This document shows positions 1 through 64,000 of a stretch of DNA of 64,000 nt, one piece after another (the stretch's first letter is position 1; every line of letters begins with the position of its first letter). The notes under the pieces are model-generated. The model saw nothing but the letters and a program-made list of their open reading frames with translations. It was not told the origin of the DNA and did not search any database. This DNA comes from Cyanobacterium stanieri PCC 7202. Its GTDB lineage: Bacteria > Cyanobacteriota > Cyanobacteriia > Cyanobacteriales > Cyanobacteriaceae. A program made the position numbers and the translations under genes. Location of the stretch: contig CP003940.1 of the NCBI GenBank assembly GCA_000317655.1, forward strand, positions 1,550,001 to 1,614,000. Reading direction: 5' to 3'.

Positions 1-1179
1 ATCGCCCTTGACACCAACAAATTATTAGAAGTATGTCAGAAAAAATTAATTAAATATGGTGTAGATATATGGGATGAAACCGAATTTGAAAAAGCCACCA
101 TCGGACAAGACATTGTCACCGTCAAAGCCACCAATTTAGCCACCGAAGAAGAAAAAGAAGCCACAGGAAGGCTCTTGGTTGATGCCATGGGTACCGCTTC
201 TCCCCTTGCATGGCAAATGGCAGGTAAAAGAACCTTTGATAGTGTTTGTCCTACCGTAGGAGCTATTTTAGAAGGGTTTGAGCCTGAAGTGTGGGATCGC
301 ACCTATGGAGATGTCTTATTTTCCCATGGAGACATTTCTAGGGGTCGTCAGTTGATTTGGGAATTGTTTCCTGCCGAAGGTGACGAATTAACCATTTATC
401 TCTTCCACTATCACCAAGTACACCCCGATAATCCCGGTTCTCTTTTAGAAATGTATGAGGATTTCTTTAGTATTCTCCCCGAGTATCGCCGTTGTGATAT
501 GGATAAATTAGTCTGGAAAAAACCCACCTTTGGTTATATTCCCGGACGTTTTACCGTCGGTGAAAATGATCGTCAGGTAGCTACAGACAGGGTAATTGCG
601 ATCGGTGATGCCGCTTCCCTACAGTCTCCCCTTATCTTTACAGGTTTTGGTTCCTTGGTGCGCAACTTGGGACGTTTAACAGATCTTCTCGATAAAGCAT
701 TGAAAAACGATCTTTTGGATGGAGAATCCCTCAACCGTATCAAAGCCTATCAAAGTAATATTGCCGTAACATGGTTATTTTCCAAAGGAATGATGGTACC
801 CACTCACAAAACCCTACCCCCAGAAAGAATTAACTCCATGTTAAATACCTTCTTCGGTTTATTAGCCGATGAACCGGGTACCGCCGAAATTTTCATCAAA
901 GATCGCACCGATTGGCTAACCTTTAACCGATTAGCCCTCAAGGCCGCCCGTAAAAATCCTGCCCTGTTATTATGGATCTGGGAAATGGCGGGAACAGAAG
1001 ATATATTCCGCTGGATGGGTTCCTATGTAAAATTCACCCTAGATGCTTTCAAAAATCTGTTGTTTAGCCGTTGGTTTAACCCTTGGCTAGAAAATCAAAG
1101 CAAATGGTTAAAAGAAAGTAATCCTAAGTTATGGTTTAAACTACTTACTTTTGGCTCTCGTTTCGTCTCTCAGAAATAA
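1..1179 (+). CDS. FAD-dependent oxidoreductase of the CruA/CruP lycopene-cyclase-like family (5' partial)
   Basis: The reading frame is open from base 1, so the start and the N-terminal dinucleotide-binding fold lie outside the window; about 392 residues are visible. The later FAD motif is seen as RVIAIGDAASLQSP, followed by FTGFGSLVRNL, a glycine-rich stretch typical of flavoproteins in the geranylgeranyl reductase/lycopene cyclase superfamily. The C-terminal third is rich in Trp and Phe, with possible membrane-associated helices. The length and the GFGS motif suggest the cyanobacterial CruA/CruP group, which acts on carotenoids at membranes. That assignment is from memory of the family; a generic FAD-dependent oxidoreductase remains possible. 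The gene is followed directly by dispersed repeats. Confidence 0.6.
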   Translation: MALDTNKLLEVCQKKLIKYGVDIWDETEFEKATIGQDIVTVKATNLATEEEKEATGRLLVDAMGTASPLAWQMAGKRTFDSVCPTVGAILEGFEPEVWDRTYGDVLFSHGDISRGRQLIWELFPAEGDELTIYLFHYHQVHPDNPGSLLEMYEDFFSILPEYRRCDMDKLVWKKPTFGYIPGRFTVGENDRQVATDRVIAIGDAASLQSPLIFTGFGSLVRNLGRLTDLLDKALKNDLLDGESLNRIKAYQSNIAVTWLFSKGMMVPTHKTLPPERINSMLNTFFGLLADEPGTAEIFIKDRTDWLTFNRLALKAARKNPALLLWIWEMAGTEDIFRWMGSYVKFTLDAFKNLLFSRWFNPWLENQSKWLKESNPKLWFKLLTFGSRFVSQK

Positions 1180-1180
1180 T

Positions 1181-1232
1181 ACTAAATCCTGCTTCAATAA
1201 TATACTAATTAGGACGGGGAACAGGGAACAGG
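1181..1232. repeat. Dispersed repeat C, copy 1
   Basis: This stretch begins ACTAAATCCTGCTTCAATAA and ends in a GGGGAACAGGGAACAGG tract. Its near-identical inverted copy lies at 47732-47784, just before nadC. It immediately follows the stop codon of the preceding flavoprotein gene. Confidence 0.75.
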
Positions 1233-1239
1233 CAAAAGA

Positions 1240-1333
1240 GGGATAAATTATTACAATAAAAGTCCCCCAGAATTGGGGGATTTAGGGGGCTACAGAAAAG
1301 TCCTTTTCATAACTTATTACTCCAACTTGATAT
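1240..1333. repeat. Repeat family B (MITE-like), left end missing
   Basis: Contains the core GTCCCCCAGAATTGGGGGAT and TTTAGGGGGC, then CTTTTCATAACTTATTACTCC and the right terminus AACTTGATAT. It matches the complete copy at 56463-56568 but lacks the left AATATCAAGTTCG terminus, which is replaced by repeat C. Confidence 0.75.
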
Positions 1334-1356
1334 AACCCCTTGTTGATGTGAACTGA

Positions 1357-2052
1357 TTAAGCAGTAACTAACTCTTTATCAGGACGCTTACTGTTACGGA
1401 TACCTTCAATGGCTTCTGCATAGTCAGGAGCTTTGAATACCGCAGATCCAGCTACGATCGCATTTGCACCTGCTTCTAAAACCTGCCAAGTATTATTAGG
1501 TTTCAAACCACCATCAACCTCAATCCAAGGATCTAAACCTCTCTCATCACACATTTGACGAAGAGCTTTAATTTTGGGTACCACACCAGGGATGAAACTT
1601 TGACCACCAAACCCAGGGTTAACACTCATGATGAGGACTAAATCACAGACATCAATCACGTACTCGATCAACTCAAGGGGAGTAGAAGGATTTAACACAA
1701 CCCCAGACTGTTTACCCAACTCACGAATCTGGCACAAGGTACGATGTAAATGGGGAGAAGCATTATGCTCCGCATGAACAGAAATAATGTCAGCCCCTGC
1801 CTTAGCAAAATCTGCCACATACTTCTCAGGTTCAACAATCATTAAATGAACATCTAAAGGTTTTTTGGTATGGGGGCGAATGGCATCAACAATTAAAGGA
1901 CCAATGGTGATATTAGGTACAAAACGACCATCCATCACATCCACATGAATCCAATCAGCACCAGCCTCATCAACTGCTCTAATTTCCTCCCCTAAACGAC
2001 TGAAATCAGCGGATAAAATGGAGGGTGAAATAACTATATCTTTCTTACTCAT
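1357..2052 (-). CDS. rpe: Ribulose-phosphate 3-epimerase
   Basis: Interconverts ribulose 5-phosphate and xylulose 5-phosphate in the Calvin cycle and pentose phosphate pathway, in the cytosol. The 231-residue length is normal for this TIM-barrel family. Visible hallmarks are [16 protein letters not shown] at the N-terminus, the metal-binding [12 protein letters not shown] and DVHLMIVEP strands, [12 protein letters not shown], and the C-terminal phosphate-binding VDGG and AGSAVF segments. The ATG start gives the usual short leader before ISPSILSAD. It is transcribed leftward, divergent from folE, with the shared 187-bp gap holding the Zur-like site. Confidence 0.97.
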
Positions 2053-2190
2053 AAGTAGTTTATTTAAAATATGCTTGGACTTGTGTTGATTTTAACAAAA
2101 TATTGCCAATTTCTTTCCTCAAAACTCCTAATCACTTCTTTTCTAGTTTTTTCTGGTAAAAGGTCACCAAAAAATTAATTGTCGTTTTAT

Positions 2191-2207
2191 ATGATAATGG
2201 TTATCAT
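2191..2207. promoter_or_regulatory. Zur-like operator upstream of folE
   Basis: ATGATAATGGTTATCAT is a perfect 7-3-7 inverted repeat. It closely matches the cyanobacterial Zur consensus as I recall it (TGATAAT-n-ATTATCA). It sits 33 bases before the folE ATG, in the promoter-proximal zone. A Fur-family site is an alternative, but the downstream zinc-linked genes favour Zur. The identification is inference from sequence and context. Confidence 0.65.
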
Positions 2208-2239
2208 TTTTAAAGTAATGATTTATTAATCACATAAAA

Positions 2240-2899
2240 ATGACATTCACTCAATCCTCGATAAAGAAAACGGTAGGAGAAAAAAATCAATTACCTTCCC
2301 TTGTCACAGAAGCCCAACCCCAAGTAAGTGAAGCGGAAATGATTGAAGCGGTAAAAACGCTCTTAATTGGTTTGGGTGAAAATCCAGATCGAGAAGGATT
2401 AAAAGATACCCCCAAAAGAGTAGTAAAGGCTCTTAAGTTTCTGACCTCGGGTTATCATCAATCCTTGGATGAATTACTCAATGGTGCTGTGTTCCATGAA
2501 AATGCCGATGAAATGGTATTAGTTCGGGATATTGATTTATTTAGTTCTTGTGAACATCATATTTTGCCTATTCTAGGACGTGCGCACGTAGCTTATATCC
2601 CTAACGGTAAAGTAATCGGATTGTCAAAAATTGCGAGAATTTGCGAAATGTATGCCAGAAGATTGCAGGTACAAGAACGTTTAACTGCCCAAATCGCCGA
2701 TGCTCTGCAAGGTTTATTAAAGCCCCAAGGGGTGGCTGTGGTGGTGGAAGCCAGTCACATGTGTATGGTGATGCGTGGGGTACAAAAACCCGGTTCTTGG
2801 ACTTCTACGAGTGCTTTACGAGGTGTATTTGCTGATGATGCAAAAACCCGTCAAGAGTTTATGAATTTAATTCAACACCGCCCCAGATTTAATAATTAA
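2240..2899 (+). CDS. folE: GTP cyclohydrolase I
   Basis: Converts GTP to 7,8-dihydroneopterin triphosphate, the first step of folate and pterin synthesis; a cytosolic zinc enzyme. The 219 residues fit the type IA family. After a variable N-terminal ~35 residues come the conserved helix [22 protein letters not shown] and the zinc ligands C104 and H107 (in SSCEHH) and C175 (in HMCMVMRG). The C-terminus TSALRGVF is also typical. The start is ATG at 2240. A Zur-like palindrome lies just upstream and a COG0523 GTPase follows after 106 bases, so this copy is probably tied to zinc status. Whether another folE exists elsewhere cannot be seen here. Confidence 0.96.
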
Positions 2900-2972
2900 C
2901 CTCAGTTTGGGATAATAGTTATAAGTATGGTAGAGGACGTAGCATGCTACGTCCGTACAGGTTTCTCAAGTT
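2898..2972. repeat. Repeat family A (partial) with a 20-bp perfect palindrome
   Basis: Begins AACCTCAGTTTGGGATAA, the family A terminus. It contains GGACGTAGCATGCTACGTCC (2935-2954), which equals its own reverse complement, followed by GTACAGG. The same segment recurs inverted at 28107-28143 and partly at 54548-54566. It lies between folE and the COG0523 gene. Confidence 0.7.
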
Positions 2973-3005
2973 AGAGTATAGTTATTATTTTATTTTTTAG
3001 TTTAT

Positions 3006-4046
3006 ATGGATAATTTAGTTTTACCCAAAAGAGGAATGCCCGTAACGATTATCACAGGATTTTTGGGCAGTGGCAAAACAACTCTTTTAAATCATATTTT
3101 GACTAATAATCAAAATTTAAAGGTTGCGGTTTTGGTTAATGAGTTTGGGGATATTGATATTGATAGTCAGTTATTGGTATCGGTGGAGGAAAATATGCTC
3201 AGTCTCAGTAATGGGTGTATTTGTTGCACGATTAATGATGATTTATTGGATACTGTTTATCAGGTATTAGAAAGTGAGCAAAAGGTGGATTATTTGATCG
3301 TGGAAACCACGGGAGTGGCTGATCCTTTGCCTATTGTCTTAACTTTTTTGAGTCCTGAGTTAAGGGATTTAGTTCGTCTTGATTCTGTGTTGACTTTGAT
3401 TGATGCGGAAAATTTTACTCCTGATCATTTTGAAAGTGATGCGGCACTCAAGCAGGTTATTTATGGTGACATTATTTTACTCAATAAAATTGATTTAGTT
3501 TCTGAGGAAAAAGTTGAGGAGTTAGAGAAAAATATTCTTTGTATTAAGGAGGGGGCAAGTATTTTACGTTGTGAAAATGCTAAGGTGCCTTTACCTTTGA
3601 TTTTGGACGTGGAACGAAGTAATATCAATAATTATCCTCAAGAAAAACCCCACTCATCCCATGATCATCATCACCATGATCATGATCATGAACATCATCA
3701 CCATGATCATGATCATGAACATCATCACCATGATCACGATCACCATTCCCATCATTTAGAAATAGATGGTTTTATTTCCGTTTCTTTTGAGTGCGATCGC
3801 CCTTTTAATGTAGATAAATTTCAAAACTTTATCACTGATAATATCATGGCAAAAGTATATCGAGCCAAGGGGATTTTGTGGTTTGCCGAAAGTGAACTAA
3901 AACATATTTTCCAACTCAGTGGCAAACGCTATGATTTAAACACAGAGGAATGGCAGAATAACCCCAAAAATCAATTAGTAATGATTGGCAAAGATATATC
4001 AGCAGATGATCTACGGACAAAATTAAAACAATGTGTAGTACAGTAG
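3006..4046 (+). CDS. COG0523/CobW-family GTPase with His-rich loop, putative zinc metallochaperone
   Basis: A G3E-class P-loop GTPase of 346 residues. Visible motifs are the Walker A GFLGSGKTT (18-26), the family-defining metal-binding CICC (71-74, in NGCICCTIND), NKID near residue 160, and a C-terminal CobW domain. Between the domains, residues ~215-250 form an extreme His/Asp run built from repeated HHHHDHDHE units. Members in Zur regulons (B. subtilis ZagA, the eukaryotic ZNG1 group) deliver zinc to client proteins. Location directly after folE, behind a Zur-like box, supports a zinc role over cobalamin or nitrile hydratase maturation. The client (FolE?) is inference. Confidence 0.9.
   Translation: MDNLVLPKRGMPVTIITGFLGSGKTTLLNHILTNNQNLKVAVLVNEFGDIDIDSQLLVSVEENMLSLSNGCICCTINDDLLDTVYQVLESEQKVDYLIVETTGVADPLPIVLTFLSPELRDLVRLDSVLTLIDAENFTPDHFESDAALKQVIYGDIILLNKIDLVSEEKVEELEKNILCIKEGASILRCENAKVPLPLILDVERSNINNYPQEKPHSSHDHHHHDHDHEHHHHDHDHEHHHHDHDHHSHHLEIDGFISVSFECDRPFNVDKFQNFITDNIMAKVYRAKGILWFAESELKHIFQLSGKRYDLNTEEWQNNPKNQLVMIGKDISADDLRTKLKQCVVQ
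3661..3750 (+). repeat. In-gene tandem repeat encoding the His/Asp tract
   Basis: About three copies of a 27-30 bp unit built on CATCATCACCATGATCATGA lie inside the COG0523 gene. They encode its metal-binding loop. Near-identity of the units suggests recent expansion by slippage. Confidence 0.8.
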
Positions 4047-4087
4047 GGCATGGTTGAACCGATGGAATCATCAAAGAGAAATCTTAA

Positions 4088-5665
4088 TTATTGATCATGG
4101 TTGACGGTATGCCAAGCCAAGGCGTAATTTTGGGTGGGTTCATTAACCTGATTATTGAAACTGACCTTGATATGATATTCCCCTGTTTGAGGAATAGGGC
4201 AAAAAATATGCTCTACACTATCAACTCGACTGACGGAGGAACAAACTACCTGATTATTACCAGATACCAGATACAAGTCTAAATTATTTAAACCCTTATT
4301 TATAAATCTTTCTCCCATATCAAATACTTCATTTTGATTGGAGTCTTGCAGTTCTACAAGACGATTCCAAGCTAGGGTGATGGATACAAAACTTCCACCC
4401 CTAAGAGGTTTTTCTAGGCGATAACGATGACTTTGGTTAGCCTCGATGGAGTCATAGCTCCAACCCATGGCAGGTACCAAATTCTGATGGCTCCATTGCC
4501 CTGCTCTCAGTTGTTGATAGGCTCGATAAACATTTAAATGTCCTGTGCCCATTTCCATACTCATAGGAATATGGGGATTTTTATATGCCTCGGTTTTTAA
4601 CCAAGTTTGATTTTTCTGAGTTAATACCGTGCGAGTCATGCCCAAAAAATCACCGTTACCATAGTCTTCTACTTTATCGGCAGAATTGAGCAAAATTGCT
4701 TTCATTACTTCCTGACGACGATAATCTAAGCTCCAATGGGGGGATTTTTTTTGATAAGTGCGATCGCCCGCTTCCTGTAAAAGAGCCACTGCTCCAGTAA
4801 TATGAGGTGCGGCAAAGCTAGTACCCTGCACATTTTGCAATCTACCGTCAAGGTTATAGGTTTGGATATTATTCCCTGGGGCTAACAAGGAAATTCCTCC
4901 CCTACCCCCTACATTGATTTCCCCCCGAATGACATCTTTACTCATGCCATTGGTTGCCACGCTCAAATTAGCAAAATCAACTTTACGAAAAACCCCATCT
5001 ACTTTCATACTATAAGCAGTGGTAATACCATTGTAGTGATCCGTCGGGATAGGAATTCCTCCCCTACCCTGATTTCCTGCCACCACATACAAAACATTAT
5101 GTACCCTCGCCGACCAATCCAAGCACTGGGTAAACAAAGCATTACCATCCAATTGGGGGTAAGGGCGATCGTCCCTCATCAAAGATTCCCCAAAACTAAG
5201 GTTAATGGCCCTAACATCATTATTATTTTGTAAGGCAATATTTTGGGTTGTTAAACATTGTTCAGCTTGGGCATTTCTTTCCAAAAAACCAATTGCCCCC
5301 GAATAGAGACGAGAAAGGGGGGCAACTCCAGCAAATCCTTTTTCATTACTCACCATAATGGAAGCCACCATGGCGGCATGATCATCAATATACTGATTTG
5401 GTAGGGCAAGGCGGGTACGATAAAACAAACGTACAAGGGGCAAGTTACGATGAAAAGGTGGTAACTTATCCATCCCAAACTGCATTGGACGACCGATTTC
5501 TACCTGTCCGATGGCGATTTTTCTTCCCTTCAAATCATAAGGCTCTTGATGAAGTCTTGCCACATCAATACCTATTTCGGACAAGGATTGATGTAAACCC
5601 CTCACAGGAAAACAAAATAAAGAGGGGACTATTCCCCATATCAAGGCAGTTACAATTCGCTTCAT
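4088..5665 (-). CDS. Secreted subtilisin-like (S8 family) serine protease
   Basis: A 525-residue exported protein. Residues 1-23 look like a signal peptide, and the subtilase fold covers about 45-345. H96 lies in DDHAAMVASIM, the oxyanion Asn is N198 in VVAGNQG, and the nucleophile S283 lies in GTSFAAPHITGAVALL. At the place of the usual DTG Asp motif the sequence reads AIGQVEIGRP, with E56 instead of Asp. The C-terminal ~170 residues resemble a beta-sandwich P-domain. It ends 41 bases from the convergent COG0523 gene. The substrate is unknown; it may be degradative or may mature other exported proteins. Confidence 0.88.
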   Translation of the reverse strand: MKRIVTALIWGIVPSLFCFPVRGLHQSLSEIGIDVARLHQEPYDLKGRKIAIGQVEIGRPMQFGMDKLPPFHRNLPLVRLFYRTRLALPNQYIDDHAAMVASIMVSNEKGFAGVAPLSRLYSGAIGFLERNAQAEQCLTTQNIALQNNNDVRAINLSFGESLMRDDRPYPQLDGNALFTQCLDWSARVHNVLYVVAGNQGRGGIPIPTDHYNGITTAYSMKVDGVFRKVDFANLSVATNGMSKDVIRGEINVGGRGGISLLAPGNNIQTYNLDGRLQNVQGTSFAAPHITGAVALLQEAGDRTYQKKSPHWSLDYRRQEVMKAILLNSADKVEDYGNGDFLGMTRTVLTQKNQTWLKTEAYKNPHIPMSMEMGTGHLNVYRAYQQLRAGQWSHQNLVPAMGWSYDSIEANQSHRYRLEKPLRGGSFVSITLAWNRLVELQDSNQNEVFDMGERFINKGLNNLDLYLVSGNNQVVCSSVSRVDSVEHIFCPIPQTGEYHIKVSFNNQVNEPTQNYALAWHTVNHDQ

Positions 5666-5747
5666 TAAGTTTTTTAGGGATGAATCAGGGAAATATTAAA
5701 CAATTCAAATTATATTGAATTAACTGATATTACGCAAAAAGATAATT

Positions 5748-5870
5748 AATTTGAGTTCGGGATAATATTTTATGGTTAAGGTGGGGAATAATTGACAATG
5801 AATAATTATTACTTTTGCCTATTGCCTATTGCCCATTGCCTACTTATAACTCTTATCCCGAACTGAGGTT
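5748..5870. repeat. Repeat family A, complete copy
   Basis: The left terminus TTGAGTTCGGGATAATA and right terminus TTATCCCGAACTGAGGTT are imperfect inverted repeats of about 27 bp. They flank a core containing the heptamer ATTGCCT/ATTGCCC repeated several times. The element fills the space between the protease gene and clpP. Confidence 0.75.
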
Positions 5871-5872
5871 AT

Positions 5873-6460
5873 TTAACCTTGTTTAGGAACACGGGTAACA
5901 ACTCTATCTATCAGTCCATAATTGACGGCTTCCTCAGCAGACATAAAGAAGTCTCTTTCGGTATCTTCTTCAATTTTTTCTAAAGGTTGTCCTGTATGAC
6001 TAGCCATATAATGGTTAAGTTGCTTTTTGAGGTATAAAATCTCTTTGGCTTGAATTTCGATGTCGGTAGCCTGTCCTTGGGCGCCTCCTAGGGGTTGGTG
6101 AATCATAATCCGAGAGTTGGGTAAACTCATTCTTTTTCCTTTTGCCCCTGCACTGAGGAGAAAAGCACCCATACTGGCCGCCAAACCAACGCAGATGGTA
6201 CATACATCGGGTTGAATTTGATTCATGGTATCAAAAATACCTAGTCCTGCAGACACCGAACCACCGGGGGAGTTGATATAGAGATAAATATCTTTTTCGG
6301 GATCTTCGGCTTCTAATAGTAGTAGTTGGGCAACAAGGGAGTTTGCTAGTTCGTCCGTTACTTGTTGTCCTAGAAAAACAATTCTCTCTCTGAGGAGACG
6401 GGAATAAATATCAAAGGCACGTTCTCCTCTACCAGAGGTTTCAATTACGGTTGGTACCAT
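5873..6460 (-). CDS. clpP: ATP-dependent Clp protease proteolytic subunit
   Basis: Serine protease subunit of the Clp complex in the cytosol, working with ClpC/ClpX ATPases. I place the start at the ATG ending at 6460, giving 195 residues beginning [20 protein letters not shown], the usual beginning for cyanobacterial ClpP1-type proteins. A longer frame up to 6511 would add 17 uncharacteristic residues. The SD-like AAAAGAAGAG precedes the chosen ATG. The catalytic triad is complete: S96 in [10 protein letters not shown]121 in MIHQPLGG, D170 in TERDFFMS. It is the last gene of a long leftward run. Confidence 0.96.
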
Positions 6461-6531
6461 GGACTCTTCTTTTCTATTTTTGTGTATTCTTGTTATTTCT
6501 GATTGTGACACAGATATTGGCTTTTTACTTG

Positions 6532-8055
6532 TTACTTTTCACTCCCCGCTATGAATTGTTTGATTTTTTCTGTGACTTCTTCTATGCTCAGGTTATCGGT
6601 GTTTAGGGCGATCGCATCTGGAGCCTGTTGTAAGGGTGCTAGTTCACGGGTACTATCTAAAAAATCCCTTTGGGCGATGTCTTTTTCTAGTTGTGGGAGG
6701 TCAATATTTGTTTCCCCTTGCTGACGGAGATCGTGCGATCGCCTTTTTGCCCTAGCATTTACCGAGGCGGTGAGAAATATTTTTAGGTTAGCATTGGTAA
6801 ATACATTAGTACCAATATCCCGACCCTCGGCAATGATGCCCCCCTGTTTGCCATATACTTGTTGGAGTTTAACCAGTTTCGCCCGGACTGCTTTTTGGGC
6901 GGCAATGTGAGAGACATTTTTGGTGACGGCAGGGGTGCGGATTTCTTTGGTTACATCCCTTTGATTTACTCTCACGGTCACTGGTAATTTTAAGTCGTCA
7001 CTGGGGGATAATTCAATGGTGGCTTTTTCCACCTCAAGGGCAATGGCATGGGTATCATCCAAAGGGATGCCTTTGTCCATCACCAGCCATGTAATGGCAC
7101 GATACATCGCCCCCGTATCAAGGTACAACAACCCCAACTCATGGGCTAACTTACGACTGATGGTGGACTTTCCAGCCCCCGCAGGGCCATCAATGGCAAT
7201 GATTGGTTTTTTCACTTTTAACATTACATTATCAATTAAACGGGTAGTACCACAATAAGCGGCGATCGCCATTAATCCCTCTTTGGTAATCGTATCCAAG
7301 GGCTGAAGATTAACAGGATCAACAATGTCCAAATATTGTACCTCGATTGTCGAAACTTGCCTTAATTCCTCCATCGCCAAATCAAGCAAAACCCTAACCT
7401 TTCTTTCCCCTGCCAAAAAAGCATCATGGGCAACCTGCAAACTTTTATATAACACCGTTGCCTCTTGCTTTTGTACAGGATTTAAATATTGATTTCTCGA
7501 ACTAAGAGCCAATCCCGAATCTTCCCTAATAATGGGGCAAGACTCGATTTTCACAGGGATAAATAAATCATCCACCATCCGCCGAATAATCGCCACCTGT
7601 TGAGCATCCTTCTGTCCAAAAAATGCCACATCAGGATTTACCAAATTCAATAACTTCGTAACGATAGTCGCCACCCCCTGAAAATGCCCTTCTCGGTACT
7701 TGCCACACAATGCCGACATCATCGAAATGGGGGGAACAACAAAGGTAGTATCCCCTTGCAAAGTTTTCATATCCCCCTCCGAGGGGATAAATAATAACCC
7801 AACCCCCAAATTACGACATATTTCCTCATCCTTTGCCAACTGTCGAGGATATTGATCCAAATCCTCATTGAGTCCAAATTGGAGAGGATTAACAAAAATA
7901 CTCACCACCACAAAATCTGTGGATAATCTTGCCCTTTTAATCAAGCTCTCATGACCACTATGTAATGCCCCCATGGTAGGCACAAAGCCGATTTTACCTC
8001 GGTCAAGGTCAGTTAATATATTTTTTAATTCTCCAATTTTACGAACTATGTACAT
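6532..8055 (-). CDS. panC-cmk: Bifunctional pantoate--beta-alanine ligase / cytidylate kinase
   Basis: A fusion of 507 residues, a known arrangement in cyanobacteria. Residues 1 to ~275 are PanC, condensing pantoate and beta-alanine for coenzyme A synthesis; motifs are [15 protein letters not shown], the ATP-binding HIGH-like loop, and FFGQKDAQQ. Residues ~282-507 are CMP/dCMP kinase with P-loop [20 protein letters not shown] and [10 protein letters not shown]. The two activities belong to unrelated pathways, so the fusion probably gives shared expression rather than channelling. It lies 42 bases after ribBA on the same strand. Confidence 0.97.
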
Positions 8056-8097
8056 AGGTAAGGTGACTTTATGGGATTATCTGACAGTATTTTGTTT

Positions 8098-9753
8098 TCA
8101 ATATAACTGGTATATGGTTTGGGGTTGTAGCTGGGATGCCAAATCCATTATGGATGTTTGAGGAGATATTTTTTCTCTCTCTAGCTTGACCTGTAAGCCT
8201 AGCATGGAGTCTTCTCCCTCCGCCATCAAAAATTGCATTTTTGCCAAATCTTCCCACTTGCTGACTGTCTCAACAATGTTCAGAATGTTTTTTAGATAGG
8301 GATGGTTCTGATTTTTGTACCATTTATGTTCTACCATGTTCGGTTTATCAAAACCAAGGTGTAAGATCATGGTGGGTTGGCTAAAAAGGGCGATCGCCAC
8401 GGGTCTAGTTTCTTCTTGGGAGACAAAATTATTACGACGAATCAAATGACGTAATTTTTCCAACTTCTCATAACGTTCAGTGGGAGATTGAGTATGTTCC
8501 CAAGTAATGGCAATGGTACACAAAAAAGTTTGTAATAACAGATGTCCCAACTTTTCTGCCTTAGTATTGAGGTAGTTAGAATTATAATCATTTGCCTCGA
8601 TAAACAGAGGTAAACGTTCGACAATATCAATACCATAACCCTTCAACCCTGCAATCTTCCGAGGATTATTAGTAATCAGACGAATATTTTTGATCCCCAA
8701 ATCATTAAGAATTTGCGCCCCCATACCATAATCTCTCAAATCCGCAGGAAAACCTAACTTTTCATTGGCTTCCACCGTGTCAAATCCCATATCTTGGAGA
8801 GTGTAAGCTTTCAATTTATTTACCAAACCGATACCCCTACCCTCTTGGCGTAGATATACCACTACTCCCAAACCAGCATTTTCGATCATCTTCAAAGCCG
8901 CCTGCAGTTGCATCCTACAGTCACAACGCAACGAACCCAGTGCATCCCCCGTCAAACATTCCGAGTGCATCCGCACCATCACAGGCTGATGGGAAAACTC
9001 TTCAATATTACCCCTAACAATGGCTAAATGTTCAGTATTATCAAGGGTATTGCGGTAGGCATAAATTTGGAAATCCCCAAACTGACTGGGAAAATTACAC
9101 ACGGTTTCCCGATACACAAAACGATCATGTTTGAGGCGATAACTGATCAAATCAGCAATACTAATCAACTTCAAATTGTGTCTTTGGGCATATTCGTATA
9201 ACTCAGGTAAACGAGACATACTACCATCGGGGTTTTGAATCTCACAAATTACCCCCGCAGGATACAACCCACTCAGACGGGCTAAATCCACCGCCGCCTC
9301 GGTATGACCTGCCCTTTTGAGAACACCACCTTCGCGCGATCGCAACGGAAAAATATGACCCGGACGACCCAAATCTTCGGGACTAGAAGCAGGATTAATG
9401 GCAATTTGAATGGTTTTAGCCCGATCTTCTGCCGAAATGCCCGTGGTCACCCCCAAATGTTTTGCTCCATCAATGCTTACAGTAAAAGCCGTTTGATTAC
9501 TATCAGTATTTTTAGTCACCATCAAAGGTAAATCCAACTGATCCAAACGTTCTCCTGTCATGGCTAAACAGATTAAACCCCTTGCCTCCACCGCCATAAA
9601 ATTAATCATATCTGGGGTAGCAAACTGGGCTGCACAAATCAAATCCCCTTCATTTTCTCTATTTTCGTCATCGACAACAACAATAGAACGTCCTGCCTTT
9701 ATATCTGCGATCGCCTCTTCTACGGTATTAAAGGTAATATTTTCTGTGGTCAC
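8098..9753 (-). CDS. ribBA: Bifunctional 3,4-dihydroxy-2-butanone-4-phosphate synthase / GTP cyclohydrolase II
   Basis: Supplies both precursors of riboflavin. Residues 1 to ~205 are the RibB domain ([33 protein letters not shown]). Residues ~210-405 are GTP cyclohydrolase II, with the zinc ligands in [18 protein letters not shown] and the [12 protein letters not shown] loop. A further ~145 residues with no recognisable catalytic motif follow, as in other cyanobacterial RibBA proteins of about 550 residues; their role is unclear. It is a middle gene of the leftward run, separated by 42-45 bases from its neighbours. Confidence 0.97.
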
Positions 9754-9798
9754 AATTTTCTTTTTGATTATTCTTAATATCTATTCTACTAAGATTAC

Positions 9799-10896
9799 TC
9801 ATCCATTTTCTATGGTACATTTTTCGTGACTTTTATTGATAGCCTTCAGTTGTTCCTTTGGTTCAACATAAAGATTTTCCAAAATAACCCCTGCCCCCGC
9901 TATCCAAGGAGGTACAATTAACGCCCCAATAATACCCAATACTTGCACACCTCCTAAAACAGCCAATAACTGATATAAAGGCTCAACTTTCACACTCGAA
10001 CCCACCAATAAAGGATCTAATACATAGGTTTCAACATTTTGAATAATTACAAATAGTAATAAAACCCATAAAAATACCCATCCCCCCTGTGCCAAGGCAA
10101 CAATCAGAGCAGGAATTGAACCCAAAACAGGACCAAAAAACGGAATTAAATTAGTAAAACCAGCAATGACCCCCAAACCCAAGGCAAATTCATTAATGCC
10201 AAGGAACTTTAGACCAATGGTAATAGCTACCCCCAACACCAGAGAAACCAATATCCTACCTTGGATATATCTTCCCATCCTCTGGGTAACAGGCTCAAAT
10301 TGTGCCTCAATTTTATCATCCCAAGGCTCAGGAAAAAGCCTGACAAATCCTTTGATCAATTTATCTGAACCTGCCAGAAGATAGGCTGACAATAGCACCG
10401 AGAGGATCAGGTTAAAAGCACCTCCTACGATGCCCCGAGTAACCCCTAGAGAACTCAAAAGTAATTTTTGACTAGATCTGACCCCCCAAGTGATTAAAGC
10501 CTGTAAATCAAGGAGTTGCTCAATTAATTCCAACGCCCTCGGTTCTCTGATACCGATACGCATCACCAAACTTTCGGCGGTATTGGCAAGAATATCTAGG
10601 TAAATAGGGAATTTTTGTAATAATCTTTGCAACTGGGTAAAGACGGTAGGCCCAATGACCAATCCACCTCCCACCACAACGCCGATAACAATCAGGTAAG
10701 CCAAGATAACCCCTAACCAACGGGGTACAAATTTCGCAGCAGAGTCAACGATGGGGGAGAGGGTAGCGGCGAGTACCACCGCAATCATCAGAGTAACAAG
10801 AAGTCCTCGCAGATGCCAAAGTAAAATTAGGCATAAACTTACTGAGATAAATATCGCAAGACTACTAAGGGATATTTTTAGTCTTGATTCTTTCAT
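9799..10896 (-). CDS. AI-2E family transporter (YdiK/PerM-like permease)
   Basis: A 365-residue integral membrane protein with seven to eight predicted hydrophobic segments, beginning with SSLAIFISVSLCLILLWHL. The signature region GLKFLGINEFALGLGVIAGF, then NLIPFFGPVLGSIPALIVAL and VLDPLLVGSSVKVEPL, is characteristic of the AI-2E/PerM family (PF01594). Some members export autoinducer-2 or act as ion antiporters; the substrate here is unknown. It sits between ribBA and terC on the same strand. Confidence 0.9.
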   Translation of the reverse strand: MKESRLKISLSSLAIFISVSLCLILLWHLRGLLVTLMIAVVLAATLSPIVDSAAKFVPRWLGVILAYLIVIGVVVGGGLVIGPTVFTQLQRLLQKFPIYLDILANTAESLVMRIGIREPRALELIEQLLDLQALITWGVRSSQKLLLSSLGVTRGIVGGAFNLILSVLLSAYLLAGSDKLIKGFVRLFPEPWDDKIEAQFEPVTQRMGRYIQGRILVSLVLGVAITIGLKFLGINEFALGLGVIAGFTNLIPFFGPVLGSIPALIVALAQGGWVFLWVLLLFVIIQNVETYVLDPLLVGSSVKVEPLYQLLAVLGGVQVLGIIGALIVPPWIAGAGVILENLYVEPKEQLKAINKSHEKCTIENG

Positions 10897-10961
10897 AGAT
10901 AGGAATGTTTATTTAATGACTAATATTATCCGTTTAATTCTACGTTGTTTTTTTGTTTAAA

Positions 10962-11660
10962 TCATCTTTCAGGACTTTCTTTTTCGGTGGGATTTTTAGC
11001 AGAGAATCCCCAAGTAAAGATACTAATGATGGTTATGATCATCACCCATTCTGGAGGTACAAAATTAGGCTCGATAACTTTGACAATTAATCTTAGTCCG
11101 ACTAAGCCAACGGTAATAAAACCTGCGTCTTCTAGGTGAGTATATTCCTGTATCCAACGAATGAAAAGTTGAGCGAGAAATCTAAGGGTGATGACTCCAA
11201 TGGTACCCCCCGCAATGATTAGCCATATATCTTCAGCGACGGCGATAGCCGTGGTAACACTATCAAGGGAAAAAGCCAAGTCAGTAACCGCAATCATGGG
11301 AATTGCTTGCCACAGACCATTAAAATTAAGACTAGAGACACCCTCATCGTCATCACTACGATTGGTATAGTAACGAAACACAAGCCAGAGTAAATATAAT
11401 CCTCCTGCCATAGAAAATTGCCAAAATTGAATTACCCATGTAGCTGTGATGATTAAGGTAATGCGAAGAATATAAGCTAGAATTAATCCCACATTAAGGG
11501 CGTATTTTTGTTCAGCATCATCCTTCAAACCTTGGGCAATGGCGGCTAAGGCAATGGCGTTGTCGGCGGATAAAACTGCCTCTAATGCTACTAAGATAAC
11601 GAGAATAAAAGCGGTTTCAATACCAAAATCAATGGAAGGATGTAAAACTTGGTCTAACAT
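10962..11660 (-). CDS. TerC family integral membrane protein
   Basis: A 232-residue polytopic protein. The conserved LEAVLSADNAIALAAIA segment in helix 2 and VTDLAFSLDSVTTAIAVAED in a later helix carry the acidic residues typical of TerC proteins. Bacterial relatives (Alx, YceF) export manganese, and plant TerC is needed for thylakoid assembly, so a metal or thylakoid role is plausible but unproven. The ATG start follows 121 bases of AT-rich sequence with no recognisable manganese riboswitch. Confidence 0.92.
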   Translation of the reverse strand: MLDQVLHPSIDFGIETAFILVILVALEAVLSADNAIALAAIAQGLKDDAEQKYALNVGLILAYILRITLIITATWVIQFWQFSMAGGLYLLWLVFRYYTNRSDDDEGVSSLNFNGLWQAIPMIAVTDLAFSLDSVTTAIAVAEDIWLIIAGGTIGVITLRFLAQLFIRWIQEYTHLEDAGFITVGLVGLRLIVKVIEPNFVPPEWVMIITIISIFTWGFSAKNPTEKESPER

Positions 11661-11781
11661 TAAGTATCTTGCCTAGGGTTTATCGATAATCACTAATATA
11701 GCTTGAGTTTGGCTCAGGATTTTATTTCTATAATGATTATTAATAATTAGTTTACAATTTTTCTTTTCGTTTTGATCATTT

Positions 11782-12672
11782 TTAGAGGATAACTACTTTT
11801 GGTTTTATAATTAGGTTCTCTATTCCTTGTTTTATTTCACTAATGCCTATAAATTGTTTTTCTTGATCGTAGGTACGATAAAATTGTTGACTATGATCTT
11901 CTGGAAAAATTAATTTCTGTCCTTGTTTCCATCTTATGCTTTCTTCTTCATCAAAACTAATTTTTGGTAAATGAGATAATGGTAAGTCAGGAGGAATTAA
12001 TGTTAGTTGATTGTTATTTTTTTGCTGTTCTAAAGATTCTAAGTTGATACTATGATCAATGTCTAAGGTACAGCTTAAAGTCCTCACTAAATTCGCTAGG
12101 GTTGCCCCAGTACCTACTTTTTCTCCCAAATCACGGGCGATCGCCCTTATATAAGTACCCGAACCACAAACAATATCTAACTCTAATTCAGGAAAATCTC
12201 CTGACCACCAATTCACCACCTCAATCTTAAAAATCTCTACCTGACGACTAGGAATATCTACATCTTTTCCCTGCCGAGCCAACTCATATAATTTTTTACC
12301 ATCCTTTTTTATGGCACTATAAATAGGCGGTATTTGTTCAATATTACCAATAAAATCTGCAAAAAAAACACTAATATTTTCTAACTTTAAATCAGGGCAT
12401 TTTTTCTGAGAAATTATTTCTCCTTCCAAGTCATCAGTAGTGGTCCTCACCCCAAATCTGACTTTTGCCCGATAGGCTTTTTTTGATGGCAGAAATTGGA
12501 GTAAACGAGTTGCCTTACCCACTGCAATGGGGAGGACTCCCACTGCAAGGGGATCTAATGTACCACCATGACCCACTTTTTTGGTTTGTAATATTCTCCT
12601 AACTCGGGCAACACAATCATGGGATGAAAAACCTTGAGGCTTGTTTAAATTAATAAATCCCATCATTGTCAT
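11782..12672 (-). CDS. truB: tRNA pseudouridine-55 synthase
   Basis: Forms pseudouridine 55 in the T-loop of tRNAs. The 296 residues include GFINLNKPQGFSSHDCVARV, the catalytic Asp region HGGTLDPLAVGVLPIAVGKAT, and the conserved SGTYIRAIARDLGEKVG. A C-terminal extension resembles a PUA-like segment. The ATG at 12672 gives MTMMGFIN; starts at 12666 or 12663 are equally good by homology. It is 30 bases downstream of the pentapeptide gene on the same strand. Confidence 0.96.
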   Translation of the reverse strand: MTMMGFINLNKPQGFSSHDCVARVRRILQTKKVGHGGTLDPLAVGVLPIAVGKATRLLQFLPSKKAYRAKVRFGVRTTTDDLEGEIISQKKCPDLKLENISVFFADFIGNIEQIPPIYSAIKKDGKKLYELARQGKDVDIPSRQVEIFKIEVVNWWSGDFPELELDIVCGSGTYIRAIARDLGEKVGTGATLANLVRTLSCTLDIDHSINLESLEQQKNNNQLTLIPPDLPLSHLPKISFDEEESIRWKQGQKLIFPEDHSQQFYRTYDQEKQFIGISEIKQGIENLIIKPKVVIL

Positions 12673-12702
12673 GGCAAATTACCCTAAAAAATTGAAATCA
12701 AT

Positions 12703-13566
12703 CTATAGATTACCAGCTTTTTCTGAAGTATTCCAAATATTTCTTGATTTTTTAATAGCTAATTCAAAATAATTTTGCGTCTGTTTAATATTATTTAATC
12801 CTTTGGTTTGGGGAAGACTACTAGGCACAACAGGGGTATTAACAACCACATCAGATTCTTTACTATCACCGTTTTGTGTCGCCACTATCAAACTCTCAAA
12901 ACTACTTAAACTATTATTTTCTAAGTCAATTTTTTCATGGAGTTTAGGATAAAAATAATCACAAAAAACTTTGTCCATTTGGGTAGTATCATCAATCATC
13001 CAATCTTCCACCGTTACTCCTGTTAGATTTGCCCCTTTAAATTGGGCAGAAGTTGCATCAACATTACTTAAATCCACTTCACTTAGATTAGCATCAACAA
13101 ACTTGGTACTAACCAAAATTGCCTCAGTAAGATAAGAATGACTTAAATCAGCTTCATTAAGTTTAGAATCACTCAAATTCGCCTTAATTAAATAACAACT
13201 CAACATTTTTGCTTCGGTTAAGTTAGAATTACATATAGTTGCTTGACTCAAATCACTACCATTCAATACTGCTTGATACAGATTTACATCACTCAAAGAT
13301 GCCTTGTGAAGTTCTGCGTTTTTCATGGTTAATTTACTGAGGTTGGCACGGTGAAAATTAGCCCCTGAACAGTTGGCATCATTGAGACTTGCACCTGTTA
13401 AGTTTGCTTCTCTTAAGTTTACCCCCTTGAAATTGATACCGTCTAGGTTGCGATAACTCAAATCAACCCCTCTCAATTCAGGAAGAATATGAGGATTAGC
13501 TTTTCTCCACTGGTTCCATTCTTGCACAGTGGTTAAAAACAAGAGGTGATGTATTTGAGTAGTCAT
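12703..13566 (-). CDS. Pentapeptide repeat protein
   Basis: 287 residues. From ~35 to ~185 runs a nearly unbroken array of A(N/D)LXX pentapeptides (for example GVNLREANLTGASLNDANCS), predicted to form a right-handed quadrilateral beta-helix. The N-terminus carries a short helical segment with WNQWRKANPHILPELRGVDL, a frequent lead-in in cyanobacterial pentapeptide proteins. The last ~90 residues are polar and probably flexible. No signal peptide is seen. The function is unknown; cyanobacteria carry many paralogues. It is followed by truB in the same direction. Confidence 0.9.
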   Translation of the reverse strand: MTTQIHHLLFLTTVQEWNQWRKANPHILPELRGVDLSYRNLDGINFKGVNLREANLTGASLNDANCSGANFHRANLSKLTMKNAELHKASLSDVNLYQAVLNGSDLSQATICNSNLTEAKMLSCYLIKANLSDSKLNEADLSHSYLTEAILVSTKFVDANLSEVDLSNVDATSAQFKGANLTGVTVEDWMIDDTTQMDKVFCDYFYPKLHEKIDLENNSLSSFESLIVATQNGDSKESDVVVNTPVVPSSLPQTKGLNNIKQTQNYFELAIKKSRNIWNTSEKAGNL

Positions 13567-13702
13567 TGTAGTTTTTAAGAATTTCTTTATATTTTAATCT
13601 ATCTTAACATAACTTTACAGAATCAGCGTCATTTATGTAACGAAAAATATTTTTTTTACCTCGGTTCGTTATCTGTCGGTATGGAGAGGTTTTGATAATT
13701 CA

Positions 13703-13739
13703 CAAAAAAAAGGCAATGGGGATATTTATCCATTGCCTA
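13703..13739 (-). terminator. Rho-independent-type terminator upstream of the pentapeptide/truB run
   Basis: Read on the minus strand, GGCAATGG and CCATTGCC form an 8-bp stem around a 10-base loop, followed by eight T residues. It lies directly downstream of the methyltransferase gene that ends at 13768. Confidence 0.8.
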
Positions 13740-13767
13740 TGAATTGAAAAAGAGATTAGACTGAATA

Positions 13768-14961
13768 TTAAGCCATCATGATTAATTGACGGTTAATGAG
13801 CGATCGCACCTCATCCAAAGTAGAATTAACCTGAGAAAGAATATCTTTTACTGTTACATTTTGACTCGGATTCTGAGAAGCCCACTGCATCAGGGCAAAT
13901 TCAGAGTCACTAAGGTTGATGGGTTGATAATTGTAATCCAATAGACTCTTACTTTCCCACCCCAACATACAAGGATTTAACTCTGGTTTTGCCTCTAATA
14001 ACAATTGGTCATCCTGCCATGTTTCCCGATGGTGAGGGGGCTTGGCAAGGAAAAACTCGTAATGGGTAACATTGGAAGGGTCTAATAATTCTATCAAACG
14101 ATAACGTTCTTGGGTACTTAATTGACTCGCCCTTTGTAATAAATCCTCACTTTTGATTAACCTTTCAATTTGCCAAAAATCACGATTAGAAAAATCAACA
14201 AATTCTAAACCAGAAGTATTAATAAATTCAAACAAAGTATCGATGTTGTAATCAAACTCATTGGGGTGAACATACATATCTGCAAAACATTCATCCCTTT
14301 GATTTTCCAGCGCCCAACGTTCCTTTTCCCGTTGTAAAATACGACTAGATTCGGGTAATCCTGCAAATAATTCCCTACCAATGGCTACACCATCCCGATA
14401 ATCTCCTATTTTATCTCCTTGGAGCAGGGCGATCGCCCTTTGCATGAGCAAAATTTCCCATCTACCCAATTCCCCATAGACAAAAATATGAAATAAACCA
14501 TCATCCGCCAACTTATCCGCCAACGCTTGGATACCAATGACGGGATTAGGCATGTGATGTAATACCCCCACAGAATTAATCAAATCAAAATAACCATCTA
14601 ATTCCCGAGAATTTTCGAGGTTAAATTGACGAAATTCTATATTGCCCTGAAAATCATTTAAAACCCCTGATTTTTGTAAACGTTTTTGGGCAGTGGCAAG
14701 GGCATTTTCACTTATATCAACCGCCAAAATATCCGCCGTGGGATTGTGTAATACTAAATATTCTGTACTAGAACCCGTACCACAACCAGCATCGAGGATT
14801 CTTAGCTGTTTTTTTTGTGGTTTTTTTCCTTTACAAAAATTATAAGCCGACTGATAATGCCATCGCCAATTATACCCTGGGGGTGGTTCATCTAAAAGAG
14901 GATCAGGAGGAAAAGGATAAGTATTATATAATTTTTGAACTGCGTTTTTAATTTCAGACAT
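13768..14961 (-). CDS. Class I SAM-dependent methyltransferase
   Basis: A 397-residue cytosolic protein. SAM-binding motif I is ILDAGCGTGSSTEYL, followed by the acidic end of strand 2 (ILAVDISENAL) and the FDLINSVGVLHHMPNP strand 4/5 region. The N-terminal YNTYPFPPDPLLDEPPPGYN and the long C-terminal half (~220-397), containing winged-helix-like sequence, distinguish it from simple UbiE-type enzymes. The substrate cannot be deduced. It is the second gene after lgt, 90 bases apart, and ends in a good terminator. Confidence 0.85.
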   Translation of the reverse strand: MSEIKNAVQKLYNTYPFPPDPLLDEPPPGYNWRWHYQSAYNFCKGKKPQKKQLRILDAGCGTGSSTEYLVLHNPTADILAVDISENALATAQKRLQKSGVLNDFQGNIEFRQFNLENSRELDGYFDLINSVGVLHHMPNPVIGIQALADKLADDGLFHIFVYGELGRWEILLMQRAIALLQGDKIGDYRDGVAIGRELFAGLPESSRILQREKERWALENQRDECFADMYVHPNEFDYNIDTLFEFINTSGLEFVDFSNRDFWQIERLIKSEDLLQRASQLSTQERYRLIELLDPSNVTHYEFFLAKPPHHRETWQDDQLLLEAKPELNPCMLGWESKSLLDYNYQPINLSDSEFALMQWASQNPSQNVTVKDILSQVNSTLDEVRSLINRQLIMMA

Positions 14962-15051
14962 AATCGCCCATCACAATATAAACAATTGATTAAACACTTT
15001 ATCAAACAGTGGCATTGTCTAGTGTGTCATTATCTGTGGCAGATAAAAGAT

Positions 15052-15897
15052 TTAATCGTTGACTACGGATTTATCAAACTGAAAAGGTAAAGGGCGTTTG
15101 GCAATATATAACCAAAATAACCCAAAAAGTCCAAGGGCGATCGCACTTATACTGATAATTTGAGCAATGCGCCAATCTCCGAGCATCAGGCTATCAGTAC
15201 GAAAACCCTCAATCCATACCCTACCCAAACTGTAACTAATGAGATAAACAAAAGCCAAAGTACCAGTTTTCAAATTATTCCTACGGCGTAAACCCCAGAA
15301 AAAAAGAGCCATCAACAAAACAAAAACCATCACATTCCATAAAGACTCATACAAAAAAGTAGGATGGAAATATTCAAACTGTAAAAACTCCAAAGGGCGA
15401 CGATGGGGAGGAATATATAACCTCCAAGGTAAATTAGTTGGTACCCCAAAAGCCTCCGAATTAAAAAAATTGCCCCATCTACCGATAGCCTGACCTAAAA
15501 TAACCGAAGGTACAATTAAATCCATCAACTGCCAAAAAGACTGTTTTTTTAACCATGCAAACAATATCGCCGCCAAAGTGCCACCAATAATCGCCCCATG
15601 GATAGCAATTCCTCCCTGCCAAATGGCAATCATATCCCCAGGGCGCCCAGCATATCTTTCCCACTCAAACAACACATAATAAATTCTGGCAAAAGGTAGC
15701 GCCCCAATTACCAACCATAAAACCAAATCACCAATAATTTCGGGATCAACATTTTTTCTTTTTGCCAAATTTTGAGCAATTACTAAACCAATTATCACCG
15801 CCATAGCAATCAAAAAACCATACCAACGCACTGCCACAGGCCCTATCTCGAAAAAAATTGGTCCGGGAGATTGAAAACGGAAAGCAAGTAAACTCAT
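15052..15897 (-). CDS. lgt: Prolipoprotein diacylglyceryl transferase
   Basis: Transfers diacylglycerol from phosphatidylglycerol to the lipobox Cys of prolipoproteins in the plasma membrane. The 281-residue polytopic protein shows [16 protein letters not shown], the [12 protein letters not shown] segment, the signature [17 protein letters not shown], and [22 protein letters not shown]. All are typical of Lgt. The ATG start gives the usual [20 protein letters not shown] beginning. Confidence 0.96.
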
Positions 15898-16039
15898 AAA
15901 AATTTTGTATTAATACTATTTTTCTTTTCTATCAACAATTGTCGAAAGTTCAGTGAAATTAATGATATGATGAATAAAACAAGATTACTGCAAATCTTCA
16001 TCTAGTTACAGAAATTTAACAGTTTCTCAAATATTTTAA

Positions 16040-16876
16040 ATGAGAAAAAAGCATATTAGCCCAGATAGCGCCCTCGGTTTAGTTTCAACCCTCAGTTTTC
16101 CTGCCATTGTAGGCACAGCAGACATGATGTTAAAGTCTGCGGAGGTGATTTTAGTCGGTTATGAAAAAATCGGGTCAGGTCATTGTACTGCTATTGTGAG
16201 GGGGAATATTGCGGATGTGCGTTTGGCGGTGGAAGAAGGAGCAAAAATGGCCGCCCAAATAGGACAGTTGCACACCAAGTTAGTTATACCTCGTCCTATG
16301 CCCAATTTAGAGGTAGTTTTTCCCATCGGTAGTCGTTTAATAGAATTAGCCCAGCAACAGAGGGGATATAGTCGTCTTAGTAATCGTTCCATTGGTTTGA
16401 TTGAAACTAGAGGTTTCCCTGCCATGGTGGGTGCCGCAGATATGATGTTAAAATCTGCCGATGTGCAATTGGCTTCCTACGAAACCATCGGTAGTGGTTT
16501 ATGTACTGCCATTATTAGGGGTACGGTGGCAAATGTAGCAGTGGCCATTGAGGCAGGAATGGCGGAAGCTGAAAGGATTGGGGAATTAAATTCTGTGATG
16601 ATTATTCCTCGTCTATTAGAAGATTTAGAACATACTTTACCTGTGGCAAACTATTGGTTAGATGAACAAGACAAGCAACAACCCTTGCCTAATTTTGCCA
16701 AGAAACAGCGCACTCCATCTCGTCGCAAGTTGGTTGCTTTACCTGAGTTGGAAAAGGTACCTGTCAATTTTAATAATTCCTCTAAGGTAGAGTTAAAAGC
16801 AGAGTTGGAAAACCGTAAACAGGAGAAAAAACCTTTACCCATGGAAATTATCGAACCTCAAACCGAAGATGATTAA
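16040..16876 (+). CDS. ccmO: Carboxysome shell protein CcmO (tandem BMC domains)
   Basis: A 278-residue protein with two bacterial microcompartment domains in tandem, about 11-100 and 120-205. Both contain the near-duplicate FPA(I/M)VG(T/A)ADMMLKSA(E/D)V and GSG(H/L)CTAI(V/I)RG segments. The ~70-residue C-terminal tail is polar and charged. Tandem BMC proteins of this kind form pseudohexameric trimers in the beta-carboxysome shell. No ccmK, ccmL, ccmM or ccmN is adjacent; in Synechocystis ccmO is also a solitary gene. It begins with ATG, divergent from lgt. Confidence 0.93.
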   Translation: MRKKHISPDSALGLVSTLSFPAIVGTADMMLKSAEVILVGYEKIGSGHCTAIVRGNIADVRLAVEEGAKMAAQIGQLHTKLVIPRPMPNLEVVFPIGSRLIELAQQQRGYSRLSNRSIGLIETRGFPAMVGAADMMLKSADVQLASYETIGSGLCTAIIRGTVANVAVAIEAGMAEAERIGELNSVMIIPRLLEDLEHTLPVANYWLDEQDKQQPLPNFAKKQRTPSRRKLVALPELEKVPVNFNNSSKVELKAELENRKQEKKPLPMEIIEPQTEDD

Positions 16877-16931
16877 TTAACCTTAGTAAATTATTTCCTA
16901 AACCTGACACCTGATAGCTGACACCTGACTT

Positions 16932-17792
16932 ATGTGGAAACAAATTGCGATCGCCATTAGTAACCATACTCAAACAGACTTTAAATTAAAAAATACCCGT
17001 AGTGTGGGGGGAGGTTGTATCAATCAAGCCTATCAATTGATAGGGGATGATGAAAGTTACTTTGTAAAACTCAATTCCCCCCATCAATACGAAATGTTTC
17101 GGGTAGAGGCGATCGCCCTTAAACAGATGTATGATACCCATACCATTAAAGTACCCAAACCCATCTGCACAGGAAACACCGATAACCATAGCTATATTGT
17201 CCTCCAATGGCTCGAATTTGGTAGAGCAAACAATCAATCATGGCATACCATGGGAAAACACCTCGCCCAACTCCACCGCCAAGGCAAAGCCGATAAATTT
17301 GGTTGGAATGATAATAATACCATCGGTTCAACTCCCCAAATCAACGACTGGGGAGAAAATTGGGCAGACTTTTTCGCCGAAAAAAGAATCGGTTATCAAC
17401 TAAAACTCGCTCGGCGTAAAGGTGCCACCTTTGGCAATCCAGAGCATATTATAGAAGCCATCAGGACGCATTTATCCTCCCATCAACCCCAACCATCCCT
17501 CGTCCACGGCGACTTATGGGGAGGTAATGCTAGTTTCCTCGAAGGAGGAATCCCCATCATTTTTGACCCCGCCGCCTATTATGGAGATAGGGAGGTAGAT
17601 ATTGCCATGACCGAACTTTTTGGCGGTTTTTCCTCCGCTTTTTATGAAGGTTATAACCAAGAATGGACATTGGATTCAGGTTATGCCCAAAGGAAAACTA
17701 TCTATAACCTCTATCACATCCTCAACCATTACAACCTCTTTGGGGGGGGATATGCCAGTCAAGCCCAAAGGATGATTAATCAAATTTTGTGA
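16932..17792 (+). CDS. Fructosamine kinase family protein
   Basis: 286 residues with the aminoglycoside-phosphotransferase-like fold. N-terminal segment NTRSVGGGCINQAYQL is the glycine-rich nucleotide loop, YFVKLN holds the ATP-binding Lys, and the catalytic loop is SLVHGDLWGGNASF followed by the metal-binding IIFDPAAYYGDREVD. Family members phosphorylate ketosamines (fructosamines, ribulosamines) on glycated proteins, starting repair. The ATG at 16932 is preceded by GGTGTCAGGT-type short repeats rather than a clear ribosome-binding site. Probably expressed independently of ccmO, 55 bases upstream. Confidence 0.92.
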   Translation: MWKQIAIAISNHTQTDFKLKNTRSVGGGCINQAYQLIGDDESYFVKLNSPHQYEMFRVEAIALKQMYDTHTIKVPKPICTGNTDNHSYIVLQWLEFGRANNQSWHTMGKHLAQLHRQGKADKFGWNDNNTIGSTPQINDWGENWADFFAEKRIGYQLKLARRKGATFGNPEHIIEAIRTHLSSHQPQPSLVHGDLWGGNASFLEGGIPIIFDPAAYYGDREVDIAMTELFGGFSSAFYEGYNQEWTLDSGYAQRKTIYNLYHILNHYNLFGGGYASQAQRMINQIL

Positions 17793-17825
17793 TTTTGGTA
17801 TATGCGATAATTAAGTGTCAAAGTG

Positions 17826-18221
17826 TCAATCAGAGACTAAAGTTGCACCATCATTGGCATAAATTAAGTAATTTGATCCTGCCCCACTATCTCTGGCATA
17901 GATTCCAGTAATCTCATACTCACTGCCAAAATTATAATAAGCCTTAGAATTTTCACAACTTTTTCTAATTTCCTCTAAATCCCCACTAGCCTCAAAAATT
18001 GTTGTTCCTCTCATATTGCTCCAATTACCTGCCATGGAATACCAACTATTATCATCATTCAACCCCCATCGCCAAGCAGTTGAATTTGGATCATTGGTTT
18101 TCTGAAAAAAACAGGCAGTGTAGGTATAAGTTGAGGTGATTTGGGTTGGCTGTTGAGGCGCAACCACCAAAGTTTGTCCATTGTCAGCATAAATGAAGTA
18201 GTTTGATCCTATGGCACTATC
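17826..18221 (-). pseudogene. 3' part of a secreted repeat-domain protein gene cut by an IS200/IS605-type element
   Basis: Encodes ~131 residues without a start codon of its own. It starts mid-domain (DSAIGSNYFIYADNG) and continues through a full unit (TACFFQK, WRWGLNDDNSWYSMAGNW, SCENSKAYYNF) to DSGAGSNYLIYANDG near the stop. The unit is homologous to the 5' part at 19807-20139. Removing bases 18222-19806 joins the two parts in frame to read IYAA-DSAIG, matching IYARDSGAG in the second unit. The original gene would encode about 242 residues with two repeat units. The domain's function is unknown. Upstream sequence to 18344 is open but belongs to the IS end. Confidence 0.82.
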
Positions 18222-18330
18222 TTGAATCTCAAAAGAGGACTCCCGTTGAATTTGACAGCAAAAAAACACACACTTCAAATCAACGGGAGATGAATTTTGA
18301 GCAACCAAGAAACCGAGCGACAGCGAGTAT

Positions 18331-18480
18331 TTATTTTTCTTCAACTTCGGGTAATTGCTTACAGTAATCTTGAATCACCTCTGACATACTTACTTGCTTA
18401 GACTTGGCAAATTTCGCCAGTCTTGCTTTTTCATCATCAGTTAACCTAACCAACAATAATTTTTCTCTAGTCATTAACAT
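18331..18480 (-). CDS. Small ribbon-helix-helix-like protein inside the IS element
   Basis: 49 residues starting MLMTREKLLLVRLTDDEKAR and ending KQLPEVEEK. A short beta strand (KLLLVRLT) is followed by two amphipathic helices, the arrangement of RHH/CopG DNA-binding proteins. It reads leftward, divergent from tnpB, with 53 bases between the two starts. It probably binds that intergenic region and regulates the element; this is inference from fold pattern and position. The stop overlaps the frame of the interrupted host gene. Confidence 0.65.
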   Translation of the reverse strand: MLMTREKLLLVRLTDDEKARLAKFAKSKQVSMSEVIQDYCKQLPEVEEK

Positions 18481-18533
18481 TATATACAATTTGTTATAGT
18501 ATTAGAGTAACAAACAATGTTGGCTAATAACCA

Positions 18534-19757
18534 GTGATTACCTTAACTTACCAGTTCAGGCTAAAACTAAATAGACAACAAACTCAAGAAGTGGAACACA
18601 TTTTGAGTGTCTGTAAGTCGGTTTATAATTACGCTTTAGCTGAACGTAAGCACTGGTATAACAGCCGTAAATCACTGGTTGATCGTTGTTCATTATTTGC
18701 TGAGTATATAATCCCCGCTAACGCACCATATCCTAATTACAATAACCAAGCAAAAAACTTAACCATTGCCAAGAAAACTAACCCAGACTTAAAATCTGTT
18801 AATGCTCAAGTATTACAACAGACTCTGAAAACTTTAGACAAAGCTTTTTCTGATATGAAAGCTAAAGGTTTTGGTTTTCCCCGTTTTAAAAAGCACACTT
18901 TAAGTTTTGTTTTCCCTGCCATGCTAAAAAATTGTTTAGGGGAAGGCAAGGTTAAGTTACCACAATTAGGCTGGTTAAGAATTAAACAGTCAAGAGATTA
19001 TCCTACCGGATTTGAGCCAAAACAAGCTCGTATTGTGAAAAAAGCAACAGGTTATTATCTGATGATTGCTTTTCAATCTCAAGAATCTTGTCCTGATGCG
19101 CCTGTGGGAAAAGTTAGTTTAGGGATAGATGCAGGGATAGAATCATTTATTGCTACAGATAGAGGAGAGTTAATCAAAGCCCCTAAGTTTTTGTTAAAAG
19201 CACAGAGTCAGCTTAAATTGCTACAAAGACGCTTAAAACATAAGATTAAAGGCTCTAATAATTGGTTAAAACTCCAAAACAAGATAGCAAAAATCCATGA
19301 AAAAGTAGCTAACACTCGCCGTGATCGGCATTTTAAGTTAGCAAATTACCTCTGTGATTTGACTGACAACATTTTTGTGGAGGATATAAATTTTGTTTCT
19401 TGGAGTCGAGGGATTGTGAGAAAGCAATCTTTGGACTCGGGTATAGGGCAGTTTATTAATGAAATATTGCCATATGTGTGCTGGAAACGAAGTAAGTTTT
19501 ATCTGAAAGTTGACAAGAATGGTACATCCCAAGAATGTAGTAACTGTGGTACTCACACGGGCAAAAAGCATTTGAATCAGAGAGTACATAGTTGCCAGTA
19601 TTGCGGTTATACCGCACCAAGAGATGTGGTTAGTGCAGAGGTAATTAGAAATAGAGGATTAATTGCGGTAGGACATACCGTGAGTCAAAATGCTTGTGGA
19701 GACGTACTGACGGGGTTTAGCCAAAGTAATTTGACTAAGCTAGTTAAGTGTCTGTGA
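18534..19757 (+). CDS. tnpB: TnpB-type RNA-guided nuclease of an IS200/IS605-family element
   Basis: 407 residues from a GTG start. The N-terminal helix-turn-helix/wedge region begins LTYQFRLKLNRQQTQEVEHI. The RuvC-like catalytic residues all appear present: D199 in LGIDAGIESF, E283 in FVEDINF, D364 in PRDVVSAEVI. A zinc ribbon lies between them (C335-x2-C338 ... C354-x2-C357). TnpB proteins cut DNA guided by an RNA transcribed from the element's right end, promoting retention of the element. The gene looks intact even though no tnpA is present. Confidence 0.93.
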   Translation: MITLTYQFRLKLNRQQTQEVEHILSVCKSVYNYALAERKHWYNSRKSLVDRCSLFAEYIIPANAPYPNYNNQAKNLTIAKKTNPDLKSVNAQVLQQTLKTLDKAFSDMKAKGFGFPRFKKHTLSFVFPAMLKNCLGEGKVKLPQLGWLRIKQSRDYPTGFEPKQARIVKKATGYYLMIAFQSQESCPDAPVGKVSLGIDAGIESFIATDRGELIKAPKFLLKAQSQLKLLQRRLKHKIKGSNNWLKLQNKIAKIHEKVANTRRDRHFKLANYLCDLTDNIFVEDINFVSWSRGIVRKQSLDSGIGQFINEILPYVCWKRSKFYLKVDKNGTSQECSNCGTHTGKKHLNQRVHSCQYCGYTAPRDVVSAEVIRNRGLIAVGHTVSQNACGDVLTGFSQSNLTKLVKCL

Positions 19758-19806
19758 ATCAAGAATCCCCCGACATAATCTTTGATTTGTCGGTGGGAGT
19801 GTCAAC
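19590..19806 (+). ncRNA. Candidate omega (right-end) RNA region of the TnpB element
   Basis: In TnpB elements the guide RNA overlaps the 3' end of tnpB and runs to the right end, with the guide drawn from flanking DNA. Here that zone includes the last ~170 bases of tnpB and the right-end hairpin at 19767-19797. The guide would begin at about 19807 within the broken host gene. The assignment rests on position and the hairpin only. Confidence 0.4.
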
Positions 19807-20139
19807 TGCCGCATAAATGTCAACAACATCATAATCTTGAAAATTGTAATAAGTTTTGGAGTTTTCACAACTATCCTGAATCTGTTTTGAGGTTAAACGT
19901 GTAATAAAACTATTTGAGCCACCAACATTTCTCCAATTTCCATTTATGGTGTACCAATTATTATTACTGGTGAGTCCCCATTTCCATGTCCTCGTGTTGG
20001 GTTGATTGGGTTTTTGGAAATAACAAACCACATGGGTAGTTGATTGGGCTTTAGCCGTGGATGTGAAAAAAACAAAGGGAATGGATTGAATTAAGGATAC
20101 AGAGAGAATACTTATCGATGCTTTGAGTAAAAATTTCAT
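19807..20139 (-). pseudogene. 5' part of the IS-interrupted secreted protein gene
   Basis: Begins with ATG at 20139 and encodes a clear signal peptide (hydrophobic ISILSVSLIQSIPFVFF, cleavage probably after AKAQ). One repeat unit follows: VVCYFQK, WKWGLTSNNNWYTINGNW, SCENSKTYYNF, DIYAA. The frame then runs into the IS and stops at 19759, so a 126-residue truncated product could still be exported. The C-terminal partner is at 17826-18221. No family name is recognised; small secreted proteins of this type occur as cyanobacterial hypotheticals. Confidence 0.82.
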
Positions 20140-20507
20140 AGCTGATACTCCGATATTTTCCTTCTATGTGATTAAGAATAATCTTGAGATAATTTAGAAA
20201 TTAAATATTTTTCTTGAAAAACCATTTAGTTAAATTATTTTCATTAGTTTCTTGACGTTTCAAGTTTGAGATAGCTTAATTATGGCATTTTCTAACTAAA
20301 AAATCGAATTTTATCGGAAGAATTTATTTTACTTTCTATTCCAACAACCCTAAACTAAACTTAATCTCTAGTTCTTGATATACATGAATTTTAAAAATAA
20401 ATATGTTGGCATTTTATAGAATAAAATAAATAATTTAGTTTCTAAAGGGTAATTTATAAGCCATATAAAACCTAGTAAAGTATAATTTTTTTATTGTTAA
20501 TTATTAA
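20140..20507. other. AT-rich intergenic region between the broken secreted-protein gene and ureG
   Basis: About 370 bases without a supported gene or RNA. It should hold divergent promoters for the two flanking genes, but I cannot name a convincing -35/-10 pair. No repeat-family element is seen here. Confidence 0.6.
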
Positions 20508-20513
20508 TTGTTT

Positions 20514-21110
20514 ATGAGTTGCTATAGAGTCGGTATTGCAGGCCCCGTGGGCTCAGGAAAAACAGCCCTTTTAGATGCTTTGTGTAAAACTATGAGCAAG
20601 GATTTATCCCTAGGTGCTGTTACCAATGATATATATACCCAAGAAGATGCCCAATTTTTGGTCAAATCCCAAGCCCTCTCCCCCAACCGTATTCGTGGGG
20701 TGGAAACGGGGGGATGTCCCCATACTGCTATTCGGGAGGATGCTTCTATTAATATAAGTGCGATCGAAGAATTAGAATCAGAGTTTAAAGATATACAATT
20801 AATCTTTGTAGAAAGTGGAGGAGATAACCTCGCCGCTACCTTTAGCCCTGAATTAGTTGATTTGACTATTTATGTTATTGATGTTGCCGCAGGGGATAAG
20901 ATACCCCGAAAGGGGGGGCCGGGCATTACAAAATCTGATTTACTGGTTATTAATAAAATTGATCTTGCTCCCTATGTTGGTGCTAGTTTGGAAGTAATGG
21001 AAAGGGATACTAAAAAAATGCGCGGACAAAAACCCTTTATTTTTACCAATTTAAAAACGGGAGAGGGGTTAAATAAGGTTGTAGAGTTTATTAAATTCCA
21101 TCTCCACTAA
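20514..21110 (+). CDS. ureG: Urease accessory GTPase UreG
   Basis: Nickel-delivery GTPase for urease maturation, acting with UreE/UreF/UreH in the cytosol. 198 residues from ATG 20514; an in-frame TTG six bases upstream is less likely. The P-loop is [25 protein letters not shown] carries the conserved Cys-Pro-His nickel-binding motif, with [16 protein letters not shown] and [11 protein letters not shown] downstream. Other urease genes are not adjacent, as is common in cyanobacteria with scattered ure genes. The N-terminus lacks the His-rich extension seen in some UreG/HypB proteins. Confidence 0.97.
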
Positions 21111-21214
21111 GAAACATTGCTGGACAATTATTGGTTTCTATTCGTTTGAAAACCACTGTAAGATAGAAGATTGATTAAATTAAAGAACTATAGTTAATTT
21201 CCATAAAAATTATT

Positions 21215-23818
21215 ATGCAATCTCCTTATCAAGCCAGTGACATTGAAAATAAATGGCAACAGCAATGGACAGAAAAGGAATTATATAAAACCGAAGAGAA
21301 TAGCGATAAACCCAAATTTTATGCCCTTTCCATGTTCCCCTATCCTTCAGGGAAGTTACACATGGGCCATGTGCGCAACTATGTAATTACCGATGTGATT
21401 GCCCGTTTTCAAAGGATGAATGGGCATCGGGTATTACATCCCATGGGGTGGGATGCCTTTGGTTTACCTGCTGAAAATGCAGCTATTGACAGGGGTATTC
21501 CTCCTGCTACTTGGACTTATCAAAATATCGACCAGATGCGATCGCAACTTAAACAATTAGGACTATCCATCGATTGGGATAGGGAAGTGGCTACCTGTTC
21601 CCCAGAATATTATAAATGGACACAGTGGTTATTTTTACAATTTTACCAAGCAGGATTGGCATATCAGAAAGAAGCTGCGGTAAACTGGGATCCTATCGAT
21701 CAAACCGTATTGGCAAACGAACAAGTGGACGGAGACGGTTATTCTTGGCGTAGTGGTGCGAAGGTAGAAAGAAAACTGTTGAGACAATGGTTTTTCAAAA
21801 TTACCGATTATGCCGAACAACTCTTGCAGGATTTATGCCAACTCGACGGCTGGCCAGAAAGGGTGAAAACCATGCAGGAAAACTGGATCGGTAAATCCGT
21901 AGGTGCTTACCTTGAATTTCCTGTCATTGATAAGGATGAAAAAATTGCCGTCTTCACCACCCGCCCCGACACCGTTTATGGGGTAACCTATGTGGTATTG
22001 GCGCCTGAACATCCCTTAACCCCGCTGGTTACCACTCCCGACAGAAAAAAGGCAGTGGAAGACTTTATAAAAGAGGTTAGCGCTGAAAGTGAAATTGATC
22101 GCACCGCCGACGATAAACCCAAAAAAGGAGTTTTGACGGGAGGAAAAGCCATCAATCCCTTTACAGGGGAAGAAATTCCCATCCTCATCGCCAACTATGT
22201 ACTATATGAATATGGCACAGGGGCGGTAATGGGTGTACCAGCCCATGATGTCAGGGATTTCAAATTTGCCAAGGAGAATAACCTACCCATCAAAGTGGTA
22301 ATTATTCCCGATGATTCTGATAACGAAGTTCCCGAACTACAAGAAGCCTACACCGAACCGGGTACCATGGTAAATTCTGGTAGTTTTACGGGCATGGATT
22401 CTACCAAGGGCAAAAATGCTGTTATTCAGTTTGCCGAAAATCAAGGTTATGGTAAAAAACGTATCCAGTATCGCCTCCGTGACTGGTTAATTTCCCGTCA
22501 AAGATATTGGGGTTGTCCTATTCCCGTGGTTCATTGCCCCAATTGTGGTACAGTACCCGTACCTGATCAAGATTTACCTGTAAAATTACCTGACCAAGTG
22601 GAATTTTCTGGTCGTGGCCCTTCTCCCCTCGCTAAGATGGAAGACTGGGTGAATGTACCTTGTCCTAGTTGTGGCACCCCTGCAAAACGGGAAACAGACA
22701 CCATGGACACCTTTATTGATTCTTCATGGTATTTTCTTCGTTACACCGACGCAAATAATGAAAATGAGCCTTTTAGCCTTGATAGGGTAAACAATTGGAT
22801 GGGGGTGGATCAGTATGTAGGCGGTATTGAACACGCCATATTACATTTACTTTATTCCCGTTTCTTTACCAAGGTGGTGAGAGATAGAGGTTTGGTAAAT
22901 GTGGACGAACCTTTTAAACGTCTTTTAACCCAAGGGATGGTACAGGGTATTACCTATAAAAATCCTGTGACGGGTAAATATATTCTTCCTGAAAATATCG
23001 AGGAAAGGGAAGAAACCAATGCAGAGGGTAAAACCGAAACCGTTTACTATGACAAGGCTACGGGCGATCGCCTCTCAGTGTTTTACGAAAAAATGTCCAA
23101 ATCGAAATATAATGGGGTAGATCCTCAAGTGGTATTATCCAAATATGGAGCAGATACTGCCAGAATGTTCATTCTGTTCAAAGCCCCTCCCGAAAAAGAT
23201 TTGGAATGGGATGATGCTGATGTGGAAGGACAATATCGTTTTCTTAACCGAGTTTGGACATTGGTTAATGAATTTATTGATAATTCCCAATCAGCGGAAA
23301 ATAAAACCATCGATAAAACCAAACTAAGTAAAACCGAAAAAGACTTACGCAGGGCAATCCATACCGCCATCAAAGAAATATCCGAAGACTTAAACGGAGA
23401 TTATCAATTTAATACCGCCGTCTCGGAATTGATGAAACTCAATAACGCCCTCCGAGATAGTAAAGATAAAAACTCCCCTGTTTATCGAGAAGGTATTGAA
23501 ACCCTCATCCTCCTTCTTGCCCCCTTTGCCCCCCATATCGGTGAGGAATTATGGCAATTATTAGGCAATAGTGAATCGGTACATCTACAACCTTGGTTAA
23601 CCGTAGATGAAGAAGCCTTGACGGTGGATGAAATTACCCTCGTCATTCAGATTATGGGTAAAACCAGAGGTACTATTTCCGTACCTGCGGGTGCTACCAA
23701 AGACGAATTACAGCAATTTGCCCAAGAGTCTGAAGTTGCCCAAAAATATATCACTGGTAAAGAGATTAAAAAGGTAATTGTGGTACCTAATAAGTTAGTT
23801 AACTTCGTTGTGGTTTAA
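21215..23818 (+). CDS. leuS: Leucyl-tRNA synthetase
   Basis: Class I aminoacyl-tRNA synthetase, 867 residues, the usual bacterial length. The HIGH motif is [13 protein letters not shown], the editing (CP1) domain includes [20 protein letters not shown] and [15 protein letters not shown], the zinc-binding region has [16 protein letters not shown] and CPSCGTPAK, and the KMSKS loop is [13 protein letters not shown]. The C-terminal anticodon-binding and leucine-specific domains are complete. It follows ureG by 104 bases and ends beside a strong GC hairpin repeat. Confidence 0.98.
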
Positions 23819-23824
23819 ACTGTC

Positions 23825-23843
23825 GGGTGGGCATTGCCCACCC
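23825..23843 (+). terminator. GC-rich hairpin after leuS (repeat family D)
   Basis: GGGTGGGC and GCCCACCC form a perfect 8-bp stem with loop ATT seven bases after the leuS stop. No long T-run follows, so termination is not certain. Related hairpins lie at 38380-38398 and 56596-56610, also near gene ends. Confidence 0.5.
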
Positions 23844-23919
23844 CAACCAGAAAATTTTAGAATGAATCACCCCTGCCCCAGAATTGGGGGATTTAGGGGA
23901 CAATCAGGACGATTTTTTT

Positions 23920-24501
23920 TCACAGCCGACTACCCGAAATTGGTATGATTTCTTTTTCCGTGCAGATATAATTAAGGGGTTGATCCCATTTTTCAGTAGG
24001 TAACTTTTCTACATAGGCAAAGTCGAAAATGATGCCCATGGTGGGAATATTTTGCCATGGTTTTTGAGCGAGAAGACGATCATAAAATCCTCCTCCATAA
24101 CCGAGACGATAACCTTTTTTGTCACAGGCTACGGCAGGAACTAATATTAATTGTACGGTTTCTAGGTCAATTTTAGGACTGGTTTTATAGGGTTCAAAAA
24201 TACTGTAGGCACCCCTCCTCAGTTTTTTTCCCCAATGCCATTGATGCCAAATTAAATCTTTACCCTGACATCGAGGAATACCCCAGATGATGGGGTGATG
24301 GCGATATAAAAGGCTTAGGTCAGGTTCTTGTTTATGACTGATATAGCTTAAAATTACCTGTGATTCTTGAATTAGGGGATGTTTGAGTAAGTTAAGACTG
24401 ATGCGATCGCATTTTTTTTGCCATTGTATAGGATTAAGGTGTGACCTTTCCTGAATATATTTTTGTCGTAATTGTTTTTTTTCTGTAGCTATATCAGTCA
24501 T
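23920..24501 (-). CDS. 5-formyltetrahydrofolate cyclo-ligase
   Basis: Converts 5-formyl-THF to 5,10-methenyl-THF with ATP, recycling a stored folate. 193 residues with the N-terminal KKQLRQKYIQERSHL, the GAYSIFEP segment, and the C-terminal signature VPAVACDKKGYRLGYGGGFYDRLL. It starts 7 bases after the phosphoesterase gene, so the two are probably co-transcribed. Confidence 0.93.
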   Translation of the reverse strand: MTDIATEKKQLRQKYIQERSHLNPIQWQKKCDRISLNLLKHPLIQESQVILSYISHKQEPDLSLLYRHHPIIWGIPRCQGKDLIWHQWHWGKKLRRGAYSIFEPYKTSPKIDLETVQLILVPAVACDKKGYRLGYGGGFYDRLLAQKPWQNIPTMGIIFDFAYVEKLPTEKWDQPLNYICTEKEIIPISGSRL

Positions 24502-24508
24502 ATTTTAC

Positions 24509-25612
24509 CTAAAGCTCAATTTTGATGGTGGTATTATTATCAATAAATTGAGGTTGCCCATGGATGACATCTACCCCAAAACGTTGAAAATGTTGATTGA
24601 TTTGGGGAGGTAATTGGGGATAGTTTAACTCACTGTCTCCTTTGGCAATATCTGCCCAAAAATATCTCATGTAGGGGGCATATTGACTAGCTTCTTCTTC
24701 TTCGAGGTTGAGGGGAGGGGAGGTTAATAATTTCATTATAAATGGGTAAGAGCGATCGCCCATCCACTCTCGACAAAATTGATCATAACTTTCTTTTTCT
24801 GGTAAATCTATTACCCGATGACTATTAATTTTAACCGTAGTTTCTTCCTCATTATGACGGTTTAACTCGATGATGCGGTACGGACTCGGATAAGTAATTA
24901 AAGAGCCCGTGGTGACTTCATAAATGCCCTTATATTGGCTAATATCTTGGATGTGGAGATGTCCAGTAAAAATTAACCTTACATTATATTTATCTAAAAT
25001 TTCTAACAATGCCCCAGAGTTATCTAAAATATATCTACGCCCAAGGGGATGTTTTGATTGTTGGGGTAAATGTTCGATGACATTATGATGTACCATCAAC
25101 AATACTAATTTATCCTTTAACTTACCTAGGGTTTCCTGCAACCATGATAATTGAGAAGGCTTCAAAAATCCCCGTTGGTTTCCATCTTCATCAAAATGAT
25201 TAGAATTGAGGGCGACTAACTGAAGATTGGGGGCAATTTCACAAGTATAATCAAGAGTTTCGGTATAATATTGATAACCACAGTCTTGATAAAAATAGGG
25301 AAATTTATCGTAGGGAATTTGTTTTCCATTACCCTCTAGGCTAGGAATATCATGATTCCCCGGAATTACATACACAGGGTAGGGTAAAGAAGCGAGTTTT
25401 TCTTGTAACCAACCATGATTTTCAGGCTCACCATCTTGGGTTAAATCCCCTGGGAGTAACAAAAAATCGAGATCAAGATTGTTTAAATGTGCTAAGACAG
25501 TGTCAAACGCTGGTATGCTAAATTGGGTCAAATGAAAACGATTCGGTTTGTCTTCGATGGTTTCTGGTAGAGCTATATGTAAATCAGAGGCGATGGCAAA
25601 ACGAATATTCAT
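24509..25612 (-). CDS. Metallophosphoesterase (3',5'-cyclic nucleotide phosphodiesterase-like)
   Basis: 367 residues of the calcineurin-like fold. Metal-binding motifs appear in order: ASDLHIAL, LLPGDLTQDGEPENHGWL, IPGNHDIP, MVHHNVIEH and FTGHLHIQD. This set resembles the CpdA/GpdQ group of cyclic nucleotide or phosphodiester hydrolases. The C-terminal ~110 residues form an additional helical part. The substrate is not determined. It is divergent from trmB, with only 32 bases between starts. Confidence 0.85.
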   Translation of the reverse strand: MNIRFAIASDLHIALPETIEDKPNRFHLTQFSIPAFDTVLAHLNNLDLDFLLLPGDLTQDGEPENHGWLQEKLASLPYPVYVIPGNHDIPSLEGNGKQIPYDKFPYFYQDCGYQYYTETLDYTCEIAPNLQLVALNSNHFDEDGNQRGFLKPSQLSWLQETLGKLKDKLVLLMVHHNVIEHLPQQSKHPLGRRYILDNSGALLEILDKYNVRLIFTGHLHIQDISQYKGIYEVTTGSLITYPSPYRIIELNRHNEEETTVKINSHRVIDLPEKESYDQFCREWMGDRSYPFIMKLLTSPPLNLEEEEASQYAPYMRYFWADIAKGDSELNYPQLPPQINQHFQRFGVDVIHGQPQFIDNNTTIKIEL

Positions 25613-25644
25613 GGCATGAGAAATTATAGGAGGATTTTATCACC

Positions 25645-26280
25645 GTGGCTAGAGTCAGAGTCCGTCAACACGTTAACCCATTAAGTAGTAAATATCAACA
25701 ATCTCTCTCTTTGCCCGATTGGAGTCAAATATATTCTAATCTATCTCTTCCCCTTCATCTTGATATTGGTTGTGCTAGGGGTCGTTTTTTGTTGGAAATG
25801 GCTCCCCAACATCCTGATATAAACTTTTTGGGTATTGAAATTCGAGAGCCTTTGGTGATAGAAGCCAATCAGTTACGGGATGAGGAAAATCTAACTAATT
25901 TACATTATCTTTTTGCCAATATTAACAATTCCCTTGAGGATATTTTAAACTCTTTACCTGCGGATAAAATTGATTTGGTGATGGTACAATTTCCAGATCC
26001 TTGGTTTAAAAAAAAGCACCATAAAAGAAGGGTAATTCAATCTGAAACCGTCGAAGTTTTGGCAAAATTTTTAAAGTCTGGTACCAGAATTTTTTTACAA
26101 TCTGATATAAAGGAAGTAGCAGAAGAAATGTGCGATCGCTTCTTAGACAATCCCCATTTTAACCCCTTAAAACCAGAAATCTGGCTTACAGAAAATCCTA
26201 TCGGTGTCATGACAGAAAGGGAAATCGCTACTCTTAATAAAGGCGAACCTGTTTATCGTACTATGTTGGTTAGGGATTGA
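25645..26280 (+). CDS. trmB: tRNA (guanine-N7-)-methyltransferase
   Basis: Makes m7G46 in tRNA variable loops using SAM. 211 residues from a GTG start (MARVRVRQHVNPLSSKY is the usual cyanobacterial N-terminus). Motif I is LHLDIGCARGRFLLEMA, followed by NFLGIEIREPLV and the family signature VQFPDPWFKKKHHKRRV. An SD-like AGGAGG lies at 25629-25634, ahead of the GTG. Confidence 0.96.
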   Translation: MARVRVRQHVNPLSSKYQQSLSLPDWSQIYSNLSLPLHLDIGCARGRFLLEMAPQHPDINFLGIEIREPLVIEANQLRDEENLTNLHYLFANINNSLEDILNSLPADKIDLVMVQFPDPWFKKKHHKRRVIQSETVEVLAKFLKSGTRIFLQSDIKEVAEEMCDRFLDNPHFNPLKPEIWLTENPIGVMTEREIATLNKGEPVYRTMLVRD

Positions 26281-26345
26281 CTTCTCCTTGGCATAAATGC
26301 ACTTTCTAAAGCGGATTTGGTATTACCCGCTTCCAAAAATTTTTA

Positions 26346-26371
26346 TAAAAATCCCCCAATTTGGGGGATTT
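26346..26371. repeat. Short GC-rich palindromic core related to repeat family B
   Basis: AAATCCCCCAATTTGGGGGA resembles the central part of family B but lacks both ends. It lies between convergent trmB and argH. Confidence 0.5.
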
Positions 26372-26401
26372 GGGAGATCCTCAATTATTCATTCTCAATG
26401 A

Positions 26402-27805
26402 TCAACTATCAACACCATTCTCAGCTTTAATTAAGGTTTTAAGATTATCGATCGCCCCATAGACCTGCTCAAAACCTGTTCCTCCGTAGCTATTACGGGC
26501 TTTTACCACCTGTTTAGGGGCGATCGCCTCATAAATGTCATTTTCAAAGGCAGGGTGTAATTCTTGCCACTCTGAGAGTGTTAAATCCCTGAGCAACTTA
26601 CCAGCCTTAAGGGAGGTTTTAACCACCTTACCCACCAAATTATAAGCCTCACGGAAAGGCACACCCTTAGAAGCCAGATAATCCGCCACATCTGTCGCAT
26701 TGGAAAAGTCCTCATTTACCGCCTCCTCCAGTCTGGCAGTGCGAAATTCCAACCCTTCGGATAATAAAATGGTCATGGCTTCTAGGCTACCCTTAACAGT
26801 TTTCACCGCATCAAAAATACCCTCCTTGTCTTCTTGCAAGTCTTTGTTATAGGCTAGGGGTAAACCCTTCATGATGGTTAACAAAGCCTGTAGATGTCCA
26901 AATACACGCCCTGTTTTACCACGCACCAATTCGGGAATATCGGGATTTTTCTTTTGGGGCATAATACTAGAACCCGTAGAACAATTATCCTTGAGGGTAA
27001 TAAAACTAAATTCTTGGGATGCCCATAAAATCATCTCCTCACTAATACGGCTTAGGTGTACCATAATCAAGCTAGAAGTCCCCAAAAATTCGATGGCAAA
27101 ATCCCTGTCACTTACCCCATCAAGACTATTTTCATAAATGGAGTTGAAGCCCAATAATTCGGCACTATAATGGCGATCAATGGGAAAAGTAGTACCCGCC
27201 AAAGCACCACAACCGAGGGGAGAAATATTGGTGCGATCATAAATTTGTTCTAGTCTTTGCCAATCCCTCTGCGCCATTTGAGCGTATGCCATAAGGTGGT
27301 GGGCGAGGCTGATGGGTTGCGCCCGTTGTAGGTGAGTATAACCGGGGATAAGGGTTTCCACATGGTTTTCGGCATGGTTTAACAGGGCTAACTGCCAGTT
27401 TCTGAGCAATCCTTGAATTTGCTTAATTTGATCCCGTAAATATAAGCGAATATCCGTACCTACTTGGTCATTGCGCGATCGCCCCGTATGCAATTTTTTC
27501 CCTACCGCACCAACGATTTCCGTTAATCTTCTTTCCACGGCAAAATGGACATCCTCTTCTTCTACCCCCGGATTAAAATTTCCTGCCCGATATTCTTGCC
27601 TAATTTGTTCTAATCCTTTTACGAGGGTTTCTCCTTCCTCGGCGGTGATAATACCCGTTTTTGCCAACATCTTGGCATGGGCTACCGAACCCGTTAAATC
27701 ATATTCAATCAATTCTATATCAAAGCCAATACTAGCGTTAAACTCAGCAATGATAGGATTTAAAGAAGTCTCGAAGCGATCGCTCCAGGTGGTTTTTTTA
27801 CTCAC
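26402..27805 (-). CDS. argH: Argininosuccinate lyase
   Basis: Last step of arginine synthesis: argininosuccinate to arginine and fumarate. 467 residues, normal length. Visible are the N-terminal [11 protein letters not shown], the conserved [34 protein letters not shown], the THLQRAQPI loop, and the superfamily signature [20 protein letters not shown], whose Ser is the catalytic base loop. It begins with ATG and stands alone. Confidence 0.97.
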
Positions 27806-27893
27806 AATTACTATAGAATTTCAATATTTTTACTATCAAAATCATAAAGCTAAACCAATGATAATGAGTAATCAATAATTGAGACATTAAAAT

Positions 27894-28172
27894 AACCTGA
27901 GTTCGGGATAAAATTTATAGTCTTGTAAAAAAGGTGTCAGGTATTAGGTATCAGGTTTCAGGTTAAGAAGTTGACAAAAACTATATCTTAACTCGAGTTA
28001 GGAATAACATTTTTAGCTTTTTAAAGGTGTGAAGAATTCACCATGGACAATGAATAATTAACAAACTTTGACCTACCACCTGCAACCTGCAACCTGCAAC
28101 CAAAAGCCTGTACGGACATAGCATGTTACGTCCCCTACCATACAACACAACTCTTATCCCGAAATGAGATTA
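27894..28172. repeat. Repeat family A, long or nested copy
   Basis: The left end AACCTGAGTTCGGGATAA (27894) and right end TTATCCCGAAATGAG (28154-28168) are inverted relative to each other. A diverged internal end, ACTCGAGTTAGGAATAACA, lies at ~27991, and the palindromic GTACGGACATAGCATGTTAC block at 28107-28143 matches the one near 2935. The arrangement suggests one element inserted into or next to another. Confidence 0.65.
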
Positions 28173-28209
28173 AAATACTATCACCATTCCCCGTTCCCTA
28201 TTCCCTATC

Positions 28210-28244
28210 AAAAACAAAATCCCCCAGTCAAAAAAGACTAGGGG
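28210..28244 (-). terminator. Terminator of the porin gene
   Basis: On the minus strand CCCCTAGTC and GACTGGGGG form a 9-bp stem (one G-T pair) around six T residues. It is followed by ATTTTGTTTTT, and lies 26 bases after the porin stop. Confidence 0.8.
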
Positions 28245-28269
28245 AATGTATCACGAAATCAGGCTAAAT

Positions 28270-29829
28270 TTAGAATGCGAATCTGGTACGTAAAACACCC
28301 ACAACCTCAGTACCATTACGACTGTCATGGTTAGGATTGAAAATGGCATACACCCCAGGAGTAATAGAAACATTACGGGTGATGGGGTATCTGTATTGAC
28401 CTTCGAGGATGAAAGAAGAATCTCTTTCAGAGCCAAAAGTTCCACCAGTTACCCGAGGAGGTTGACCACCTGCTACCGTTAACACAGCACCTTCTCTTAA
28501 TACATCGATGAATGAGACATTAGCATTCCAAGTGAATAAATCAGCATTGGCACCACTACCATCCTGAGCATCAGCATTAGCAAAACCAACCCAACCAGCT
28601 ACGTTAACATTAGGGCTAACTCTCCAACTGGTTTGTACACCGAAGTTGTCAGAAGTGGTAGGAACATTACCAAAAGGTCTGTTGGTAAAAGGACTACCAG
28701 TGCTACCAGTGAGGTTAGGAGTATCGGCGAAGTAACTACGCATATAAGATAAAGCAAGTCCAAAGTTAGAAGAAGGATTAAATCCTAATTGAACCCCTGC
28801 ACTAAAATCTCCATTGAATAAACCATTACCACTTTCTGGATTAGAAGCATCTCCTGCAAGGTAAACAGTGCTGATGTCAAATTGATCACTTAATTGGAAT
28901 TTGAAGCCTAAACCACCACCAGAGTTTTGACGGTAAATGAAGGGGTTGTAACGAGTTCCACGGGCCAAGGCACCTGCTCCACCACTGGAGGTGAAAGGAG
29001 TATAGGTATCAAATACATCGTCAATTTCGAAGCTAGTACCGACAACAAATCTGCTTCTTTCTCCTAGGGGAGTGCTATAAAATAATTTGTCTAAAACTAC
29101 ATTATTACCAGTGTTTTGAGCAAAGCTTAAACGGGTCATATCAGAACCGCTGAGGCTTTGTAAACCGGGAACGTTACCTGCAGCTAAACGAGTTCTAAGT
29201 CTGTCTCTACCTGTGAAACTGGTATCGAGGGATAAACGAGCACGGTTACTGAAGGTTGCTTGTCCACCGACTTCGTTATTTTGGGCTACTAAACCGAAAA
29301 GAACTTCACCGCTTAATTTGGTGGTGGTGGAGAATTGATTATCTTCGAGGAAAGCCACTCTACCTTCGAGGTTGTCAACTCTGGCACCGAGTGCTGCGAG
29401 TTCGGTTTCAAATTCAGCAATTAATCTTCTGAGGGCGGCAATATCTTCCTCGGTTACGCCACCAGTACCGATTAAACGTTCGATGGATTGCATACAGGCG
29501 TTTAAACCAGCGGCAAATTCAAAACGGCTTAAGGCTCTGTTTCCTCTGAAGGTGCGATCAGGATAACCGACAATACAACCATAACGCTCCACAAGGCTTC
29601 TAAGGGCTTCATAAGCCCAGTCAGTGGGGGATACGTCACTGAGTTGGTTTACGGAGGTTACTTGTCCTTGAGTATTGCTATCAGAGGAGTAGTTACTGAT
29701 TTGCTCGAGGGTTAAATCAGCATTGGAAAATTCGTTGGCATTAACGGATTCGATGGTGCTTCCTGCTAGTAATGCCATAGCCATTACTGTGGGAGCAATC
29801 CCTTTATTGTTCTTAATCTTGTTTAACAT
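28270..29829 (-). CDS. SLH-domain outer-membrane porin (iron-uptake-porin/OprB-like family)
   Basis: 519 residues. A signal peptide (hydrophobic APTVMAMALLAGSTIESVNA) is followed by one S-layer homology domain at ~60-125 (DVSPTDWAYEALRSLVERYG, YPDRTFRGNRALSRFEFAAG), a short coiled coil at ~135-165, and a C-terminal beta-barrel ending in the aromatic residue of TRFAF. This is the major porin architecture of cyanobacterial outer membranes, where the SLH domain anchors to peptidoglycan-linked polysaccharide. Some members are linked to inorganic iron uptake; substrate specificity cannot be read from sequence. It is probably highly expressed and has a strong terminator. Confidence 0.93.
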   Translation of the reverse strand: MLNKIKNNKGIAPTVMAMALLAGSTIESVNANEFSNADLTLEQISNYSSDSNTQGQVTSVNQLSDVSPTDWAYEALRSLVERYGCIVGYPDRTFRGNRALSRFEFAAGLNACMQSIERLIGTGGVTEEDIAALRRLIAEFETELAALGARVDNLEGRVAFLEDNQFSTTTKLSGEVLFGLVAQNNEVGGQATFSNRARLSLDTSFTGRDRLRTRLAAGNVPGLQSLSGSDMTRLSFAQNTGNNVVLDKLFYSTPLGERSRFVVGTSFEIDDVFDTYTPFTSSGGAGALARGTRYNPFIYRQNSGGGLGFKFQLSDQFDISTVYLAGDASNPESGNGLFNGDFSAGVQLGFNPSSNFGLALSYMRSYFADTPNLTGSTGSPFTNRPFGNVPTTSDNFGVQTSWRVSPNVNVAGWVGFANADAQDGSGANADLFTWNANVSFIDVLREGAVLTVAGGQPPRVTGGTFGSERDSSFILEGQYRYPITRNVSITPGVYAIFNPNHDSRNGTEVVGVLRTRFAF

Positions 29830-30147
29830 GGTTAAAAAAATTCCTCACACCTTTTCGGTTTTATAATCTGCTATCATACATCTGAATCTTCAACAATCAT
29901 CATAAAACTGAAGTTATTGGATTTGACTCATAGGATTTTGATAGCGTACATCATAGATTTTAGGAGATTAAGATTAAGGTGAGTTTAAAGATTCCTTAAA
30001 TTTTTTTTAGTTGTGGGATAAAGTATTTTATGGGCGATCGCATCTAACCTTCTCATGCAGTAAAATCGCGCCAATTGCTATGATGATTGAACGATTATGA
30101 TTAATATTTTTACAACTTATAGTAACTAACTAGATTACCGAAAGAAA
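29830..30147. promoter_or_regulatory. Divergent promoter region, porin / GHL10 protein
   Basis: 318 bases of AT-rich DNA between divergent genes. It contains one HIP1 octamer near 30034 and must hold both promoters. I see no convincing paired -35/-10 or known operator. Confidence 0.45.
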
Positions 30148-32784
30148 ATGTTGAAACTGAATAGAATATTTTACTCCCCAAAAATGGCATTGTTACTATT
30201 GATAGGGGGGTTAATTAATTCTCCGGGGGCGATCGCTCAGTCTTCCCGAGTTAATGTGGGAGTAGTATTGAGCCAGGAAAACATCAATCAGTGGGATCAA
30301 ATTAGTTCCAGATTGAATGATGTGGCAGTCAATTACTGTGTTTTGGATACCAGAGATTGGCAAACCCCGGAAGATTTGCAGTCAGTGGATATATTATTTT
30401 TTCCCAATGTTAATAGAATTACTAACAGTCAAGCCAGCGCTCTTCAGGTTTGGGTGAATAATGGCGGTAGAGTGATTGCTTCTGGCCCTACGGGAGAGTC
30501 TTCTTCGGGAGAGGTAAAAAATACCTTAAGAGATATTTTTGGGGGCTATTGGGGTTATCCCATGGCTCAGGCTTCTTCTTTGGTATTAAACAATGCTGAC
30601 CATAGAGATATTTTAGCCTCCAACAGTTTGGTGGGAGGGGTAATTATTCCCACCACCACAGAAAACAAAACCAAGGCTTCTTGGTCAACGGATGGAAATC
30701 CCCCCGCTGTGATTAGTAATGATCGATCAACCTTTTTAGGGTGGCGTTGGGGATTGGATAATGTCAGTAGTAGTGATTTTGATGTGGCATGGTTAACTAA
30801 TGTGCTTCAGGACTATGGAGTTAGCACCAATGTTCGTCCTAATATATCTGAAGTCTTACCCTGCGATCAGGTTTCCCCTCAAAATTTGGGGGGCGATCGC
30901 CCTTCTAACAATAATTTTAACCCTCGCAACAACAACCCCACCCCCTCCCACAATAACAACTCCAATCAGTCTAACCCCACAAATCTAGTTGCTCAAAATA
31001 GCATCGTTTCGGCTAATATTCCAGCCCAACAACTAGACCAAATGGTCAGGGAACTAAATCAGTTAGTCCATCGAGTACAAAACACCCTTATCAAAGCCGA
31101 TTCTCAAGGGGAAATATACAATATCCCCATGAGTCAAGCCATAGAACAATTAAACCAAGGTGGCATCCGTGAAAGAAATATCGTTCACGGCAACATCTTC
31201 GCCTACAATGCAGTCATGGAAGGAAAAAACATCATCAAAAACTTCCCCGACTTAGCAACCAGAGACTTTAACACTGCTCGACAAAATTGGTTAGATGCCC
31301 GTCGTCGTCTCTGGGATAACTACCCCGTAGATCGTCATTTCGCCCAGTCCGAAGTCAGAGCCGTTTGGTTGGATCGAGGAACCATCGTTAAGGCTAAATC
31401 CAAAGCAGACTTAAAACCATTATTTGATCGTTTCGCAGAAGCAGGAATAAATACTATTTTCTTTGAAACAGTCAATGCTAGTTATCCCGTCTATCCCAGT
31501 AGGGTAGCCCCAGAACAAAACCCCATGACCAGAGGATGGGACCCCCTTCAAGCCGCCATTGAACTCGCCCATGAACGAGAAATGGAGCTTCACGCTTGGG
31601 CATGGATTTTTGCAGGAGCAAACCAAGGACATAATCGATTGCTCAATCAATCTGATAATTATTTAGGCCCTGTTTTAAGTCGTAATCCTAGTTGGGTATT
31701 AAGAGATCAAGATGGACAGGCTTTTAACCGTACCCCCGGATTTCAAAAAGCATTTATCGATCCCGCTAATCCCCAAGCCAGAGAATATTTACATCGACTT
31801 CTCGAGGAAATTGTCCAAAATTATGATGTAGATGGAGTTCAATTAGACTACATCCGCTATCCTTTCCAAGATCCCATGACCCGTCAAAATTTTGGTTATA
31901 CCGAAGCAAGTCGTCGTGCCTTCCAAAATATTTATGGCGTTGATCCCCAAACCCTTACCCCTAGTTCCTCCTTATGGTCTCAGTGGGTAGGTTTTCGCAT
32001 TCGTCAAGTGGATTCTTTTGTGGAAGAATCTTCCCGTCGTTTAAAGGCAATTGATCCTGATGTGATCATGTCTGCGGCGGTATTTCCCATGGACAGACAA
32101 GAGCGTTTAAATGTTTTACAACAAAACTGGGAAGATTGGATGCGTAATCAATCCATAGATATGATGGTCTTGATGACCTATGCCCTTGATACAGGTAGTT
32201 TTGAGAGTCGTTTACAATCTTTGAATGATAATAGCATCAATACCAGTTCTGGTTTAATTATTCCCGGTATTCGCTTATTAAATGTTCCCCATAAGGAAGC
32301 CTTAGATCAAGTACAGTTACTGCGTAATTTACCGACAGCAGGTTTTGCTTTGTTTGCGGCGGAGAATTTTAATTCTAATTTGGAAACTATTTTTAAACAA
32401 ACTCAGGGTAATGATACTAGCATTCCTCAGTTTCTTCCCCATCGTGAGCCTTTCAGGGTAGCTTCTCAACGTTATCAGGCTTTGGTGCAAGAATGGAATT
32501 TTTTGGTGCTTAATAATCAAGTGGCGATCACCTCTAGCAACCTAGAAAATTGGGCAACTAATGCGGATGCCCTCAATGAAACCCTTAAGCAATTGGCAGA
32601 AAATCCCACTCAAAGCAATCTGAGATCTGCAAAAAATAGTTTACGCCGTTTTCAGACGGGATTTTCTAACTACACTCGAGAATATAGTAATGGGCAACCA
32701 TTACAAGTAGAATCATGGCAAAATCGCCTTGTCACCATTGAAAATCTCCTCAACTATGGAGAAAGAAGAGTGTTAGGAAATTAA
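30148..32784 (+). CDS. Exported family-10-like glycoside hydrolase (GHL10/DUF187) with N-terminal accessory domain
   Basis: 878 residues. Signal peptide ~1-30 (MALLLLIGGLINSPGAIAQ). Residues ~35-235 resemble a glutamine-amidotransferase-like fold (VDILFFPNVNRI, VWVNNGGRVIASGP). An Asn/Pro-rich linker at ~245-275 follows. The GHL10 TIM-barrel domain at ~405-720 contains AVWLDRGTIVKAKSKADL, ELHAWAWIFAGA, DGVQLDYIRYP and MVLMTYALDTG. A C-terminal helical segment ends the protein. GHL10 proteins are thought to act on cell-envelope or extracellular polysaccharides; activity is untested for this gene. It is divergent from the porin. Confidence 0.85.
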   Translation: MLKLNRIFYSPKMALLLLIGGLINSPGAIAQSSRVNVGVVLSQENINQWDQISSRLNDVAVNYCVLDTRDWQTPEDLQSVDILFFPNVNRITNSQASALQVWVNNGGRVIASGPTGESSSGEVKNTLRDIFGGYWGYPMAQASSLVLNNADHRDILASNSLVGGVIIPTTTENKTKASWSTDGNPPAVISNDRSTFLGWRWGLDNVSSSDFDVAWLTNVLQDYGVSTNVRPNISEVLPCDQVSPQNLGGDRPSNNNFNPRNNNPTPSHNNNSNQSNPTNLVAQNSIVSANIPAQQLDQMVRELNQLVHRVQNTLIKADSQGEIYNIPMSQAIEQLNQGGIRERNIVHGNIFAYNAVMEGKNIIKNFPDLATRDFNTARQNWLDARRRLWDNYPVDRHFAQSEVRAVWLDRGTIVKAKSKADLKPLFDRFAEAGINTIFFETVNASYPVYPSRVAPEQNPMTRGWDPLQAAIELAHEREMELHAWAWIFAGANQGHNRLLNQSDNYLGPVLSRNPSWVLRDQDGQAFNRTPGFQKAFIDPANPQAREYLHRLLEEIVQNYDVDGVQLDYIRYPFQDPMTRQNFGYTEASRRAFQNIYGVDPQTLTPSSSLWSQWVGFRIRQVDSFVEESSRRLKAIDPDVIMSAAVFPMDRQERLNVLQQNWEDWMRNQSIDMMVLMTYALDTGSFESRLQSLNDNSINTSSGLIIPGIRLLNVPHKEALDQVQLLRNLPTAGFALFAAENFNSNLETIFKQTQGNDTSIPQFLPHREPFRVASQRYQALVQEWNFLVLNNQVAITSSNLENWATNADALNETLKQLAENPTQSNLRSAKNSLRRFQTGFSNYTREYSNGQPLQVESWQNRLVTIENLLNYGERRVLGN

Positions 32785-32795
32785 ATTTAATCGCC

Positions 32796-32887
32796 CCTTA
32801 GTTCGGGATTTCTTATTATGGTTAGGTTTGCCGGTGACTGGTTGCCCATTGCCCCCTTAATAAAAAATGTTATCCCGAACCGAGGTT
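32796..32887. repeat. Repeat family A, short complete copy
   Basis: CCTTAGTTCGGGATTTCTTA at the left and TTATCCCGAACCGAGGTT at the right are inverted repeats around ~50 bases containing GGTTGCCCATTGCCC. It lies between the GHL10 gene and the next gene. Confidence 0.75.
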
Positions 32888-32987
32888 AAATAAAACATTC
32901 CATAACAGTAATTTTTTGGGTTAAATCTAGGGAAAGTGACCCAGAAAATACTATGATTGAAGATTGACTGTGTAAAGTGAAAATTTT

Positions 32988-33974
32988 ATGAGTAAGAAAA
33001 AAATTAGAGTAGGTTTATTAGGTTTTGGCGGTTTAGGACAAGCCGCAGGGAGAATTTTACAACCTAAATCAGAAATGAAATTAGTAGCGGTTGCCGATCG
33101 CCACGGATACGCTTATAATCAATCAGGATTAGATATTGATCAATTAATTCAGACCTACCATGATAAAGGCTCTACAGGTTATGGAGAAGGTGGCGTAATA
33201 AGCGATAACAGTATCGCCGAATTAATTAACCAAGCCGATGTCGATGGTTATTTCCTCGCTCTGCCCAACTTACCCAATACCTTCATGGCAGATGTTACCC
33301 GTGAATTTATCAAGAGTGGTTGGCAAGGGGTATTAGTGGATGCCCTCAAACGTACTAGCGCCGTTGAACAATTATTAACCCTCCAAGAAGACTTACAAAA
33401 AGCAGGAATTACTTATCTCACTGGTTGTGGGGCTACCCCCGGATTACTCACCGCCGCCGCTGCCGTTGCTGCCCAAAGTTTTGCCGAAATTCATAACGTT
33501 AAAATTACCTTTGGGGTAGGTATTGCTAACTGGGAAGCCTACCGAGCCACTATCCGTGAAGATATTGCCCACATGCCGGGGTTTGATGTGGATAAGGCTA
33601 ACGCTATGAGTGATGAGGAAGTAGAGGCATTTTTGGATAAAACCAACGGTATTCTAACCCTCGAAAATATGGAACACGCTGACGATATTATGTTGGAACT
33701 AGCGGGTATATGCGATCGCACTCAGGTATCTGTGGGAGGTGTAGTCGACACCCGTAACCCCAAAAAACCCCTCAGCACCAATGTAAAAATAACTGGACGC
33801 ACCTTCGAGGGCAAAATCTCCGCCCATACCTTTACCCTTGGGGATGAAACTAGCATGGCAGCTAATGTATGTGGCCCGGCTTTTGGTTATCTCAAGGCAG
33901 GTGTACAATTAAGACAGAAAGGTATCAATGGTTTATTAACTGCTGCTGAAGTAATGCCCTTATTTGTTAAATAA
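32988..33974 (+). CDS. Saccharopine dehydrogenase-like oxidoreductase
   Basis: 328 residues. The N-terminal Rossmann motif is [18 protein letters not shown] long central section contains [40 protein letters not shown] and a C-terminal [15 protein letters not shown]. The name follows the annotation used for this conserved cyanobacterial family, as I remember it; the substrate is unknown, and true saccharopine metabolism is not expected here. A single ATG start is clear, 100 bases after the family A repeat. No obvious operon partner. Confidence 0.7.
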
Positions 33975-34050
33975 TTATAGTCTTCTCAATCCCCGTATTT
34001 CGGGGTAGGAACACTGACGATATGATTAATCTTTACTTCTGATAACTGTT

Positions 34051-35076
34051 ATGGGAAATATAGTCGAAATCAAAAAACTACAAAAAAGCTACGGCAAAAT
34101 AGAAGCGGTGAAAGATATTTCTTTCTCGGTACAAAGTGGGGAAATTTTCGGCTTATTAGGACCTAATGGGGCGGGAAAAACCACCACCATTCGCTGTTTA
34201 ACGACCCTTGCCCAGCCTGATGGGGGCGAGATCAGGGTGGATGGTATTTGTGCCATGAAACAACCTAAAAAGGTACGCCAGAAGCTGGGTTATGTGGCTC
34301 AAGAGGTGGCCATTGATAAGATGTTAACAGGTAGGGAATTGTTACAGTTACAAGCCGCTTTGTATCATCTTCCCCCCAAGGTGTCATCTCAACGTATCGA
34401 ACAGTTATTGGATTTGTTAGATTTACAGGAATATGGCGATCGCAAAAGTGGCACTTATTCAGGGGGTATTCGCAAAAGATTGGATTTAGCTTCTGGCTTG
34501 TTACACCAACCCCAAGTATTAATTTTGGATGAGCCTTCGGTGGGTTTGGACATTGAGAGTAGGATGATTGTTTGGGAGTTTTTGAAAGAGTTAAAAAAAG
34601 CTGGTACTACGGTTTTGATTACCAGTCATTATCTGGAAGAAATAGATGCTCTGGCGGATCGTCTTGCTATTATTGATAAAGGGATAGTAATTGCCGAGGG
34701 TACCCCTTCTAGTTTAAAGGATAGGATAGGGGGCGATCGTATTACCCTACGTATCAAAGAATTTTTGCCCAGCAACGAAGCAGAAGAAAGCAAAACAAAA
34801 CTCGCTCAATTACCCTTTGTCAAAGAAATTATTATTAATCAAGCCCAAGGTAACTCTCTCAATTTAGTAGTCGCCCCCAACAGTAATCCTATTAGTCAGA
34901 TAGAAAATACCCTACAACAGATGGGCTTACCTTTATTTAGTATCAGTCAATCACGCCCTAGCCTTGATGATGTTTATCTGGCGGCCACAGGGCGCACCCT
35001 CCTTGATGCGGAAATGGAAGCCGTCACCAAACGAGACTTAAAAGCTGAGAAAAAACAAGCCATGAAAAGCAGTTAA
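34051..35076 (+). CDS. ABC transporter ATP-binding protein (DrrA/NatA-like)
   Basis: 341 residues. Walker A is GLLGPNGAGKTTTIRCL, the Q-loop region reads LGYVAQEVAIDK, the signature is YSGGIRKRLDLASGL, and Walker B is LILDEPSVGLD. The H-loop follows in ITSHYLEE. The C-terminal ~110 residues form the DUF4162-type extension found in drug or lipid export ATPases. No membrane permease gene adjoins it on either side, so its partner must be encoded elsewhere. It follows the dehydrogenase-like gene by 76 bases. Confidence 0.9.
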   Translation: MGNIVEIKKLQKSYGKIEAVKDISFSVQSGEIFGLLGPNGAGKTTTIRCLTTLAQPDGGEIRVDGICAMKQPKKVRQKLGYVAQEVAIDKMLTGRELLQLQAALYHLPPKVSSQRIEQLLDLLDLQEYGDRKSGTYSGGIRKRLDLASGLLHQPQVLILDEPSVGLDIESRMIVWEFLKELKKAGTTVLITSHYLEEIDALADRLAIIDKGIVIAEGTPSSLKDRIGGDRITLRIKEFLPSNEAEESKTKLAQLPFVKEIIINQAQGNSLNLVVAPNSNPISQIENTLQQMGLPLFSISQSRPSLDDVYLAATGRTLLDAEMEAVTKRDLKAEKKQAMKSS

Positions 35077-35127
35077 ACATATCCTGTAGGGCGATGCACT
35101 ACCCACCAATATTTAAAAGTCTTTATT

Positions 35128-35147
35128 AACCTGAGTTCGGCATAAGC
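35128..35147. repeat. Repeat family A terminus, solitary
   Basis: AACCTGAGTTCGGCATAAGC is one family A end without a recognisable opposite end nearby. Confidence 0.5.
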
Positions 35148-35231
35148 TAAAAGTCTTATTTTTTCCTAGTATAAATGCTTAGACACAAGCATTAAATAGC
35201 CTTAACCTGAATAGAGGGTTATTAAGATTCA

Positions 35232-36149
35232 TTAATCTTGATTGTTTGGTTTTTTGTGCTTTTTCTGTTTTTTTCGTTTAATTCGCTTTTTTATCTCTGA
35301 TGCACATTTAAAATGTTTGTCCCTTTTATCGTATTCACCTGTTTTTGCATACACATTCCCTAACAAAGAGTGAGCTTGATGAGTCTTCATTAGCTTTAAA
35401 GCCTTGTGTCCATATTCTTTAGCTTTTTCGAAATCCTCTAAATCAAGGAATGCTCCTCCTCTTGTTGTTAAAATAGCACTTTTTACTTGTGCATCGGCAT
35501 AAATTTTTTTACTCAAAAAATCATCAGTTAATTTAAGAACTTCTTTAGGCTTTTTCAGTTTGCGCAAACATCCACAGATTTGTGAGACAATCCAAGTCTT
35601 TTTAGTCTTTTCATATTGTCTTTCATAATGAATTCTTAAAGTTTCATATAATTGGTGATCTTCAAGCCACTTAATCTCAGTAATTTCTTCAGTAGCAGTG
35701 GAATTTGGGTTGTCATTTTCCCTTGTGAGCTCTTCATTTGAATCAATCTTCAGTAGTATGGGATATAAAGGGCTAGATAGTGAATCATTTTTATAGGCTT
35801 GTGCCTTCTATTTTTTTTTCAGCTTGATAAAATGTTCAATTTCTAATTGTTTAAGATGTTGTGTTTCCAAACTTTTTTTCGTTTTTTCTATTCCTTCTAG
35901 GTTTGTCGGTAACTCCATGTCAGCAAAAATCTTCTCATTAGCGAGACTTTCTTTTTGAAACTGTTTGTTGCGTATATCATTTTTCAGAAAATCAATATAG
36001 AAATAACCATCATCTACACTTTTAATGTGTCCAATGCCATATATTTTGTGGTTAATCTCTTTGCCTCGTAGTAGTTTCCATGCTTTCGGATTTTCCTTTG
36101 CATAGGCAACAAATAATTGAGAATTAGAAATATTGAATAGTTGCTTCAT
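35232..36149 (-). pseudogene. TPR-like protein gene interrupted by an in-frame TAG
   Basis: ATG at 36149 opens a 113-residue frame that stops at TAG (35810-35808). The same frame then stays open for another 191 codons to TAA at 35232, with no ATG, so the whole looks like one 306-codon gene with a nonsense codon. The N-terminal part (LLRGKEINHKIYGIGHIKSV) resembles a small SH3-like domain. The later part (AILTTRGGAFLDLEDFEKAK, AHSLLGNVYAKTGEYDKRD) has tetratricopeptide-type helices, and the tail is very Lys-rich. No function is recognised. Reinitiation, read-through or a sequencing error are alternatives. Confidence 0.75.
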
Positions 36150-36285
36150 ATCAATATATTTTATTATGGTTATATTTTATATATATTAACTGTCAATTGT
36201 CCATTGTGTAGTGCAATCTACACCCAAACAACCGCCTAAATCCCTTAATATTGAATGTAAAGAGATATTAAGAGAAAATTAAAAT

Positions 36286-38370
36286 ATGACCACAACAACG
36301 GTAAAAAATCCCCTGCTTATTGGTAAAGGATTACCCCCCTTTGCAGACATCAAACCTGAGCATATCGTAACGGGGATAGACGAATTACTAACCGAATTAG
36401 AGACAGAATTAACTAAGCTAGAAGAAAATATAACCCCCACATGGGAAGCATTAGTAAATCCCCTTAATAATATTGAAGAAAGACTGCGCTGGAGTTGGGG
36501 CATTATCGGGCATTTGATGGGAGTCAAAAACAGTCCTGAATTGCGCACCGCCTATGAAACAGTACAACCAAAATTAGTACAGTTTGCCAGTAGATTAAGC
36601 CAGAGTAAGCCTATCTATGAAGGTTTTACCAAAATCCAAGCTAGTGATGATTGGGATAGCTTAGAATCTGCCCAAAAGAGAATTATTGAGTCTGCCATCA
36701 AAGAAGCGCAATTGTCTGGGGTTGCCCTTGAGGGTGAAAAAAAAGAGCGTTTTAATGAAATTCAGTTACAACTAGCAGAATTATCCACCAAATTCTCTAA
36801 TAATGTTTTAGATTCCACTAAGGCTTTTCAGTTAAAATTAACTACCCCTGAAGAGGTGGATGGTTTACCTGCTAGTTTGTTGAGTTTAGCTGCCCAAACC
36901 GCAAGGATGGAAGGGGATGAAGAAGCTACTGCAGAAAAAGGCCCTTGGATTATCACTTTAGATTACCCTAGTTTTGGCCCTTTCCTTAAATTTAGTACCC
37001 AAAGAGACTTACGGGAAAAGGTTTATCGTGCTTTTGTTACCCGTGCCAGTGAAGGAGACACTGATAATAATCCTTTGATTAACAAAATTTTAACCCTCAG
37101 ACAGGAACAGGCAGATATTTTAGGTTACAAAAACTATGCAGAGGTGAGCCTTACTCGTAAAATGGCTGACTCGGTGGAAGCTGTGGAGAAGTTGTTAGAA
37201 GAATTAAGAGTGGTTAGTTATGATGTGGCAAAAGAGGAGTTGGAGGAGTTAAAGGCTTTTGCGAAAACTGAGGATTTACAGCCTTGGGATGTGAGTTTCT
37301 GGGCGGAGAAACAAAGGGAGTTTAAGTTTAATTTTACTGAGGAAGAGTTACGCCCTTATTTTTCCCTTGAGAGGGTGTTGGATGGTTTATTTGGTTTGGC
37401 GAAAAAGATTTTTGGGGTGACGATTACCCCTGCTGATGGGTTGGCACCTGTGTGGCATGAAGATGTGAAATATTTTCAGGTGGCGGATGAAAATAACGAA
37501 ACCATGGCTTATTTTTATCTTGATGCCTATTCTCGCCCTGCGGAAAAAAGAGGGGGCGCCTGGATGGATGATTGTGTCGGTAGGGCAAGGATTGAGGAGA
37601 ATGGGATGGTAACTACCCGTTTGCCTGTGGCTTATCTAACTTGTAATCAGTCTCCCCCTGTGGATGGTAAACCTAGTTTGATGACTTTTGGGGAGGTGGA
37701 AACTCTTTTCCATGAGTTTGGGCATGGTTTACAGCACATGTTGACTAAAATTGACTATATCGGTGCTTCTGGTATCAATAATGTGGAATGGGATGCGGTG
37801 GAGTTACCGAGTCAGTTTATGGAAAATTGGTGTTTGGAAAAAAGTACCTTGTTTGGTATGGCGAAACATTATGAAACTGGGGAGACTTTACCGACTCATT
37901 ATTATGAAAAGTTGGTGGCTTCTAAGAATTATATGAGTGCTTCTGCTATGTTGCGTCAGTTGCATTTTAGTTTATTGGATTTGGAGTTACACGCCCGTTA
38001 TACTCCTAGTGATGAGGTTTCAGCCCATGATGTGGCACGGAAGTTGGCAGAGAAAACCATGGTAATGTCTCCTTTACCTGAAGATAGATTTTTATGTGCT
38101 TTTGGACATATCTTTGCGGGGGGTTATGCCGCTGGTTATTACAGTTATAAATGGGCTGAGGTGCTTAGTGCTGATGCTTTCTCTGCTTTTGAGGAGGTTG
38201 ATTTGGAGGATGAAGGTGCGATCGCCCTTATTGGTAAACGTTTTCGTGATACTGTATTAGGATTAGGTGGTAGTTTATCACCTATGGAAGTATTTAAACA
38301 ATTCCGAGGACGTGAGCCACAAACTGAGGCATTATTAAGACATAGTGGATTATTAGCAACGGCTAGTTAA
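36286..38370 (+). CDS. prlC: M3 family oligopeptidase (oligopeptidase A-like)
   Basis: 694-residue cytosolic zinc metallopeptidase that degrades short peptides, including cleaved signal peptides. The active site H476-E-F-G-H480 lies in LFHEFGHGLQHMLT, and the third ligand region is the downstream VELPSQFMENW. The N-terminal LIGKGLPPFADIKPEHI and C-terminal FAGGYAAGYYSYKWAEVLSA are typical of the OpdA/Dcp group. The ATG start is followed by a normal leader. Standalone gene. Confidence 0.95.
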   Translation: MTTTTVKNPLLIGKGLPPFADIKPEHIVTGIDELLTELETELTKLEENITPTWEALVNPLNNIEERLRWSWGIIGHLMGVKNSPELRTAYETVQPKLVQFASRLSQSKPIYEGFTKIQASDDWDSLESAQKRIIESAIKEAQLSGVALEGEKKERFNEIQLQLAELSTKFSNNVLDSTKAFQLKLTTPEEVDGLPASLLSLAAQTARMEGDEEATAEKGPWIITLDYPSFGPFLKFSTQRDLREKVYRAFVTRASEGDTDNNPLINKILTLRQEQADILGYKNYAEVSLTRKMADSVEAVEKLLEELRVVSYDVAKEELEELKAFAKTEDLQPWDVSFWAEKQREFKFNFTEEELRPYFSLERVLDGLFGLAKKIFGVTITPADGLAPVWHEDVKYFQVADENNETMAYFYLDAYSRPAEKRGGAWMDDCVGRARIEENGMVTTRLPVAYLTCNQSPPVDGKPSLMTFGEVETLFHEFGHGLQHMLTKIDYIGASGINNVEWDAVELPSQFMENWCLEKSTLFGMAKHYETGETLPTHYYEKLVASKNYMSASAMLRQLHFSLLDLELHARYTPSDEVSAHDVARKLAEKTMVMSPLPEDRFLCAFGHIFAGGYAAGYYSYKWAEVLSADAFSAFEEVDLEDEGAIALIGKRFRDTVLGLGGSLSPMEVFKQFRGREPQTEALLRHSGLLATAS

Positions 38371-38379
38371 TAAATTATG

Positions 38380-38398
38380 GGGTGGGCATTGCTCACCC
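38380..38398. repeat. Repeat family D hairpin after the M3 peptidase gene
   Basis: GGGTGGGC-ATT-GCTCACCC is the same hairpin as after leuS, with one G-T pair. It starts about 10 bases after the stop codon. Confidence 0.55.
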
Positions 38399-38442
38399 TT
38401 ACTACTTTATAATCGATAAAAGAGACAAGGGAGAATATAACT

Positions 38443-39012
38443 ATGGTTGCCCAACTCACAAAACAGCAATACACCATCGATGAATATTTGGAATTAGAAA
38501 GCCAAGCAGAAGTTAGGCATGAATATATAGACGGAGAGATATTAGAAATGGCAGGAGGTACAACAAATCATAATTTAGTCACAGGAAATATTTATATCGC
38601 TCTTAGACTAGCTTTAAAAGGAAAAAACTATCCAGTATTCATTGAAAATGTGCGTCTATGGATAGCACAAGAAAATATTTTTACCTATCCTGATGTGATG
38701 GTAATAGCTCAAAACCCCGAATATCATGGAGAAAATAAAACCACTGTTACCAATCCCATCATTATCATTGAGGTTTTGTCTAATTCCACCAGAGATTATG
38801 ATTTAGGTCGTAAATTTGAATATTATCGTAGTTTAGATTCTCTCCAAGAATATATTTTAATTGACCCAGAAAAACCCTTAGTAATGAGTTATCACAGAAA
38901 TAATACTCAACAATGGTCATTGAATATTTTTGAAAATATTAATGATAAACTAACATTAAATTCTGTGCCCGTGGAAGTAACTTTACAAGAGATTTACGAA
39001 GGAGTTTTTTAA
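38443..39012 (+). CDS. Uma2 family (DUF820) putative endonuclease
   Basis: 189 residues. The PD-(D/E)XK-like fold is seen as YLELESQAEVRHEYIDGEIL, YPDVMVIAQ and PIIIIEVLSNSTRDYDLGRK, with the conserved Glu-Val-Leu-Ser motif and EYILIDPE. Uma2 proteins are highly expanded in cyanobacteria; some behave as mobile or selfish genes and none has a clear cellular role. Related loci in this window are at 58632 (remnant) and 58984. Confidence 0.88.
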   Translation: MVAQLTKQQYTIDEYLELESQAEVRHEYIDGEILEMAGGTTNHNLVTGNIYIALRLALKGKNYPVFIENVRLWIAQENIFTYPDVMVIAQNPEYHGENKTTVTNPIIIIEVLSNSTRDYDLGRKFEYYRSLDSLQEYILIDPEKPLVMSYHRNNTQQWSLNIFENINDKLTLNSVPVEVTLQEIYEGVF

Positions 39013-39045
39013 GTCTAAACTATACTTAATTTTGCAGACAATATG

Positions 39046-40971
39046 TTATTGCAAATATGTATAACTTCTTAGGTTGTGGTCATAATTTTTGAGTAATAAT
39101 TGTGATTGTTCAAGGGTTAATTTATTTTCCCTTAAAGCTAACTCTGTAAGACGACGTAACTTTTCTTGTAAGTCATCAGATTTATATTCTACATATTCTA
39201 AAACATTGGCTACATTATCTCCTTTGACAATATATTGTAGTTGATAATTATCATTTTCACTGGCTAGATGAACTACATTTATGTCACCAAAAAGGTTGTG
39301 TAAATTGCCCATAATTTCTTGATAAGAACCCACTAAAAAAATCCCTAAATAATAAGGTTTATAATTAGGATGATCGTTATTTTTATTAATGTTTTCTAGT
39401 TTATGTAATTCAAGACTTTTTTTAATATCTAATAAGTCAATAAATTTATCTATCTTTCCATCACTATCACAGGTTAAATCGGCTAAAATAGCTTTTTCTG
39501 TTGGTTTTTCATCTAGTCGATGGATGGGCATAATGGGGAAAAGTTGGTCAATGGCCCAAGCATCAGGGGCTGACTGAAAGACAGAAAGATTAATATAGTA
39601 GGTGGAAATCATTAAGTCGGCTAATTCTTCTAAGTCATCACTCACATAACTTTGATGCTTCATGATGTTATAGATTTTATGTCCACAAGCCCAGTATATT
39701 TGTTCTGCTCTAGCTCTTTGGGTAAGGGTGAGATAACCAAAATTGAATAGACTAATGGCTTCGTCTTTGAATTGTACGGCATCATGGTACATTTCTTGAT
39801 AGTTTTCCTCGTCAATGGATTTATAGGTTTCCCAAAGATTACGAATCAGGAGATGTTCTTTTTCTTTGACGGGTTCGGGTAATTTGAAAGGGGGAGTATT
39901 GCTATTTACTACATTAAAGATTAACACGGAATGGTGAGAGGCGATCGCCCTTCCACTTTCACTAACTAGAATAGGGGGATGAATATCAGCCTCATCGCAA
40001 CAGTCTTTGATTCCTGCGACAATGTCGTTGGCGTAGTTTTGCATATTATAATTTTTAGAGGCATAAAAGTTAGTTTTGGAGCCATCATAATCCACGGCTA
40101 AACCCCCTCCTACATCTAAATATTTCATTCCTGCGCCCATCTGGGTAAGTTGCACATAAATTTGTCCTGCTTCCCTAATGGCATCTTTGATGACGGCAAT
40201 GGAGGAAATTTGAGAACCTATGTGAAAGTGAAGTAGTTTGAGACAGTCTAATAAATCCTTTTCCTTGAGGGCTTTATATACTGTTAAAATTTCGGGAATA
40301 GTTAGACCAAATTTTGCTTTTTCTCCCGTGGAGTTACCCCAATGTCCACTGCCTTTGGTTTTCAGTTTTGCCCTCACACCAATTTGTGGTTTTAGGTTTA
40401 ATTTTTCGCTAATTTCAAGGGTAATAAAAAGCTCTTTTATTTGTTCTACAACGATAATTAAATTATGTCCTAATTGTTGAGCCAGAAGGGCAGTTTCTAA
40501 ATATTCTTTATCTTTATAACCATTACAAATTAATAAAGTTTCCCCTGATTTATCAATATCAAGGGTGGCTAGGGCAATCATTAACTCTGGTTTTGAGCCT
40601 ACCTCTAAGCCAAAATGATAGGATTTTCCATAGTCTACCAATGCTTCTACTAATTGCTTATGTTGATTACATTTAATGGGATATACGCCCCTATATATGT
40701 TGGGATAATCGTAACGGGCGATCGCCTCTTGCATACATTGATGTAATCGTTCTAATCTATCAGCTAAAATATCAGAAAACCGAATTAATAAAGGTAAATT
40801 AACATCCCTTTTTTTGAGATTTTCCACTAATTCCAATAAATCTAATTTTTTCTCATCTCCTCGAGGGGATACTGTAACATTTCCCTGATCGTTAATGTCA
40901 AAATAAGGATGCCCCCATCCTTCAATATGATACAACTCTGAACTATGGGCGATCGACCAATTTTCTGTCAT
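39046..40971 (-). CDS. speA: Biosynthetic arginine decarboxylase
   Basis: PLP enzyme producing agmatine from arginine, the entry to polyamine synthesis in cyanobacteria. 641 residues, normal for SpeA. The PLP Lys is in RGVYPIKCNQHKQLVEAL; other motifs are LLHFHIGSQI, KYLDVGGGLAVDYDG, ILVSESGRAI and the substrate-side LTCDSDGKID. The start ATG gives MTENWSIAHSSELYHIEGWG, the typical N-terminus. It ends 33 bases from the convergent Uma2 gene. Confidence 0.97.
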   Translation of the reverse strand: MTENWSIAHSSELYHIEGWGHPYFDINDQGNVTVSPRGDEKKLDLLELVENLKKRDVNLPLLIRFSDILADRLERLHQCMQEAIARYDYPNIYRGVYPIKCNQHKQLVEALVDYGKSYHFGLEVGSKPELMIALATLDIDKSGETLLICNGYKDKEYLETALLAQQLGHNLIIVVEQIKELFITLEISEKLNLKPQIGVRAKLKTKGSGHWGNSTGEKAKFGLTIPEILTVYKALKEKDLLDCLKLLHFHIGSQISSIAVIKDAIREAGQIYVQLTQMGAGMKYLDVGGGLAVDYDGSKTNFYASKNYNMQNYANDIVAGIKDCCDEADIHPPILVSESGRAIASHHSVLIFNVVNSNTPPFKLPEPVKEKEHLLIRNLWETYKSIDEENYQEMYHDAVQFKDEAISLFNFGYLTLTQRARAEQIYWACGHKIYNIMKHQSYVSDDLEELADLMISTYYINLSVFQSAPDAWAIDQLFPIMPIHRLDEKPTEKAILADLTCDSDGKIDKFIDLLDIKKSLELHKLENINKNNDHPNYKPYYLGIFLVGSYQEIMGNLHNLFGDINVVHLASENDNYQLQYIVKGDNVANVLEYVEYKSDDLQEKLRRLTELALRENKLTLEQSQLLLKNYDHNLRSYTYLQ

Positions 40972-41210
40972 TCTTGATATTTTCTTTTGTCATGCAAAAA
41001 GCCTTTTCTATTATAAAGAATTTGGCGTAGCTGATTGTAGATATGATTTATCATTTAGGCAGGTAACAGGGAACGGGGAATGAATTAAAATTGTCTTGAA
41101 TTCTTTACCATCCTAGTTGAAAAGAAAACTAATGTGACACAATGAAATGTAATTATTAACATTTAAACAGTAGAAAAAGCCTTTAGTATAGAATTTAAGG
41201 AGTATAATTT

Positions 41211-42461
41211 GTGACAACCGCAACCTTAACGTCCAACCATGGCGCAACTCAGAGAGAAGATTTTAATCAATATGTAATGAATACCTACGGGCGTTTTCCC
41301 GTCACCATCGAAAAAGGAGAAGGCTGTAAATTATGGGATACAGAAGGAAAAGAATATCTTGATTTTGTGGCAGGAATTGCTACTTGTACCCTAGGACATG
41401 GACACCCTGCCCTCATCGAGGCAGTGAGTGAGCAAATCAAAAAGTTACATCATGTATCCAATCTTTACTATATTCCTGAACAGGGAGCCTTAGCAAAAAA
41501 AATTGTGGAAAACTCCTGTGCTGATAAGGTTTTCTTTTGCAATTCTGGTGCCGAAGCCAATGAAGCGGCGATCAAATTAGTGAGAAAATACGCCCATACG
41601 GTGCTAGAGTTTTTGGAAGAACCTGTAATTTTAACAGCTAAATCTAGTTTCCATGGTCGTACCCTCGCCACCATTACCGCCACAGGACAACCTAAATATC
41701 AAAAACACTTCGAGCCTTTGGTGCCGGGCTTTGAATATGTGCCTTACAATGATATTAGTGCCATCGAGGAAGCGATTACAGATATTGATGAGGGCGATCG
41801 CCGTGTAGCTGGTATCATGATAGAACCTTTACAAGGAGAAGGGGGTGTACGCCCTGGAGATTTGGACTATTTCCTCAGACTCAGAAAGATATGTGATGAT
41901 ACGGGCATTCTCCTAATTTTTGATGAGGTACAGGTAGGGGTAGGACGTACAGGTAAAATGTGGGGTTATGAAAATCTCGGCGTTGAACCTGATATTTTCA
42001 CCAGTGCCAAGGGTTTGGCAGGGGGTATTCCCATCGGTGCAATGATGTGTAAGGCAAACTGTGATGTCTTTGAACCGGGGAACCATGCTAGTACCTTCGG
42101 GGGTAATCCCTTCGCCTGTGCTGCCGCTCTCAAGGTATTAGAAACCATTGAGCATGAGGGAATTTTACAAAATGTTCAGGCAAGGGGTGAACAATTAAGA
42201 ACCCGTTTAAGGGCGATCGCCACTAAGTACCCTAATTTATTTGAAGAGGTAAGAGGATGGGGTTTGATCAACGGTATTGAAATTAAAGCTGATGCCGAAT
42301 TAACTTCCATTGAAGTGGTCAAAAAAGCCATGGAAAAAGGATTATTATTAGCCCCGGCTGGTCCGAAAGTGGTTCGTTTTGTACCCCCTTTAATTATTTC
42401 CAGTGAAGAAATTGACCAAGGTATAGACATTTTAGAACAAACTCTTGCCGATTTAGCTTAA
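41211..42461 (+). CDS. argD: Acetylornithine aminotransferase
   Basis: PLP-dependent class III aminotransferase of arginine synthesis. 416 residues from GTG at 41211, with AAGGAGTATAATTT just upstream as ribosome-binding site. Visible are GKEYLDFVAGIATCTLGHGH, the NSGAEANEAAIKLVRKY motif, LIFDEVQVGVGRTGKMW, and the PLP Lys in FTSAKGLAGGIPIGAM. It is divergent from speA; both act on the arginine branch, but a shared regulator is not evident. Confidence 0.97.
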   Translation: MTTATLTSNHGATQREDFNQYVMNTYGRFPVTIEKGEGCKLWDTEGKEYLDFVAGIATCTLGHGHPALIEAVSEQIKKLHHVSNLYYIPEQGALAKKIVENSCADKVFFCNSGAEANEAAIKLVRKYAHTVLEFLEEPVILTAKSSFHGRTLATITATGQPKYQKHFEPLVPGFEYVPYNDISAIEEAITDIDEGDRRVAGIMIEPLQGEGGVRPGDLDYFLRLRKICDDTGILLIFDEVQVGVGRTGKMWGYENLGVEPDIFTSAKGLAGGIPIGAMMCKANCDVFEPGNHASTFGGNPFACAAALKVLETIEHEGILQNVQARGEQLRTRLRAIATKYPNLFEEVRGWGLINGIEIKADAELTSIEVVKKAMEKGLLLAPAGPKVVRFVPPLIISSEEIDQGIDILEQTLADLA

Positions 42462-42473
42462 TGACCAAGAAAC

Positions 42474-42520
42474 CCCACGCTGTATTTTTTTTATACAAAC
42501 ACCAACAAAATCAGCGTGGG
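42474..42520. other. Inverted repeat downstream of argD
   Basis: CCCACGCTG (42474-42482) and CAGCGTGGG (42512-42520) form a perfect 9-bp stem around a 29-base loop that contains its own TGTAT...ATACA stem. No T-run follows, so it may be an attenuator or an RNA-stabilising structure rather than a classical terminator. Confidence 0.45.
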
Positions 42521-42595
42521 ATAAAAGGTTTTAAAATATACAGGTAAATTGCGTTTGGGATATAATCTACCAGTGATAAATATTATGACGAGACA

Positions 42596-43273
42596 ATGTA
42601 TATTTTAGTTGGTGGTGCAGGAATTATGGGCTCAGAGTTAGCCCGAGCTTTAGTCAATATCGATCATACCGTAGCGGTGATAGATATTGATCCTCTTGCC
42701 TGTCAATATGCTAGGGAAAAAATTGGGGTGATGGCTTTTGAAGGTAGTGCTGTTAATACAACCTTGTTAATGGAGGCAGGTATTCGTAAAGCAACCTCGG
42801 TAATTGCGGCTTTACGGGAAGATGCTTTAAATCTGGCAATGGTTACTTTGTCAAAGCATTATGGAGTACCTCAAATTATCGTCAGAATGAATGACCGTGA
42901 TTTTTATGAACCTTATCGGTTAGCAGGTGCTACCCACATTATCAGTACCACAGAATTAGCGATTAATAGGATGGTAAATGCGATCGAATATCCCCAAGTG
43001 GATGCGATGATGCACTTTGAACAAGGACAGGTAGAGGTAATTAAACTATCTATTCCCGATGAATGTTATATTGTTGGTCGTAGTTTGGCAGAATTAGCTC
43101 AAGATCCTCGTTTTCCCGCAGGGACTCTAATCATTGGTTATCAGGCTCATCCCCACGAAGATTTGATGATTCCTAATGGTAATACAATTTTGGAAAAAGG
43201 ATCTACTATTTTGGTGGTGACAAAACCTGATTTGGTCAAAAAAGTAATTGATTTTATTGGTATGTGTCGGTAA
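42596..43273 (+). CDS. TrkA-type NAD-binding potassium channel regulatory protein
   Basis: 225 residues: a Rossmann RCK-N domain (ILVGGAGIMGSELARALVNI, VIDIDPLACQYA) at ~1-135 and an RCK-C (TrkA-C) domain at ~140-220 ending GSTILVVTKPD. Proteins of this form sit on the cytosolic face of Trk/Ktr potassium transporters and respond to nucleotides. The cognate membrane subunit is not in the window. ATG start; trpS follows 71 bases later. Confidence 0.88.
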   Translation: MYILVGGAGIMGSELARALVNIDHTVAVIDIDPLACQYAREKIGVMAFEGSAVNTTLLMEAGIRKATSVIAALREDALNLAMVTLSKHYGVPQIIVRMNDRDFYEPYRLAGATHIISTTELAINRMVNAIEYPQVDAMMHFEQGQVEVIKLSIPDECYIVGRSLAELAQDPRFPAGTLIIGYQAHPHEDLMIPNGNTILEKGSTILVVTKPDLVKKVIDFIGMCR

Positions 43274-43304
43274 AGTCGCAATCTGAAAAAGTCTTCATAA
43301 ATGT

Positions 43305-43310
43305 TATAAT
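43305..43310 (+). promoter_or_regulatory. Candidate -10 box for trpS
   Basis: A perfect TATAAT lies 35 bases before the trpS ATG. No good -35 hexamer is seen at 17 bases, so an additional activator or another promoter type is possible. Confidence 0.4.
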
Positions 43311-43344
43311 TTGCCTCTGGGTAGTTACATAAATTCTAAGTATA

Positions 43345-44352
43345 ATGAGCAAAAAGCGTATTTTATCAGGGGTACAACCAACAGGAAATTTACATATCGG
43401 TAATTATTTGGGGGCAATTCGTAACTGGGTAGAGATGCAACCCCAGTATGATAACTTTTTTTGTGTGGTGGATCTTCATGCTATCACTGTACCTCATGAT
43501 CCTAAAGTTTTAGCCCAAGATACTTATAATATTGCGGCGTTGTATTTGGCTTGTGGCATTGATTTAGATTATTCTACTATTTTTGTCCAATCCCATGTAA
43601 CGGCCCATAGTGAGTTGGCATGGTTACTTAATTGTATTACTCCTCTCAATTGGTTGGAGAGGATGATTCAGTTTAAGGAGAAGGCGGTGAAGCAGGGGGA
43701 AAATGTCAGTGTGGGTTTACTTGACTATCCTATTTTGATGGCGGCGGACATTTTACTGTATGATGCGGACGAGGTACCTGTAGGTGAGGATCAAAAACAG
43801 CATTTGGAGTTAACCCGTGACATTGCCATTCGTTTTAATGATCGTTTTGCCTCCGAAGAATCCCCTGTTTTTAAAGTGCCTGAGCCTTTGATTCGTAAGG
43901 AGGGGGCTAGGGTAATGAGTTTGGCGGATGGTACGAAAAAGATGTCAAAGTCTGATCCTTCTGATTTGAGTCGTATCAGTCTTTTGGATTCCCCTGATCT
44001 GATCAAGAAAAAGATCAAAAAGTGTAAAACTGATCCTATCATGGGTTTGGCTTTTGATCCTCAGCGCCCTGAGTGTAATAATTTATTGGGTTTATATGCC
44101 ATATTTTCGGGTAAGTCTAGGGATGAGGTTGCGGTAGAATGTGCGGATATGGGTTGGGGTAAGTTTAAGCCTTTGTTAACGGAGGCTACTATTGAGGCTT
44201 TGACTCCGATTCAGGATAAGTATGGGCAGATTGTGGCAGAAAAGGGTTATCTTGATTCTGTATTAAAGGCTGGTAAGGAAAAGGCTGATCTGGTGGCAAA
44301 TGCTACTCTCAAAAGGGTGAAGGAATCTTTGGGATTTTTGATAAATAAGTAA
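43345..44352 (+). CDS. trpS: Tryptophanyl-tRNA synthetase
   Basis: Class I synthetase, 335 residues, the normal bacterial length. The HIGH-like motif is GVQPTGNLHIGNYLGAI, the tryptophan site includes YPILMAADILLYDADEVPVGEDQKQHLEL, shown here only as family knowledge, and the KMSKS loop is TKKMSKSDPSDLSRI. ATG start with a TATAAT box upstream. The stop codon lies inside the 5' arm of a long perfect inverted repeat. Confidence 0.97.
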   Translation: MSKKRILSGVQPTGNLHIGNYLGAIRNWVEMQPQYDNFFCVVDLHAITVPHDPKVLAQDTYNIAALYLACGIDLDYSTIFVQSHVTAHSELAWLLNCITPLNWLERMIQFKEKAVKQGENVSVGLLDYPILMAADILLYDADEVPVGEDQKQHLELTRDIAIRFNDRFASEESPVFKVPEPLIRKEGARVMSLADGTKKMSKSDPSDLSRISLLDSPDLIKKKIKKCKTDPIMGLAFDPQRPECNNLLGLYAIFSGKSRDEVAVECADMGWGKFKPLLTEATIEALTPIQDKYGQIVAEKGYLDSVLKAGKEKADLVANATLKRVKESLGFLINK

Positions 44353-44389
44353 TGATGAATAACTCTCAATTTGAGTTATTCATCATTAC
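44349..44389. terminator. 17-bp perfect stem at the trpS stop codon
   Basis: GTAATGATGAATAACTC (44349-44365) and GAGTTATTCATCATTAC (44373-44389) form a perfect stem with a 7-base loop, overlapping the trpS stop. An A-run follows on the plus strand, so it lacks the U-tract of a plus-strand terminator. It could still block or stabilise mRNA ends. Confidence 0.55.
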
Positions 44390-44566
44390 AAAAAAAAGAT
44401 CTTTTGCCCCCTAAATCTCTACCCCTCTGTATTCGACATCTCCCCTTAAAAGGGGAGAGTTTCATCGGTTTTTTTTCCCTTGATGATAGGCTATATTTTT
44501 AAGTGTTTAAGCATATTTGAATCTAGCATAAAAGTTTTTTTATTAATTATTAAAATATCATAAAAA

Positions 44567-45467
44567 ATGGATAGTAATTTATCAAAATTGCGAGGGGCGA
44601 TCGCCCTTAAAGAGTTTTTGATTACGGCAGAAGTCACCCCCCCGAAAGGGGGAAATCCTGAAAGGATGTTGGGGGTAGCAAAACTACTTAAAAACAGAGT
44701 ACATGGGGTCAATGTTACCGATGGTAGTCGGGCGGTGTTGAGAATGTCATCGGTGACGGCATCGGCTTTATTGTTACAAGAAGGCATCGAACCTATTTGT
44801 CAGGTGACAGGGCGCGATCGCAACTCCATTGGTTTACAGGGGGACTTAATGGGGGCCTATGCCTTGGGAATTAGGAATATTTTAGCACTAACAGGAGATC
44901 CTATCAAAGCAGGAGATCATCCCCAAGCCAGAGCAGTTTTTGAACTAGAATCCATCCGTTTACTAAACTTAATTAATAAATTAAATCAAGGTTTTGATAT
45001 TAATAATAAACCCTTATCTGATGGTAAATTAGATTTATTTGTAGGGGCGGCAGTAGATCCTCAATCCAAAAGTTGGTCAGGATTACAAAGACGTTTTGAA
45101 AAAAAATTGGAAGCAGGGGCGCAATTTTTTCAAAGTCAATTAATTACCGATTTTGATAAATTAGATAAATTTATGAACCAAATTGCCGTTAAGGGCGATC
45201 GCCCCATTTTAGCAGGAATATTCCTCTTAAAAAGTGCTAAAAACGCTCATTTTATCAATAAATATGTCCCAGGGGTAGAAATTCCAGACCACATTATTAA
45301 ACGTTTAGAAAAAGCAAAAAAACCCCCTCCAAGAAGGAATAAAAATCGCCGCGGAACAAATAAAAATGGCACAGGATATATGTCAAGGAGTTCATTTAAT
45401 GGCAGTAAAAAAAGAAGAATTAATTCCTGAAATTTTAGATTTAGCTGCCATAAAACCCCTAAAATAG
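44567..45467 (+). CDS. metF: 5,10-Methylenetetrahydrofolate reductase, frameshifted near the 3' end
   Basis: Reduces methylene-THF to methyl-THF for methionine synthesis. The N-terminus LITAEVTPPKGGNPERML, VTDGSRAVLRMSS, ICQVTGRDRNSIGLQGDL and ALTGDPIKAGDHPQA are typical. The uninterrupted frame stops at 45430 after an unnatural Arg/Lys/Asn-rich tail. From about 45330 the +1 frame instead reads PLQEGIKIAAEQIKMAQDIC and runs on through LIPEILDLAAIKPLK to TAG at 45467, the expected end of MetF. One extra A in an A7 run at 45316-45322 explains this. Cause: mutation, slippage site or sequencing error. Confidence 0.88.
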
Positions 45468-45591
45468 ATTAAAAGGTCGTCAATTGTTAATTTCCCTACC
45501 TGTGATGGTTCGGGCTAATAGTGAGAAAACTGTTAAGATATTGTTACAATAACTAACAACCCCAGATACTAAATAATATAGTACGGATCTC

Positions 45592-47619
45592 ATGACTCAT
45601 ACCACTTCCCCCCAAAACCCATCAACCTCAGAAGAAAAGATAATTGATGTCCAATCTGAATTAGTTACCATGGCTAGGTCACACCAAGAAAACCTAGGCC
45701 CCATTACAGACATATCCCCAGAGGATTGGGAATATAATCCAGAAACTATCATTAACTACTATCGGGGTAAACCTTTACAAGTATTAGGAAGACTAATTAA
45801 TATTGCTTTCCCCTTCGCCTCCTTTATGGTTACTAACTGGTGGCACTCCCTTTGGGGTACATCAAAAAAGCATCAAAAAAAACAAGCCGAAAAACTCAGA
45901 AAAATTTTAACCAAGTTGGGCCCTGCCTACATCAAAATTGGTCAGGCACTCTCCACTCGCCCTGACTTGGTATCCCCTGCATATTTGGATGAATTAACCC
46001 GTTTACAGGATCAACTCCCTCCCTTCTCCAATGATATAGCCTATCAGTTTATCGAGGAAGAGTTAGGGGCAAAACCAGAGGAAGTATATGCCCAAATTAG
46101 CCCCAATCCCATCGCCGCAGCTTCTTTAGGACAGGTATATCGAGGTAGACTAAAAACAGGGGAAGAGGTAGCCATCAAGGTACAACGTCCTGATTTGGTA
46201 AGACGCATTACCCTTGATATATATATCATGCGTAGCATTGCCAGTTGGGTAAAGGAAAATGTGAAGCGTATTCGCTCCGATTTAGTCGCCATTACCGATG
46301 AATTGGCGGCAAGGATTTTCGAGGAAATGAATTATATGAAGGAGGGGGAAAACGCCTCTAAGTTTAAAGACTTGTATGGTCATTTAGAAGAGATTTATGT
46401 GCCTAAAATCTATTGGGAATATACTGGTAGAAGGGTATTAACCATGGAATGGATTGAGGGTACGAAGTTAACTGATATTCAAAAAATCCAAGCCCAGGGT
46501 ATCGATGCTACCCATTTGGTGGAGGTAGGGGTGCAATGTTCTTTACGACAATTATTAGAACATGGGTTCTTCCATGCTGACCCTCATCCGGGCAACCTAT
46601 TGGCCATGGAAGACGGTAGATTAGCTTATCTTGATTTTGGCATGATGAGTAATATTAAGCCCTATCAAAGATATGGTTTAATTGAGGCGGTGGTTCATTT
46701 GGTAAATCGTGATTTTGAGGGGTTAGCCCAAGATTATGTCAATTTAGACTTTTTGACCCCCGAAACCGACTTAGAGCCTATTATACCCGCCTTAGCAGAA
46801 GTTTTTAACAATGCCTTGGGGGCTAGTGTAGCAGAATTGAATTTCAAGAAGATTACCGATGAAATGTCGGCGATGATGTATGAGTTTCCTTTTCGTGTTC
46901 CTGCTTATTATGCCCTTATTATTCGTTCGATGGTGACTTTAGAAGGGATTGCCATTAATATTGATCCTGAGTTTAAGGTGTTGAGTAAGGCTTATCCCTA
47001 TGTGGCAAAAAGATTATTGACTGATAAGTCTGATCAGTTACAGGCTAGTTTGAGGGATTTATTATTCAAGGATGGTAGTTTCCGCTGGAATCGTTTGGAG
47101 AATTTGCTGCGCAATGCCAAGGATTCCCCTGATTATGATTTTGATAGGGTGATGAATCAGGGAATGGAGTATTTACTTTCAGAAAGGGGTAAGTTTATTC
47201 GAGAAAGACTTGCCAATGAAATTGTTAATTATCTTGATCAAGTAGGTCAAAAAACATGGTTTAATATTTCTAGTTCGGTGCGGAAGGTGGTAGGTTGGGA
47301 TTCTCCTCAAGCTCCTAGGGTGAATAGTAATGGTAATGGTTCTCTGAATGGTCAGTCTATGGAACATTTACAGAATATCATTACAATATTACAGGAAACT
47401 GATGGTTATGATCCTTTAAAGTTGGTGCCTATTATCACGAAGATTTTACAAAATTCGGAAACGCAAAAGTTAGGACAACAGATTGCGGGAGGATTGGCAC
47501 AAAAGGCGACGGCAAGATTGATTCGCAATTTGTTGTTGGATGATTCTAACCATAATAATAGTAATAATGGTAATGGTAAAAGGGATCAGTTATCTTTACC
47601 TGTGGCAGCGATGAAATAG
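45592..47619 (+). CDS. ABC1/AarF/UbiB family atypical kinase
   Basis: 675 residues. Motifs of the family occur in order: LRKILTKLGPAYIKIGQALS (KxGQ motif), PIAAASLGQVYRGRLKTGEE with the Ala-rich nucleotide loop, VAIKVQRPDL carrying the Lys, EEMNYMKEGENASKF, GFFHADPHPGNLL, and YLDFGMM in place of the usual DFG. Such proteins support quinone synthesis, and plastid homologues regulate prenyl-lipid metabolism in plastoglobules and thylakoids. The C-terminus ends with an Asn-rich linker. The direct substrate is unknown. Confidence 0.93.
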   Translation: MTHTTSPQNPSTSEEKIIDVQSELVTMARSHQENLGPITDISPEDWEYNPETIINYYRGKPLQVLGRLINIAFPFASFMVTNWWHSLWGTSKKHQKKQAEKLRKILTKLGPAYIKIGQALSTRPDLVSPAYLDELTRLQDQLPPFSNDIAYQFIEEELGAKPEEVYAQISPNPIAAASLGQVYRGRLKTGEEVAIKVQRPDLVRRITLDIYIMRSIASWVKENVKRIRSDLVAITDELAARIFEEMNYMKEGENASKFKDLYGHLEEIYVPKIYWEYTGRRVLTMEWIEGTKLTDIQKIQAQGIDATHLVEVGVQCSLRQLLEHGFFHADPHPGNLLAMEDGRLAYLDFGMMSNIKPYQRYGLIEAVVHLVNRDFEGLAQDYVNLDFLTPETDLEPIIPALAEVFNNALGASVAELNFKKITDEMSAMMYEFPFRVPAYYALIIRSMVTLEGIAINIDPEFKVLSKAYPYVAKRLLTDKSDQLQASLRDLLFKDGSFRWNRLENLLRNAKDSPDYDFDRVMNQGMEYLLSERGKFIRERLANEIVNYLDQVGQKTWFNISSSVRKVVGWDSPQAPRVNSNGNGSLNGQSMEHLQNIITILQETDGYDPLKLVPIITKILQNSETQKLGQQIAGGLAQKATARLIRNLLLDDSNHNNSNNGNGKRDQLSLPVAAMK

Positions 47620-47789
47620 AATTCTTTTGTTTGGGTGACTGGTGGCAGGTTTGAATGAGGTTTCAGGTGGCAGTTTGCAGGTGGCAGGTTTGAGTTTGTT
47701 AATTGTCCATTGTCATTATTGAAAAACTACTCCCCGTTCCCTATTCCCTGCCCTGATTAGTATATTATTGAAACAAGATTTAGTATTTT
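47620..47789. other. Repeat-filled spacer before nadC
   Basis: Contains GGTGGCAGGTTTGA-type tandem repeats (47640-47690) and repeat C copy 2 (47732-47784). No other gene or site is seen. Confidence 0.7.
47732..47784. repeat. Dispersed repeat C, copy 2 (inverted relative to copy 1)
   Basis: CCCCGTTCCCTATTCCCTGC is followed by TTAGTATATTATTGAAACAA and GATTTAGT, the inverse of 1181-1232 with few differences. It ends five bases before the nadC ATG, so the nadC 5' leader comes from the repeat. Confidence 0.75.
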
Positions 47790-48641
47790 ATGGCGAGTTT
47801 ACCTTCAAAATTAATTTTAGAACCTTTATTAAAGGGCTGGTTATTAGAGGATATTGGTAGGGGCGATCGCACCACAGAAGCGATATTTCCCCTTGGCTCT
47901 AGCACAGGTAAAGCCCATTGGTTACTGAAAGAAGATGGGGTAATTGCAGGTTTACCCATAGCCAAACAAGTATTTCAATTATTAGATGAAAAGATCGTTT
48001 TTTTAGATAAAATTACCGAAGGAGACTCCTGTATATCAGGAACAATTTTAGTAGAAATAGAAGGCTCAAAGGATGCCCTATTAACAGGGGAAAGGGTGGC
48101 ATTAAATCTGGTGATGCACCTTAGCGGTATTGCCACCATGACAAGGAAATATGTGGAAGCCATTGCTGATTATCCCACTCAATTGGTAGATACTCGAAAA
48201 ACCACTCCGGGTTTGAGGATTTTGGAAAAATATGCCACTCAGGTGGGAGGCGCTGTTAATCATCGTATGGGATTAGATGATGCGGTGATGATTAAGGATA
48301 ATCATATCGAAGCGGCAGGAAGTATTGCAAGGGCGATCGCTCTTATTCGTGATAAAATACCTTATCCCCTTACCATTGAGGTGGAAACCAATAACCTCGC
48401 ACAAGTCCAAGAGGCGATCGAGCATCAAGCGGATATTATAATGTTAGATAATATGGCTATTCCCACCATGAAAGAAGCCGTCAAAATTATTCAACAAGCC
48501 CACAAGAAAATCAAAAGCGAAGCCTCTGGCAACGTTACCCTAGATAACATTGCCCAAATAGCCGAGACAGGGGTTGATTTTATTTCCACCAGCGCCACCA
48601 TTACCCGCGCCCCATGGTTAGATTTGAGTATGAAATTTTAA
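47790..48641 (+). CDS. nadC: Nicotinate-nucleotide pyrophosphorylase (carboxylating)
   Basis: Makes nicotinate mononucleotide from quinolinate and PRPP in NAD synthesis. 283 residues, normal length. Visible: [56 protein letters not shown] region, [34 protein letters not shown] and [15 protein letters not shown] start with a poor ribosome-binding site because the leader is repeat C. The 3' end overlaps the convergent hybrid kinase gene by four bases. Confidence 0.97.
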
Positions 48642-51600
48642 CCTTCCATGGATTTTTCGATGGTTTTTCGCAACTCCTGCAAACGTATGGGTTTAGTTAA
48701 ATAATCATTCATCCCCGCCTCCAGACAAATATTTTTATCCCCCTCCATGGCATTAGCAGTCATGGCGATAATATAAGGTTGATGACTGGCATTATCCCTA
48801 ATCCAGCGGGTGGCTTCTAAACCGTCCATCTCTGGCATTTGTATATCCATCAAGATAATGTCATAATCAACTTTTTTCACCGTTTCAATGACTTCCAAAC
48901 CATTTTCTGCCACATCACATTGATAACCTAGTTTTTTCAGACTTAAAACAGCAACTTTTTTATTAACTTTATTATCTTCTGCTAATAAAATCCGTTTAAT
49001 TTGACAATAGTTTAAAGCCCCATCATCTAACGTGTCATTGGTTAAAGTTTCTATATTTTGAGCAAAAGGCAATACAAGGGTAAAGTAAAAAATTGAGCCG
49101 ATATTTTCTCTACTCTCAAACCACATTTCCCCTCCCATCATTTCTACTAAACGTTTACTAATGACTAAGCCCAATCCTGTGCCACCATATTGGCGGGTGA
49201 TAGAATTATCCACTTGGGAAAAGGGTTGAAACAATTTATTTTGTCTATCTTGAGGAATGCCAATCCCCGTATCTTGGATAGTAAATTTAAGACGACAATC
49301 TAATTGGTTAAGAATTTGGCTAGTAATATCAATTTGGATTTTTCCTTGTTTAGTAAACTTAATACCATTACTAACTAGATTTAATAATATTTGTCGAACT
49401 CTTGTGACATCACCAATAAAATATTCACTTTGTAAAGGTTGATAATTAAACACTAAATCTAGTTTTTTGGAGTTGGCTTGAAACTGTAATAAATCTACCA
49501 CACTCTTAAGGGATTCTTGTAAATTAAAAGGCTCTTTTTCTAATTCTAATTTTCCCGATTCTATTTTGGAAAAATCTAAAATATCATTGATAATAACTAA
49601 CAAACTTTCCCCACTATGGCGAATAGTTTTTACAAAGTCTTCTTGCTCAGAATTTAGGGGAGTATCCGCTAATAAATTAGTCATGCCAATAACTCCATTC
49701 ATGGGAGTGCGAATTTCATGACTCATCATGGCTAAAAACTCACTTTTGGCACGGTTTGCCAAATCGGCTTCTTTTCTGGCTTGTAATAACTGCTGATTTT
49801 TGAAAGCTAATTGATTTAATCTTTGTTTTTCTTTTTTGAGTAAATTTGACTGGGCGATGGCAATACCTAACTGGGCGGCAACGGATTCAATTAAATTAAT
49901 CTCTTCCTCATGCCATTGATGAAAATCATCGCAGTGATGAAGGATTATCACCCCATTAATTTTTCCTTGGTAAAAAGTGCCGATAATTAAAATAGATTTG
50001 AGACTGATTTTCTGACAATAGGACACCATCGAACAAAATAAATCATCCTCATATACATTATTCGAGGCGATCGCTCCTTCTTGGTATAAAATTTGATTAA
50101 GAAAAGGATTACCATCAATAGGCACAGGAAAAGACATCATCGAGACATAATCCCCCTGAGAATATTCTGCCCGTAAAGGTAAAGAAAAGAAAGGCTCAAA
50201 CAAACAATCATGAATTAGACAACGATTGACTTTAAAAGCCAAACCAATTTCCCGTGCCGCCGTCGCAAAAATATCGTCAGGATTCAACGTTTGCCTGATT
50301 TTGTCCGTAATACTACTCAACAACAAACTTTTATGTAATTCCTTTTTCAATTGCTTCTCTGCCCTTTCCCTTTCGGTAATATCAAGGGCAATGGCCAAAA
50401 ATACCCGCTTATCCTCGTCTTTTACCAATTGTAAATGAACTTCCACAGGATAAACACTACCATTTTGGCGACGGTGAATAGTTTTGAAAACTAAAATATT
50501 TTGGGTTGAGTTTAGCAAAGGTTTTAACACCTCTTGAAAACTATCATGATCATATTCACAATTAATATCAAGGGGAGTCATCTGTTGTAACTCCTCCCAA
50601 CTATAACCAATATTATGTAAAGCCCCCTGATTGACATATTCAAATAACAAAGTTTCCTCAGAAAAAACATAAATCTCATTCAAACTCACCTCTAAATAAT
50701 GAGCTAATTGTTTCCTCTCTGTTTCTAGGGCAATTTTTTCCGAAATATCCCGTAAAATAACCGTCAAGATGGTATCTTCTTCTGTCACCAAGCGAGAAAT
50801 AGAAGCCTCAATAGGAAACTCCTGCCCTCCTTTTCTTTTTCCAAATACCAATCTTTTGCCATTAACAGAATCATCCCCCATCAGACGACAAGATTTATCA
50901 TTCTCCCGTTGTTCAAAATCTTGAACATATTTTCGATGGGAATTAATAAATCTAGCAGGTAACAACATATCCAAGGATTTACCCAAAACTTCATCGGCAG
51001 TATAATGGAAAATGCGACTTGCCCCTTGATTAAAAATAATTATTTTTTGTTCATGGTTAATGGAAATAATGCCATCTTGGGCAACATTTAAAATACCTGC
51101 CAAGGTTGACTGAGTTTTTTCCAACTCCATCTGCATTTGATGGGATTTCACCAATTCTTTTTGATACTGTTGATTGAGATTGGTTAATTCTAGGGTGCGC
51201 TGGGTAACTTTTTTTTCCAATAGGGCGCTACTTTCTTTTACCTTGGTTAACAAACTAGCCTGTTGGATACCTATAGACAGTTGGATAGCAAGTTTTTCTA
51301 AAAATTCAATTTCTTCTTGTTTCCAAGGACGAATTTTGGAGCAACTATGAGAAATTAATAAACCCCATAAAGACTGATTTACTTCTAAACCTATTACTAA
51401 ATTACCTCGAATATCGAAACTTTCTAATAATTCGATATGACATTTAGTTAAATGACTATTATAAATATCTTCTATGGCAATAGTGGGAAAAGACTTGACA
51501 GAATTTAACCATAATTCTTCAAAACATATATCTCTAATAATTTTATCTTTTAAAGAATATTTTGGGTGAACTGTTGACTCAATCAGGAAAGGATTTCCCC

Positions 51601-52696
51601 AATTTTTTGATACTCTTAAAATAACTACTCGCTCCACAGAAAGTAATTTGCGTACTTCATTGACAGCAGTTTGCAAAATTTTATCTAAGTCTAAGGATGA
51701 GCGAATTCTCAGGGATACATCTAATAATAATGTTTCTCTTTTTTCTGCTTCTTTTAAATTCTCTTTTTGTTGTTGAACAATTTGTTCTAAAAGTTGAGAG
51801 TTTTTATCTTGTAATAGTTCGACTTGTTTTTCTAAAACGGTAATGACATCTTGTAATTCCCTAGGATCAATTCCTTCTAATACGCTACTTTGGGTAATGA
51901 TACCCTGCAGATAACCCTGAGTATCTACGACTACTAAGCGACGGAAGCCTTTTTTTTCCATCATTTTATGCGCATCCCAAAGAGATGAGGTGGTGTTGAT
52001 GACTTTTAGGGGTTTTGTCATCACCTCTTGGGCTTCTAATGTGGAAATATCGAGTCTCAGGGCTTGGTATCTGACAATGTCTTTTTCGGTAATGATGCCA
52101 TGGGGTTTAATTTTATCATGGTCGTCTTTTTGGGCAATTACCACACAACTAATGTGATGTTTTGCCATGAGTTGCGCTAATTCGATTACTTTTTGTTGAG
52201 GAGAAGCATAAATGATATTACGCCTCATTACTTCTTCTACATGACGATGTTTTAAAAGGTCAAGGGGTTGTAGGGTGGCGCGAATGGTTTCGGGAGTGAC
52301 GATACCCACTACCTTAGATTGTTGATCAATTAGGGGTAAATGTCGAATCTTATGGGTTTTAAGAATGTCTATTAATTCTAAAATACTCCCTAGTTTTTCC
52401 TGCTCAAAAGTGATTACATCCCTTGTCATCACTTCTGCGGCTACCATTTCCTCTACTGGTAAGTTTTTCGCCGAGAGTCTGACTATGTCTCTTTCGGTTA
52501 TTAATCCTACCAGACGTTCATTGTTAATGACTAGGGCGCAGCTGAAGTGTTTATTTTTGTATCCTGTGAAGTCGTTGCTTTTTATTTGGCTAAGTTGGGT
52601 AACTACATCTAATAGACTGGTATCTAGTTTTACGCTAATGTAGTTATTACTAAGGGCTTTATGGTTTATTAACCTCGATTTATTTTCACTGGACAT
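48638..52696 (-). CDS. Hybrid sensor histidine kinase with CBS, GAF and PAS domains
   Basis: 1,352 residues with no clear transmembrane segment, so probably cytosolic. Order: two CBS pairs (~10-290, e.g. [45 protein letters not shown]), coiled coil, GAF (~330-475), coiled coil, PAS (~530-650, [20 protein letters not shown]), a second PAS (~650-780), GAF (~790-930), coiled coil, HisKA with H993 in [12 protein letters not shown], HATPase_c ([33 protein letters not shown]) and a receiver domain with D1284 in [14 protein letters not shown]. The CBS and GAF domains suggest nucleotide or metabolite sensing. No separate response regulator adjoins it. Confidence 0.92.
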
Positions 52697-52953
52697 TGGT
52701 TATTGAATAGATTTTTGTCGGTGGTAGTTTTGGGGATAATTTAATATTTTTTTAAGTTTTATTTTCTGCAAATATTTTTTAGATTAATTAATATTCTTGG
52801 ATTAAGGGCGATCGCCTTTAATTCTAACAAGAAAAAGAAAAAAGAGATTAAAATGTATCAAAAACTAAAACTAAGTTTATGTCTATAAATTACGGATGAA
52901 AATATACTTAGTTAGAAATAAAAGGAAACTATTTAATTTTTATTATAACAAAT
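52697..52953. other. Intergenic region between the hybrid kinase and the photolyase gene
   Basis: AT-rich, with one HIP1 octamer near 52808 and no other recognisable site. It holds the divergent promoters, which I cannot place. Confidence 0.4.
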
Positions 52954-54513
52954 ATGACTATTGGCATTTGGATTTTAGGGGATCAATTAAGCAAAAATAA
53001 CTCTGCTTTGAAAAGCTGTATAAAAGATAAAAAAAATACTCCCATTATCTTCATAGAATCTTGGCAACTAGCTTCTTTAGAATACTATCACTGTCAAAAA
53101 CTAATTTTTATCTGGTCTGCCATGCGTCATTTTGCAGAAGAATTAAAAAATGATGGTTGGTCAGTTACTTATACCATTAGTGATAACTTTTGTGACTCTT
53201 TAATTAATTGGATAAAAGTTAATAAAATTGAAGAATTAAGATTAATGAGTCCTAATGATAATCGTATTAGACCATTTGATAGTGATTTAATTTTCCCTAC
53301 TAATAATGATAAATCTTTTTTTAGTTTTTTGGCAGAAGATGATATAAATTGTCATATAAATATTTTTTCTAATAGTAACTTTTTATGGAAACCCCAAGAT
53401 TTTCAACAGTGGGCAAAAAAGAGGAAAAAACTTCTCCTAGAAGACTTTTATCGAGAAAGTCGTAAGAGATTTAACATACTTTTGAGCGAGGAAAATAAGC
53501 CCATTGGTGGAAAATGGAACTTAGATAAAGAAAACCGTCAACCACCAAAAAAGAATTTAGAAACTCCCCCTACCTTATTTTTTGAACCTGATACCATAAC
53601 TTTAGAAGTAATAGAAAAAGTCAAAAATATTAAAGACAAAACCTATGGTAATAGTGAACCTTTTAGGTGGGCAGTAACTAGACAACAAGCATTAGAAGTA
53701 TTAAATCACTTTATCAAATATCGGTTAAACCAATTTGGCACATATCAAGATGCCATGGTAACAGGAGAGGAATTTATGTGGCATAGTCTTATCTCTCCTT
53801 ATATAAATGTGGGTTTACTACAACCATTAGAAGTTATAAAAGCTGTGGAAAATGCCTACCATCAAGGAGATTATCCTCTCAACTCCGTGGAGGGATTTAT
53901 TCGTCAAATCCTCGGGTGGCGAGAATATATGTATGGATTGTATAACTATGTGGATGATGATTATTTTAGTAGCAATTGGTTTGATCATCAAAATCCTATC
54001 CCCGACTTTTTTTGGGATAGTAAACAAGCTGATATGAATTGTTTACACCAAGTATTAAAACAAACAGAAAATACTGGTTATGCCCACCATATCCAAAGAT
54101 TAATGATTCTCAGTAATTACGGTTTGGTGGCGGGAATTTCTCCCCAAGAATTAAAAAAATGGTTTCATACCGCCTTCATCGATGCCTATGACTGGGTAAT
54201 GCAAACTAATGTATTGGGTATGGGGCAGTTTGCTGATGGTGGTATCCTTGCATCAAAACCCTACGCTTCTTCTGCTAATTATATTAATAAAATGAGTGAT
54301 TATTGTAAGGGATGTCGTTATAATCCCAAGGAGAAGTTAACGGAAAATGCTTGTCCATTTAATTATTTATACTGGGATTTTTTGGCAAGACATGAGGAAA
54401 AGTTACGCACCCAAGGGCGGATGAATTTGGTGTTAAAACATTTGGAGAAAATGTCTACAGAAGACTTAGAAACTATTAAATTTTTAGCAAGGAAAAGAAT
54501 GGAAAATGGTTAA
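52954..54513 (+). CDS. FeS-containing prokaryotic photolyase/cryptochrome-related protein (FeS-BCP, PhrB-like)
   Basis: 519 residues. Begins TIGIWILGDQLSKNNSALK, the usual start of this deoxyribodipyrimidine photolyase-related group. The C-terminal CKGCRYNPKEKLTENACPF, with C451, C454 and C467 plus C363 in ADMNCLHQV, gives Cys spacings of 88, 3 and 13. These equal the spacing of the 4Fe-4S ligands of Agrobacterium PhrB (350, 438, 441, 454). Members bind FAD and a lumazine antenna and repair (6-4) photoproducts. Activity as repair enzyme or photoreceptor cannot be separated by sequence. Confidence 0.92.
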   Translation: MTIGIWILGDQLSKNNSALKSCIKDKKNTPIIFIESWQLASLEYYHCQKLIFIWSAMRHFAEELKNDGWSVTYTISDNFCDSLINWIKVNKIEELRLMSPNDNRIRPFDSDLIFPTNNDKSFFSFLAEDDINCHINIFSNSNFLWKPQDFQQWAKKRKKLLLEDFYRESRKRFNILLSEENKPIGGKWNLDKENRQPPKKNLETPPTLFFEPDTITLEVIEKVKNIKDKTYGNSEPFRWAVTRQQALEVLNHFIKYRLNQFGTYQDAMVTGEEFMWHSLISPYINVGLLQPLEVIKAVENAYHQGDYPLNSVEGFIRQILGWREYMYGLYNYVDDDYFSSNWFDHQNPIPDFFWDSKQADMNCLHQVLKQTENTGYAHHIQRLMILSNYGLVAGISPQELKKWFHTAFIDAYDWVMQTNVLGMGQFADGGILASKPYASSANYINKMSDYCKGCRYNPKEKLTENACPFNYLYWDFLARHEEKLRTQGRMNLVLKHLEKMSTEDLETIKFLARKRMENG

Positions 54514-54520
54514 TAATTAG

Positions 54521-54570
54521 CCTGAGTTGGGGATAATGGTTGTCAGTATGCTACGTCCGTACAGGTTGCA
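54521..54570. repeat. Repeat family A terminus with CGTCCGTACAGG block
   Basis: CCTGAGTTGGGGATAATGG is followed by ATGCTACGTCCGTACAGG (54548-54566), the same block as at 2935-2961. The opposite end is missing. Confidence 0.6.
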
Positions 54571-54591
54571 GGTATTAAGATGATGAGAAGT

Positions 54592-54672
54592 AATATCAAG
54601 TTCGAGTAATCAGTTATGAACAAGATTGCTGCCACTGCCCCCTAAATCCCCCAATTCTGGGGGACTTTGATT
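54592..54672. repeat. Repeat family B, copy truncated at the mtnA end
   Basis: The left end AATATCAAGTTCG, then AGTAATCAGTTATGAACAAG and the inverted core CCCCCTAAATCCCCCAATTC, matches the complete copy. The far end stops within a few bases of the mtnA stop codon (54675). Confidence 0.7.
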
Positions 54673-54674
54673 GA

Positions 54675-55817
54675 TTAGACAACAAATGGACTAAAATCTG
54701 GATATAGATTTTTGATACCCTCAGCAGTGGCAGGGCATACACCCCTATCCGTGATTAAACCTGTAATCAGACGGGCAGGGGTGACATCAAAACCGTAATT
54801 GGCTGCGGGGCTATTTTCGGGGGTTAATAATACTTCGATGATTTCCCCATCTTTTAACCCTTTGATATATTTTACTTCTGTTGCGTCTCTTTGTTCGATG
54901 GGAATTTGTTTGACACCGTCACTAATACCCCAGTCAAAGGCTGAGTAGGTAAGGGCTACATAAAAAGGGATATTGTTATCCTTGGCGGCTAGGGCTTTAA
55001 GATAGGTACCTATTTTATTGGCTACATCTCCAGTATAGCTGGTGCGATCGCTCCCTACAATAACTATATCCACCATACCATGTTGCATGAGATGACCCCC
55101 CACATTATCAGGAATGACGGTGTGGGGTACTCCCTGCTGTCCTAATTCCCATGCTGTTAACCTTGCCCCTTGATTACGAGGGCGAGTTTCATCCACCCAT
55201 ACATGAACTTTTAAGCCCTTGCGATGGGCTTCGTAAATGGGGGAGGTAGCGGTGCCATTATCCACACAACCAAGCCATCCTGCGTTGCAGTGGGTAAGGA
55301 TGTTAACGGTGTCTCCCTGTTTTTGCTCACTAAGGTTTTTAATTAACTCGAAACCATGTTCACCAATACTCTTACATAATTGTACATCCTCAAGGGCGAT
55401 CGCCCCTGCCACTGCCAAAGTTTTCTCGATGATAGCCTCTATATCATTACCCAAGGGTTTGATGGCTTCTAACTGACGATTTATCGCCCACTCAAGGTTA
55501 ACCGCCGTCGGTCTAGTTTGACGCAATTTCGCCCCCATTGCCTCTAAAAACTCCTGCACCTCAAATTTGCCCTGAGCCTTAGCTTCAAGGGCGGCTAGGT
55601 ACATCCCATACCCTGCTGATGCACCTATTACCCCTGCTCCCCTCACGTGCATTTCCTTAATGGCGATCGCCACCTCATCCACGGTGGTTAAATCTTCAAT
55701 CACAAAACGATGGGGCAAATGCCGTTGATCAATTACTTGAATTACTTCAGGTTGATCAGGTTTTAACCAAATAGTACGATAAGACTTCCCATTAACATCC
55801 ATAAAATGCCATCTCAC
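54675..55817 (-). CDS. mtnA: S-methyl-5-thioribose-1-phosphate isomerase
   Basis: Methionine salvage: converts methylthioribose-1-phosphate to methylthioribulose-1-phosphate. 380 residues, eIF2B-like fold. Visible: RGAGVIGASAGYGMYL, ILTHCNAGWLGCVDNGTA with the catalytic Cys, VWVDETRPRNQGARLTAWEL, VIVGSDRTSYTGDVANKIGT with the catalytic Asp, and YVALTYSAFDWGISDG. The ATG at 55817 is used here; an in-frame ATG at 55802 (MDVNGKSYRTIWL) is a good alternative. No other salvage gene adjoins it. Confidence 0.95.
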   Translation of the reverse strand: MRWHFMDVNGKSYRTIWLKPDQPEVIQVIDQRHLPHRFVIEDLTTVDEVAIAIKEMHVRGAGVIGASAGYGMYLAALEAKAQGKFEVQEFLEAMGAKLRQTRPTAVNLEWAINRQLEAIKPLGNDIEAIIEKTLAVAGAIALEDVQLCKSIGEHGFELIKNLSEQKQGDTVNILTHCNAGWLGCVDNGTATSPIYEAHRKGLKVHVWVDETRPRNQGARLTAWELGQQGVPHTVIPDNVGGHLMQHGMVDIVIVGSDRTSYTGDVANKIGTYLKALAAKDNNIPFYVALTYSAFDWGISDGVKQIPIEQRDATEVKYIKGLKDGEIIEVLLTPENSPAANYGFDVTPARLITGLITDRGVCPATAEGIKNLYPDFSPFVV

Positions 55818-55908
55818 TAATTATCAAAAACAAAAATCGTACCATATTTGATCGGTAAATAACATGATTTTTATAAATTAATATAAGAGAAATTAGATAA
55901 TATTGAAA

Positions 55909-56190
55909 ATGAATTTTGAATGGGATATAAATAAAAACATTAGTAATCAACAAAAACATGGGATTACTTTTGAAGAAGCACAGTCAATTTTTGATGATTT
56001 ATCCGCTATTATTTTTGAAGATAATCGATTTGCTTATGGTGAATATCGATGCATCATTATAGGTCAAATATATTTAGAAACTATCCAGAAGTATATTTTA
56101 GGTGTTGTAGTTTATACTGAAAGAGCAGATACGATTCGGATTATTTCAGCGAGAAAAGCCTCTAAACAGGAAAGGAGACTATATGAGTAA
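55909..56190 (+). CDS. brnT: BrnT family type II toxin
   Basis: 93 residues from ATG 55909 (an in-frame TTG six bases upstream is less likely). Family markers: FEWDINKNISNQQKHGITFEEA at the start, DNRFAYGEYRCIIIG in the middle and the signature IRIISARKASKQERRLYE at the end. BrnT is a RelE-fold ribosome-dependent endoribonuclease that halts translation. The gap-filling segment LETIQKYILGVVVYTE is a few residues longer than usual. Its stop overlaps the brnA start by eight bases. Confidence 0.9.
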   Translation: MNFEWDINKNISNQQKHGITFEEAQSIFDDLSAIIFEDNRFAYGEYRCIIIGQIYLETIQKYILGVVVYTERADTIRIISARKASKQERRLYE

Positions 56191-56464
56191 CACAAACTTT
56201 TCTGATATGTCAAAAGAAGAAAGACAAACAATGCTTTGGAAAATGTCTGATGAAGATATTGATTTTAGTGATATACCCGAAATAGATGAAAATTTTTTCA
56301 AGACAGCCAAAAGAGTTGAACATCCCCACAAGTCTAAAACAGATACCGTTAGAATAAAATCAGATCTCATAAACTGGTTTAAAAACCATGCCCAGAAAGA
56401 TAATTATGAAGTTTTAATCAATGATGTACTGGAAAACTACATTCAGCATCAAACACCCAATTAA
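56183..56464 (+). CDS. brnA: BrnA family antitoxin
   Basis: 93 residues: a variable acidic N-terminus (MSDEDIDFSDIPEIDENFF) that would wrap the toxin, then a C-terminal ribbon-helix-helix domain (TDTVRIKSDLINWFKNHAQK). Pairs with BrnT and represses the operon. It lies in the standard toxin-first order with an 8-base overlap. Its stop codon is inside the left terminus of a family B repeat. Confidence 0.88.
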   Translation: MSNTNFSDMSKEERQTMLWKMSDEDIDFSDIPEIDENFFKTAKRVEHPHKSKTDTVRIKSDLINWFKNHAQKDNYEVLINDVLENYIQHQTPN

Positions 56465-56568
56465 TATCAAGTTCGGATAAATTGTTACAATGAAAGTCCC
56501 CCAGAATTGGGGGATTTAGGGGGCGAAACAGGATTCCTTTTCATAACTGATTCGTCGAACTTGATATT
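56463..56568. repeat. Repeat family B, complete MITE-like copy
   Basis: 106 bp. Termini AATATCAAGTTCG (56463-56475) and CGAACTTGATATT (56556-56568) are perfect inverted repeats, extending imperfectly to ~34 bp. Core: GTCCCCCAGAATTGGGGGAT, then TTTAGGGGGC. The left end begins one base inside the brnA stop codon, so the stop is shared with the repeat. Confidence 0.85.
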
Positions 56569-56595
56569 ATTACATAATGAGTAAGCCATTGTAGA

Positions 56596-56610
56596 GTGGG
56601 CATTGCCCAC
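56596..56610. repeat. Repeat family D hairpin near the mnmG 3' end
   Basis: GTGGGC-ATT-GCCCAC, the same hairpin core as after leuS, 22 bases past the mnmG stop. Confidence 0.5.
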
Positions 56611-56631
56611 CATATTAAATTATGCTTTAGA

Positions 56632-58536
56632 TTATTTTTTCAAAAGATTACTTTGCATCTCCAAATAAATCAACAAAGCATTAACATCCGCAGGATTTAC
56701 CCCACCAATGCGGGTAGCCTGTCCAATGGTTAAAGGTCTAACTTTGGTTAACTTTTCCCTCGCTTCCATAGACAAAGTTTCGATTTTCATATAATCTAAA
56801 TCTTCATGTAATTTACGATTACTATGACGGGCAATTTGATCAATTTGCTTTTGTTGTCTTTGAATATATCCCGAGTATTTTATCTCAATTTCTGCGCCCT
56901 CTTTTTCCGCCTTATTCAACTGAGGATTATGTAAATTATATCGCTCTAAATCTTCATAATGAAACTGTGGACGGCGCAACAAATCCGCAAGGGTGATAGA
57001 ACCTTTTATTTTTTGTTCCGTATCCGCTACGATTTTAATAGCAACCTCATCCCTTTCCTTAATTCTCGTTTCGTATAACCTTTCTTGTTCAGCAATAATA
57101 TTTTTTTGTTTTTCCTGATATAAATTCCAGCGGCGATCGCAAATTAACCCTATTTCACGACCAATAGGAGTCATACGCTGATCAGCATTATCAGATCTTA
57201 AAATTAAACGATATTCAGAGCGAGAAGTCAACATCCGATAAGGCTCACGTAAATCCTTAGTACACAAATCATCAATCAAAGTACCCAAATAACTTTGCTC
57301 ACGGGGAAAAACAATCATCTCCTTACCCTGAGAAAAACGAGCCGCATTAATACCAGCCACAATACCCTGCGCCGCCGCCTCCTCATAGCCCGTCGTACCA
57401 TTAATCTGCCCTGCCGAAAATAACCCCTCAATGCGTTTTGTCATCAAAGTAGGATAACACTGAGTCGCAGGTAAAAAATCATACTCCACCGCATAGGCAG
57501 GGCGTAACATCACACAATTTTCCAACCCTGGTAAAGTTTGCAACATTTGCAACTGTATATTTTCAGGTAAACCCGTAGAAAACCCTTGAATATATAACTC
57601 AGGAATATCTCTCCCTTCAGGCTCAATAAAAATTTGATGACTATCCTTATCCGCAAAACGAACAATCTTATCCTCAATACTAGGACAATAACGGGGCCCC
57701 TTCGAGTCAATAAAACCGCCATAAATAGGAGACAAATGGAGATTATCCTTAATCAACTGATGAGTTTTAGTGGTGGTACGGGTGAGATAACAGTTCATTT
57801 GTTCTCGTTCAATCCACACTTCAGGATCAAAACTAAACCAGCGAATCTCCTCATCAGGGGGTTGCACCTCCATTTTTGTATAGTCAACGGTGCGCTTATC
57901 TACCCTTGCAGGAGTACCAGTTTTTAATCTGCCCGTTTCAAAGCCCAAATCATTAAGAGTCTCCGTCAAACCTACCGCCGCAAATTCTCCTGCCCTTCCT
58001 GCGGACATGGATTTACCACCAATCCAGATTTTGCCATCCAAAAAAGTACCCGTAGTTAAAACCACCGCCTTAGTTTTAAAACAAGTACCGAAATAGGTTT
58101 GTACCCCAATCACCTCATCATTTTTCCCCAACACCAAATCTGTCACCATCCCTTCACGGATAGACAAATTTGGCTCATTTTCCACAATATTTTTCATCAC
58201 CGCCGCATATTCGCGCTTATCGGTTTGCGCCCGTAATGCCCATACCGCAGGGCCACGGGAATTATTTAACACCCTTTTTTGTAAATATGTCCTATCCGCC
58301 ATTTTGCCAATTTCTCCCCCCAATGCGTCGATTTCGTGGGTGAGTTGAGATTTTGCCGGGCCACCCACCGCAGGATTACAAGGTTGCCAAGCGATTTTAT
58401 CCAGATTAAGGGTTAACATCAGAGTACGACATCCTAACCTAGCACTTGCCAAGGCTGATTCACAGCCAGAATGTCCACCACCAATAATGATTACATCAAA
58501 TTCATCTTGAAATTCTACGGGGGTTTTAATGGTCAT
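56632..58536 (-). CDS. mnmG: tRNA uridine-5-carboxymethylaminomethyl modification enzyme
   Basis: With MnmE makes the cmnm5U34 modification in tRNA anticodons. 634 residues, FAD-binding. N-terminal [20 protein letters not shown] is the dinucleotide fold; other signatures are [21 protein letters not shown] (family motif), [12 protein letters not shown] and [20 protein letters not shown]. The C-terminal helical tRNA-binding domain is complete ([18 protein letters not shown]). ATG start. No mnmE in the window. Confidence 0.97.
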
Positions 58537-58631
58537 TTTTTCCTTATATCTATCTGCAAAACTGAGGTGCTTAATCTAATTCTACCTCAGTAGTGAGGTT
58601 TTAGGTGTCAGGTTACAGGTGTCAGGTTTCA

Positions 58632-58913
58632 CCTAATCGTATTAATTCAGTTGAAATAATTATCGAAGTTTTATCTGACTCTACCCAAAACTATGATAAA
58701 ACTGAAAAATTCAGAGCCTACCGTTCTTTACCTAGTTTACAAGAATATATCTTGATTTCCCAATCTGGTTATTATGTAGAACAGTTTATCAAACAATCTG
58801 AGCAACAATGGTTATTTAACGTCATAGAAGGGGAAAATAGTAATCTTGAGTTAGCTAGTATTGATTTTTCGATTTCTTTTTCTCAACTTTATCAAAGAAT
58901 AGTTTTTGAGTAA
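58632..58913 (+). pseudogene. Uma2 family remnant (C-terminal half only)
   Basis: About 90 residues matching the second half of a Uma2 protein: VEIIIEVLSDSTQNYDKTEK, YRSLPSLQEYILIS, FSQLYQRIVFE. The catalytic N-terminal half is absent; upstream bases are GGTGTCAGGT-type repeats, so the gene was truncated. A frame continuing upstream to 58605 has no family similarity. It probably has no function. Confidence 0.78.
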
Positions 58914-58983
58914 TCTTGTTCACAAAATAAAATCAAGGAAAATGTTACACTAAAATCAGTAAAATCCATATAAATCAAAGGAT

Positions 58984-59541
58984 ATGCTTACTTTACCCCG
59001 CAAAAAATTTGATCTTGAAGAGTATCATCAAATAGTCGCATCAGGAGTGTTAAGGGAAAATTATTCAATCGAGCTAATTAATGGAGAAATTTTTGAAATG
59101 TCACCCGTGGGATTTAGACACGCTGCTTGTGTTAATAAGTTGAATCAATTACTCAATTTGCAACTTGGAAATAAAGTCATTATTAGCGTTCAAAACCCCA
59201 TTAAACTTAATAATAATTCAGAACCACAACCAGATCTGGTGTTACTCAAGCCCCGTGATGATTTCTATGCTACTCAACATCCTACCCCCGCAGATATTTT
59301 TTTATTGATTGAAGTAGCTGATAGTAGTATTGATTATGATCGCACTTTTAAGATACCCATTTATGCAGAAAATAAAATCCAAGAGGTGTGGTTAATAGAC
59401 CTTAATCAAAACCTATTAGAAGTATATCAAAATCCCCAAACAAACTACTATCAAAATATTACTAAACTATCATCTAAGGATTCTTTGACCCTAACTCAAC
59501 CAGAAGCTCTCACCATATCCCTAGATCAAGTTTTATTATAG
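58984..59541 (+). CDS. Uma2 family (DUF820) putative endonuclease
   Basis: 185 residues with the complete fold: FDLEEYHQIVASGVLRENYSIELINGE, QPDLVLLKPRDDF and IFLLIEVADSSIDYDRTFKIP with the Glu-Val motif. It belongs to a different Uma2 subgroup from the 38443 gene, which has YIDGEI and IEVLSNST. ATG start at 58984, 70 bases after the Uma2 remnant. Role unknown. Confidence 0.88.
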   Translation: MLTLPRKKFDLEEYHQIVASGVLRENYSIELINGEIFEMSPVGFRHAACVNKLNQLLNLQLGNKVIISVQNPIKLNNNSEPQPDLVLLKPRDDFYATQHPTPADIFLLIEVADSSIDYDRTFKIPIYAENKIQEVWLIDLNQNLLEVYQNPQTNYYQNITKLSSKDSLTLTQPEALTISLDQVLL

Positions 59542-59590
59542 AAATATATCCTGAGAACCTTAACAAAGCCTTTCACAAATCATTAACTTA

Positions 59591-59664
59591 TGGCTCGGGG
59601 CAGATTTGAACTGCCGACCTTGGGCTTATGAGTCCCCTGCTCTAACCTACTGAGCTACCGAGCC
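59591..59664 (-). tRNA. tRNA with CAU anticodon (probably elongator tRNA-Met)
   Basis: 74 bases on the minus strand. Acceptor GGCTCGG pairs with CCGAGCC plus discriminator A; D-stem GCTC/GAGC; anticodon loop CTCATAA; T-arm GGCAG-TTCAAAT-CTGCC. CCA is not encoded. The anticodon stem has two non-canonical positions (27-43 and 31-39). A lysidine-modified tRNA-Ile (CAU) is the alternative reading. Confidence 0.9.
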
Positions 59665-59847
59665 TTGTTTCATAACGGTTAACTATTATAACTAATTATG
59701 AAAAAGAATTCAAGGAAAGATTAAAAAAATATTTAATCCGTCGCAGTGGAGTTGTTACCACAAAAAGGAACAAATTAACCCCTTACTCCGTCTAAATGTG
59801 TAGGGTATTCCAACCCGAAATTGTATCATATTTTTCTCTACAAAATC

Positions 59848-60669
59848 ATGAAACGTCCTCTTTTTCATATAATTATTTCTATTACGGTTGCCCTAACCAT
59901 TATTTTTAATAACGTCACCGTCAGCCATGCCCTCCCTTGGGGAGAGCTTTTTTTGCGAGGTATTCAAGTAATTCAAATCAGCAATATTTCTGATCAACAA
60001 GAAGTAGAGTATGGGCGACAAATGCGCCAACAATTAATTAATAGTGGCAGGGTAAGAGTTTTTCGTAATAATAATGTTAATAACTATGTTAACGACATCG
60101 GTCAAAGATTAGTCAGAGTGAGCGATCGCCCCAATTTGCCCTATACTTTCACCGTGGTAGACAATGATCAAATCAACGCCTTTGCCACCATGGGAGGCTT
60201 TGTGTATCTCCATACAGGATTACTCCGCACCGCTTCGAATGAGGCGGAATTAGCCAGTGTTATTGGTCATGAAATTGGTCATGTGGTTGCTAAACATTCG
60301 CAAAAACAAATACGTCAACAAGCCGTTACCCAAGGTTTACTAAGTGCTGCAGGATTACGTAATACTCAAATTGTTCAATTAGGTGTGGCTGCTGCGGTCA
60401 ATTTACCCAATAGCCGTCAAGATGAACTAGAAGCCGACACCCTTGGTTTAAGGATGATTACTAGGGCAGGATATGCCCCTAGAGCGATGCCTGACTTTAT
60501 GCAAAAACTAGACCGGGGAGGAAGGGCAAGTATCCTCAGTACCCACCCAGGGGCAAGGGAGAGAGTTGTGGCTCTCAATCGACAAATTCCCGAGAATACT
60601 GGAGATCAAGGTACTGGTTTAGATACCAATGAATATCGTAATAATATTCGCCCCCTTTCTCTGCGTTAA
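59848..60669 (+). CDS. M48 family metalloprotease, exported
   Basis: 273 residues from ATG 59848; an upstream TTG at 59821 is unlikely. A signal peptide (HIIISITVALTIIFNNVTVSHA) leads to a mature peptidase with HEIGHVVAKHS as zinc-binding/catalytic motif and the third ligand in the ELEADTLGLRMI region. The C-terminal STHPGARERV is typical of the BepA/LoiP group, which acts on outer-membrane proteins in the periplasm. It lies between a tRNA and the iron transport genes with no clear link. Confidence 0.92.
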   Translation: MKRPLFHIIISITVALTIIFNNVTVSHALPWGELFLRGIQVIQISNISDQQEVEYGRQMRQQLINSGRVRVFRNNNVNNYVNDIGQRLVRVSDRPNLPYTFTVVDNDQINAFATMGGFVYLHTGLLRTASNEAELASVIGHEIGHVVAKHSQKQIRQQAVTQGLLSAAGLRNTQIVQLGVAAAVNLPNSRQDELEADTLGLRMITRAGYAPRAMPDFMQKLDRGGRASILSTHPGARERVVALNRQIPENTGDQGTGLDTNEYRNNIRPLSLR

Positions 60670-60701
60670 TTCACCTTTCATCTTTTGCCAAAAATCACTA
60701 T

Positions 60702-60720
60702 AATAATGAGAATTATTATC
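60702..60720. promoter_or_regulatory. Fur-like box upstream of the iron permease
   Basis: AATAATGAGAATTATTATC agrees at 16 of 19 positions with the classical Fur consensus GATAATGATAATCATTATC and is itself an 8-4-8 inverted repeat. It ends 11 bases before the permease start, where repressor binding would block transcription or initiation. Iron control is inferred from sequence and gene content. Confidence 0.7.
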
Positions 60721-60731
60721 CATAATTGGTG

Positions 60732-62405
60732 ATGTTAAGAAGGGAAATCAAAGTCGACAATTTTATCTTATTTTCTAAAGTATGGCATCGTTTGCCTACT
60801 TTTTTTTGGTATGTCACCCTGATAGGTGTAGCAGTTTTAATAAGTATTCCCATTTTGACCGTTGCTTTCAGTATTTTTGGGGATAATCGGGAAATCTGGC
60901 AACATTTGGTTAATACGGTTTTATCTAGCTATATCATCAACTCCCTTGTTTTGATGGGCGGTGTTGCCACGGGAGTTTTAGTGATTGGGGTAGGCTGTGC
61001 TTGGTTAGTGACCATGACCGAATTTTGGGGGGTGAGATGGTTAGAATGTCTCTTATTAATGCCCTTGGCTGCCCCTGCTTATTTATTAGCCTATGCCTAT
61101 ACCTATTTGTTAAGTTTTTTCGGACCTATCCAGATTTGGTTGCGAAATATTTTCGGTTGGCAAACCTTTAATGATTATTGGTTTCCTGAACTGCGGGGAA
61201 TGCCGGGGGCGATCGCCATGTTGGTATTAGTGTTATATCCCTATGTTTATTTATTAGCGAGGGTTGCCTTTTTGGAACAGTCTATATGTACTATCGAAGC
61301 CAGTCGCTCCCTAGGCAACAGTCCTTGGCAAAGTTTTTTTAAAGTGGGTTTGCCCCTTGCCCGTCCTGCGATCATGGCAGGGTTAGCTTTGGCACTGATG
61401 GAAGCCCTCAACGATTTTGGTACGGTGCAGTATTTTGGCGTAAATACCTTTACTACGGGGATATATCGTACTTGGATAGGTATGGGAGAAAGACAAGCTG
61501 CCGCCCAATTATCCTTGTTATTAATGGGTTTTATTGTATTTCTAATTTTGCTCGAAAGATGGTCGAGAGCAAAGGCAAAATTTTATCAAGGCAATGCCAA
61601 CGACAAGTTACCCCGTTATCAATTAGGGTTAGGGAGAGGAATTTTAGCGTTTTTATGTTGTGCTTTACCCCTTACCCTCGGCTTTATTGTTCCCACAGTG
61701 TATTTATTTCACCTTACCATCTCCAATATTGATGCCACCCTCAATGATCAATTTTGGACTTTGACTCAAAATAGTTTTATCTTAGCGGTAGTTTCTGCAT
61801 TGATTGCCGTGGCGATCGCCCTTACCATGGCCTATGGAGAAAGACTAATCCCCACCATTCCCATCAAAACCGCCATCAGAATATCGGCCCTTGGCTACGC
61901 CATACCCGGTGCTGTGATTGCCGTGGGTATCCTTATTCCCCTCGGTGCCTTTGACAACATAATGATTGATCGATTTAACATTTCCACAGGATTAATCTTT
62001 AGTGGTACCGTTACTGCCCTTATTTATGGTTATGTAGTACGCTTTTTGGCAGTTTCCTTCCATACCGTAGAATCTAGCTTAGGCAAAATTAAACCCCATC
62101 TCGATGATGCTTCCCGTAGTTTGGGATTAGGTACCGTTCAAACTCTTTTTAAAGTTCATTTACCCCTCATGTGGGGCGGCATTTTTACCGCCATTATGCT
62201 CGTATTTGTGGATGTGATGAAAGAGCTACCCGCTACCCTTGTGATGCGCCCCTTCAACTTCGACACCCTCGCCATCCGAGTTTATCAATACGCCTCCGAT
62301 GAAAGATTAATCGAAGCATCTGCCCCCTCCCTCGCCATCATTTTGGCAGGAATTGTACCAGTAATTATTCTTAGTTATGGCATTGCCACATCTCGCCAAC
62401 GTTAG
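60732..62405 (+). CDS. futB: Fe(III) ABC transporter permease (FutB/FbpB-like)
   Basis: A 557-residue permease with ~12 membrane segments, formed as two homologous halves. Each half has an EAA-type loop contacting the ATPase: ASRSLGNSPWQSFFKVGLPLARPA and ASRSLGLGTVQTLFKVHLPL. This double-permease form is typical of ferric iron ABC systems. I place the start at ATG 60732; in-frame TTG and GTG codons lie just upstream. A Fur-like box precedes it and the binding protein follows at 62641. The cognate ATPase (FutC) is not in the window. Confidence 0.92.
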   Translation: MLRREIKVDNFILFSKVWHRLPTFFWYVTLIGVAVLISIPILTVAFSIFGDNREIWQHLVNTVLSSYIINSLVLMGGVATGVLVIGVGCAWLVTMTEFWGVRWLECLLLMPLAAPAYLLAYAYTYLLSFFGPIQIWLRNIFGWQTFNDYWFPELRGMPGAIAMLVLVLYPYVYLLARVAFLEQSICTIEASRSLGNSPWQSFFKVGLPLARPAIMAGLALALMEALNDFGTVQYFGVNTFTTGIYRTWIGMGERQAAAQLSLLLMGFIVFLILLERWSRAKAKFYQGNANDKLPRYQLGLGRGILAFLCCALPLTLGFIVPTVYLFHLTISNIDATLNDQFWTLTQNSFILAVVSALIAVAIALTMAYGERLIPTIPIKTAIRISALGYAIPGAVIAVGILIPLGAFDNIMIDRFNISTGLIFSGTVTALIYGYVVRFLAVSFHTVESSLGKIKPHLDDASRSLGLGTVQTLFKVHLPLMWGGIFTAIMLVFVDVMKELPATLVMRPFNFDTLAIRVYQYASDERLIEASAPSLAIILAGIVPVIILSYGIATSRQR

Positions 62406-62409
62406 TAAC

Positions 62410-62551
62410 TAACCTTTGTTGGGGATAACGGTTGCGAGTTAGGGAAAGGCAATGGGCAATGGGCAATGGGCAATGGGCAATAGGTAATAGGTAATAATTG
62501 TGAATTGTTTACGGCTTTACAAGATTATAAATTTTATTCCGAACTCAATTT
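62410..62551. repeat. Repeat family A copy with GGGCAAT tandem repeats
   Basis: Left end AACCTTTGTTGGGGATAACG and right end TTATTCCGAACTCAATTT. The core holds about five copies of GGGCAAT followed by AGGTAAT twice (62448-62489). It separates futB from the binding-protein gene. Confidence 0.7.
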
Positions 62552-62640
62552 AATAATTTTATTGAAAATTACTATCAATACAGCTATGATATTAAAGATG
62601 ATTAACAATAAAAATTACTATTTAAATCTAATCCAAAGAC

Positions 62641-63699
62641 ATGACCAACATTAGCAGAAGAAAATTTTTAGGGGTAAGCGCAGGCGCCACAGTAGCCACC
62701 ATATCCCTTCGGGAATTGATCAAGGCAGGGGAAGCCTCCGCCCAAGGGCAACAAATCAATCTTTACTCTTCCCGTCACTACAACACCGATCAAAGACTTT
62801 ATACAGATTTTGAGCGACAAACAGGCATCAGAGTAAACCTCATCGAAGGTAATGGAGATGAATTGTTTGAAAGAATCCAAAGCGAAGGCAGTAATAGCCC
62901 AGCGGATATTTTTATGACCGTCAATGCGGCTAATTTGTGGAGGGCGCAACAGGCGGGATTATTTAGTCCAGTAAATTCATCCACCCTTACTAATCTTATT
63001 CCTAGCTATCTCCGAGATCCTGGTAATAACTGGTTTGCTTTTAGTAAAAGGGCAAGGGTGATTATGTACAACAAGGAAAATGTTAATCCTGATGAGCTTT
63101 CTACCTATCAAGATTTAACCAATCCCAAATGGAGAGGGCGTTTAGTCATGCGTACTTCTAACCATGTGTATAACCAATCTCTCACCGCTGGAATGATTAC
63201 CAATTATGGGGCTGAGGCGGCCGAGGAATGGTGTCGTGGAGTGGTGGCTAATTTCTTACGTCCTCCCCAAGGAAATGATCGCGCTCAAATCGAGGCGGTG
63301 GCTTCTGGGGTTGCCCATGTAACCTGTGCCAATACCTACTATTTAGGACGTTATCAAGAATCTCCTGATCCTAATATTCGAGCGGTGTTAGATCAAGTAG
63401 GAGTATTTTTCCCTGATCAGGATGGACCAGGCACCCATATCAATATCAGTGGTGCAGGGGTTCTCGGAAATGCTCCTAACCGTGCCGGGGCGATCGCCTT
63501 TTTGGAGTATTTACTTAGCGCTCCTGCCCAAAACTATTTTGCCAAAGGTAATACGGAATATCCTGTAGTTGAAGGTGTCGCCATCGATCCCCTTTTACAG
63601 TCCTTTGGTACATTTAAAGAAGATGCTAGTGGAGTGTTTCAACATGGACCAAATTCTGCTGCTGCCATTAGAATGATGGACAGAGCAGGTTGGGCGTAA
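62641..63699 (+). CDS. futA: Fe(III) ABC transporter substrate-binding protein (FutA-like)
   Basis: 352 residues. A twin-arginine signal (SRRKFLGVSAGATVATISL, RR at 6-7) predicts export folded to the periplasm. The mature protein has INLYSSRHYNTDQRLYTDFE at its start and the double-Tyr iron-site region CANTYYLGRYQ. This is the FutA group of class II ferric-binding proteins. It lies 235 bases after futB on the same strand, separated by a family A repeat, so it may have its own promoter. Confidence 0.95.
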   Translation: MTNISRRKFLGVSAGATVATISLRELIKAGEASAQGQQINLYSSRHYNTDQRLYTDFERQTGIRVNLIEGNGDELFERIQSEGSNSPADIFMTVNAANLWRAQQAGLFSPVNSSTLTNLIPSYLRDPGNNWFAFSKRARVIMYNKENVNPDELSTYQDLTNPKWRGRLVMRTSNHVYNQSLTAGMITNYGAEAAEEWCRGVVANFLRPPQGNDRAQIEAVASGVAHVTCANTYYLGRYQESPDPNIRAVLDQVGVFFPDQDGPGTHINISGAGVLGNAPNRAGAIAFLEYLLSAPAQNYFAKGNTEYPVVEGVAIDPLLQSFGTFKEDASGVFQHGPNSAAAIRMMDRAGWA

Positions 63700-63739
63700 T
63701 TTTTATATATGCTAGAGACTGGGGGGAAAACTTTGATTT

Positions 63740-64000
63740 TTACCACCAGTCATTGCTCTTGTTATTAATACTCTCTCCCCACTCGTCATCATCAAAATAA
63801 ACGGCATTACTTTCCTCTTGATAGTCTTCCTCCTCAAAATTTTCCTCGAGGGTATCCTTTATCGGTTCAATGACTCGGGCGATCGCATCTTGGACAAAAG
63901 CCTTGATAAACTCATCCTTACGACTCAATTTAAATTGTCGTTGCACTACTTCTGTGATACCACCATCTCCCCAATCTTGATCATGGCTAAAATACTCCAC
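63740..64000 (-). CDS. Acidic C-terminal part of a hypothetical protein (5' end outside window)
   Basis: 87 codons including the stop are visible and the frame is open to the window edge, so the N-terminus is unknown. Residues QRQFKLSRKDEFIKAFVQDAIARVIEPIKDTLEEN look helical. The tail is strongly acidic (FEEEDYQEE, FDDDEWGE) and ends in two Trp. No family is recognised. It converges on futA with 40 bases between stops. Confidence 0.6.
   Translation of the reverse strand: MEYFSHDQDWGDGGITEVVQRQFKLSRKDEFIKAFVQDAIARVIEPIKDTLEENFEEEDYQEESNAVYFDDDEWGESINNKSNDWW

Follow-up and report, generated by a model that had tools for sequence, protein, structure and literature searches.

Genes and features of the folE-II locus

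The window analyzed here is a 64,000-nucleotide stretch of the Cyanobacterium stanieri PCC 7202 genome, and it holds a pair of plus-strand genes behind an operator-like palindrome. The first gene, folE-II (positions 2240 to 2899), encodes a type IA GTP cyclohydrolase I of 219 amino acids, and the second (3006 to 4046) encodes a COG0523 (CobW-type G3E) GTPase of 346 amino acids that a tree places in a zinc-cluster clade. The neighboring rpe gene (start at 2052) is transcribed away from the operator, and the neighboring subtilase gene is on the opposite strand. The first-pass annotation had reported a perfect 7-3-7 palindrome before folE, and we confirmed it: ATGATAATGGTTATCAT, the predicted Zur-like operator, occupies positions 2191 to 2207 (core 15-mer at 2192 to 2206) and ends 32 bases before the ATG at 2240. 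A −35-like hexamer, TTGTCG, lies on the plus strand at 2179 to 2184 and gives a sigma-70-like match (9/12, TTGTCG-17-TATCAT) with a −10-like TATCAT (2202 to 2207) that is overlapped by the right half of the operator. The sigma-70-like scan of positions 2050 to 3050 returned two sites versus 3.2 expected in shuffles and is not significant by itself. Zur sites with the same layout, over the −10 element, have been described for Anabaena all3515 (PMC10957091).

As described in the first-pass annotation, the two genes run in the same direction; they are separated by 106 bp, and their co-transcription is likely. No terminator was detected by a scan of positions 2050 to 3050, and folding of the gap is unremarkable (z = −1.14). 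A point against reading the pair as one unit is a repeat hairpin within the gap, formed by the perfect palindrome GGACGTAGCATGCTACGTCC (2935 to 2954). A role for this palindrome as a second regulatory site was dismissed, since it is a dispersed repeat outside the operator, with 49 genome places within two mismatches versus 0 for the reversed control and 31 exact copies among the matches listed. Searching the whole window against Rfam at the gathering threshold gave a tRNA (59591 to 59664) as the sole match and no riboswitch; hence, there is no ZTP riboswitch at that threshold.

Counting folE genes across the genome, as the first-pass annotation had suggested, gave two, and the window copy is the second. 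FolE-II scored 271.5 against TIGR00063 (cut-off, 181.6), the GTP cyclohydrolase IA family model, and also exceeded the cut-off of PF01227. In a tree of 78 sequences, comprising all 37 FolE-I and 41 of the 86 FolE-II sequences (classes first sorted by BLAST score), the branch separating FolE-I from FolE-II had support of 100/100. Among 60 genomes, the window's included, 26 encode a full FolE-II with at least 79% identity to that of the window, one (G009) has a more diverged copy, and four others contain FolE-II pieces. A folE copy at 63 to 72% identity is present in 58 of the 60 genomes; the clade of these copies was checked for part of them, and three have an in-frame stop in the match.

The first-pass annotation had also described the downstream product as a COG0523 GTPase with a CICC motif and a His/Asp loop, and family models and sequence bear this out. 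The protein scored above cut-off against PF02492 (191.5 bits) and PF07683 (71.8 bits), so that the G3E P-loop domain, the CxCC motif, and the CobW C-terminal domain of a COG0523 GTPase are all present; against the NCBIfam equivalogs it stayed below threshold (ZigA, 197.5 of 600; CobW, 179.2 of 332.1). The CICC motif (residues 71 to 74; plus strand, 3216 to 3227) belongs to a CxCC pattern found in 89/89 members of the zinc-cluster clade. The His/Asp loop (plus strand, 3651 to 3755) had been called unusually long, and this holds in part. Its 35 residues exceed the 12 to 23 residues in all seven relatives compared, but the loop derives largely from a 27-bp tandem repeat (3660 to 3742; 3.1 copies, 96%) and is unexceptional for the family: the maximal number of His per 60 residues is 23 here, versus a median of 14 among the 89 proteins of its clade and of 19 among the 13 proteins of a sister clade. 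The loop length thus looks strain specific, and as a marker of function the loop was rejected.

Linkage of FolE-II with COG0523 genes

A same-strand COG0523 gene lies within 600 bp of folE-II in 69 of 92 FolE-II loci (window included). After deduplication, COG0523 adjoins folE-II in 62 of 83 loci (42 upstream, 13 downstream, and 7 on both sides). No COG0523 gene was found beside FolE-I in 18 loci, of which three had 1.5-kb flanks and some others were cut by contig ends. In a tree of 112 COG0523 proteins, built by a quick method that gave long-branch warnings, the zinc-cluster clade (89 rows; SH-aLRT, 93) contains 51/51 upstream partners and 19 of the 20 labelled downstream, whereas the sister clade, to which the second His-rich gene of this genome belongs (13 rows; support, 87), contains no FolE-II partner. 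The “downstream” label changes five times on this tree, with at least four of the changes forced by starred branches.

Several further arrangements were observed at these loci. The loci with COG0523 on both sides of folE-II are L065, L075, L076, L077, L079, L081, and L111, and in six of the seven the downstream COG0523 falls into a separate clade. At L237 (genome G008), which lies outside the 18 FolE-I loci counted above, housekeeping folE-I has, one gene away, a COG0523 gene that belongs, like G000:C1:468128, to the sister clade. A sufE-like gene precedes COG0523 in the zinc-type clusters of L075, L081, L227, L228, L229, L231, and L235 (with a Pfam check of its identity in L081 only), which hints that Fe-S assembly and zinc limitation may be connected. 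FolE-II zinc islands also occur in eight cyanobacterial plasmid records (81 to 85% identity), and the three opened (L251, L252, and L253) have copies of hemB, hisI, cysS, or dihydroorotase genes nearby. A hexapeptide-repeat protein with one RbcS-like domain, presumably a short CcmM-like protein, is encoded near folE-II in L252 (8024 to 8977), L253 (4625 to 5560), and L081 (8069 to 9007); the plasmid records of L252 and L253 annotate it as a RuBisCO small subunit, and in L252 the gene is preceded, at a distance of 7 bp, by a one-mismatch box.

The first-pass annotation had proposed a dedicated zinc-to-folate module. The distribution of the two genes speaks against such exclusivity, as each occurs without the other. 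Eight of 11 opened genomes lacking FolE-II (G050, G055, G034, G033, G025, G030, G052, and G027) have a zinc-clade COG0523; six of these have a box with at most one mismatch in the stretch examined, three have hemB2 in the COG0523 region, and several of the regions contain hemB2, sufE, or a second COG0523. Conversely, a COG0523 neighbor is missing from 21 of the 83 FolE-II loci, some of them cut by contig ends; in 10 of these 21, a box occurs in the 450 bp preceding folE-II. In two genomes of the same family (G006 and G009), a one-mismatch box lies between hemB2 and FolE-II; the 12 kb opened contained no COG0523, and none genome-wide exceeded 59% identity to that of the window. We therefore rejected the candidate role of the GTPase as an exclusive FolE chaperone.

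These same occurrences favor the strongest alternative, to which we give a little less than an even chance: that the pair is indeed Zur regulated, with a GTPase that acts in general zinc allocation or on a different client, so that linkage reflects only shared regulation. In Anabaena, moreover, all attempts to detect an interaction between the COG0523 protein All4722 and its partner ThrS2 failed (PMC4787780), and hence a neighbor need not be a client. Against this alternative, COG0523 partners occur on either side of folE-II, with the repeated label changes noted above and with both sides occupied in seven loci. Further, in 15 genomes of the family a close GTPase orthologue (at least 79% identity) was detected in the 8 that carry the full pair and in no other, although linkage alone could cause this restriction and two of the other seven genomes are under 70% complete. 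That FolE-II is a direct client to which the GTPase delivers zinc is a tentative proposal, and we consider it less probable than its negation; the B. subtilis ZagA-FolE model and the reported CobW1 binding to FolE_IB2 in Cupriavidus (PMC10882993) favor it, and the All4722-ThrS2 result counts against it.

Metal site of FolE-II and conservation of the operator

Residues C104, H107, and C175, which we take to be the zinc ligands from known FolE structures, are invariant in FolE-II (86/86) and FolE-I (37/37). As FolE-II keeps all three ligands, it is not a zinc-free substitute. Some proteobacterial Zur regulons replace FolE by zinc-free FolE_IB (PMC2770081), and a zinc-independent FolE_IB substitute was also considered here; it was rejected, as the type IB family was not among the FolE-II matches at an E value of 0.001, where PF01227 and TIGR00063 matched instead. 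At the cut-offs used, 18 positions separate the FolE-I and FolE-II clades. The FolE-II-specific residues S103, I108, and I111 fall in the ligand loop, and C135 occurs in 85/86 FolE-II but 0/37 FolE-I sequences.

These loop residues and C135 could also be read as marks of an isozyme in which zinc is swapped for Fe, Mn, or Co, with the GTPase inserting that other metal, and an alternative metal has been suggested for Zur-induced paralogues (PMC2770081). We regard such a swap as improbable, given the invariance of the three ligands in 86/86 sequences and the finding that zinc alone, of the metals tried, gave activity in the comparable Anabaena ThrS2 (PMC4787780). Retention of zinc ligands in some Zur-induced paralogues is also described in PMC2770081, in a list that does not include FolE.

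Within the window, a scan for the palindrome with three mismatches allowed gave 4 matches versus a mean of 0.68 in 100 shuffles; the 4 matches are one site on both strands and two in His codons. In the genome (3,163,381 bp, one contig), the perfect 15-mer TGATAAYNRTTATCA occurs once. Allowing one mismatch raises this to 24 places, the operator included, versus 22 for the reversed control, and scanning with three mismatches gave 339 matches versus 325 in the control, with no discrimination. Loose match counts alone thus carry no weight, and it is the placement of the sites and their conservation between genomes that provide evidence. Neighbors were inspected for all 24 places of the TGATAAYNRTTATCA pattern but not for the 22 of the control. 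Five of the 24 lie at most 60 bp before a start, comprising four zinc-type promoters (that of folE-II included) and the site of a flavodoxin-like gene. Two more overlap the starts of a HupE-like and a thymidylate-kinase-like gene, and the other 17 are inside genes, behind genes, further from a start, or, at 2370251, near no called open reading frame. The first-pass annotation had raised the concern that the palindrome might be frequent before unrelated genes; the uniqueness of the perfect 15-mer and the zinc-type character of four of the five near-start places allay it.

One-mismatch boxes are located before the divergent znuC/znuA pair, directly before one of the genome's two thrS genes (55% identical to each other), and before a gene for a 262-amino-acid GTPase-like protein (weak CobW_C match, below cut-off) that heads a run with two phosphoesterase-like genes and thrS. 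The znuA gene was named by PF01297, and thrS and one phosphoesterase were identified by Pfam, the latter over its cut-off and the other phosphoesterase-like gene without a Pfam match; znuC and the flavodoxin, HupE, and thymidylate kinase genes were named by reading their translations. No box was found within 300 bp upstream of housekeeping folE or of the other His-rich COG0523 gene (G000:C1:468128), for which the best sites had 3 and 4 mismatches. One-mismatch boxes also lie before the flavodoxin-like gene (G000:C1:2946524) and over the start of the HupE-like gene (G000:C1:2839573), and these are possibly under Fur or other metal control.

Across genomes, the box has 0 or 1 mismatch in all eight same-family genomes with an intact pair (window included). 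In the alignment of these eight genomes, the invariant blocks of at least five bases before the start are TTGTC of the −35-like hexamer and stretches of the box and its flank. The remaining invariant columns are dispersed, and most of the surrounding sequence has diverged. The variable box columns are three: the first base (in one genome), the Y position, and the R position. The 65 FolE-II loci scanned, all from named genomes, total 685 kb; several are truncated at contig ends, and a few come from the same species. They contain 67 sites with no more than one mismatch, including 27 perfect ones, versus 0 to 2 sites and none perfect in eight dinucleotide shuffles. These sites are distributed over 45 of the 65 loci, many of them preceding the znuA, thrS, hemB, or COG0523 gene of the cluster rather than folE; the 20 loci with no site count against the reading. 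No such site was found in 15 FolE-I loci (164 kb).

The genome encodes four FUR-family proteins, and we assigned the candidate Zur (131 amino acids; G000:C1:2924049-2924444) by orthology only: it is the best match (44 to 48% identity) of the FUR gene in 7/7 FolE-II loci in which one was detected, and an eighth FUR gene, from a locus without FolE-II, best matches another paralogue. Both a Zur-type inverted repeat at the promoter and, by orthology, a Zur protein encoded in the genome are therefore at hand. In Synechococcus PCC 7002, folE-II on plasmid pAQ7, to whose product window FolE-II is 84% identical, is experimentally Zur regulated by transcript response (PMC4628125), and hemB-II, folE-II, a GTPase-like gene, and an FAD oxidoreductase gene of pAQ7 were raised in a zur mutant and by TPEN (Ludwig et al. 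2015, PMC4628125). In 14.6 kb of pAQ7, exactly two sites with at most two mismatches occur: one, with two mismatches, just before hemB, which is followed by folE, and a perfect one in the interval separating the FAD oxidoreductase gene from a divergent hypothetical gene; they match the units published as Zur and zinc controlled (PMC4628125). In addition, the Zur targets published for Anabaena and Synechococcus include folE2, a published table of the cyanobacterial Zur regulon contains folE2, hemB2, thrS2, all1751, alr1197, and all4722 (PMC6103462), and putative Zur sites before cyanobacterial COG0523 genes are given in PMC2770081. Between-genome footprinting, the recurrence of the box at zinc genes elsewhere in the genome, and the experimentally Zur-regulated orthologue together back the Zur-like operator of the first-pass annotation, and the sequence makes Zur control of the folE-II unit very probable.

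Some caution is in order, as similar sites, e.g., that of the flavodoxin-like gene, may be readable by Fur. An operator for Fur or PerR, by which the unit would answer iron or oxidative stress, would accord with that site, with the presence of four FUR-family genes, and with the 7-1-7 reading proposed for Anabaena FurA and Zur sites (PMC4005646). It is nevertheless very unlikely, since four of the five near-start places are zinc-type promoters, the orthologue is Zur and zinc controlled (PMC4628125), and the Anabaena FurA consensus as reported differs (PMC4005646). A chance palindrome before an ordinary folE, for which the 24 versus 22 genome places might be cited, is hardly credible given the enrichment of sites in FolE-II loci and, above all, an operator conserved in eight genomes amid mostly diverged sequence.

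Proposed mechanism and comparison with known systems

We hypothesize that zinc-loaded Zur would bind positions 2191 to 2207 over the −10 region and block transcription and that, as zinc falls, Zur would leave and folE-II and the COG0523 GTPase would be made. FolE-II, as a second type IA GTP cyclohydrolase still possessing a Cys/His/Cys metal site, could then sustain the synthesis of folate (and other pterins) when FolE-I is starved of zinc. The GTPase may bind zinc at its CICC motif and His loop and pass it, in a GTP-dependent manner, to FolE-II and probably also to other Zur-induced zinc enzymes. We assign a probability of roughly 0.87 to the central reading, a Zur-controlled zinc-limitation unit containing a zinc-type FolE. 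It draws on the operator, its overlap with promoter-like elements, conservation, paralogy, intact ligands, and linkage in the sequences, and on published Zur and zinc control of orthologues; we infer the Zur identity of the regulator in this genome, co-transcription, metal delivery, and the identity of the client.

A bolder and rather doubtful idea is that zinc shortage is met by swapping FolE-I not for a zinc-free enzyme but for FolE-II as a GTPase-loaded isoform, as might be suggested by the kept ligands, the changed loop residues (S103, I108, and I111), the gain of C135, and the retention of COG0523 through rearrangements. If true, this logic would explain how Anabaena ThrS2 works in low zinc, which PMC4787780 states to be unexplained. 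The folE-II/GTPase pair would link folate supply to zinc status in cyanobacteria. As COG0523 clients are known in few cases, housekeeping FolE-I and FolE-II in one cell offer a clean control, making assisted metallation directly testable.

The presence of folate-enzyme and COG0523 genes in cyanobacterial Zur regulons is already in print (PMC6103462, PMC2770081). New, as far as we have searched, are the linkage count, the intact ligands of FolE-II together with its clade-specific loop residues, and the lack of exclusivity. No statement of wide folE-II/COG0523 linkage was found in the open-access article text searched.

FolE-II and the kind of box are shared with the Zur regulons of Anabaena PCC 7120 and Synechococcus PCC 7002, which contain folE2/folE-II, hemB2, thrS2, znuABC, and COG0523 genes; the znu genes and the second thrS are boxed in C. 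stanieri too. The gene order differs, as folE-II leads and COG0523 follows in C. stanieri, whereas folE-II comes after hemB on pAQ7, where no gene within 7 kb of folE-II is annotated as GTP binding or COG0523. One gene of the pAQ7 cluster is called GTPase-like in PMC4628125.

Among more distant systems, the first-pass annotation had pointed to Bacillus subtilis, in which yciC is Zur controlled. Its product, ZagA (YciC), is likewise a COG0523 GTPase, proposed to supply a type IA FolE with zinc (PMC10882993), but in C. stanieri FolE itself is the Zur-boxed second copy beside the GTPase, and the analogy may hold in the sense of working alike rather than of membership. The cobW1-folE_IB2 operon of Cupriavidus metallidurans also joins a Zur-controlled COG0523 gene with a GTP cyclohydrolase gene, and CobW1 is reported to bind FolE_IB2 with zinc present (PMC10882993). 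However, FolE_IB2 is of type IB and not strictly zinc dependent, whereas FolE-II is of type IA with all zinc ligands. In the Anabaena thrS2-all4722 pair, a Zur-induced paralogue of a zinc enzyme with intact ligands is co-transcribed with a COG0523 gene (PMC4787780), an arrangement like that proposed for C. stanieri but built around a different enzyme.
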